A DNA stretch of 33,720 nt. Source: Planctomycetota bacterium (GTDB lineage Bacteria > Planctomycetota > Phycisphaerae > Sedimentisphaerales > Anaerobacaceae). The position numbers were made by a program, and so were the translations under genes. How positions within the stretch are numbered: position 1 is the stretch's first letter; every line of letters starts with the position of its first letter. The notes beneath the pieces were generated by a model that worked only from the letters and a program-made list of their open reading frames with translations, did not search any database and was not told the DNA's origin. The DNA lies in NCBI GenBank assembly GCA_023135865.1, contig JAGLSG010000011.1:1-33720 (forward strand), given 5' to 3'. This document shows, piece by piece, positions 1 to 33,720 of this stretch.

Positions 1-94
1 CAATTTCAATCACGAACTGCGCACGCTCATTGAGCAGCTTTATCAGCTCGCAGTCGATTTTATCGATATTATTTCTTAATTCTTCAAGAGACAT
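1..94 (-). CDS. Chorismate mutase domain, N-terminal fragment (AroQ class; possibly PheA P-protein)
   Basis: This gene runs off the left edge, leaving 31 codons on the minus strand from the ATG at 94. The peptide begins MSLEELRNNIDKIDCELIKL and continues LNERAQFVIEI. This is the opening helix of AroQ-type chorismate mutase: the Leu-Arg-x2-Ile-Asp-x-Ile-Asp pattern followed by a Leu-Leu-x-Glu-Arg segment, with the Arg near residue 7 expected to contact chorismate/prephenate. The enzyme converts chorismate to prephenate for Phe/Tyr synthesis in the cytoplasm. Free-standing chorismate mutase and the fused chorismate mutase/prephenate dehydratase share this start, so the fragment cannot tell which it is. 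The family call comes from seeing the motif; the fusion is unresolved. Confidence 0.8.
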   Translation of the reverse strand, partial: MSLEELRNNIDKIDCELIKLLNERAQFVIEI

Positions 95-297
95 TTTTAC
101 TTTTTTATTTCCAAACCCAACACTTAATACCTACAATCTATCTAAAGCAATTTTGAAACAGGTTCTAAGCAATTTAATTTAGCATTAGTGCCAGCCAAAA
201 CATTATGCAGAACCACTATACTTAACACGTTTTTTTAATAGAGTCAATCAATTTGAGTGATTTAGATATGGTTTTTAGGGCATTTAAGGGAGAAAAA

Positions 298-813
298 ATG
301 GAGAAGGAGCTGAAATATACGATTTTTCCGACCGAATGGGGCTATTTTGGCCTTGTCGGCACTGATAATGCTCTTTTTAATGCTTTTTTGCCAACCGCTG
401 AGCGCGGGACGCTGAGAAATAAAATTTTAGCTGATTTTCATTCCATTTTGCACGAAAAAGACCTTTTCAAACCGGTTCAGCAAAGAATAGTTGCTTATTT
501 TCAGGGCGAACGCATCGATTTTGGCGGCGATATTGAAATTGAACTGTATTTGGACAGCTTTTTTGCTAAGCAGGTTTTGGTTGCCTGCCGTGATATTGCT
601 TTTGGCCAAACCCGAACTTATTTGGACATTGCCAAACGGCTCGGCAAGCCGAGAGCAACGAGGGCGGTTGGTGCGGCGTTGGCCAAAAATCCACTGCCTT
701 TAATTGTGCCTTGCCATAGAGTGCTTCGCAGTGATGGCCAAATCGGCGGTTTTTCCGCTGGCGGCGGAGCTGAAATGAAGGCGAAACTATTAGAGCACGA
801 ACGCAATGTGTAG
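298..813 (+). CDS. ogt: Methylated-DNA--protein-cysteine S-methyltransferase (Ogt/MGMT)
   Basis: A suicide DNA-repair protein that moves the alkyl group from O6-alkylguanine onto its own cysteine. The diagnostic Pro-Cys-His-Arg motif is present (LIVPCHRVLRSDG), with acceptor Cys139 counted from the ATG at 298. The helix before it (RAVGAALAKNPLP) and the following Gly-Gly-Phe-Ser segment match the family. The length of 171 aa is normal for Ogt. A TTG at 253 would add 15 residues, but AAGGGAG lies just upstream of the ATG at 298 and the protein then starts at the expected N-terminal domain, so I prefer 298. It faces the zinc-ribbon gene tail to tail and looks monocistronic. Confidence 0.93.
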   Translation: MEKELKYTIFPTEWGYFGLVGTDNALFNAFLPTAERGTLRNKILADFHSILHEKDLFKPVQQRIVAYFQGERIDFGGDIEIELYLDSFFAKQVLVACRDIAFGQTRTYLDIAKRLGKPRATRAVGAALAKNPLPLIVPCHRVLRSDGQIGGFSAGGGAEMKAKLLEHERNV

Positions 814-824
814 GGTAGCTCTAA

Positions 825-1496
825 TTATTCCATATGAACCACGCGATTTTCGCGGTCAGCGTCAAGCGAGGCCTTTTTGATAACGTCATATAGTTTTCGC
901 GGCTTCGTCATTTTTGCAAAGTCAAATGTTGGGTCGGTTTTGTCGGTGGTGATTAGGCCGACCGTGCCGATTCCGAGAACGCAGTCGAGCAAGCTCCTCC
1001 GCATTTTCAAATCGACCACACGGAACATATCGATATTATCAACACGCCTGTCGAGTACGCCTCGATTCCATTCGATTCTTGCGGTTGTAACTTCGTAGTG
1101 GGTCATTTTCAGCCGAATCACTTTCAGCAGCAGAACCAGAAAAACCATCGCCATAATGCCTATACTAATAATAATCCTGAGTTTTCCAGCGAGCAGAAGC
1201 TGGCTTTCGGTGATTTCAGTTTCGATGAGCCCTGCAAGCGTATTTTCGACGGGAAATTTCAGCAGGAGCACAGCCCCCGCAACGAAAAACGCACCCTTAA
1301 TAACTACTCCAGCCATTGCCCACAAAGAGGGTTTGCCCTGAAAGAGGATTGTTTCGTCATCTTTTTTTGCTGAATCTTCTGCGTTTTGGTTTTCGCTATT
1401 GAGAAATTCTCTACAGAATCTGCACTTTAGAGCTGCCACTTGAATTATTTCACCGCAGAGCGGACATTGTTTTGTTTGTAGTTTTTCATCAGCCAT
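825..1496 (-). CDS. Zinc-ribbon, two-TM, bacterial PH-domain membrane protein
   Basis: The protein starts with a zinc ribbon of two CxxC pairs (Cys11, Cys14, Cys25, Cys28 from the ATG at 1496). A charged linker and the ETILFQGKPS motif, typical of the entry to bPH2/YdbS-type domains, follow. Two hydrophobic segments lie at about residues 58-80 and 104-126. The C-terminal part (YEVTTARIEWNRGVLDRR, then a VVDLKMRRSLLDCVLGIGTV segment) is a membrane-associated bacterial pleckstrin-homology domain. The function of such proteins is poorly known; a membrane-linked regulatory or envelope role is only inference. An upstream in-frame TTG at 1547 would add 17 residues. Neither start has a clear ribosome-binding site, and I chose the ATG because it sits just before the zinc ribbon. 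Confidence 0.72.
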   Translation of the reverse strand: MADEKLQTKQCPLCGEIIQVAALKCRFCREFLNSENQNAEDSAKKDDETILFQGKPSLWAMAGVVIKGAFFVAGAVLLLKFPVENTLAGLIETEITESQLLLAGKLRIIISIGIMAMVFLVLLLKVIRLKMTHYEVTTARIEWNRGVLDRRVDNIDMFRVVDLKMRRSLLDCVLGIGTVGLITTDKTDPTFDFAKMTKPRKLYDVIKKASLDADRENRVVHME

Positions 1497-1847
1497 AGAT
1501 TTTATATCGGAAATATCGAGCTGATTTGAGCAGGCGATTTCAATCAAAAGTGGCGAAAAAATTTGCGATTTTGGGGGTGAAAAATCCGAAAATATGGTGT
1601 TTTTTCGGGCTTGAAAAAGTGATTTTTAGGGGTGTTTCCTTGTTTTTGGCTCAAAAAGCCGGTTTTGCGTCAATCAAAACAGCGATTTTCGGCAAAAAGT
1701 GGCCAAAAAGTAGTCAAAAATTGTTGTTTTTTGTCAATTTTGGTCAAAAATGAGCAGGAATTTACCGTTTTTTGTCAAAAAAGAGCCAGTTTTTTGGGTG
1801 GTATGTCGTTTTCAATCGATTGTTTTGGAAAGTTTTTGGAACAGGAA

Positions 1848-1882
1848 TTTAACCACGGATTCCGCTGATTAACACGGATTTT
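1848..1882 (+). repeat. Dispersed repeat A, left copy
   Basis: The segment contains TTAACCACGGATT, GCTGATTAA and CACGGATTTTT. The reverse complement of the same pattern lies at about 3333-3372 on the other side of the XRE/ImmA pair. A weaker relative starts at about 17221. It consists of internal near-repeats of ATCCGTG/CACGGAT. Dispersed, non-coding. Confidence 0.65.
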
Positions 1883-1905
1883 TTCGTGTTTAGTTCCCAA
1901 CAGAG

Positions 1906-1925
1906 CCCCTCCTGTCAAGGAGGGG
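1906..1925. repeat. Short perfect hairpin, 8-bp arms
   Basis: CCCCTCCT (1906-1913) and AGGAGGGG (1918-1925) pair across a GTCA loop and are followed by TATTTTAT. It lies among other hairpins and is not directly downstream of a plus-strand gene, so it is more likely a dispersed repeat than a dedicated terminator. Confidence 0.55.
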
Positions 1926-1955
1926 TATTTTATATGATGCGTATTGTGTAATCGG

Positions 1956-2020
1956 CCTGCCCGTCGTAGCTTTAGCGAAGACGGGTTAGCCCTGCCATCA
2001 CAATGGCAGGGCTCTTTTTT
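1956..2020 (-). repeat. Dispersed repeat B, left copy, with terminator-like hairpin
   Basis: The reverse complement reads hairpin, then CTAACCCGTCTTCGCTAAAG, then a GGCAGGCC end. It matches the copy at 3381-3441 almost base for base. The hairpin arms AGCCCTGCCAT (1988-1998) and ATGGCAGGGCT (2003-2013) pair perfectly and on the plus strand are followed by CTTTTTT, so it could stop plus-strand transcription. It sits downstream of the minus-strand ImmA gene. With its partner it forms an inverted pair around the XRE/ImmA module. Confidence 0.75.
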
Positions 2021-2095
2021 GCCATTATTACGAAGCGCTAAAAGGAAGGAATTGCAACATCAGCTCTTTATTAGCGGCGTACTTGCTGATTAAGA

Positions 2096-2743
2096 TTATG
2101 TTTCAAGATATGGTGATTTAAAGCACAACGCTTTTCCGATTTTCTGCTTTAGGCCTAATTCTTCAAGTCGTATTTTCATTGGCTGTACATTGACGGCATA
2201 ACGTGTAGCTAATGTCGAGTATAATTTGTATGGTATTAAGTTACCATCGTAACCAATATCTTCTACCAGTGCTTCGTAAATTTTTGCGGCATCTTCAAAG
2301 ATGGTTCTTTGGGGAATAAGTATTGCGCCAGCGAAGAAATTGGCATTTCTTTCTATTTGGTCATATGCCTTTTTAACTCTTTTTTGCAAACTAACAACAT
2401 CATCAATATCTTTGCAATTATCAAAAAGTTTGGAGTGGAGAACTATATGTCCAAATTCGTGAGCAATTGAAAAATTTGCGCGAAATCTTCCATAATCCAG
2501 CGTGTCTTCGTCAACAAGTATGTCAAAATGACCGTTTGGTTTATAATTCAATACAGCAGCAACATTAAATTTATCTTCAAGCAACTCAATTGGAACTATG
2601 TCATCCACCAATTCGTTTCGTTCTGCAAGCAAATCAATTTCAACAGGTATATTTATACCATAGGGGTATTCTTTGCTAAGTATGGTGGAAACAATTACTT
2701 CAATTTCGAAGTTTTTATATCTCCTTGTATGTGATGGATCCAT
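2096..2743 (-). CDS. ImmA/IrrE-family metallo-endopeptidase
   Basis: A 215-aa cytoplasmic zinc protease of the COG2856 type. The active-site helix is AHEFGHIVLHS, with zinc-binding His95 and His99 and catalytic Glu96. Members such as Bacillus ImmA and Deinococcus IrrE cleave a partner XRE-type repressor and so relieve repression. The partner is next door: the XRE gene ends 11 bases upstream. The SD AAAGGA of this gene overlaps the partner's stop codon, so the two are likely translated together. The C-terminal part (about residues 130-200) resembles the helical region following the protease domain in the family. The family is clear; the signal it senses is not visible. Confidence 0.85.
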   Translation of the reverse strand: MDPSHTRRYKNFEIEVIVSTILSKEYPYGINIPVEIDLLAERNELVDDIVPIELLEDKFNVAAVLNYKPNGHFDILVDEDTLDYGRFRANFSIAHEFGHIVLHSKLFDNCKDIDDVVSLQKRVKKAYDQIERNANFFAGAILIPQRTIFEDAAKIYEALVEDIGYDGNLIPYKLYSTLATRYAVNVQPMKIRLEELGLKQKIGKALCFKSPYLET

Positions 2744-2754
2744 CTATTAATCCT

Positions 2755-3159
2755 TTAATAGAATTTTTTGATATACTCTGATAACTCCCTAAGCTTTTCC
2801 TCGCTTAGTTGCTTATTAGCAACGGTTCTAACCAATATAGGAATACCCGCCTGCTGTTTCACAGCATTAGCAACATCAACAGGTATACGACCTTTGGCTT
2901 TTGCTGCCAAATCGAACAATTCTTCTCGTCTTGGGTCGTTTTTGGCCAACCCCAATGCATTGCAGATATTATCTATTGTTTTTTGGTTTGCAGGAGGCGG
3001 AATTTTGTCTCGTTCCATATTACTCAAATTTGATGGCTTAATATCTATCAAGTCCGCAAATGCTCGCAGTCCAATGTCGGCTTCTTCTATTCTCAATTTT
3101 TTTAGCATTCTGCCAAAAGTATTCTCTTTCTTTACGTCTTTTCTTTTGTCACTTCGCAT
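2755..3159 (-). CDS. XRE-family helix-turn-helix transcriptional regulator
   Basis: A small DNA-binding protein of 134 aa from the ATG at 3159. Residues from about 14 to 75 form an XRE/Cro helix-turn-helix: FGRMLKKLRIEEADIGLRAF, then IKPSNLSNMERDKIPPP and an ICNALGL third helix. A basic N-terminus precedes it. I chose ATG 3159 over the in-frame TTG at 3165 because AGGGG lies six bases upstream of it. It is first in a two-gene operon with an ImmA-type protease, the usual arrangement for a repressor inactivated by proteolysis. A palindrome over its own promoter suggests autorepression (inference). Confidence 0.85.
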   Translation of the reverse strand: MRSDKRKDVKKENTFGRMLKKLRIEEADIGLRAFADLIDIKPSNLSNMERDKIPPPANQKTIDNICNALGLAKNDPRREELFDLAAKAKGRIPVDVANAVKQQAGIPILVRTVANKQLSEEKLRELSEYIKKFY

Positions 3160-3208
3160 AATCAACCCCTTTCTTATGCCATTCTAACAGGACGTTGTCC
3201 GTGGCCAC

Positions 3209-3229
3209 TGTTATATACACTATATAACA
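3209..3229. promoter_or_regulatory. Palindromic operator over the XRE promoter
   Basis: TGTTATATA and TATATAACA are perfect 9-bp inverted arms around CAC. The palindrome covers the -10 box of the predicted promoter, which is where a dimeric XRE repressor would block RNA polymerase. Binding by the neighbouring regulator is inference. Confidence 0.65.
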
Positions 3230-3247
3230 CTATCGGTAATATGTCAA
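3219..3247 (-). promoter_or_regulatory. Sigma70-type promoter of the XRE-ImmA operon
   Basis: On the minus strand TTGACA (3247-3242) and TATAGT (3224-3219) are separated by exactly 17 bp. The -35 is perfect and the -10 matches 5 of 6 positions. The gene's SD and ATG follow about 60 bases downstream. Confidence 0.75.
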
Positions 3248-3283
3248 CATTTATTAATTTTTTTCGTAAAAAGCAGCTTTTTT

Positions 3284-3303
3284 CCTGCCATAGTGATGGC
3301 AGG
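3284..3303. repeat. Repeat B hairpin core, solitary copy
   Basis: CCTGCCAT and ATGGCAGG pair around AGTG. The same core occurs in repeat B at 1988-2013 and 3382-3403, and a split version at 3829-3870. Preceded by a T-run on the plus strand. Confidence 0.65.
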
Positions 3304-3332
3304 GCTAACCACATAAAATACGTAAAATTCCT

Positions 3333-3372
3333 TTTAAAAATCCGTGAAATCCGCGTAATCCGTGGTTAAATA
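3333..3372 (-). repeat. Dispersed repeat A, right copy (inverted)
   Basis: Reads AAAAATCCGTGAAATCCGCG then TAATCCGTGGTTAAAT, the reverse complement pattern of the copy at 1848-1882. It consists of three imperfect ATCCGTG-like units. Confidence 0.65.
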
Positions 3373-3380
3373 AAATATTG

Positions 3381-3441
3381 ACCCTGCCATAGTGATGGCA
3401 GGGCTAACCCGTCTTCGCTAAAGCTACGACGCGGCAGGCCA
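3381..3441 (+). repeat. Dispersed repeat B, right copy
   Basis: Hairpin arms CCCTGCCAT (3382-3390) and ATGGCAGGG (3395-3403) are followed by CTAACCCGTCTTCGCTAAAG and CTACGAC...GGCAGGCC. This is the inverted partner of 1956-2020, differing at only a few positions. Confidence 0.75.
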
Positions 3442-3471
3442 AAAACGCAATGCGAATTTCAAACTTTCCAT

Positions 3472-3500
3472 TTGAAAGTTCCGCTAATATCTATTATAAA
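3472..3500 (+). promoter_or_regulatory. Sigma70-type promoter of the rnf operon
   Basis: TTGAAA (3472-3477), a 17-bp spacer and TATAAA (3495-3500) form a near-consensus promoter. A small hairpin CGTTTAT/ATAAACG (3504-3520) lies in the leader just before the first gene at 3533. Confidence 0.65.
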
Positions 3501-3532
3501 AATCGTTTATTTTATAAACGGTTAGTGATGCT

Positions 3533-3820
3533 ATGGAACAGCAAAAATCCTGCGAAAATTGCAGTACGAAAAACAGCTGTCAGGATGTATACTGCGAAAT
3601 AGGAAAGAAAAAAGGGCCGTCAATAGTAATAAAAGCTGTAACAGCTCTGCTGCTGCCAATGCTCGTCTTTATAGCAACATTAGTCGCAGCTGAAAAAATA
3701 CTGAAAACAAAGATAGAAAGCCAGGAAATACAAACGATAATTGTGTTTCTAACGGCAATAATAATAACGCTGGCTGTTGTGATGATTATAAAAGTAATAA
3801 ATAAAAAAATGAAAATCTGA
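3533..3820 (+). CDS. Small RseC-like Cys-cluster membrane protein heading the rnf operon
   Basis: A 95-aa protein with four cysteines near the N-terminus (CENCSTKNSCQDVYC, pattern C-x2-C-x5-C-x4-C). Two hydrophobic segments follow at about residues 33-56 and 65-88, and a Lys-rich tail. RseC/MucC proteins, which work with Rsx/Rnf complexes, also combine an N-terminal cysteine cluster containing C-x2-C-x5-C with two membrane spans. This one lacks the soluble beta-rich part between the cysteines and the membrane, so it would be a minimal form. Position directly after the operon promoter and upstream of rnfC supports a role in Rnf assembly or electron transfer. That role is inference. No SD is visible before the ATG. 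Confidence 0.6.
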   Translation: MEQQKSCENCSTKNSCQDVYCEIGKKKGPSIVIKAVTALLLPMLVFIATLVAAEKILKTKIESQEIQTIIVFLTAIIITLAVVMIIKVINKKMKI

Positions 3821-3826
3821 ATAAAA

Positions 3827-3902
3827 CCCTGCCATTCCTTCGACTCCGCTCAGGACAGGAGTGATGGCAGAACGTCAACCCCGTCATAGTGATGACGGGG
3901 CT
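3827..3902 (+). repeat. Two nested/tandem hairpins between the RseC-like gene and rnfC
   Basis: First, arms CTGCCAT (3829-3835) and ATGGCAG (3864-3870) of the repeat B core are split by a block containing CCTTCGACTCCGCTCAGGAC, as if a second repeat had inserted near the loop. Second, CCCCGTCAT (3879-3887) and ATGACGGGG (3892-3900) pair around AGTG. No long T-run follows, so these may modulate rather than end transcription into rnfC. Confidence 0.65.
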
Positions 3903-3912
3903 AAACAAAAAA

Positions 3913-3940
3913 ATAACGAACAATGAACTACGAACTAAAA
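3913..3940 (+). repeat. 7-bp tandem array over the rnfC start
   Basis: Four degenerate heptamers: ATAACGA, ACAATGA, ACTACGA, ACTAAAA. The rnfC ATG (3923) lies inside the second unit, so codons 1-6 of rnfC are repeat-derived. There is no SD. Confidence 0.65.
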
Positions 3941-5287
3941 AATAAACAAACTTTTGCCGGTGGAATTCATCCGAAATCGGCTGAAAAACTCGCTAAAGAT
4001 TGCAAAATCGAGCCGTTCCCAGTGCCAAAACAGGTAGCTGTTATGCTAAGTCAGCATATAGGAGCTATCTGTAAGCCGCTCGTTAAAAAAGGCGATGATG
4101 TAAAAATCGGACAAAAAATCGGCGAAACAGATGCATTCGTTTCAGCAGCTGTCCACTCACCGGTCAACGGCAAGGTAAAAGATATAGCTCTGCAATCACA
4201 CGTTGTGGCTGGAAGAAGCAAAGCAATAATTATAGAAACAGATTTGGAAAATAATCCGCAAAAACAGCTCTGCAAAGATAAATTCAATGAAAACTTCAGT
4301 GCAGAAAAATATTCAGCTGAAGAAATATGCAACGCTGTAAATGAAGCTGGAATTGTCGGGCTTGGCGGGGCAGGATTTCCAACGAGAGTGAAACTCGAGC
4401 CGAATCCAAGATTGCCGAAAAAAACGCTTATAATAAATGGATGCGAATGTGAGCCGTGCATAACGGGTGATTATCGAATTATGCTCGAATGGACGAATCA
4501 GATGATAGCGGGAGTGAAACTTGCAAAAAAGGCCTCCGGCTGCTCAGACGTGTTCATCGGCATCGAAGATAATAAGCCGAAGGCCATAAAAACTATAATA
4601 GAAACGCTGGAAAAATCAAGCAATAATGAAAAAATAAAAGTTGTGCCGCTGGAAACGAAATATCCGCAGGGCGGCGAACGCCAGTTAATAAAAGCGGTTC
4701 TCGGAATAAATGTGCCGACCGGCGGAATCCCGCCAATGCTCGGTGTTGTTGTGCTGAATGTGGCAACGGCAGCGGCAATCGCTGAAGCGGTAGTCGAAAA
4801 AGCACCGTTGACGCACAGAGTGGTAACGATAACGGGAAAAACAATCGCAAAGCCGGCTAACTATTATGTGCCAATCGGAACAGCGGTTAATGAACTGCTC
4901 GAATTCGCAGGCGGCGTAACGGAAAAATCGGCAAAGGTTGTGCTGGGCGGCCCGATGATGGGAATAGCTATCGCAGATTTGACTACGCCCGTTACGAAAA
5001 CCACGGGAGCTGTTACGGTTCTGACAAAACAGGAAATCGGCAAAGCAAAATTCGCTTGCCAGCAAACGGCGTGTATCAGATGCGGAAGATGCCTTGAAGT
5101 TTGTCCTGAACATTTGAACCCAACGAAAATAGCTCACGCTGTGAAAAATGATATGCTCGATGTGGCTGAAGATTATTACATAAAAGCGTGTATCGAATGC
5201 GGCTGCTGTAGTTATATTTGTCCGGCGAATATAGAAGTAGCTGGATACATAAAAACAGGTAAAATTTTTCTCGCAAGGCAAAAATAA
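3923..5287 (+). CDS. rnfC: Rnf complex subunit RnfC/RsxC (ferredoxin:NAD+ oxidoreductase, NADH-binding iron-sulfur subunit)
   Basis: The peripheral subunit where NAD+ is reduced. Near the N-terminus lies the family hallmark FAGGIHP (residues 11-17). A glycine-rich nucleotide/FMN segment GGAGFPTRVKL starts near 148, followed by the INGCECEPCITGDYRIMLE block. Two 4Fe-4S motifs close the protein: C384-x2-C387-x2-C390-x3-C394P and C423-x2-C426-x2-C429-x3-C433P. The length of 454 aa fits the compact RnfC of anaerobes. It is the first core gene in the order C-D-G-E-A-B, as in clostridia and acetogens. A 199-base gap with an inserted repeat separates it from rnfD, which is unusual within this operon. 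The start lies in a heptamer array. Confidence 0.96.
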   Translation: MNYELKNKQTFAGGIHPKSAEKLAKDCKIEPFPVPKQVAVMLSQHIGAICKPLVKKGDDVKIGQKIGETDAFVSAAVHSPVNGKVKDIALQSHVVAGRSKAIIIETDLENNPQKQLCKDKFNENFSAEKYSAEEICNAVNEAGIVGLGGAGFPTRVKLEPNPRLPKKTLIINGCECEPCITGDYRIMLEWTNQMIAGVKLAKKASGCSDVFIGIEDNKPKAIKTIIETLEKSSNNEKIKVVPLETKYPQGGERQLIKAVLGINVPTGGIPPMLGVVVLNVATAAAIAEAVVEKAPLTHRVVTITGKTIAKPANYYVPIGTAVNELLEFAGGVTEKSAKVVLGGPMMGIAIADLTTPVTKTTGAVTVLTKQEIGKAKFACQQTACIRCGRCLEVCPEHLNPTKIAHAVKNDMLDVAEDYYIKACIECGCCSYICPANIEVAGYIKTGKIFLARQK

Positions 5288-5316
5288 TTTTTGATTTTTA
5301 ATGATACATCTGAAAA

Positions 5317-5422
5317 TGTCATTGCGAGGAGTGAAACGACAAAGCAATCTCTGTTATTGCTTCGAAGGCGAGATTGCTTCGCTGCGCCTTTCGACAGGCT
5401 CAAGACTTTGCTCGCAATGACA
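5317..5422. repeat. 106-bp palindromic MITE-like element between rnfC and rnfD
   Basis: Perfect 12-bp terminal inverted repeats TGTCATTGCGAG (5317-5328) and CTCGCAATGACA (5411-5422) enclose an inner inverted pair AAGCAATCTC/GAGATTGCTT (about 5342-5351 and 5370-5379). The motif of CATTGCGAG with CAATCTC is a palindromic repeat commonly seen dispersed in many bacterial genomes. It has no coding capacity. Its position interrupts the rnf operon. Confidence 0.8.
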
Positions 5423-5456
5423 GAACGTATTTTTAAGGGTTATTTTAGTTATTAAA

Positions 5457-5491
5457 TTTTGAGTTCTGAATTTTGAGTTTTTAAAAATGCT
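5457..5491 (+). repeat. 7-bp tandem array over the rnfD start
   Basis: Heptamers TTTTGAG, TTCTGAA, TTTTGAG, TTTTTAA, AAATGCT. The rnfD ATG (5487) falls in the last unit. No SD is visible within the usual distance. Confidence 0.6.
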
Positions 5492-6500
5492 GAAAGATAT
5501 AACAGTTTCGTGTGCACCGCATATTTCAGGCCGCTTCTCAACAAGGAGCGTAATGGGCGATGTTATTATCGCACTTGTTCCGGCGATGCTCGCTGCGGGG
5601 TACTACTTTAGAATGCACGCAGTTATTCTAATCGCAACGTGCGTAATTTCATCAATGGCGACCGAGTGGCTGTGCAATGTAATCAGGAAAAAGCCGAATT
5701 CGCTCGGCGATTTCTCTGCGGTTATTACCGGAATTATTCTGGCACTTTCAGTGCCGCCGAATCTGCCGATTTGGGCAGCGGTCATCGGCTCGTGCTTCGC
5801 AATAGCAATCGGCAAAATGGTCTTCGGCGGATTGGGTGCAAACATATTTAATCCGGCTATGGCTGGAAGAGCATTTCTCGCCGTTTCGTTTGGAATGATG
5901 ATGACTACCTGGACGGTGCCGGCGACAATTAATCCCGAAATGCCGAACATCTCAGCTGAAAATACTGTCGATGCAAGAACTCAGGCAACGCCGCTGGCAC
6001 TTAGTAAAGAGGCAATTAAAAAAGGCCAGAGAGCCGAAATAGTTAATGAACAATTGAAAGATGCCATCACTGGCCAAGTCGGCGGATGCCTCGGCGAAAC
6101 AAGTGCAATCGCACTTTTAATCGGCGGAATTTATCTGATAGTCAGAAAGACAATAAGTATCCACATCCCGCTGGCGGTCTTGCTTTCAGCTTTTGTATTT
6201 GGCTCAATTGCGTGGCTAATAAACCCAGAGGTTTATATTTCGCCGGTTGTGCATCTTGCTACGGGCGGCCTTTTAATCGGAGCTTTTTTCATTGCGACCG
6301 ACCCGGTTACTGCACCACTCAGCATAAAAGGAATGTGGATTTTCGGATGCGGCGTGGGAATTGTAACGATGCTCATTAGAATTGTCGGCGAATACCCGGA
6401 AGGAATGATGTTCTCGATACTTTTAATGAATGCTGTAACGCCTTTGATTGATAGATTCTGCAAGCTGATTCCAGCTGGAGGTAAACCAAGTGCCGCTTAA
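5487..6500 (+). CDS. rnfD: Rnf complex membrane subunit RnfD/RsxD
   Basis: An integral membrane subunit of 337 aa with many hydrophobic helices that carries covalently bound FMN in the family. The TQATPLAL segment gives the likely flavin-linked Thr168, although the common SGAT form is altered to Q-A-T. Other conserved parts are the N-terminal HISGRFSTRSVMGDVIIALVP stretch (split across residues 12-32), GGLGANIFNPAMAGRAF, the TDPVTAPLS motif and EYPEGMMFSILLMNAVTPLID. It participates in ion translocation together with RnfG, RnfE and RnfA. Its 3' end overlaps the GTG start of rnfG by 11 bases, showing translational coupling. Confidence 0.95.
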   Translation: MLKDITVSCAPHISGRFSTRSVMGDVIIALVPAMLAAGYYFRMHAVILIATCVISSMATEWLCNVIRKKPNSLGDFSAVITGIILALSVPPNLPIWAAVIGSCFAIAIGKMVFGGLGANIFNPAMAGRAFLAVSFGMMMTTWTVPATINPEMPNISAENTVDARTQATPLALSKEAIKKGQRAEIVNEQLKDAITGQVGGCLGETSAIALLIGGIYLIVRKTISIHIPLAVLLSAFVFGSIAWLINPEVYISPVVHLATGGLLIGAFFIATDPVTAPLSIKGMWIFGCGVGIVTMLIRIVGEYPEGMMFSILLMNAVTPLIDRFCKLIPAGGKPSAA

Positions 6501-7098
6501 AAAAATAAAATATTTCGCTGAGCAAAGTTGGCTCTTAATAATATCAGCACTTTGTTTTGGCCTGCTAATCGCAGCGGTGAATGCTTCTCTTGCACCAAGA
6601 ATAGAGCAAAACAAAATCAACAAACTCGACGACTTAATGAGAACACTTTTGCCGGCAGCGGAAGAATTTGAAGTTGCAGCTGAACTGCAAATCGATTCGG
6701 CAAAAGGCAAAAAAACAAAAAGCACAATTTACAAAGCTGTCTCCAAAACCGGCGAATGCGTCGGTTGGAGCTTCAACTGCTCGGGAGCCGGCTTTGCAGA
6801 TAAAATCGAGCTGGTAGTTGCGGTCGATAAAAACTTTGAAAAAATGGCTGGATTCGATTGTCTTTCAAGCAATGAAACGCCCGGCTTTGGCGATAAAATA
6901 AAAGAAGCCAAATGGCGAAAACAATTCGACGGCGCTCCGGCTGGAAATCTGACGCTGGCGAAAACAGGAAACATTGAAAAAATCGATTCTGAAATTATCG
7001 CAATCAGTGGAGCAACCGTTAGCAGTGATGCAGTTGTGAATATATTGAATAATGCAATGAGCCAAATTAAAAAACAAATGGCTGAAATACAAAACTAA
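6490..7098 (+). CDS. rnfG: Rnf complex FMN subunit RnfG/RsxG
   Basis: A 202-aa protein with one N-terminal membrane anchor (about residues 14-33) and a periplasmic FMN-binding domain. The flavin is attached by a phosphoester to Thr in the SGAT motif, here Ser173-Gly-Ala-Thr176 within ISGATVSSDAV. The GFGDKI segment before it is also conserved. The GTG start at 6490 is fixed by GGAGG at 6477-6481 and by homology of the membrane segment; it overlaps rnfD. This start has a strong SD and no heptamer array, in contrast to rnfC, D, E and A. Confidence 0.95.
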   Translation: MPLKKIKYFAEQSWLLIISALCFGLLIAAVNASLAPRIEQNKINKLDDLMRTLLPAAEEFEVAAELQIDSAKGKKTKSTIYKAVSKTGECVGWSFNCSGAGFADKIELVVAVDKNFEKMAGFDCLSSNETPGFGDKIKEAKWRKQFDGAPAGNLTLAKTGNIEKIDSEIIAISGATVSSDAVVNILNNAMSQIKKQMAEIQN

Positions 7099-7122
7099 AA
7101 ACGAAAAACCAAAGAGCCAAAG

Positions 7123-7157
7123 AAATGAGCAATACGCAATACGAGATACGAGATACG
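7123..7157 (+). repeat. 7-bp tandem array over the rnfE start and first codons
   Basis: AAATGAG, CAATACG, CAATACG, AGATACG, AGATACG: five exact-phase heptamers with two identical pairs. The rnfE ATG (7125) is in the first unit and codons 2-11 are made entirely of repeat. Confidence 0.8.
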
Positions 7158-7730
7158 ATAACAGGCGGTTTGTGGAAAGAGAATCCGGTCTTTCGGCTGC
7201 TGCTCGGAATGTGTCCGACACTGGCAGTTACAGCGGCGGTAAAGCCGGCTCTTACAATGGGGCTTTGCGTGGTGTTTGTTTTGGTGTGCAGTAATATCGT
7301 GGTTTCCCTTATGCGGAATTTATTAAAACCGCATCTTCGAATCCTGATGTTCACACTGACGATTGCAACTTTTGTTACAATTGCCGATTTATTATTAAAG
7401 GCCTTTCAGCCGGAAATGAGCGCAAAACTTGGCCCGTACATTCCGCTGATTATCGTTAACTGCATTATCATTTGCCGGGCTGAATCCTGTGCGAGCAAAA
7501 ACGGCCTTGTAATAAGTATTGTTGACGGCCTTGCGATGGGAGCCGGCTTTACAGTTGCTCTTTGCATCCTGGCGGCAATAAGAGAAGTTCTATCGACCGG
7601 TACTATTATGGAAATAAATGTTATGCCGCAAAGCTTTATTCCCTGGGCAGCAATGAGTATGCCCGTGGGAGCGTTTATAACTCTTGGTTTAGTGCTTGGA
7701 CTAATAAACAAAATAAGCACAAAAAAATAA
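7125..7730 (+). CDS. rnfE: Rnf complex membrane subunit RnfE/RsxE
   Basis: A 201-aa six-helix membrane protein, partner of RnfA. In related Nqr/Rnf structures the two related subunits hold an iron or 2Fe-2S centre between half-helices; the expected cysteines are Cys30 in LGMCPTLAV and Cys113 in IIVNCIIICRAE. GLWKENPVF near residue 16 is the usual entry to the domain. Everything before it (SNTQYEIRDT) is encoded by a 7-bp tandem repeat, so the natural N-terminus seems replaced by repeat-derived residues. No SD is seen. The alternative is that translation starts elsewhere, but no other in-frame start lies before GLW. Confidence 0.94.
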   Translation: MSNTQYEIRDTITGGLWKENPVFRLLLGMCPTLAVTAAVKPALTMGLCVVFVLVCSNIVVSLMRNLLKPHLRILMFTLTIATFVTIADLLLKAFQPEMSAKLGPYIPLIIVNCIIICRAESCASKNGLVISIVDGLAMGAGFTVALCILAAIREVLSTGTIMEINVMPQSFIPWAAMSMPVGAFITLGLVLGLINKISTKK

Positions 7731-7737
7731 AATATAA

Positions 7738-7779
7738 ATTACGAATTACGAGTAACGAGCGACGAGCAATGAATTATGG
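7738..7779 (+). repeat. 7-bp tandem array over the rnfA start
   Basis: ATTACGA, ATTACGA, GTAACGA, GCGACGA, GCAATGA, ATTATGG: six units in exact phase. The rnfA ATG (7776) is in the last unit. The consensus is close to NNNACGA. Confidence 0.78.
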
Positions 7780-8366
7780 ATACATTTACAACTTTACTGA
7801 TGGCATTTATCTCCATCGTAATAATTAACAATCTTGTTCTGACAAAGTTCCTCGGAATCTGTCCGTATCTCGGCGTGTCCGGCAGAGTGGATATGGCTTT
7901 TGGAATGGGGCTGGCTGTTACTTTTGTTGTAACAATTAGCGGAACGCTGACATGGCTAATCGACCATCTGATTTTAATCCCGCTCGATTTGGAGATTACG
8001 AGATACATCTGCTTTATTCTCGTAATAGCCGGAGCGGTTCAGCTCGTGGAAATGTATATTCGCAAATTCTTTCCGGCTCTTTACGATAGTTTCGGCATAT
8101 TTCTGCCGCTGATTACAACCAATTGTGCGATTTTGGGATTGTGTCTTTTTATAAATTTGTGGGGAATTGACAATCTGCCGGAAGCGGCGGTTCTCAGCTT
8201 CGGAGCGGGAATCGGTTTTACTGTAGCGATTTGCGTAATGGCTGGAATCAGGGAAAACCTGAATCTCGCTGATGTGCCGAAATGTCTCAGAGGTGCGCCA
8301 ATTACACTAATTACAGCCGGCCTGCTTACGCTGGCCTTTATGGGTTTTGCAGGAATGATTAAATGA
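7776..8366 (+). CDS. rnfA: Rnf complex membrane subunit RnfA/RsxA
   Basis: A 196-aa six-helix protein homologous to RnfE but with inverted topology. Conserved cysteines for the shared iron centre are Cys29 in LGICPYLGVSG and Cys117 in TTNCAILG. The family segments FLPLITTNCAILG and SFGAGIGFTVAI are clear. It overlaps the next gene, rnfB, by four bases (ATGA). It starts within the last unit of a heptamer array and has no clear SD. Confidence 0.96.
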   Translation: MDTFTTLLMAFISIVIINNLVLTKFLGICPYLGVSGRVDMAFGMGLAVTFVVTISGTLTWLIDHLILIPLDLEITRYICFILVIAGAVQLVEMYIRKFFPALYDSFGIFLPLITTNCAILGLCLFINLWGIDNLPEAAVLSFGAGIGFTVAICVMAGIRENLNLADVPKCLRGAPITLITAGLLTLAFMGFAGMIK

Positions 8367-9205
8367 TTCTCGCTGACATTTACCAACTATGGAGCAGTAT
8401 TTGGCCGGCTGGCGTTACGATGCTGGCTCTTGGCAGTGGTTTTGCAATTATTCTATTGATTGCAAGCGAAAAACTGAAAGTCGAAATCGACCCGAAAATC
8501 GAGCAGATTCAAGAGGCACTTCCCTCACTCGATTGCGGCGGATGTGGTTTTGCTGGCTGCGGTCAATATGCAAAAGCAGTTCTGGCCAATCCTGACCTGC
8601 TCGGAAAATGCGCTCCCGGCGGACAGAAAAGTACCGAAGCGATTGCGAAAATTCTCAATCTTCAGGTCAGCGATTCAGCCGCTCCCAAAAGGCCAATCGT
8701 TCATTGCAAAGGGCACACTAAAGACAAAACTTTCAACGCAATCTATCAGGGAATCCAAAGCTGCATAGCAGCAAACGCATTGTCTCCGGCGCAGGCGTGT
8801 AAATTCGGCTGCCTTGGTCTTGGCGATTGTGTGAGTGTTTGCAAATTCGACGCTATTTCCATAATCGACGGCCTTGCAACAATCGATTATGAAAAATGCA
8901 CGGGATGCGGGGCCTGCGCAAAACACTGTCCGAGGGGATTGATTGAGATGGTTCCGTTCAGTCAGGAAAAAATGATGACAGTCGCTTGCAGTAGTAAAGA
9001 ATCGGGAAAAGTTACTCGAACTATGTGCAAAGTCGGCTGCATCGGGTGCGGAATCTGCGTGAAAATGGGTGAACATTTCACAATTGAAAATAATCTTGCA
9101 CGCGTGGATTACGAAAATTATCAGCCAAGCGAAAAGAATCAAACCGCTCTAAATAAATGCCCCAAAAAGGTAATTATTGAAACAGGAAAGAAGTGTAAAG
9201 CGTAA
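8363..9205 (+). CDS. rnfB: Rnf complex iron-sulfur subunit RnfB/RsxB (ferredoxin-accepting)
   Basis: The entry point for electrons from reduced ferredoxin. It has an N-terminal membrane helix (about residues 16-36), then the RnfB 4Fe-4S domain with Cys58, Cys61, Cys66 and Cys83 (LDCGGCGFAGCGQYAKAV), then ferredoxin-like cluster motifs including CKFGCLGLGDCVSVC, CTGCGACAKHCPRGL and CKVGCIGCGIC. The 280-aa length is standard. Start: ATG overlapping the rnfA stop, with AGGA upstream. With rnfC present and these clusters, the operon is Rnf rather than Na+-NQR. The last codons and the stop (TGT AAA GCG TAA) lie in a heptamer array, so the tail is repeat-derived. Confidence 0.96.
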   Translation: MILADIYQLWSSIWPAGVTMLALGSGFAIILLIASEKLKVEIDPKIEQIQEALPSLDCGGCGFAGCGQYAKAVLANPDLLGKCAPGGQKSTEAIAKILNLQVSDSAAPKRPIVHCKGHTKDKTFNAIYQGIQSCIAANALSPAQACKFGCLGLGDCVSVCKFDAISIIDGLATIDYEKCTGCGACAKHCPRGLIEMVPFSQEKMMTVACSSKESGKVTRTMCKVGCIGCGICVKMGEHFTIENNLARVDYENYQPSEKNQTALNKCPKKVIIETGKKCKA

Positions 9206-9336
9206 AATTTAAAGTGTAAAACCATAACTAAAAACTTAAAGCTAAAGACAAAAAACACCAAGTTCTAAACTTTTGAATTTTAAGCTGTGGTTTTGAGTTT
9301 TGGCTTTTAAATTTTAAACTTTCCTGCCCATACCCA
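9194..9336. repeat. Heptamer arrays in imperfect inverted arrangement after rnfB
   Basis: Units TGTAAAG, CGTAAAA, TTTAAAG, TGTAAAA, CCATAAC, TAAAAAC, TTAAAGC, TAAAGAC and AAAAAAC run from 9194 to 9256 and include the rnfB stop. From about 9265 to 9336 a T-rich counterpart (TTTTGAG, TTTTGGC, TTTTAAA words) is roughly the reverse complement. The RNA could fold into a long AT-rich stem at the operon end. Confidence 0.55.
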
Positions 9337-9344
9337 TTTAACTC

Positions 9345-9445
9345 CCTCGACACGTAGCGAAGCGAAGAGCCCGGAACGGAAAGCGGGAATCCAAACCAAC
9401 GAATTTATTTCTGGATACCTGCTTTCGCAGGTATGACTGTGTGAA
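9345..9445. repeat. Dispersed repeat with ATACCTGC/GCAGGTAT hairpin
   Basis: Perfect arms ATACCTGC (9415-9422) and GCAGGTAT (9427-9434) around TTTC, preceded by CTGG and followed by GAC. This is the CTGGATNCC...GGNATGAC type of repeat common in environmental genomes. Further left lies AGCGGGAATCC, half of a similar unit. It fills the space between the convergent rnfB and dUTPase genes. Confidence 0.6.
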
Positions 9446-9459
9446 TTGCTCAGTTAAAG

Positions 9460-9867
9460 TTATTTTATACCTTTATTGTCGTCTTCGGTTTTGCCGAGCA
9501 TTGAATAGCCATCGTCCTGACGGTTGTGATTAACCTTTAATTTCTGCTCGTAAAGACGAATCACATCGCCTGCATTCATTCCAAGGCATTGAGCGAGCGA
9601 AATCCAGAAAAAGAGCATATCTATTACTTCAACGCGAGCGTTTTGCAAATCGTGCAGCCAGAACCGTTTACCTTCGCCGGCCTCCTTGCACCAATGCTTC
9701 CAATATGTGCAATCGCGAAGCTCTTCAATCTCACTGCTCATCGCTGCGATATAATTGTTGAGCCAAATACCAGCTGTGTGCGGGTCAAAGTCAGCTCGCA
9801 GGGCTTCCGGGTCAAAACCGGTTCGTTTATTTAGTTCGGCTTGCTTTGCGAATAATTCCTTAAGCAT
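9460..9867 (-). CDS. Dimeric dUTPase (dUTP diphosphatase, type 2)
   Basis: Hydrolyses dUTP to dUMP, keeping uracil out of DNA and feeding thymidylate synthesis. The 135-aa all-helical protein has the family's two metal-binding acidic motifs: SSEIEEL (about residues 44-50) and RVEVIDMLFFWISLA (about 76-90), the E-x2-E and E-x2-D pattern of the MazG/all-alpha NTP pyrophosphatase superfamily. The N-terminal FAKQAELNKRTGFD and the TYWKHWCKE segment match the dimeric dUTPases of Campylobacter and trypanosomatids. A GGAG sits nine bases before the ATG. It lies 27 bases downstream of glyA and is probably cotranscribed with it; both feed one-carbon/thymidylate metabolism. Confidence 0.85.
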   Translation of the reverse strand: MLKELFAKQAELNKRTGFDPEALRADFDPHTAGIWLNNYIAAMSSEIEELRDCTYWKHWCKEAGEGKRFWLHDLQNARVEVIDMLFFWISLAQCLGMNAGDVIRLYEQKLKVNHNRQDDGYSMLGKTEDDNKGIK

Positions 9868-9894
9868 TTTTAACTCCTTGTAACTCGTTATCTA

Positions 9895-11142
9895 TTATAC
9901 AAATTGCTGCGGAAGAGGAAACTGTGAGCAGAAAGCTGTAACTTCTTCCTTAATCTTTCCGAGCACAGATTCATTGTCGATGTTTTCAGCTACCTGATTT
10001 ATGAATGCGGCAACCTGCTCGGCTGCGGCTTCTTTCATTCCACGAGTAGTAATGGCAGCTGTTCCAATACGCAGACCGCTCGGATTAAAGGGCGGAGCTG
10101 GGTCATTTGGAACCGTATTACAATTGGCAACAATACCAGCCAAATCAAGTACCTGTGCGAATTTTTTGCCGCCGATTTTCTTGTTACGCAAATCCATCAA
10201 AATCAAATGATTGTCCGTGCCGCCTGAAACCAGCTCAAAGCCATACTCCATAAGTTTTGCAGCAAGTGCTTTTGCATTTTTGACGATTTGTTTTGCGTAC
10301 TCGCCAAAGCAAGGCGTTGCTGCTTCGGCCAGGGCAACAGCGAGAGCGGCAATTGTGTGCATATGCGGGCCGCCCTGCATTCCGGGAAAAACAGTTTTAT
10401 CTACTTTTTTAGCGTATTCCTCTTTGCACAACAGCATAGCTCCGCGAGGGCCGCGAAGGGTTTTATGCGTAGTGGTTGTAACAATATCGGCAAAAGGCAC
10501 AGGGCTTGGATGAGCGCCGCCGGCAACCAGCCCTGCAATGTGAGCTATGTCGCTTACGTGATAGGCGCCAACCGATTTGGCTATTCGGCCAAACGCTTCA
10601 AAATCAATCTGTCTTGGATAAGCCGTTGCGCCGGAAATTATGAGCTTCGGCTTATGCTCTTTGGCAAGGGCTTCAATCTGGTCGTAATCAAATCGGCCAG
10701 TGGAAGCATCAACTTTGTATTGCACCGAATTGAATATCTTACCGGTTATGCTGACTTTCCAGCCGTGCGTTAAATGGCCGCCATCGGGCAAAGCCAAACC
10801 CATAATCGTATCGCCCGGCTCAATCAAAGACAGATACGCAGCAAGATTGGCAACCGAGCCGGAATATGTCTGGACATTGGCGTGGTCGGCTGCGAAAAGT
10901 TTCGTTGCACGATCGCGAGCCAAGCTCTCAATAACATCGGTTATTTCCTGACCCTGATAATATCGCTTGCCGGGGTAGCCCTCGGCGTATTTGTTGGTCA
11001 GGCAACTGCCGGTAGCAGCCATTACAGCTGCGGAAACGTAATTTTCGGAGGCAATTAAGCGAATTGAGCTTTTTTGACGGGCATCTTCCCGCTGGATAAG
11101 TTCGTAAATATCGGGGTTGCTACGCTCAAGAATCGTTGTCAT
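9895..11142 (-). CDS. glyA: Serine hydroxymethyltransferase
   Basis: A PLP enzyme interconverting serine and glycine with tetrahydrofolate, the main source of one-carbon units. At 415 aa it is full length. It begins with the RSNPDIYELIQREDARQKSS region and has the SENYVS, YQGQE and GHLTHG blocks. The PLP-lysine is in TTTTHKTLRGPRG (Lys227), and the GTDNHLILMDL segment follows. The start at 11142 is the family-typical one, although only a weak GGAA precedes it. The gene is divergent from the TPR gene, with 167 bases between them. Confidence 0.97.
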   Translation of the reverse strand: MTTILERSNPDIYELIQREDARQKSSIRLIASENYVSAAVMAATGSCLTNKYAEGYPGKRYYQGQEITDVIESLARDRATKLFAADHANVQTYSGSVANLAAYLSLIEPGDTIMGLALPDGGHLTHGWKVSITGKIFNSVQYKVDASTGRFDYDQIEALAKEHKPKLIISGATAYPRQIDFEAFGRIAKSVGAYHVSDIAHIAGLVAGGAHPSPVPFADIVTTTTHKTLRGPRGAMLLCKEEYAKKVDKTVFPGMQGGPHMHTIAALAVALAEAATPCFGEYAKQIVKNAKALAAKLMEYGFELVSGGTDNHLILMDLRNKKIGGKKFAQVLDLAGIVANCNTVPNDPAPPFNPSGLRIGTAAITTRGMKEAAAEQVAAFINQVAENIDNESVLGKIKEEVTAFCSQFPLPQQFV

Positions 11143-11244
11143 ATCAATATTCCATTACCTGATGAATTGACAATACTTATTAACAATGTTCAGTTTTTAC
11201 GCACATTCTTATAGCACTTCGGCTGCTTTTATACAAGTTATTTG

Positions 11245-11272
11245 TTGACAAATTCCGGCGCAACATTACCAT
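11245..11272 (+). promoter_or_regulatory. Possible promoter for the TPR-rpsT-efp-secA run
   Basis: TTGACA (11245-11250), a 16-bp spacer and TACCAT (11267-11272). The -35 is perfect and the -10 is weak (4 of 6). It is about 45 bases before the TPR start in the glyA divergent region. Confidence 0.4.
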
Positions 11273-11318
11273 AAACGGCTAACGTACTGTTATTTAGATA
11301 AATATACGGTTGGAAAGT

Positions 11319-12719
11319 ATGTCAGAAGAAAATGTGGCCTGGCTTGCCAAAGCAGAAGTCTTTTTTGAAAGAGCTGATAAGGCGGCCAAGACAAATAATT
11401 TTGATTATGCAGTAGATATGTATATCGAAGGTCTGGCTTGCGCGCCGGATGCGTTGCACAGTGGGCATATAGCTCTTCGGCAGCTCGCATTGTTGCGGCA
11501 GGTAAAAGGTGGAAAAAAACCGTCAGTAATGGAAAAAGTCAAACGTCTGACAGGAAAAACGCCGCTCGAACAAATGCTGAATGCTGAGTATCTCTTTTCG
11601 AAAGACCCTGACCATCTGCCATATGCTGAAGCACTTCTAAAAGCTGCAACCGCCGGCGGATACGAAAAGACAACTCAGTGGATTGCAGATTTGATTTTTC
11701 AGGCAAATAACGCCCTTACAAAACCATCATTCAAAACTTATATGCATTTGAAAGATTGTTATATAAAAATAAAACAATTCGATAAGGCAATCGCTGCCTG
11801 CCAGCAGACAATACGGCTAAAACCAAATGATGGCGAACTCGCTGAAGAATTCAAAACACTTTCAGCGGAACTGACCGTTTCAAGAGGTAAATACGATCAG
11901 GAAGGCGATTTCAGGAAGTCAATGAAGGACAGGGAGAAGCAGGAAAACTTCCAGAATCAGGCAAGTGTAGTCAAAACGCAAGACTATCGGGCTTCGGCGA
12001 TCGAGCAGGCAAGAAAAAATCTCGTCGCTGAACCACAACTGCCAAGAAATATATTCAAACTCGCTGACGTTTTGGCAGAACTGCAAACAGATAAAACTGA
12101 CGAAGAAGCAAGGCAGCTGCTGGAAAGCGCATATAAAAATACCGGCGATTTTAGCTTTCAGGAAAAAGCAGGAAAAATAAAAGTAGATAACATAAAACGA
12201 AAAATAGGTGAAGTTAAAGAACTCATCGAAAAAGACCCGCAGCAGTCGGATGCAAAAGTTGAACTGGGAAAACTAAACAAAGGACTCAAAGTTGCCGAGT
12301 TGGAGCACTATCGGCGGTGCGTCAAGAATTATCCGACAGATCTGAAAATGAAATATGAATACGGCGTGCGATTGATGAGGGATGAAAAATACGATGACGC
12401 AATACCTCTTTTGCAGGAAGCGCAAAGAGAGCCAAAACACAAAATATCTGCAATGAGTAAAATCGGCTTGTGCTTTTTTATGAAGGGCTGGTACGCCGAT
12501 GCGATAGATATATTTACGCAAGCATTAGACCAGTCTGAAATAAAAGATAGCCGCGCTGCAAAAGAATTAAGATATAATCTGGCTCGCAGCTATGAAAAAC
12601 AGGGCGATACAGAAAAAGCACTTGAAATATACCGTAAAATAGCTCAGCTCGATTTCGGATACAAAGATATTCGCCAACGAGTGGACAAGCTGAGAAATAA
12701 ACAGAACAATAAACAATAA
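11319..12719 (+). CDS. Tetratricopeptide-repeat protein
   Basis: A soluble, charged, helical protein of 466 aa with several TPR-like units. The clearest are YMHLKDCYIKIKQFDKAIAA near residue 145, a pair around MKYEYGVRLMRDEKYDDAIP and ISAMSKIGLCFFMKGWYADA at about 345-400, and RYNLARSYEKQGDTEKALEI near 425. There is no signal peptide. A central stretch (about 190-240) is highly charged and may be coiled coil. TPR proteins are protein-protein scaffolds; the specific role is unknown. It leads the run to rpsT, with a 20-base gap. An in-frame TTG at 11310 is possible; I prefer ATG 11319. Confidence 0.75.
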   Translation: MSEENVAWLAKAEVFFERADKAAKTNNFDYAVDMYIEGLACAPDALHSGHIALRQLALLRQVKGGKKPSVMEKVKRLTGKTPLEQMLNAEYLFSKDPDHLPYAEALLKAATAGGYEKTTQWIADLIFQANNALTKPSFKTYMHLKDCYIKIKQFDKAIAACQQTIRLKPNDGELAEEFKTLSAELTVSRGKYDQEGDFRKSMKDREKQENFQNQASVVKTQDYRASAIEQARKNLVAEPQLPRNIFKLADVLAELQTDKTDEEARQLLESAYKNTGDFSFQEKAGKIKVDNIKRKIGEVKELIEKDPQQSDAKVELGKLNKGLKVAELEHYRRCVKNYPTDLKMKYEYGVRLMRDEKYDDAIPLLQEAQREPKHKISAMSKIGLCFFMKGWYADAIDIFTQALDQSEIKDSRAAKELRYNLARSYEKQGDTEKALEIYRKIAQLDFGYKDIRQRVDKLRNKQNNKQ

Positions 12720-12739
12720 TAATTTAACAGGAGATTGAA

Positions 12740-13015
12740 GTGGCACATTCATTATCAGCAAAAAAAAGAGTAAGACAAAATGTTAAAAGCAACACTACCA
12801 ACCGTGCGCGTAAAAGCCAGGTAAAAACACAAACCAAACATTTCGAGGATGCTCTGGAAAGTGGCGATGCGATAGTTGCCGAAGAACAACTGAAACTGGT
12901 TTCAAAAAAACTCGATAAAACCGCTGCGAGAAGCACTATGCACAAAAAAACAGCTGCGAGAAAAAAATCTCAAATGGCAAAACAGCTCAATGCCTTAAAA
13001 GCAAAGAATGCATAG
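12740..13015 (+). CDS. rpsT: 30S ribosomal protein S20
   Basis: A small, very basic primary 16S rRNA-binding protein of the 30S subunit. The sequence starts MAHSLSAKKRVRQN, has the NRARKSQVKTQTK segment, and later KTAARSTMHKKTAARKKSQM, the hallmark of S20. The length of 91 aa is typical. The start is GTG, fixed by AGGAGA about seven bases upstream. Many bacteria start rpsT with a non-ATG codon as part of its autoregulation, though that is not shown here. Confidence 0.95.
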   Translation: MAHSLSAKKRVRQNVKSNTTNRARKSQVKTQTKHFEDALESGDAIVAEEQLKLVSKKLDKTAARSTMHKKTAARKKSQMAKQLNALKAKNA

Positions 13016-13096
13016 TTTATTGAGTTGCTATTGTGGCGGCACAAAAAACACGAAGTACTGTATGAGATATGAAAATATGATTTGTTGGAGCAACGT

Positions 13097-13657
13097 ATGA
13101 GGGCATCTGAAATGAAGAAGGGCCAAACCGTCAATCTTGATGGGAAGCTCTACGTAATTGTTGATTATCAGCACGTAAAACTCGGCAAAGGCGGAGCGGT
13201 CTACCAAACAAAATTAAAAGGACTGGCTGACGGCCTGACTCAAAATATTCGTCTGCGAGCGGAAGAGAATATCGAAGAAGCATATCTCGATAAAAAAACA
13301 TACGAATATCTCTATTCAGCCGGCAGCGAACATGTCCTGATGGATACGAAAACCTATGACCAGATTACGCTCAACGATGAGACCTTTGGTGATGGGCCGA
13401 AATATCTGAAACCAAATACGCAACTGCAGATTAGTATGCACGAAGGAAGGCCTGTAATTATAACTCTTCCAAATACAGTTGATCTAAAAGTTACTGACAC
13501 TCCGCCGGATATTAAGGGAGCCACTGCAACAAATCAGACTAAGCCGGCAACTACCGAGACAGGGCTTGTTGTGCAGGTTCCGCCGTTTATCAAGGTTGGC
13601 GAGGTTATTCGCATTGATACACGCACGGGGGAATACTTAGCGAGAGCCAAAGACTAA
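13097..13657 (+). CDS. efp: Translation elongation factor P
   Basis: Rescues ribosomes stalled at polyproline stretches. The three-domain EF-P layout fits: an N-terminal KOW-like domain (MKKGQTVNLDGKLYVIVDYQ), a middle OB domain starting around the EEAYLDKKTYEYLY region, and a C-terminal OB domain ending in GEVIRIDTRTGEYLARAKD. The loop that reaches the peptidyl transferase centre is KLGKGGA, with Lys31 at the position of the modified Lys34 of E. coli. I chose ATG 13097 because TTGGAG lies six bases before it; TTG 13082 is also in frame. At 186 aa it has normal length. It lies between rpsT and secA. Confidence 0.95.
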   Translation: MRASEMKKGQTVNLDGKLYVIVDYQHVKLGKGGAVYQTKLKGLADGLTQNIRLRAEENIEEAYLDKKTYEYLYSAGSEHVLMDTKTYDQITLNDETFGDGPKYLKPNTQLQISMHEGRPVIITLPNTVDLKVTDTPPDIKGATATNQTKPATTETGLVVQVPPFIKVGEVIRIDTRTGEYLARAKD

Positions 13658-13660
13658 ATA

Positions 13661-13702
13661 AGTTCATTGTTAATTGTTCGTAGTTAATAGTTAATAGTTA
13701 AT
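13661..13702 (+). repeat. 7-bp tandem array upstream of secA
   Basis: AGTTCAT, TGTTAAT, TGTTCGT, AGTTAAT, AGTTAAT, AGTTAAT: six units with three identical copies. It ends 13 bases before the secA ATG (13716), which has no SD. Confidence 0.75.
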
Positions 13703-13715
13703 AAACTACAATCCT

Positions 13716-16700
13716 ATGCCGCTTAATAAAATAAGAAAAACCCTCCTGAAAATCTTCGGCTCACGCAATGAGCGGCTGGTTAAAAGTTATCTCGCAATAT
13801 CAATCAGCGCAAATCTTTTCGAAGAACAAATCAAAAAGCTGAGCGATGATGAATTAAAAAACAAAACCAGTCAATTCAAAGCTCAATTAAAATCATCAGC
13901 AAAACCAGAAGACATTATTCCTGAAGCGTTTGCCGTTGTAAGGGAAGTTGCCTGGCGAAACTTAAAAATGCGACATTTCGATGTGCAGCTGGTCGGCGGA
14001 AATGTTTTGTACGAAGGTAAAATAGCAGAAATGGCTACCGGCGAAGGCAAAACGCTTGTTGCTACTCTCGCTGCGTATATGGTTCATCTGACCGGCAAAA
14101 GAGTGCACGTAGTAACGGTTAATGATTACCTCGCCAAACGAGATGCCGAATGGATGATGCCGGTTTACACATCGCTCGGACTAACTGTCGGGGCGATTCA
14201 GTCGGATATGGATGCGGGCGGCAATAACAGAAAAGAACAATACGACTGCGATATAACTTACGGAACAAATAACGAGTTCGGCTTCGATTATTTAAGAGAT
14301 AATATGAAGATGTCTCTTAAACAAATGTCGCAGGGAAAATTAGAATACGCCATAATCGATGAGGTCGATTCAATCTTAATTGACGAGGCACGAACGCCGC
14401 TGATTATTTCCGGCCCGGCTTTCGATGATGTTACAAGATACAAAAAGGCAAAAGATGTAGCTGTAAAACTGCTCGCTTTGCAGGCCGGCTATGAAAAAAC
14501 AAAAAAACAAATAGATGCAGCCAAAAGAGCAGTCGCAACGCATCGAGGTGAACTGGCTGACGCTAAAAAGGATAAAAACGCCGAGCGAATCGAGAAAATA
14601 AAAAAGGAAATTGAAAAAAGTCAAACCGAACTCGAACAAGCCGAATATAAACTCCAGCAGGCAACTGAATATTACGAAGTTGAATATGACAGAAAGCAAG
14701 TGCACTTAACGCACGAAGGACTCGGCGCGGCGCAGGATATAGCGCAGGTCGGCTCATTTTTTACCGGCTCAAATATGGAATGGCCGCATCTGCTCGAGCA
14801 AAGTTTAAGAGCTCACATCGTATTTGAAAGAGAAAAAGATTATGTGGTAATTGAAGGCCAGGTCGTAATCGTTGACGAATTTACAGGCCGACTAATGCAC
14901 GGCAGGCAATGGTCGGACGGCTTGCATCAGGCAATCGAAGCAAGGGAAGCTGTAAAAGTAAAAGAAGAATCACAAACATTGGCTACTATTACGTTTCAGA
15001 ATTTCTTCAAGCTCTACGACAAAATTGCCGGAATGACCGGAACAGCTGAAACAGAAGCTGAAGAATTTATGAACATCTATAATCTTGACACGGTTGTGAT
15101 TCCGACAAATAAGCCCTGCATTAGAGACGACATTGAGGATGCAATCTATAAATCGATGCCGGAAAAATTCAACGCAATAGCAGAGCAGATAAACGAAATC
15201 AGTTCGCAGGGCAGGCCGGTTCTCGTGGGAACAATCAGCATAGAAAAAAGTGAGGCGATTTCAGCTGTTCTTGGCAAAAAATTCGGCGTTGAACACGAAG
15301 TATTAAACGCCAAGCAGCACGAACGAGAAGCCATTATTGTTACAAAAGCCGGCCATCAGCATAAAGCTGCTAATGGTAAAATGTTCGGCAATGTAACAAT
15401 AGCAACAAATATGGCTGGACGCGGAACGGATATTAAACTCGCTGACGGCGTAGCTGAAATTGGCGGCTTGCACGTACTCGGAACAGAACGGCACGAAGCA
15501 AGAAGAATTGATAATCAGCTTCGCGGACGGACGGGAAGGCAGGGCGACGCCGGCAGCAGTCAATTTTTCCTCAGCTTCGATGATGATTTAATGAGTATCT
15601 TTGCTCCCGACTGGACGGTCAAAGCCCTTTCCTGGATCGGCTGGGAAGAAGGTCAGCCCATCTATCACAGCAGAATCAGTAAGGGAATTGAAAAAGCACA
15701 GAAAAAAGTCGAAGAGAGAAACTTTGAAATCAGAAAAAGCGTGCTTGAATATGATGAAGTAATGGACTACCAGCGAAAAATTTTCTACTCGCAAAGACGC
15801 AGGATTATTGCCGGTAAAAATTTGAAAACCATTATCGAAGAAATGCTGAATGCAACCATTACGAAAAACTGCAGTACAATCCTGAATGCAATCTATCCTT
15901 ACAAATGTATCGCCGAATGGGCGAGAAGTGATTTTGGCGTGGATTTGAAACCGGCGGAAATAAGCCGATTAGATTCAGAGGAAATTGAAAAACAAATCAA
16001 AGCACAATCAATACAAACAGCGACAAATGAAATATCAATTTCGCTCGGCGAATACCTTGAAGATTATTCCGACCCGAAGAGCTGGGACGTTGATGGTTTA
16101 TGTAAATGGGCGATGCGAAGCTACAGCGTCAGTTTAAGTCCGGCTAAAATCAAAAACCTCATTCCCGATGAAATCGAAGAACAACTAATAGCAGCAGCTG
16201 CTGAACAAATTACCAAAAAAGACTGCTCGCATCTTAATGGATTTCTGGAAAGTGATTTTGCAATTCAAACACTGGGCGAATGGGCAAATGCAAAATTCGA
16301 TTTGAAACTTGGTATTGAAGATATGAGGGAATTGACCGCTCAGCAGGCAGATGAGTTGCTCGCCGAAAAGGTAGCTCAAAAATATAAGCAGAGAGAAATT
16401 GAATATCCTGTCGAGTTTGCGATGAATATGGCCTTTGGGCCGCAGGGAGTAAATGTTTATGGTTTCGAGGCGCTTGCCAAATGGGCAAATGAAAAATATC
16501 AGGCAAACCTGTCGGTTGAAGAAATACAAAATGCCACACCGAAAGCTCTGCATAAACAACTGCTTGAATTAAGCAGAAGTTTTAACGAAGCTGAACTCGA
16601 AAAGCAAATTGACGACAAAATAGCCGAACTGGATACGCCGGAATTGGTTGGCTGGGCAAACGAAAGATTCTGCGCCGAGTTAGATGAGGACGCTTTTAAT

Positions 16701-17201
16701 AACGGTGAGCAGAAAAAAGAAATAATCCTTGATGCGGCAAAAGAATTTTTGCGAAGAGAACTTGGCGACCTTGAAAAATATGTTCTGCTTCAGGTTTATG
16801 ACAGCACATGGAAAGACCATCTCTACGCAATGGACCATCTGAAGAGCAGTATATGGATGCGTTCGTGGGCGGAGAAAGACCCAAAAACCGAATACAAACG
16901 TGAGGGTTTCAGGATGTTTGAAGAGGCACTTGAAACCATTCAGGAAAAAGTTGCTGATACCATTTTCAAAGTCCGACTCGAAGCCGGCTGGAAAGCGCAA
17001 AGCGTTTGGAATGTGAGTAAAACAGCCCACGATGAAATCGGCCAATTCGCACTCGACCAAAGACAGCGAGCAGCAGCCCAGGCACCACAGGGCGAGCGAA
17101 AAACAAAACAGATAAAACTTTCTCAGCCCAAAGTTGGCCGAAACGACCCCTGCCCGTGCGGAAGTGGTAAAAAATACAAAAAGTGCTGCGGAAAAAATTA
17201 G
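13716..17201 (+). CDS. secA: SecA preprotein translocase ATPase, with extra internal repeats
   Basis: The motor that drives secretory proteins through SecYEG. DEAD motor motifs are intact: MATGEGKT Walker A (Lys near residue 112), the IDEVDSILIDEARTPLIISG region, VDEFTGRLMHGRQWSDGLHQ, MTGTAETE, and MAGRGTDI with the LRGRTGRQGD arginine motif. A zinc-binding SEC-C tail closes it (GRNDPCPCGSGKKYKKCC). Two oddities make it 1161 aa instead of about 900. Residues about 246-322 form a Lys/Glu-rich coiled coil in the first nucleotide-binding region. Residues about 725-1010 hold five modules around Trp735, Trp798, Trp856, Trp923 and Trp980, where E. coli SecA has one comparable helical-wing stretch. 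The reading frame is uninterrupted. The start follows a heptamer array and has no SD. Confidence 0.97.
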   Translation: MPLNKIRKTLLKIFGSRNERLVKSYLAISISANLFEEQIKKLSDDELKNKTSQFKAQLKSSAKPEDIIPEAFAVVREVAWRNLKMRHFDVQLVGGNVLYEGKIAEMATGEGKTLVATLAAYMVHLTGKRVHVVTVNDYLAKRDAEWMMPVYTSLGLTVGAIQSDMDAGGNNRKEQYDCDITYGTNNEFGFDYLRDNMKMSLKQMSQGKLEYAIIDEVDSILIDEARTPLIISGPAFDDVTRYKKAKDVAVKLLALQAGYEKTKKQIDAAKRAVATHRGELADAKKDKNAERIEKIKKEIEKSQTELEQAEYKLQQATEYYEVEYDRKQVHLTHEGLGAAQDIAQVGSFFTGSNMEWPHLLEQSLRAHIVFEREKDYVVIEGQVVIVDEFTGRLMHGRQWSDGLHQAIEAREAVKVKEESQTLATITFQNFFKLYDKIAGMTGTAETEAEEFMNIYNLDTVVIPTNKPCIRDDIEDAIYKSMPEKFNAIAEQINEISSQGRPVLVGTISIEKSEAISAVLGKKFGVEHEVLNAKQHEREAIIVTKAGHQHKAANGKMFGNVTIATNMAGRGTDIKLADGVAEIGGLHVLGTERHEARRIDNQLRGRTGRQGDAGSSQFFLSFDDDLMSIFAPDWTVKALSWIGWEEGQPIYHSRISKGIEKAQKKVEERNFEIRKSVLEYDEVMDYQRKIFYSQRRRIIAGKNLKTIIEEMLNATITKNCSTILNAIYPYKCIAEWARSDFGVDLKPAEISRLDSEEIEKQIKAQSIQTATNEISISLGEYLEDYSDPKSWDVDGLCKWAMRSYSVSLSPAKIKNLIPDEIEEQLIAAAAEQITKKDCSHLNGFLESDFAIQTLGEWANAKFDLKLGIEDMRELTAQQADELLAEKVAQKYKQREIEYPVEFAMNMAFGPQGVNVYGFEALAKWANEKYQANLSVEEIQNATPKALHKQLLELSRSFNEAELEKQIDDKIAELDTPELVGWANERFCAELDEDAFNNGEQKKEIILDAAKEFLRRELGDLEKYVLLQVYDSTWKDHLYAMDHLKSSIWMRSWAEKDPKTEYKREGFRMFEEALETIQEKVADTIFKVRLEAGWKAQSVWNVSKTAHDEIGQFALDQRQRAAAQAPQGERKTKQIKLSQPKVGRNDPCPCGSGKKYKKCCGKN

Positions 17202-17549
17202 TGCAATAAAAAAAACCTTTTGAAAATCAGCGAAATCTGCGATTAAACAAAATAAAAATGTTGAGCAGCGCTTTGCTTAACACAGAGCGTTAGTAAACAC
17301 AAACAGAAATTCATCCCTGAGTTAGAAAATCATTGTAGCTATAAAAAAAGAAAACATCGAGTAGCATTAACTTCTCGATGTTTTCCGGAGGGGAGAAAAT
17401 CTTTCTCTTACTTTGTTCGTTTATACCTGCTGTTATCGGCAGATGCGTAATCAACACTTTAACCGCATTGAAAAATTTTATCCAATAAAAAAGAGATAAT
17501 TACTGGAAATCGTATTTTTACACCAAAAATAGCGGTTATATCGTCTAAC
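17202..17549. other. Gene-free region with a terminator and a weak repeat A relative
   Basis: Just after secA, 17221-17250 resembles repeat A (AATCAGCGAAATCTGCGATT). The middle carries a strong minus-strand terminator (17343-17385). On the minus strand upstream of that terminator are two small hairpins, GAGAAA/TTTCTC (about 17393-17407) and CTGC/GCAG (about 17429-17444), which could belong to a 3' UTR or a small RNA. No ORF is supported. Confidence 0.5.
17343..17385 (-). terminator. Rho-independent terminator, minus strand
   Basis: Perfect 12-bp stem CTCGATGTTTTC/GAAAACATCGAG with a 12-base loop, followed on the minus strand by seven T (17349-17343). It would end transcripts coming from the tyrS side. 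On the plus strand it could also serve secA, but the T-tract there is only the four T in the stem. Confidence 0.8.
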
Positions 17550-17756
17550 TTAACTTTTTTTAAGCCATTTGAATCTGAACACGCTGCGGATTTTTTCGGT
17601 AAATCTTATCCCAAGATGCTGTGTGCTCGTTCTAAAATCGATGCGTTTGAAATCGGCTGCGGTTGGCTTGGCAGGTGATTTGCCAAATACCGATAGCAGC
17701 CAGCCGGCAATTGAGCCAAAAAATGAACCAGTTTTATTATGGAAAAGCATTTTCAA
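17550..17756 (-). CDS. Small basic hypothetical protein (68 aa)
   Basis: A short protein with a moderately hydrophobic N-terminal segment (GSFFGSIAGWLLSVFG, residues 11-26) followed by an Arg/Lys/Phe-rich C-terminal half with ADFKRIDFRTSTQHLGIRF and a basic end (FRFKWLKKS). The charge pattern looks like a real peripheral or membrane-associated protein rather than a shadow. It lies downstream of a same-strand gene and upstream of the strong terminator. A longer open frame on the opposite strand has a less protein-like composition. I do not recognise a family with certainty, and no SD precedes the ATG. Confidence 0.45.
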   Translation of the reverse strand: MKMLFHNKTGSFFGSIAGWLLSVFGKSPAKPTAADFKRIDFRTSTQHLGIRFTEKIRSVFRFKWLKKS

Positions 17757-17762
17757 GTTTAT

Positions 17763-17830
17763 TGCCTATGAACAACGAAGGCTTCGACTGAGCTCAGCCG
17801 AATGTCCCATGAACAATGAACTATCTCCTA
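17763..17830. repeat. Repeat-derived spacer with an insert-like block
   Basis: CCTATGAACAACGAA and CCATGAACAATGAAC words, of the type seen in the heptamer arrays, flank GGCTTCGACTGAGCTCAGCC. The latter contains a short palindrome (GGCT...AGCC, with GAGCTC at its centre). It looks like one repeat interrupted by another. It lies between the 68-aa ORF and the 193-aa gene. Confidence 0.4.
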
Positions 17831-18409
17831 TCTCTGAACTGCCTGTTTTAGATTGGCCAGTAATTCCTGACCACTGCGATTTGTCCATTGCGATTCGCCG
17901 AATAACTGGTGTTTTTCGAGAATTTCATTGTTTGAATTGTAATACTCACTAACCGCTTCAATGCCGCCGGCAGCCGAACCGGTTGTTTTATATTTACCAT
18001 CCAAAAGCCACTTGCTTATTTCGCTGTCGCACTCAGCCGGATAAATCATAGCTACCACAAATTTATCGTTGGCGTATTTTGCAAGATTAACTTTTACCCG
18101 ACAAGGTGGTGCAAAGCGAACAGCCATATTTATAAGCGATTTGAAATCACGATTTGCAGTTTCGATTTTGTCAGAATAGAAAAACATCCCTGCTTCAAGC
18201 TGAAAAATTTCCGAAGGGACACCCTTTAATTCGAGCCGGCCATCGGGAAAAGCGTTATATATTTTATAAACCTTTCCATCTTTATATTTTTCGCTCTCGA
18301 GAAGTTCAGCTACTTCTTCGGCTGTAAAACCAACACCGCAATTTTCGCCGAAATCAAAAATGTATAATCCGACATATTTTTGGCTGTCTTTAAGTTCTGG
18401 TAATTTCAT
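17828..18409 (-). CDS. Hypothetical protein, 193 aa, downstream of tyrS
   Basis: I do not recognise a named family. It is a soluble, acidic-to-neutral protein without signal peptide or membrane segment. It begins MKLPELKDSQKYVGLYIFDF. A GFTAEEVAELLESEKYKDG helix follows, and a central RDFKSLINMAVRFAPPCRVK segment and GSAAGGIEAVSEYYN near the C-terminus stand out. It begins 18 bases after tyrS ends and is probably cotranscribed with it. There is no clear SD. Codon use resembles the neighbours, so it is likely a resident gene. Confidence 0.65.
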   Translation of the reverse strand: MKLPELKDSQKYVGLYIFDFGENCGVGFTAEEVAELLESEKYKDGKVYKIYNAFPDGRLELKGVPSEIFQLEAGMFFYSDKIETANRDFKSLINMAVRFAPPCRVKVNLAKYANDKFVVAMIYPAECDSEISKWLLDGKYKTTGSAAGGIEAVSEYYNSNNEILEKHQLFGESQWTNRSGQELLANLKQAVQR

Positions 18410-18427
18410 AATTTTTCAATACCGTTT

Positions 18428-19636
18428 TTATTTCACTAAAAGTTTTGCAAACCTGCGTTTGCCAACCTGAATAATCATTCCATCTCTCGGCGTAATTTTC
18501 AGATTAGGGTCGCTGATTTTTTTGCTGTCAATACTAACAGCAGATTGCTTTATCATTCTTTTACCTTCGCCGCCGGTTTCAACGAGTTTGCAGTAAAGCA
18601 GGAGTTTGCTCGCCATAACCGGTTCAGCTGAAATTTCAATTTCATCAATTTCATCGGGCATCTGTTTTTTTGCAAAAACATTTTCAAATTGTGCTTCAGC
18701 TTCTTCGGCTGCGGCTTTGTCGTAAAATATACTTACAATAGTTTTGCCGAGCAAAACCTTTGCCTTTTTCGGATGTGTTTTTTCACTGTCAACAAGTTCC
18801 GCAATTTTTTCAGCTGGGAAATCGGTTAGAAGCGTAAAATAATTTTCCATCATTTCATCTGAAATACTCATCACTTTGCCGAACATTTCCGCCGTCTCAT
18901 CGGTTACGCCGATGTAATTGTTTTTTGATTTGCTCATTTTTTCTTTGCCGTCAAGCCCGACAAGAATCGGCATAGTGATTACAACCTGCGTGTCCTGGCC
19001 ATATGCCCGCTGAATATCACGGCCGACAAGATTGTTAAAGGTCTGGTCGGTTCCGCCAATTTCAACATCGCTTTTAACCACAACCGAATCGTAGCCCTGC
19101 ATAAGCGGATAAATAAATTCGTGCATATAAACATCTTCATCAGCTTTCAGGCGTTTTTTGAAGCTGTCTCGCTGCAGCATCTGGGAGACCGTTTTTTTGG
19201 AAGCCAATTGTATAATTTCCATTGCTGTCAATTTTTCCAGCCATTCGCTGTTGTGTCGGATTTCCAATTTGTCTTCTGAAATATCGATGATTTTTGCCGC
19301 TTGGGCCAAATATGTTTTTGCATTTTCTTCGATTTGCTGCTGCGAGAGCATTGGGCGGGTTTTGTCCTGGCCGGTGGGGTCACCGATTCTTGCGGTGTAA
19401 TCGCCTATGATTAAAACAGCTTTATGGCCGATATCCTGAAATTGTCGCATCTTGCGAAGTACCACTGTGTGGCCGAGATGAATATCCGGGCTTGTCGGGT
19501 CGAGGCCGAGCTTTATTCGCAATTGTTTTTTCTGCTGACCGGCTTTGGCCAGTTTTTCTGCCAGCTCCTGCCGGCTGAAAACCTCAACTGTTCCACGTTC
19601 TAACTGCTTGGCTTGTTCCAAAATCGCTTTATCCAT
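18428..19636 (-). CDS. tyrS: Tyrosyl-tRNA synthetase (bacterial TyrS, TyrZ-like)
   Basis: Charges tRNA-Tyr with tyrosine. A class I synthetase: the HIGH-type motif is HLGHT in GLDPTSPDIHLGHTVVLRKM, and the KMSKS loop is at residues 233-237 (KEKMSKSKNN). DYTARIGDPTGQDKTRP and the FIYPLMQGYDSV tyrosine-site segments match the shorter-insert TyrZ subgroup. The C-terminal S4 RNA-binding domain is present (SAVSIDSKKISDP...VGKRRFAKL). The 402-aa length is normal. Start ATG 19636 with a GAAGAG upstream. Confidence 0.96.
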   Translation of the reverse strand: MDKAILEQAKQLERGTVEVFSRQELAEKLAKAGQQKKQLRIKLGLDPTSPDIHLGHTVVLRKMRQFQDIGHKAVLIIGDYTARIGDPTGQDKTRPMLSQQQIEENAKTYLAQAAKIIDISEDKLEIRHNSEWLEKLTAMEIIQLASKKTVSQMLQRDSFKKRLKADEDVYMHEFIYPLMQGYDSVVVKSDVEIGGTDQTFNNLVGRDIQRAYGQDTQVVITMPILVGLDGKEKMSKSKNNYIGVTDETAEMFGKVMSISDEMMENYFTLLTDFPAEKIAELVDSEKTHPKKAKVLLGKTIVSIFYDKAAAEEAEAQFENVFAKKQMPDEIDEIEISAEPVMASKLLLYCKLVETGGEGKRMIKQSAVSIDSKKISDPNLKITPRDGMIIQVGKRRFAKLLVK

Positions 19637-19710
19637 CGCTCTTCTCTTAAAAAATTAAGATTTCTCAGGACAGGATTATAACAGCTGAGCAAAAGAAAGA
19701 CAAGTTTGGT

Positions 19711-20223
19711 TTATTTGGCTGCGTGCTTTACTTTGGATGCTTTTTTTTGTTCCAAATATGATTTGACTGCGAAAATATATGAGATAAAAGCCCAGATGAA
19801 AAAAGTGAGACACACAATTTTTACCTGCCCTTTAGTTAATAGGTTATATAATGGCTTGGCTTTGCTCGGCCAGAAAATATTCACATCCCAGTGATAAACC
19901 GCATCAATCAGGACGTGAAACCACACGCCCAAAATACCGGAAATCAGCATTTTCCAAAAGCTGGTTTTGTAAGGCACGTGAACAAGCTGCATTACCTTTT
20001 TGAAGATGTTGCGAAATGGATACGCAGCGAGTCCCCAGAGTAGGCCAGCAGCAGCGCCGATTAAAAGCGTATGAACATATCTGTGATATGGCCAGTGGTC
20101 GTAAAATAAAACTTCAATATCGACTATGACATTAGCGAGAATAAAGACTGGAACATCGATATACTTTCGCAGTATGAGAGCGACGAATCCACTTGGCCCG
20201 AAATGATATGGTGTGTACGGCAT
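19711..20223 (-). CDS. YdjM-like membrane-bound putative metal-dependent hydrolase
   Basis: A 170-aa membrane protein with about four hydrophobic segments. The pattern of conserved polar residues is that of the YdjM/DUF457 group: His near the N-terminus (TPYHFGPSG), Asp in ANVIVDIEVL, a His pair in HRYVHTLLIG, and His/Asp in FHVLIDAVYHWD followed by Pro. These residues probably bind a metal near the membrane surface. The substrate is unknown for most members. The C-terminus is Lys-rich. It stands alone between tyrS and the unknown gene at 20261. No SD is visible. Confidence 0.65.
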   Translation of the reverse strand: MPYTPYHFGPSGFVALILRKYIDVPVFILANVIVDIEVLFYDHWPYHRYVHTLLIGAAAGLLWGLAAYPFRNIFKKVMQLVHVPYKTSFWKMLISGILGVWFHVLIDAVYHWDVNIFWPSKAKPLYNLLTKGQVKIVCLTFFIWAFISYIFAVKSYLEQKKASKVKHAAK

Positions 20224-20260
20224 AGTTAGTTGTTGTAATACTCTTAGTGATAAATCTCCG

Positions 20261-21418
20261 TCAGTTCTTTATCGGTTTCTCGAAATTGTCGGGTGTTATG
20301 TGATTTAGCTGTCCGGCCTGTTTGTTTTGCGGAGGGAATACCTTTTTCCAATTTGTTTTAACCGTTGCTGCCAAACCTAAAAGAACTATAAGTATCCCTA
20401 TCCCAACGAGTACAGGATTATTTTGTGTCCATGTAATCACTTGATGCCACAGAGTTTCATCGGATTTCTTACTTTCTTGTTTTGCTATTGTATTATTATC
20501 TCCAAAAGTCGAATCAGCAACATTTTGCTGGGCTATATTTTCACCAATATTGTATGTGGTAATAGTAGTCTTAGATAGTTTATCTCCCACATCCAAATTG
20601 TAAGTGTTCGTTTTTTTCGACATCCTTTCGAGACGCCTGCAGACATGTTTTTCAAAAGGTGCTGTAATACTTTCATTGAAAGCGTCAACCATTTCATCAA
20701 ATTTCGTTTTTCCAAATGCATTAGTTCCAAGCAAAACAACGCCGAAATCTTTACCTTCTGAAATTTTTCCATCATTAGACGCTTTCAACATTTTGAAAAG
20801 CAAAACAAGTTCTTGGTCTGGCTCAGGCGGTAGTACAAAATTGCCAGAACCTAACACACCCACAACACTTTTACAAAACTTGTCGTACCATTTTTGTAAG
20901 TTGCTACTTTCGTCTGAAGCAGAGAGTGCATTATTTATAATGTGGCAAATCACAGGATTGTTTTCAATAAGGTAAATTAGCTTATTGAGACGCGTATTGA
21001 AAACACTAAAATCCGAATTCATCAGTTCATTACATGTATCATCAAATTGCTGATTAGCATCTTCAATCTGTTTAATTGAAAAACTTATAGGTGTTTTAGC
21101 TGTAGATTTGGGTTGGTCTAATAGTCCATTTATCATATCACTTTTAATAGAACGCAAAACACCTATCGTATTCATTGTTGATTTTGATGCTTTAGCTCCA
21201 CCACTCTTATTCTCTTTAAGAATATCGTCTCTGCTTTTAATAAAATATTTGCACTTCTGGCTTTCTGTGCCATATAAACGCTCCAATAAGTTAATAGTTG
21301 TACTAGCTGCCTCGGCCTCAGCTTCAAGGCTACGCTTTTTAGCAGTTTTTATTGCTGAATCGATACATTCAATGATTTTGTCAGTATTTATTTTCATAAC
21401 TTTTCCACAAGAAGTCAT
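20261..21418 (-). CDS. Unknown tail-anchored protein, 385 aa, coupled to hldD
   Basis: No family recognised. Residues 1-290 are helical, Lys/Ser/Asn-rich and soluble-looking. About 291-320 is a low-complexity linker with YNIGENIAQQNVADSTFGDN. A single strong membrane span (NPVLVGIGILIVLLGLAATV) lies near 335-355, followed by about 30 polar residues. A large cytoplasmic part anchored by one C-terminal helix is therefore likely. The ATG at 21418 directly follows the hldD stop (TAA ATG) with AGGA just upstream; an internal ATG at 21397 is also possible. Its Asn/Ser/Lys-rich composition differs from the flanking housekeeping genes and suggests an acquired gene. Linkers of this GDNN type occur in some conflict-system proteins, but that is only a hint. 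Confidence 0.6.
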   Translation of the reverse strand: MTSCGKVMKINTDKIIECIDSAIKTAKKRSLEAEAEAASTTINLLERLYGTESQKCKYFIKSRDDILKENKSGGAKASKSTMNTIGVLRSIKSDMINGLLDQPKSTAKTPISFSIKQIEDANQQFDDTCNELMNSDFSVFNTRLNKLIYLIENNPVICHIINNALSASDESSNLQKWYDKFCKSVVGVLGSGNFVLPPEPDQELVLLFKMLKASNDGKISEGKDFGVVLLGTNAFGKTKFDEMVDAFNESITAPFEKHVCRRLERMSKKTNTYNLDVGDKLSKTTITTYNIGENIAQQNVADSTFGDNNTIAKQESKKSDETLWHQVITWTQNNPVLVGIGILIVLLGLAATVKTNWKKVFPPQNKQAGQLNHITPDNFEKPIKN

Positions 21419-22393
21419 TTATCCTGTTAGGTATTCGTTTGATATTAAATAGTTTTGAACGTAATCTTTGACCGCTTCTTCAAGAGAAATAGTTTCTTTT
21501 TCGTAGCCGGCGTTTTTTAATTTAGCCATATCGGCCTGTGTATAATACTGATATTGTTCGCGAATGGATTCGGGCATTTCTACGTATTCAATTTCCGGCT
21601 TTTTATTCATTGTTGCAAAAACGGCCTTTACCAAATCGTTCCAGTTGCGTGCCTTTCCTGTGCCGATATTAAAAACGCCACCAATTTCCCGATGGTCAAA
21701 AAAGAAAAGCGTCATATCTACAGCATCTTTCACATAAATAAAATCACGGACATATTCACCATCGCTGTATTGCTGATTGTGCGATTTGAAAAGTTTAACT
21801 TTGCCGGTTTCGTTTATCTGCTCAAAAGATTTCAAAATAAAACTTCGCATATCAGCTTTGTGATATTCGTTGGGGCCAAAAACATTAAAGTATTTTAAGC
21901 CGATAATTTTGCTTAGTAGCCCCGCCCGCTTTGCCCATAAATCGAAAAGCTGCTTTGAATAGCCGTACATATTCAGCGGCCTTAAATCTTCGATTTTATT
22001 TTCGTCATCGCTAAAACCAACTGGGCCGTTGCCGTAAGTAGCTGCGCTTGAAGCGTAAATAAAACGAATCTTTTCCGACGTTGCCCACTGAGCAAGAAGT
22101 TTTGTGTATTCGTAATTATTTTTCATCAGAAACGAAGCATCGGTTTCCGTAGTAGATGAACAGGCGCCAATGTGAAAAATGGTATCTATTGGCGGACAAA
22201 TCCTACCTTCAATGACCATCTGCAAAAAATCATCTTTTTCAACATAATCGGCAAAGGAAAGGTTTTGCAGATTCTTCCATCTATTGTCGCTGCCAAGCTG
22301 GTCAACAGCGAGAATGTCGCTAATGCCTCTTTTGTTTAAGGCGGCAATCAATGCTGAACCAATAAAGCCGGCTGCTCCTGTAACTATTATCAT
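21419..22393 (-). CDS. hldD: ADP-L-glycero-D-manno-heptose 6-epimerase
   Basis: Converts ADP-D-glycero-D-manno-heptose to the L-glycero form used in the LPS inner core, so the organism probably makes heptose-containing LPS. It is a short-chain dehydrogenase-type epimerase. The Rossmann motif TGAAGFIGSAL is at residues 5-15. ACSSTTETD, SSAATYG and the catalytic YGYSK (Tyr-x3-Lys) follow. The heptose-specific FNVFGPNEYHKADMRS segment, YVRDFIYVKD and FNIGTG complete it. At 324 aa it is full length. An AGGA lies upstream of the ATG. The next gene follows its stop without a gap. Confidence 0.92.
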   Translation of the reverse strand: MIIVTGAAGFIGSALIAALNKRGISDILAVDQLGSDNRWKNLQNLSFADYVEKDDFLQMVIEGRICPPIDTIFHIGACSSTTETDASFLMKNNYEYTKLLAQWATSEKIRFIYASSAATYGNGPVGFSDDENKIEDLRPLNMYGYSKQLFDLWAKRAGLLSKIIGLKYFNVFGPNEYHKADMRSFILKSFEQINETGKVKLFKSHNQQYSDGEYVRDFIYVKDAVDMTLFFFDHREIGGVFNIGTGKARNWNDLVKAVFATMNKKPEIEYVEMPESIREQYQYYTQADMAKLKNAGYEKETISLEEAVKDYVQNYLISNEYLTG

Positions 22394-22417
22394 TTTTAGA
22401 TTCCTATATTTTTTCAG

Positions 22418-23215
22418 CTAACCGTAATACGAGCAATATGTTTTATCAGTTTCCCAAACCGTTACGCAATGCAGCTTTGCTTTGCTGAATTTATCAGCCA
22501 GCTGCTTCCACGCAAAAACTGTTATATTTTCAACGGTGGGATTGGATTTGGCAAATTCGGCTACATCAACATTCAGGTTTTTATGGTCAACAATTTTTAT
22601 GAAATTTTCGTCAACCGTTTTTTCAAATTCAGCACTACTGAAATCATTTTTATCAGCGGATGTTTTAACTGTAACTTCAAGAATGTAGTTGTGGCCGTGT
22701 CCGGCCGGGTTTGCACATTTGCCAAACAAATCAAAATTACGTTCTTTGCTAAAGCTGTCGTTCCAGAGTTTATGCGTTGCGGCAAATTCAAATTTTTCAC
22801 TAAAATAAATCATATCACAATCCCTGCTGTCGATAGCCACTTTTCTAAAAGGGTTCAGCGACAATTTCAAGCCGCTCAATTTTGCACTGCCGAATTTGTC
22901 AGCCAGTTTTTCCCAGCTTGATTTTAAGAGCTGCGTTATGTCAGCTAAATTTATATGCTTTGCATTTTGAAAATTATTTTTTATACGCTCAGAAAAAACA
23001 GGTATAGCGAATTTACGAACCTTTTTATCGATTTGCGTAACATTAATAATAAAGCCGGTAGCCGGGTCGATTTCACCGGTTAGCTCCACCGAGAGTTCCA
23101 AAAATATCGCCAGGCCGTTTCCAGCTGGCTTTGAAGCATAAGAATTAAAGCCATCCTCATCTTCAGATAGAAAAGGATTTACAGAAAACCGCACTAATCT
23201 TGTCAATTTGTTCAT
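22418..23215 (-). CDS. Tandem PTPS/QueD-family protein with degenerate N-terminal domain
   Basis: The C-terminal half (about 130-265) is an intact 6-pyruvoyl-tetrahydropterin synthase / 6-carboxytetrahydropterin synthase domain: zinc ligands His148 (FAATHKLW), His173 and His175 (AGHGHNY), nucleophile Cys167 (FGKC), IVDHKNLN and a late Glu (TVWETD). The GKC-x5-HGHNY form is PTPS-like. The N-terminal half (about 8-120) looks like a second copy: SKPAGNGLAIFLEL aligns with NPAGHGHNYILEV, and GEIDPATGFIINV is a QueD-type strand. Asn33 and Leu35 replace the zinc histidines, so that copy should be inactive. The neighbour upstream is folE, which supplies dihydroneopterin triphosphate. The product could serve queuosine, biopterin or folate synthesis. 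The start lies in a heptamer array and lacks an SD. Confidence 0.8.
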   Translation of the reverse strand: MNKLTRLVRFSVNPFLSEDEDGFNSYASKPAGNGLAIFLELSVELTGEIDPATGFIINVTQIDKKVRKFAIPVFSERIKNNFQNAKHINLADITQLLKSSWEKLADKFGSAKLSGLKLSLNPFRKVAIDSRDCDMIYFSEKFEFAATHKLWNDSFSKERNFDLFGKCANPAGHGHNYILEVTVKTSADKNDFSSAEFEKTVDENFIKIVDHKNLNVDVAEFAKSNPTVENITVFAWKQLADKFSKAKLHCVTVWETDKTYCSYYG

Positions 23216-23277
23216 TGTTTATTGTTCATTGTGAAAAAATTTCTACGAACAATGAACTACCAACTAAAAACTACTTA
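23211..23277. repeat. 7-bp tandem arrays between folE and the PTPS gene
   Basis: Two blocks in the plus-strand reading: TTCATTG, TTTATTG, TTCATTG (23211-23231), then CTACGAA, CAATGAA, CTACCAA, CTAAAAA, CTACTTA (23243-23277). The first block contains the PTPS ATG (complement of 23213-23215) and the second contains the folE stop (23271-23273). The intergenic space is therefore nearly all heptamers. Confidence 0.72.
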
Positions 23278-23846
23278 TGTATTAAGGTCATAACTTCACT
23301 GCGGCTTCGTGGGTCTTTTTTGAACATTCCCCGAAGAGCAGAAGTTACCATAACCGAGCCGGGCTTTTTTATTCCGCGAATCGTCATACAACTATGCGAG
23401 GCCTCGAGAACCACAGCTACTCCCTTTGGCTTTAAGCCCTTCATTAAAAAATCAGCGATTTGTTCGGTTAATCGCTCCTGTACCTGCAGCCGCCGCGCAA
23501 AACCATCAACAATTCGAGCAAGTTTGCTTACGCCAAGAACAGCTCCATCCGGCAGATACGCAATGTGAGCAGAACCGATAAACGGCATAAGATGATGCTC
23601 GCAGGTACTGTAAAAAGGTATATTACGCAGCAAAACTATCTCGTCGTATTTTTCAGAAAAAACACTTTTAAGATGTTCGCCTGGCTCAGTTTTCATTCCG
23701 GCCAGCAATTCGCAATACATTTTTGCAACGCGACTGGGCGTATTTTTTAAGCCCTCCCTTTCGGCATCCTCACCAAAAGCCAAAAGCAATTCTTTTACAG
23801 CTTTTTCAATTCTGTCTTTATCTATCTGACCGTATTTTTCGTTCAT
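23271..23846 (-). CDS. folE: GTP cyclohydrolase I (FolE1)
   Basis: Opens GTP to 7,8-dihydroneopterin triphosphate, the first step to folate, queuosine or biopterin. The zinc ligands are Cys82 and His85 in [10 protein letters not shown], and Cys153 in [33 protein letters not shown] and the MTSALRG-type end ([11 protein letters not shown]) are family hallmarks. The 191-aa length is normal for the zinc-dependent IA type. It is upstream of the PTPS gene on the same strand, and the two probably form a pterin operon. A weak purine-rich AAGATGA precedes the ATG. Confidence 0.96.
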
Positions 23847-23880
23847 AATTTCATCTTACTCTTTCGCTGAATTTTCGTTT

Positions 23881-25410
23881 TTATTTTTTTGCTGCATTTA
23901 TTACGTAAGTTGTCAGCAGCCGCACACCGAATCCGCTTGAGCCGGCGGTGGAAAATTCGCTCGGCTTTTCAAACATATCCACGCCAGCCATATCGAGATG
24001 TGCCCATTTCGCATCGCCAATGAATTGTTTCAAAAAAGCAGCAGCTGTGCAAGCTCCGCCCCATCTGCCGCCGATATTTTTCAAATCAGCAATTTTACTT
24101 TTCATCTCTTTAGCGTATTCATCTCCGCTTGGCAGATGCCAGACTTTTTCACCGCTAAATTTGGCTGCCTTTTGCAATTGTTTGACAAGTTTATCGTCAT
24201 TGCTCATAAGACCAGCCATATATTTTCCAAGAGCCACCGCGCACGCTCCAGTTAGCGTTGCTATATCAACAATAGTTTCGCAATTTTGTTTGGCGGCGTA
24301 ACTTAAAGCATCGCACAAAATCATTCTTCCTTCAGCGTCTGTGTTTTGCACTTCGACGGTTTTTCCGCTGAACGTTGTTATAATATCGCCTGGCCGATAA
24401 CTCGTTCCGCTTGGCATATTTTCAGCTGTTGGAATAAAGCCGTAAACATTGATTGGCAGTTTCAATTCGGCGATGGCTTTCATTGTTGCAAGAACTGCAA
24501 TTCCGCCGCATTTGTCGAATTTCATTTCCTGCATTCCGTTCGATGGCTTGATACTGATTCCGCCGGAGTCAAAAGTTATCGCTTTTCCAACAAGGCCGAT
24601 TGTGTTTTTATTTGCGACTCTGGCTTTCGGCGTGTATTTCAAAATAATAAATCTCGGTTTATTTTCTGAGCCGCTGCCAACAGCCAAAATTCCGCCCATC
24701 GATTTTGCAGCCAATTGTTTTTCATCGAAAATTGTGCAGCTAAGTTCTTTTGAGTTGCGAGCAATTTCTTTTGCAATTTCAGCGAGCTTAGCCGGATTGA
24801 TTACATTGCCCGGCCGATTGGCCAGTGTTCGTGCATAGCTTTGTGCTTTACCGATTATTATGCCGGCATCGACTCCGCTTTTTAATTTTTTCGTTTTTGC
24901 CGAATCAAATTCAATTAGTTCCACGCAAAGCGAATCCAGTCGTGCGTCTTTGCTTTGGGTAACAAATTCATCGTAACGGTAACTGCCGAAATAAATCCCC
25001 TCTGCACAAATTTGGCCGACTGTAGCGAGATCAGATTTTGTTCCAAATGCAAGGTGAACTGCAAAGGTGAGATTTTTGATTTTCATCAAGACAGCTTTAT
25101 TTGCTGCTGCTGCCGCTGCTTTGCGAAGTGTATCTAATGTCGCTTTTTTCTTTTCGCCAAGCCCGACAAGAAGTATCCGGCCAACGTCAGTTTGCTTGCT
25201 GTTATAAACCACTGCACTCGTCAGGTTTTTGGCTTTGAAATCGCCCGACTCGAGCAAGCGGCTAATAGCTCCTGAAAATTTACTGTCAAGCTGTTTGCCG
25301 ATTTTATCAAGTCCGGCATCTGAAAAAACTCCGATAGCCACCATATCCGCTTTGCATTTGCCGCAATCAGCTGTACGGGTTTTTATTTCGATATTGATAA
25401 TCTCTTTCAT
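23881..25410 (-). CDS. pepA: Leucyl aminopeptidase (M17, PepA)
   Basis: A cytosolic hexameric di-metal aminopeptidase that removes N-terminal residues. The M17 signature NTDAEGRMIL is present, with metal ligands Asp358 and Glu360. The upstream GKAITFDSGGISIKPS block carries the conserved Lys and Asp, followed by KFDKCGGIAVLATM. The N-terminal macro-like domain (about 1-170) is less conserved, as usual. At 509 aa it is full length. Its ATG overlaps the prfB stop by four bases (ATGA), so translation is coupled to release factor 2. Confidence 0.95.
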   Translation of the reverse strand: MKEIINIEIKTRTADCGKCKADMVAIGVFSDAGLDKIGKQLDSKFSGAISRLLESGDFKAKNLTSAVVYNSKQTDVGRILLVGLGEKKKATLDTLRKAAAAAANKAVLMKIKNLTFAVHLAFGTKSDLATVGQICAEGIYFGSYRYDEFVTQSKDARLDSLCVELIEFDSAKTKKLKSGVDAGIIIGKAQSYARTLANRPGNVINPAKLAEIAKEIARNSKELSCTIFDEKQLAAKSMGGILAVGSGSENKPRFIILKYTPKARVANKNTIGLVGKAITFDSGGISIKPSNGMQEMKFDKCGGIAVLATMKAIAELKLPINVYGFIPTAENMPSGTSYRPGDIITTFSGKTVEVQNTDAEGRMILCDALSYAAKQNCETIVDIATLTGACAVALGKYMAGLMSNDDKLVKQLQKAAKFSGEKVWHLPSGDEYAKEMKSKIADLKNIGGRWGGACTAAAFLKQFIGDAKWAHLDMAGVDMFEKPSEFSTAGSSGFGVRLLTTYVINAAKK

Positions 25411-26556
25411 TTTTTCTTTCCCTTTTCTTTGTTTGGAATTGCTGATTTGGAATTCTGTTTTGCTCTATATCGAAGATAACTTTCGATGAAGCTATCGATT
25501 TCGCCATTGAGAACAGCTGCCACGTTTCCCGTTTGAAAATCAGTGCGATGGTCTTTGACCATCTGGTAGGGCTGCATAACGTAGCTGCGTATCTGGTTGC
25601 CCCATGCGATTTCGCCTTTATTGCTATATAATTTTGCGATTTGAGCATCACGTTTTTGCTGCTCAAGCATATAGATTCTGGCCTTTAACATTTTTATCGC
25701 TTGTGCCTTATTCTTATGCTGACTTCTGTCGTTTTGACATTGTACGACAATTCCGGTCGGCTCGTGCGTAATGCGAACAGCTGAACTGACTTTATTTACG
25801 TGCTGACCGCCGGCTCCTGATGCGCGATAAAAATCGATTCTAATGTCTTCATCGTTTATTTCAATATCAACATTATCATCGAATTCAGGCGTACAATCAA
25901 CAGCTGCAAAACTTGTATGTCTGCGTTTTTGTGAATCGAAAGGACTTATTCGCACCAAGCGATGCACACCGGTTTCGCAGGATAATTTACCAAATGCAAA
26001 TGGGCCTGTAACTCGAAGCGTTACTGAACGAATACCTACTTCTTCGCCCGGCGTAATATCGAGTTCTTCAAATTTGTATTTGGCATCTTCAAAATATCTT
26101 GTGTACATTCTGAGCAGCATATTTGCCCAATCGCAGCTTTCTGTTCCGCCGGCTCCTGCGTGGATACTGAAAAAACAATTTCGCATATCATCAGGTTTAC
26201 AAAGCAGGCCGGATAGCTCAATTTGCTGACATTGTTTCTGAAGATTGGCCAAATCACCCTCGATTACCTTAAATGTTTCCGTGTCCGATTCAGTTTCAGC
26301 CAGTTCAAACAATTCAGCTGCGTCATTTACATTGCAAAGAAGTGCTTTTGCCGGCTCGACTATGGATTTTACTGCACTCAATTTTGAAACCGTTGCCTGA
26401 GCCGCTTCGGGATTGTCCCAGAAACCTTCAGATGACATTTTTTCTTCAAGTTGTTTTAATTGAGCTTCTTTTTCAGCGAGGTCAAAGCCAGTCCCGGATT
26501 TTTTCGACCCGGGCCAACAATTCTGTGATAGCGGATTTTAATTCAAATAATTCCAT
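25407..26556 (-). CDS. prfB: Peptide chain release factor 2, expressed by programmed +1 frameshift
   Basis: Terminates translation at UGA and UAA. The gene starts at ATG 26556 with MELFELKSAITELLARVEKI. After 24 codons it meets an in-frame UGA (26484-26482) in the context CTT TGA C; shifting +1 gives DLAEKEAQLKQLEE and joins the long frame. The full product is 382 aa. The stop-recognition motif is Ser204-Pro-Phe and the catalytic Gly-Gly-Gln is at 249-251 in ASGAGGQHVNKV, almost the E. coli numbering. Low RF2 lets the ribosome shift, so the gene regulates itself. Calling it from the first downstream ATG (26438) would lose 40 residues. It overlaps pepA by four bases. Confidence 0.95.
26481..26496 (-). 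promoter_or_regulatory. prfB programmed frameshift site
   Basis: CGGGAC TGG CTT TGA C: the CTT-TGA-C slippery stop is identical to the classic prfB site. The SD-like element lies at the classic spacing (one codon before CTT), but is weak (CGGGAC instead of AGGGGG). Confidence 0.9.
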
Positions 26557-26652
26557 AATATCAGCTCTTATTTTTTTGAATGAGCACTGCTTATATCATA
26601 TTAAATTTATCGTTGCAACCTTAGCAAAAAATGACCATTGCCTCCAATTGGC

Positions 26653-27609
26653 TTATTTTCTGTTTTCCTGACAGAATTTCGCCATAAGCTCCATTGCCCT
26701 GTTCGTCTTTTCAGCTGAGCCGTCCATCTCTGCGTAGGCATTTACCAATTTAAGCAATTCAGCATCCGGCTCGACTTTTCCGAAATTATGTGCAACATTA
26801 ACAATCGCTGCATCAAGACCATATTCCATCGCCTTTGCAAGATAAGCTCTGCAAACACCGATTTTTCTCGCCGGCAAATCACGCGAACAATTACTGATAC
26901 CAAATGAAAAATGTACGCCTTTCATCGTAATATCGTTTTTGATTTTTTTTACAGTTTCAAATGCACGGTATGTGTAGCCCTGCACACCCGGTTCAAAAGG
27001 CATATCTATCGCAAGAGGAAATACTGTCGAATCGAAAAATATTTCATCCGGCTCAAAATCATATTTGCCAACGGCTGTTGCAAAAATCCGTTTTGCGAGC
27101 AGGCACAATTCATCAACTGAACACGCTCCGCCAGGACCAATCGGCTTGCTGTCGCCAACGAGAAGGCCAACGAAAGAATAATCGTAATCATCTTTCAGCG
27201 GAAAAATTTTGTCCATTGTGAAAACCTTGACCGAGTTTATAAGCGGCGGTTTAACGGATTCATTCGTATCATACCATTTTTTCAGGCCGGCAATCAGAAC
27301 TTCGTCATTACTGCTGTCGATGCAGATGGGGACTCCATTGGAATATCTGCGAACCAGCTCAACATACTCAACCATCATATTGGCTGTTACATTCATATCG
27401 CCTTCGCCGAAAGCGTCGAGATTTACCGCTATGTAACTGGCACCATTTTCAGCTTGCGATTGAATAAGATTCTTTATGTAATCAAGCGGTTGCGATGGCT
27501 TCAAATAAGCATCACAACCAAGCTGCGCCAGCTGTTTCATCATTTCGGTTGTCTTAGGAATTGAGGCGTGAACCGATTCGCCAATTGTAATTAAATCTTT
27601 TTTCATCAT
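26653..27609 (-). CDS. Pterin-binding methyltransferase (methyltetrahydrofolate:corrinoid type, AcsE/MetH-like)
   Basis: A 318-aa TIM-barrel protein of the dihydropteroate-synthase-like superfamily. Strands carry family residues: ITIGESVHASIPKT at the start, YIAVNLDAFGEGD, ICIDSSNDEVLIAGLKKW, the INSVKVFTMD segment, FSFGISNCSRDLP and GLDAAIVNVAHNFG. The DSSN and GISNCS signatures match MeTr/AcsE (DSTN, GLSNVS) rather than folate-making DHPS. It probably moves a methyl group between methyl-THF and a cobalamin protein; the partner is not in the window. Start ATG 27609 is fixed by AAAGGA upstream; the GTG/TTG-type extension to 27642 is rejected. With Rnf nearby, a Wood-Ljungdahl link is tempting but unproven. 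Confidence 0.78.
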   Translation of the reverse strand: MMKKDLITIGESVHASIPKTTEMMKQLAQLGCDAYLKPSQPLDYIKNLIQSQAENGASYIAVNLDAFGEGDMNVTANMMVEYVELVRRYSNGVPICIDSSNDEVLIAGLKKWYDTNESVKPPLINSVKVFTMDKIFPLKDDYDYSFVGLLVGDSKPIGPGGACSVDELCLLAKRIFATAVGKYDFEPDEIFFDSTVFPLAIDMPFEPGVQGYTYRAFETVKKIKNDITMKGVHFSFGISNCSRDLPARKIGVCRAYLAKAMEYGLDAAIVNVAHNFGKVEPDAELLKLVNAYAEMDGSAEKTNRAMELMAKFCQENRK

Positions 27610-28159
27610 AAGTTCCTTTGTAAACAGCAAATTGACGCTCAAAACTCTAAATTACCTATTTTATTCCGCTAAAAACCGATTTTAATGTTGTGGATAACCT
27701 GTTGATAATCAAAATTACAACTCCAAAAACGGTTTTTGATGATACCAGAAATATCCGGCCAAAGCCAGCGGTATATTTTATAGTTATACTTATAGAATTA
27801 AGGGCGGCGACTTCTAAGTTCTTATAAAAAAGCATCTTACGGCCACAAGCAAGCTCCAGCTGAATGGCCGAATTCATTAAACCGGCTTGCAAATGTAAAT
27901 ATGTTAGCATTTACGTAAATTTGCAATAGATTATTATAAAATTGTGCTGGCGGTGGATAAATCGGCTGGAAAATAGAAATCAAGCACTAATACAGGCAGG
28001 CCGCTATTTTGCTCGAAACAGTGGTTTGTGGCCATAATCAGAGGTAAACTTAAAGAAAAAAGTTGCTTATCCATCCACAATCCAACATTATAGCACAGGA
28101 AAATATCAAGTTCAGATATTAAGATACTGTATAAATACCTTTTGAGGAGGATTTCTACA
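27610..28159. other. Gene-free divergent region with DnaA-box-like sequences and a hairpin
   Basis: About 550 bases separate two divergent genes. TGTGGATAA (27689-27697, complement of the perfect DnaA box TTATCCACA) and TGTTGATAA (27700-27708) are in the same orientation, 11 bp apart; GGTGGATAA is at 27952-27960. A bulged hairpin lies at 27888-27925 (TGCAAATGTAAAT against ATTTAC...ATTTGCA). An 84-codon minus-strand frame is present but is not convincing. TATAAA-like sequence at about 28130 may belong to the promoter of the 28160 gene. Confidence 0.45.
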
Positions 28160-29917
28160 ATGACAAACAGTTCAGCAAAATTCACAATTTCAAGATTATT
28201 TATCGCCATCCTTTGTCTCGTTATATTTGCCGCCTGTTGCAGTGCGCAGCAGAGCAGATGGGACGAGGTAAATGTATGGAAAATTTCGGCACAAAATGAT
28301 GACTGCCTGATAAAAGTGAAAACGATTCAGGAGGGCACTTCTAAAGCACTCCAAATCGATTACAAATTACAAGAAGGAAGCTGGGTAAAAATGGATAAGC
28401 CAATGGAATCACTGCCCAGCGATAAAACACCTATAAGTTTTGATATTAAGGCAGATGCCGGCTCGGATATAGAAATAAAATTTATCGATAATGATGGCAC
28501 TGTTTTCTGGACAAAATATAATTTAGCCGGCAAATACGAAAGCTGGACTAAAATGGTTGTATCTCTTGAGAATCTGGAATATGGCTGGGGCGGTAAAAAC
28601 AAGAACTTTGATGGTCTCGCCCAGTTCGGATTTGCTTTTTCCGGCACTGGTAAAGGTAAGGTATGGCTAAGGGATATTCGCTTTGCAGATGAAAAAACCA
28701 AAACAACCCTGCCAATAAAATTAAAACCAGAATCAACTGTTGACCCAAATGCTGAGTTGGAAGGAATTGGATTTGCACAGAGAAGAGCTGAAAAAATGCT
28801 GCCGGAAGACCCTCTCGTATTAGAGTATCTAAAAGTTATCCAGGATACATCTTCTCCGGAAAAACAGCTCCTTGCATCTATGGAAGATTTGGAGGCACAA
28901 ACATTTAATAATGCATTGGTAGCGATGGCTTTTATATTAAAAGGTGAAAAGCAAAGAGCTGAGCGTATCCTTGATTTTTATGCCAACGCAACCGACAAAG
29001 ATAATAAGGACAAGTCCCTCCAGAATTTCTACTATGATGGCGAAGCACGCGGATTTTTCCAGTATGTCTCGATGAGGGACAGTAACACCGCCAGCTCTGA
29101 CCTTCATACGGAAGACATAACTGTGCACGGCGAAAAAGTGAAAGTTGCCGCATATCACAATCCAGGAAATTCCGACCGCTGGATGGGCGATATGGTCTGG
29201 CTGATGTACGCATACAAACATTACGAAAAAGAATATAAATCAGACCGCTATGCTGGCATAACGAAACAAATAATGGAGCTTTTGGTATCCTGGTATAAAG
29301 ACGACCCACAAGGTGGCGGATATATTCAGCACGGCTGGCGAAAAGGCGATATAAAACTGCACGAAAACCACGGCCATCCAGAAGGAAATATCGATTGTTA
29401 TGCACTGTTTAAAATTCTCGGTGATGACGAAATGGCTGGCAAAATCAAAACCTGGCTCAACCGGCAATTCGGCAATAATAAAAATCTGCCGCTCGATTTA
29501 TATACCTGGCGAGTTCTGGCTTATGGAAAAAATTCGGAGTATTTGCTTGATATTCCAGATTATGATTTTCGCTATCGCAAAACGCTTACAATTAACGGCA
29601 AAAAGGTGATGGGTTTTTACAACTGTGCCAATATAAATGCAAATAATATCTGGCTTGATGGAACCGGCCATATCGCCTGTGCATACATCGCCTACGGCGA
29701 CAAGCAGCGCGGCTATTTCTATTCCAATCAACTCGATGCTCTTCTTGTTGACAGGGTTATCGATGGCAAAAAAACCAGAGCTTTGCCATACACAGCCAAT
29801 AAATCAAGCGGCTACGACTGGGTTGACCCGAACAAGGGCTTTGTTTCGGTTTGTGCCTGGTACATATTCGCCAAGAACAGCTTTAATCCAATGACTATTG
29901 AAAGATTCGATAGATAA
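28160..29917 (+). CDS. Secreted CBM11/CIA30-like plus alpha/alpha-barrel putative glycan-active enzyme
   Basis: 585 aa with a Sec signal peptide (hydrophobic residues about 10-27, probable cleavage after CSA). Residues about 28-175 form a jelly-roll of the CBM11/CIA30 type: ALQIDYKL, PISFDIKADAGSDIEIKF, then WTKMVVSLENL and GKVWLRDIRF. The rest (about 205-585) is helical with repeated aromatic and acidic patches (NFYYDGEARGFFQYVSM, WMGDMVWLMYAYKHYEKEYK, HENHGHPEGNIDCYALFKIL), as in alpha/alpha six-hairpin glycosidases and lyases. The catalytic residues cannot be assigned. GAGGAGG ten bases before ATG 28160 decides the start over TTG 28142. Neighbouring GH3 supports polysaccharide breakdown. 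Confidence 0.7.
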   Translation: MTNSSAKFTISRLFIAILCLVIFAACCSAQQSRWDEVNVWKISAQNDDCLIKVKTIQEGTSKALQIDYKLQEGSWVKMDKPMESLPSDKTPISFDIKADAGSDIEIKFIDNDGTVFWTKYNLAGKYESWTKMVVSLENLEYGWGGKNKNFDGLAQFGFAFSGTGKGKVWLRDIRFADEKTKTTLPIKLKPESTVDPNAELEGIGFAQRRAEKMLPEDPLVLEYLKVIQDTSSPEKQLLASMEDLEAQTFNNALVAMAFILKGEKQRAERILDFYANATDKDNKDKSLQNFYYDGEARGFFQYVSMRDSNTASSDLHTEDITVHGEKVKVAAYHNPGNSDRWMGDMVWLMYAYKHYEKEYKSDRYAGITKQIMELLVSWYKDDPQGGGYIQHGWRKGDIKLHENHGHPEGNIDCYALFKILGDDEMAGKIKTWLNRQFGNNKNLPLDLYTWRVLAYGKNSEYLLDIPDYDFRYRKTLTINGKKVMGFYNCANINANNIWLDGTGHIACAYIAYGDKQRGYFYSNQLDALLVDRVIDGKKTRALPYTANKSSGYDWVDPNKGFVSVCAWYIFAKNSFNPMTIERFDR

Positions 29918-30418
29918 ATGAAATTTCTTGAAATTAGATATCAAAAAATAAGCGATGCCAAACGATTTGTAGAGATACTTTCGCATCCGGATTTTATCTA
30001 CTTTCCGGCTAAACCAAAAACCATCAAAGAAGAGAAAGATTTTCTCCGTAAAAATATAGAGATGCGAAAAAACGGAACTGCTTACAATTTCTCAGTTATT
30101 TTAAAAGGCAAACTGATAGGCGGGGCCGGAATCAGAATAGACCAAAGTCGAAAATACATTGCAGAGACAGGATATTTCATCGACCGCAAATATTGGGGCA
30201 GGGGAATAGCAACAGCAGCGGTAAAATTGGTTGAAGATTTTGCATTAAATAATCTGAAACTACAATTAAAACGTATCGAAATTCTTACTCTAAAAAAGAA
30301 TAAAGCGAGCCAGCGAGTTGCGATAAAATGTGGCTACCGTAAAGAAGGAATACAAAGAGGGAAGGTGGCTTTCAAAGATAAATATCTCGACGCATATTCG
30401 TACGCAAAAATAATTTAG
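29918..30418 (+). CDS. GNAT-family N-acetyltransferase (RimJ/RimL type)
   Basis: A 166-aa acetyl-CoA-dependent acetyltransferase. The fold's core motifs are visible: FSVILKGKLIGGAGIRID (beta strands), ETGYFIDRKYWGRGIATAAV with the acetyl-CoA pyrophosphate loop (GRGIAT), and the C-terminal EILTLKKNKASQRVAIKCGY signature. RimL-like members acetylate protein N-termini, but many act on small molecules or antibiotics; the substrate here is unknown. Its ATG directly follows the stop of the secreted CBM protein (TAA ATG), so the two are translationally coupled although their functions look unrelated. Confidence 0.88.
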   Translation: MKFLEIRYQKISDAKRFVEILSHPDFIYFPAKPKTIKEEKDFLRKNIEMRKNGTAYNFSVILKGKLIGGAGIRIDQSRKYIAETGYFIDRKYWGRGIATAAVKLVEDFALNNLKLQLKRIEILTLKKNKASQRVAIKCGYRKEGIQRGKVAFKDKYLDAYSYAKII

Positions 30419-30491
30419 CTACTGTGTTGTGGGCAACGGTGATTTGTTTTGCTGCAGACGCTGCTGCTTTTGCGACAGCCATTAAAACAGT

Positions 30492-30535
30492 TTAGTCCGT
30501 TAGGGATTTACTCATCCCTAACAGACACGGACTAA
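30492..30535. terminator. Interrupted palindrome between convergent genes, likely bidirectional terminator
   Basis: Outer arms TTAGTCCGT (30492-30500) and ACGGACTAA (30527-30535) and inner arms TAGGGAT (30501-30507) and ATCCCTA (30514-30520) form a long stem with a 6-base ACAGAC bulge. It shares TCCGTTAGGGAT with the palindrome on the other side of the GH3 gene. It lies between the convergent GNAT and GH3 genes. T-runs are weak on both strands. Confidence 0.55.
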
Positions 30536-30612
30536 GCTTATTACATCTTTCCAGGTTTCGTATTATCGCAGCCGACAACCAGTTTTGTCGACACCCCCCC
30601 TCCTCAAAAGAA

Positions 30613-33345
30613 TCATTTAATCTCAAAACTCCCCTTTAACCGAATGTCCCGGGAGGAGCTGCCAATCATTACCTTAAATGTTCCCGGCTCTACCACATAC
30701 TCCATATCCTTATTGTAATATGCCAGGTCGTCCGGAGTTAAAATAAAGTTTACGGTCTTTGTTTCCTTAGAATTTAAGGTTATTCTCTTGAATCCTTTTA
30801 ATGTCTTTACCGGTCTTTCTACGCTGCTTTCAACGTCCTGCAGATATAACTGCACCACCTCATCCCCTTCTCTTTCGCCGGTATTTTCTAAGTCTGCACT
30901 TATGTTTATATTCCCATTACCGCTTTTATCCGGAACTACTTTCAAGTTACTGTATTTGAACTCTGTATAACTTATTCCATATCCAAATGGGAATAAAGGC
31001 CTAATGCCTTTCTTATCATAATAGTGGTATCCTATCCCTGCCTTCCATTCGTCTTTATAATTCCAATCAAGTGGACGTAATTGTGCCATTGATTCAGGAA
31101 ATGTAATCGGCAGTTTTCCTCCGGGATTGTAGTCCCCGAATAACACATCCGCAATTGCGTTTCCGCCTTCCTGTCCGGGATAGAATGCCATTATCACTGC
31201 CGGCACTTTATCAATCCACTTATCCATTGTAATAGCGCTTCCGCTAATTAATACCACAATTGTATTCTTGTTTTTCAGGCAGGTTTCTTTAATCAACTCA
31301 TCCTGATCGCCGGTCAAGTGAAGAAACTCACGGTCTGTGCCTTCACCTTCCACTCTTCCTGCGATACTTTCTGCAAGGCCTACAATTAAAATTACTGCTT
31401 CAGCTTCTTCCGGCTTGCCGGTAATTTTAACTTTATCTCCGATTTTATTCTTAATTGCCTCTAATGGCGTTATTAAATACGGGGGAAATACCTGGCCGCT
31501 GCCTAAACCCTCTCCTGATGTGGTTATATTTGCATTAGGCCCAAGTACTGCGATGGTTTTAATTTTATTCTTATCCAGAGGCAAAATACTTTTTTTATTT
31601 TTTAATAAAACAATTGATTTTCTTGCCACTTCCAGTGCCAGTGCAATATGTTCTTTACTATCCACAACATCTGTATTTCGCTTTTGCGGCTCATCAAATA
31701 AACCTGCCCAGAATTTTGCTTTTAATATCCTTCTTACTGAATCATCAAGCACCTCTTCCGAAACTTTTCCTTTTTTTACAGCTTCTACTAATTGATTTCC
31801 ATAGAAATTGGTTTCCGGCATTTCCAAATCAAGGCCTGCGGTTATTGACTCTATTGTACTGTGGCATCCACCCCAATCGGTAATTACAAATCCCTTAAAA
31901 CCCCATTCATCTTTAAGAATATCTTTCAGCAGGTGTTTGTTTCCACAACAATATTCTCCGTTTACTTTATTGTATGCGCCCATAACTGACCAGGCATTAC
32001 CTTCCTTAATGCAGGCCTTGAAAGCGGGAAGATATATCTCTCTTAAAGTTCTTTCGTCAATTTCTACCGGCCCTCCGCCTCTGCCTATTTCTATATTATT
32101 GCAGGCAAAGTGTTTGGGGGTTGCGATTACTTTCTGGCTTTGTATCCCTTTTACAGAAGCTACAGCCATTTTTGCTACCAGATAAGGGTCTTCGCCATAT
32201 CCTTCGTGAGTCCTTCCGTGTCGCGGATTCCTGCAGATATTAAGGCATGGGCCGAGACTCTGGATGCGTCCTTCTGCTATACATTCCTTTGCAATAGCAA
32301 CGCCTATCTTCTCCATTAATTCCGGTTCCCAACTGCTCGCCGTTGCCATGGATACAGGAAAAGCTGTTGCTGTTTTTGATTTTGTAACTCCATGCGGACC
32401 GTCCGAACACTTAATCGGCGGAATACCCAGCCTCTCGTTGGAATATGTAGTCATATAATCAAATCCCTTGTGTTCCTTACGAAGTCCGCTTAATTGCTCA
32501 ACCTTTTCTTCCAGCGTCATCCTCGATAATAAATCGTTTGCTCTCTCTTCAATCGATAAATTGGTATCCAGATAAGATCCTTTACGTTTAACAGGAGAGG
32601 AAACGACTGATATTTTTTCAGAACTTTTACCTTCCCTGTCAAACAGGTCAACTGCTTTAATGTAATAATAATAACTGGTTCCGTTAGCTATCCCCTTATC
32701 CGTATATTTTGTTCTCTTTATCAGTTCCTGATTTATTTTCTCATAATGCGTTTCCGATTTTTCGGAACGGTAAATATTGTAGCCAGCTAAATCGGATTCT
32801 GTATTATCACTCCATTTGAGGACAGCCACGCCATCTCCGGTAAGCGAAGTTAAATCGGAAGGCGACAAAGGTGCAACAGAATCAACCATACATACTTTGA
32901 ATTCGTGAATTGAATATCCCCATCCCGTTCCGCGCTGAATACCATACATCCGCACATACCTTGATTCCTGCAGCAGGGTAAAAGGAATAACGTCTCTTCC
33001 GCCATCACCATTTTCTTCCTTAAAAATCGTTTTCCAGCTTGAGGCATCATTTGAAATTTGAATTTCATAAATTTTGCCATAAGCTGATTCCCAATCTATA
33101 ATTATCAGGTTGAACGATTTGCTTGAACCAAAATCAAAACAAATCCATTGTGGGTCAGAAGCTTTTGAAGCCCATCGGGTACGCATATTTCCATCAACAG
33201 CCCTCCCCTGCACAAATTCGTGACTGTCATTTTCTACCGATGAAGCTATAGATTCCAAAACTTTAAGCTCATTTCCGGAAGCACTTGAATGGGAAAGTAA
33301 CACTGTCATAAATACAGCCGCAAAAATTGATATCTTTTTCGCCAT
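30613..33345 (-). CDS. Secreted GH3 beta-glucosidase with discoidin and FN3 domains
   Basis: 910 aa. Domains in order: signal peptide (1-23); F5/8-type C (discoidin) sugar-binding domain about 27-155 (VQGRAVDGNMRTRWASKASD, WICFDFG); fibronectin type III about 158-248 (NIYRSEKSE, YYYIKAVD); GH3 N-terminal barrel about 285-550 with KHFACNN and the nucleophile Asp490 in FVITDWGG; GH3 C-terminal domain about 570-770 (ARKSIVLLKN, VEGEGTDREFLHLTGDQDEL); FN3-like end about 815-900. It probably cleaves terminal beta-linked glucose or a related sugar outside the cytoplasm. AAGGAGTGAG precedes ATG 33345. Palindromes lie on both sides of the gene. Confidence 0.93.
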   Translation of the reverse strand: MAKKISIFAAVFMTVLLSHSSASGNELKVLESIASSVENDSHEFVQGRAVDGNMRTRWASKASDPQWICFDFGSSKSFNLIIIDWESAYGKIYEIQISNDASSWKTIFKEENGDGGRDVIPFTLLQESRYVRMYGIQRGTGWGYSIHEFKVCMVDSVAPLSPSDLTSLTGDGVAVLKWSDNTESDLAGYNIYRSEKSETHYEKINQELIKRTKYTDKGIANGTSYYYYIKAVDLFDREGKSSEKISVVSSPVKRKGSYLDTNLSIEERANDLLSRMTLEEKVEQLSGLRKEHKGFDYMTTYSNERLGIPPIKCSDGPHGVTKSKTATAFPVSMATASSWEPELMEKIGVAIAKECIAEGRIQSLGPCLNICRNPRHGRTHEGYGEDPYLVAKMAVASVKGIQSQKVIATPKHFACNNIEIGRGGGPVEIDERTLREIYLPAFKACIKEGNAWSVMGAYNKVNGEYCCGNKHLLKDILKDEWGFKGFVITDWGGCHSTIESITAGLDLEMPETNFYGNQLVEAVKKGKVSEEVLDDSVRRILKAKFWAGLFDEPQKRNTDVVDSKEHIALALEVARKSIVLLKNKKSILPLDKNKIKTIAVLGPNANITTSGEGLGSGQVFPPYLITPLEAIKNKIGDKVKITGKPEEAEAVILIVGLAESIAGRVEGEGTDREFLHLTGDQDELIKETCLKNKNTIVVLISGSAITMDKWIDKVPAVIMAFYPGQEGGNAIADVLFGDYNPGGKLPITFPESMAQLRPLDWNYKDEWKAGIGYHYYDKKGIRPLFPFGYGISYTEFKYSNLKVVPDKSGNGNINISADLENTGEREGDEVVQLYLQDVESSVERPVKTLKGFKRITLNSKETKTVNFILTPDDLAYYNKDMEYVVEPGTFKVMIGSSSRDIRLKGSFEIK

Positions 33346-33377
33346 CTTTTACTCACTCCTTCAATAACTAATCAATG

Positions 33378-33424
33378 AAAAAAAGCTTTACTCCGTTAGG
33401 GATAAAATCCCTAACGGAGTAAAG
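33378..33424 (-). terminator. Perfect 18-bp palindromic terminator
   Basis: Arms 33386-33403 and 33407-33424 (CTTTACTCCGTTAGGGAT and its exact complement) enclose AAA. On the minus strand seven T follow (33384-33378). It ends the transcript of the upstream partial gene and separates it from GH3. It shares TCCGTTAGGGAT with 30492-30535, so both are copies of a repeat family used as terminators. Confidence 0.85.
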
Positions 33425-33454
33425 TTATGTCATATCATTTTGAGTTCTGTATTA

Positions 33455-33720
33455 TTAATAACTAATAGTTAGCGACACCGGTAATTCATCAAAGAATACA
33501 TCCTCATCAGTAAATCTGCTCCATTCCTTTTTGTTAACCTTTACCGCTTTGATTTTCTTATTCAGGAATGGCGACTTAAATACAAAACCCTTTGGCGGTT
33601 TTGCTTTGCCGTAAATTTTTACTTTTACAGTATCTCCATCTTTTTTCATTGCATAACTTATATCTCCATAATAAGTAGCCATATTCTTTACGGAAATACC
33701 TTCTTTTCTTTCAAGCCACT
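33455..33720 (-). CDS. C-terminal fragment of a larger protein, possibly glycan-active
   Basis: The frame is open from the right edge (WLERKEGISVKN precedes the internal Met at 33682), so this is the end of a gene that continues outside. The 88 visible residues form a beta-rich tail: ATYYGDISYAMKKDGD, VKVKIYGKAKPPKGFVF, and KKIKAVKVNKKEWSRF. Tails of this kind close some alpha/alpha-barrel glycosidases, and the GH3 gene follows on the same strand. The specific family cannot be told from the fragment. A palindromic terminator lies just downstream. Confidence 0.6.
   Translation of the reverse strand, partial: WLERKEGISVKNMATYYGDISYAMKKDGDTVKVKIYGKAKPPKGFVFKSPFLNKKIKAVKVNKKEWSRFTDEDVFFDELPVSLTISY

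Follow-up and report, generated by a model that had tools for sequence, protein, structure and literature searches.

When the length of a repeat unit is not a multiple of three, the repeat is expected either to be purged from coding sequences or to serve there as a switch. Heptameric STRR repeats occur in Cyanobacteria, and in Rickettsia, palindromic elements are inserted in frame at tolerant sites of protein-coding genes. Heptamer direct repeats with the unit TAACTGA have been described in marine Beggiatoaceae and in some Cyanobacteria and Bacteroidetes (MacGregor 2015, PMC4679880). According to that paper, the forward TAACTGA unit has stops in all frames, so that forward arrays cannot extend far into genes. 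The same source cites a survey of long heptanucleotide repeats (Mrazek et al. 2007, as cited in PMC4679880). A proven heptanucleotide array in a 5' coding region is that of neuO in Escherichia coli K1, which consists of one unit in 3 to 53 tandem copies across 64 genomes, with several lengths found within a culture (PMC13001214). No description of heptamer arrays in planctomycetes was found in the open-licence literature, to which the search was confined (subscription literature was outside its scope).

The bacterial family considered here carries non-triplet arrays in frame in essential enzymes and over start codons, and these arrays differ between sister species, which makes them a testable case for the origin, the spread, and the protein use of short direct repeats. 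The array at the start of rnfE was the subject of an original prediction made from the DNA sequence; similar arrays at rnfC, rnfD, rnfA, and secA, as well as genome-wide, were absent from it.

The rnf operon and the heptamer array at the rnfE start

The window, i.e., the whole 33,720-nt stretch of DNA that was analyzed, is one contig of a 1.69-Mb genome that comprises 129 contigs. It contains the rnfCDGEAB operon (positions 3923-9205), with a family model match for each subunit, although several of the subunits score under the curated cut-offs of their models:

3923-5287, plus strand: rnfC (family match)
5487-6500, plus strand: rnfD (family match)
6490-7098, plus strand: rnfG (family match)
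7125-7730, plus strand: rnfE, ion-translocating electron transport complex subunit E (subfamily models, E values of 4e-62 and 2e-59)
7776-8366, plus strand: rnfA (family match)
8363-9205, plus strand: rnfB (family match)

The RnfE score is above the curated cut-off of NF009070 and below that of TIGR01948. Two features cover the region around its start codon:

7085-7122, plus strand: A-rich degenerate heptamer leader between the rnfG stop and the rnfE ATG (lag-7 match), with no clear Shine-Dalgarno sequence on inspection by eye
7123-7157, plus strand: heptamer array with the rnfE start codon and codons 2-11 (assigned from the sequence, lag-7 match, and shuffles)

The letters at 7123-7157 read aaatgag, caatacg, caatacg, agatacg, and agatacg, which confirms the original description of the rnfE ATG (7125-7127) and codons 2-11 (SNTQYEIRDT, ending at 7157) as lying in five heptamers with two identical pairs. 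The first heptamer is a poor match to the other units, and the perfect lag-7 runs extend from 7129 to 7143 (2.14 copies) and from 7139 to 7158 (2.86 copies). In comparisons with the solved RnfE chains, homology starts only at residue 10-12 of this RnfE, so most of its array-encoded residues are outside the conserved fold.

Among the 74 RnfE loci examined besides this one (80 were fetched, and 6 without the motif were left out), a heptamer array over the start is seen only in that of the congener. Given this confinement to two members of one genus, the array was, judging from the sequences, most likely gained within the genus; a single ancestral array for the whole family was rejected on the same count. 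The original prediction had named the same residues without a repeat in relatives as an observation that would speak against it. This comparison is inapplicable as worded: relatives outside the genus indeed have no repeat at the rnfE start, but they do not have the residues SNTQYEIRDT either (the N-terminus alignment covered 30 loci, of which 5 gave no motif and were left out).

Other arrays in the window

Period-7 repetition in the window exceeds chance. The top 28-base lag-7 score is 24, compared with the best score of 22 over lags 4-15 in 200 dinucleotide shuffles. Positions that score at least 20 number 75 at lag 7, 12 at lag 14, and 1 at lag 8, with none at the other nine of the lags 4-15 scanned in the window. 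The lag-7 clusters are located mostly before or over gene starts, namely, those of rnfC, rnfD, rnfE, rnfA, and secA. Besides the rnfE array, they include the following:

3903-3950, plus strand: degenerate heptamer array over the rnfC start codon, encoding MNYELKN (lag-7 match)
5445-5484, plus strand: T-rich degenerate heptamer array before rnfD (lag-7 match)
7715-7778, plus strand: ACG-type heptamer array that fills the rnfE-rnfA spacer and reaches the rnfA ATG (lag-7 match, congener)
13660-13715, plus strand: AGTTAAT-type heptamer array that fills the spacer before secA (lag-7 match, congener)
9223-9325, no strand assigned: two AT-rich heptamer arms, inverted, downstream of rnfB (hairpin-like)

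The fold of the inverted arms at 9223-9325 is not more stable than those of shuffled sequences.

The window also contains repeats of other kinds. Positions 1537-1822 and 1882-2023, which sit between two minus-strand genes, are copies of dispersed repeats (an element of ~290 nt and shorter modules) that have many relatives genome-wide. A REP-like hairpin, GGATACCTGCTTTCGCAGGTATGAC, is found at about 9380-9430, in a stretch of ~190 nt located 3' of rnfB that is absent from the congener.

The (ACGNNNN)n class of arrays

A sample of 375,250 bases of this genome, consisting of the window and of contigs drawn in the order of their numbers (at most 20 kb from each, with wholly masked ones excluded), contains 18 lag-7 tracts. 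Nine of them have the midpoint in an open reading frame (ORF) and nine outside. Control lags of 4, 5, 8, 10, 11, 13, 16, 17, 19, and 20 yield at most 2 tracts each in the same sample, at most 1 of them in ORFs (seven all-N tracts were subtracted at each lag). Arrays of at least three ACG triplets number 15 at period 7 and two at period 9 in this sample, and none were detected there at periods 5, 6, 8, 10, and 11. Genome-wide, 90 matches to the pattern (ACGNNNN)x3-ACG were counted (including those that overlap), whereas the reversed pattern gave 5 and the period-8 version 0. At least 10 matches to (ACGNNNN)x3-ACG are found in 20 of 25 genomes of the same family but in only 2 of 16 genomes from the other families of the order. 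Within the phylum, the distribution is patchy, with at least one match in 233 of 392 genomes. The arrays occupy intergenic spacers, in many cases as far as the start codon.

The commonest perfect units in this genome and its congener are ACGAGAT, ACGCAAT, and ACGAGCA. The ACG core is present in 23 of the 42 perfect heptamer runs of these two genomes, a set that includes stretches picked for their arrays; the remainder are mostly AT-rich units. The unit TAACTGA is not found among the units listed for the two genomes (25 of 27). In all nine ACG units that were checked, the ACG strand is open in all three frames, which allows such arrays to be coding; on the antisense strand, three of the nine contain stops.

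Arrays inside coding sequences

Several arrays lie in conserved genes with family matches. In a diguanylate cyclase, the array encodes the linker segment that precedes the GGDEF domain; the N-terminus of ScpB is array-encoded; and the array of riboflavin synthase is located immediately 5' of its GTG start. In the MurE of this genome, two loops are encoded by arrays, and so is one loop of ArgJ (these segments are referred to as loops from alignments, not from structure). Heptamer-encoded inserts in MurE are seen in four genera (4 of the 14 sequences aligned, after 2 of the 16 loci fetched were left out for having no motif), each at one or both of two shared positions but with differing units. 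The MurE insert of genome G013 has no heptamer repeat (8/14 matches at lag 7). The 6-residue insert in ArgJ is found at its site only in this genome, being absent from the 15 relatives among the 16 sequences aligned, and in two of the other ArgJ sequences, heptamer tracts occur at different positions.

One more set of coding arrays is found in the leaders of an operon that we presume to be prepilin-like and name so from its motifs GFSLTEV and GFTLIEL; its second protein has no family match. In comparison with the congener, one leader shows a length difference of exactly three units (21 nt), another is replaced, with a 15-nt difference, and a third has changed bases at equal length.

The coding arrays in MurE, ArgJ, the diguanylate cyclase, and the prepilin-like leaders are in frame every time. 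The inserts in MurE and ArgJ, sized by eye, are about 15, 18, 42, and 45 nt long, i.e., multiples of three but mostly not of seven. Replacement of segments would therefore fit them better than plain addition of units; such sizes are not predicted by simple unit expansion and count against the reading that is preferred below.

Turnover between sister species

The sister-species comparison involved one genome of the same genus that has rnfE. Between the two congeners, arrays are gained, lost, replaced, or altered in unit number. Thus, the secA spacer carries an array of the AGTTAAT type in this genome and one of the ACGAGAT/ACGCTTC type in the congener, between closely similar flanks. In the rnfA spacer, the congener has a different array and the stretch is 42 nt longer; the compared rnfC-rnfD stretch is 94 nt long in this genome and 81 nt in the congener. 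The array upstream of another gene is longer by exactly two units (14 nt) in the congener, and elsewhere an array occurs in only one of the two genomes. Among 30 syntenic spacers, the median identity is 0.76 for the 9 with arrays and 0.90 for the 21 without. Length differences of at least 7 nt are found in 6 of the 9 spacers with arrays, which include the rnfG-rnfE spacer, where the length is unchanged, and in 1 of the 21 without (Fisher p = 0.0009).

At rnfE itself, the congener array has an identical ATG position and an identical length (0 nt difference), and it differs in sequence: both AGATACG units are replaced by CAATACG, and the first unit differs by one base. The RnfE N-terminus is accordingly SNTQYEIRDTITG in this genome and SNTQYAIRNTIVG in the congener, which bears out, for related genomes, the original suggestion of a variable N-terminus. 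The difference in unit number that had been suggested along with it was not found in this comparison with a single congener. Four start-proximal coding heptamer segments that were compared differ between the two species by 0, 0, 15, and 21 nt, all of them multiples of three.

In addition, inverted, hairpin-like heptamer arrays are present in both species in one orthologous spacer, at L147:11228 and its counterpart in L131, with entirely different units.

Origin and possible functions of the arrays

The array at the rnfE start is probably one of the many degenerate (ACGNNNN)n arrays that are dispersed in this bacterial family. These would turn over fast, be filtered for reading frame, and be tolerated in leaders and in protein segments that are dispensable. 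Such arrays would arise and turn over quickly in intergenic spacers. They would also enter coding sequences at tolerant places, such as N-termini, linkers, and loops, because the ACG strand is without stop codons in any frame. At rnfE, the array would provide the last part of the leader, the start codon itself, and a short extension of the N-terminus beyond the conserved fold. Purifying selection on the frame would hold coding arrays at a protein-preserving length, and frame-shifting unit changes would be lost, hence such an array would not act as a switch; for rnfE, frame-keeping rests on the one congener comparison and on the prepilin-like genes. New arrays could come from replication slippage and from copying between arrays, the latter being suggested by the small unit vocabulary that is common to sites and genomes. 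Counting against this reading, the ACG core is missing in nearly half of the heptamer runs, and the four non-ACG bases follow no explained rule.

A tentative proposal is that (ACGNNNN)n constitutes a self-spreading system of this planctomycete family, in which copying or recombination would keep the ACG core and write arrays into spacers and into the ORFs of essential enzymes, while selection would keep those that are in frame. The arrays would thereby become a source of start codons, of leader peptides, and of new loops in proteins. They may also explain why annotated proteins of uncultured planctomycetes have stereotyped N-termini encoded by repeats.

It appears doubtful that the arrays are instead selected as weakly structured leaders, bound by the ribosome or an S1-like protein and replacing the Shine-Dalgarno sequence, with the coding part at rnfE being an overspill. 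A similar case has been argued for the TAACTGA repeats of Beggiatoaceae (MacGregor 2015, PMC4679880), and the planctomycete arrays do adjoin start codons. Of 25 array-led ORFs, 11 have their start ATG in register with the ACG (9 of 23 when each ortholog pair is counted once, with chance being 1 in 7; p = 0.003), and the rnfE and rnfA leaders fold weakly, at -1.4 and -2 kcal/mol. However, leaders are not less structured than their shuffles, and folding of the arrays against shuffles detected no special RNA structure. Neither is the Shine-Dalgarno sequence clearly depleted, as it is found in 6 of 25 array-led ORFs and in 73 of 243 ORFs, and arrays are also located deep in ORFs and in convergent spacers. 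The orientation bias is weak: in codirectional spacers, 40 arrays are in the sense and 23 in the antisense orientation relative to the downstream gene (p = 0.04), a moderate bias that led to the rejection of a strict orientation rule. For this count, genes were defined as the longest ORFs, with no gene finder, and some of the ORFs are probably spurious. A translation role for the arrays is possible, with Shine-Dalgarno depletion, low structure, and orientation lending it little support.

The original prediction saw the rnfE array as a potential phase switch. In the form weighed in the present analysis, slipped-strand gain or loss of heptamers would turn rnfE and, via coupling, rnfA and rnfB on and off, similarly to neuO of E. 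coli K1. The frame arithmetic behind it is correct: seven is not a multiple of three, so a one-unit change puts the ATG out of frame, and past the array one of the shifted frames stops immediately and the other after 45 codons, with a truncated product either way. The neuO array, likewise in a 5' coding region (PMC13001214), provides a proven precedent. Nevertheless, such a switch at rnfE is very unlikely. Its array is short and imperfect, as its two units, which differ from each other, are present in 2.1 and 2.9 perfect copies, compared with 3-53 in neuO; it has the same length in the congener, with units changed inside, even though noncoding arrays alongside do vary in length; and all four start-proximal coding segments keep to multiples of three. 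Besides, similar arrays are found at secA, murE, argJ, and other housekeeping genes, rather than at one contingency gene. Judged by copy number, by the congener, and by the range of genes that have arrays, phase variation was rejected as the main reading, and heptamer arrays in coding sequences should not automatically be taken for phase switches. Finally, although both genomes are metagenome assemblies and the units are degenerate, chance or an assembly artefact is exceedingly improbable, given a score that beats 200 shuffles, an array at the same site in two separate assemblies, and a genome-wide excess confined to period 7.

Relationship to known repeats

As a dispersed, frame-filtered class, the planctomycete arrays are best read as a kind of repeat similar to the TAACTGA arrays of Beggiatoaceae (PMC4679880). 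Both are seven-base direct repeats, largely in spacers near start codons, with an enrichment of period 7, a few of them lie in ORFs at protein ends, and related heptamers split arrays. In the sample of this genome, half of the tracts (9 of 18) have the midpoint in an ORF. The TAACTGA repeats are also associated with few canonical ribosome-binding sites, a point on which the Shine-Dalgarno counts given above show no clear depletion for the planctomycete arrays. In contrast to TAACTGA, the planctomycete unit is different and far more variable, with only ACG constant, and ACGNNNN is open and coding inside enzymes. The orientation bias of the planctomycete arrays is much weaker, and their turnover between congeners at orthologous sites is a further difference from the TAACTGA work.

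Compared with neuO (PMC13001214), the rnfE array shares the location in the 5' coding region but has few, imperfect copies and equal length in the sister species. The resemblance to the STRR repeats and to those surveyed by Mrazek et al., drawn by description only, lies in seven being a favored period in bacterial genomes and in the existence of dispersed families. The in-frame entry into genes at tolerant places is shared with the Rickettsia palindromic elements, which are palindromic and of other size and structure, whereas the planctomycete arrays are short direct repeats. The rnfE array was ruled out as a Rickettsia-type element since it consists of direct repeats and the leaders fold at only -1.4 and -2 kcal/mol.

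Upstream of the rnf genes of some family members (L010 and L022), CACTTTAG/CTAAAGTGA repeats of about 9-10 nt are found in place of heptamers. At L130:4495 and in L094, a short CCTTCGAC...GCTCAGGGCAGG repeat interrupts heptamer arrays, as if one type had entered the other.
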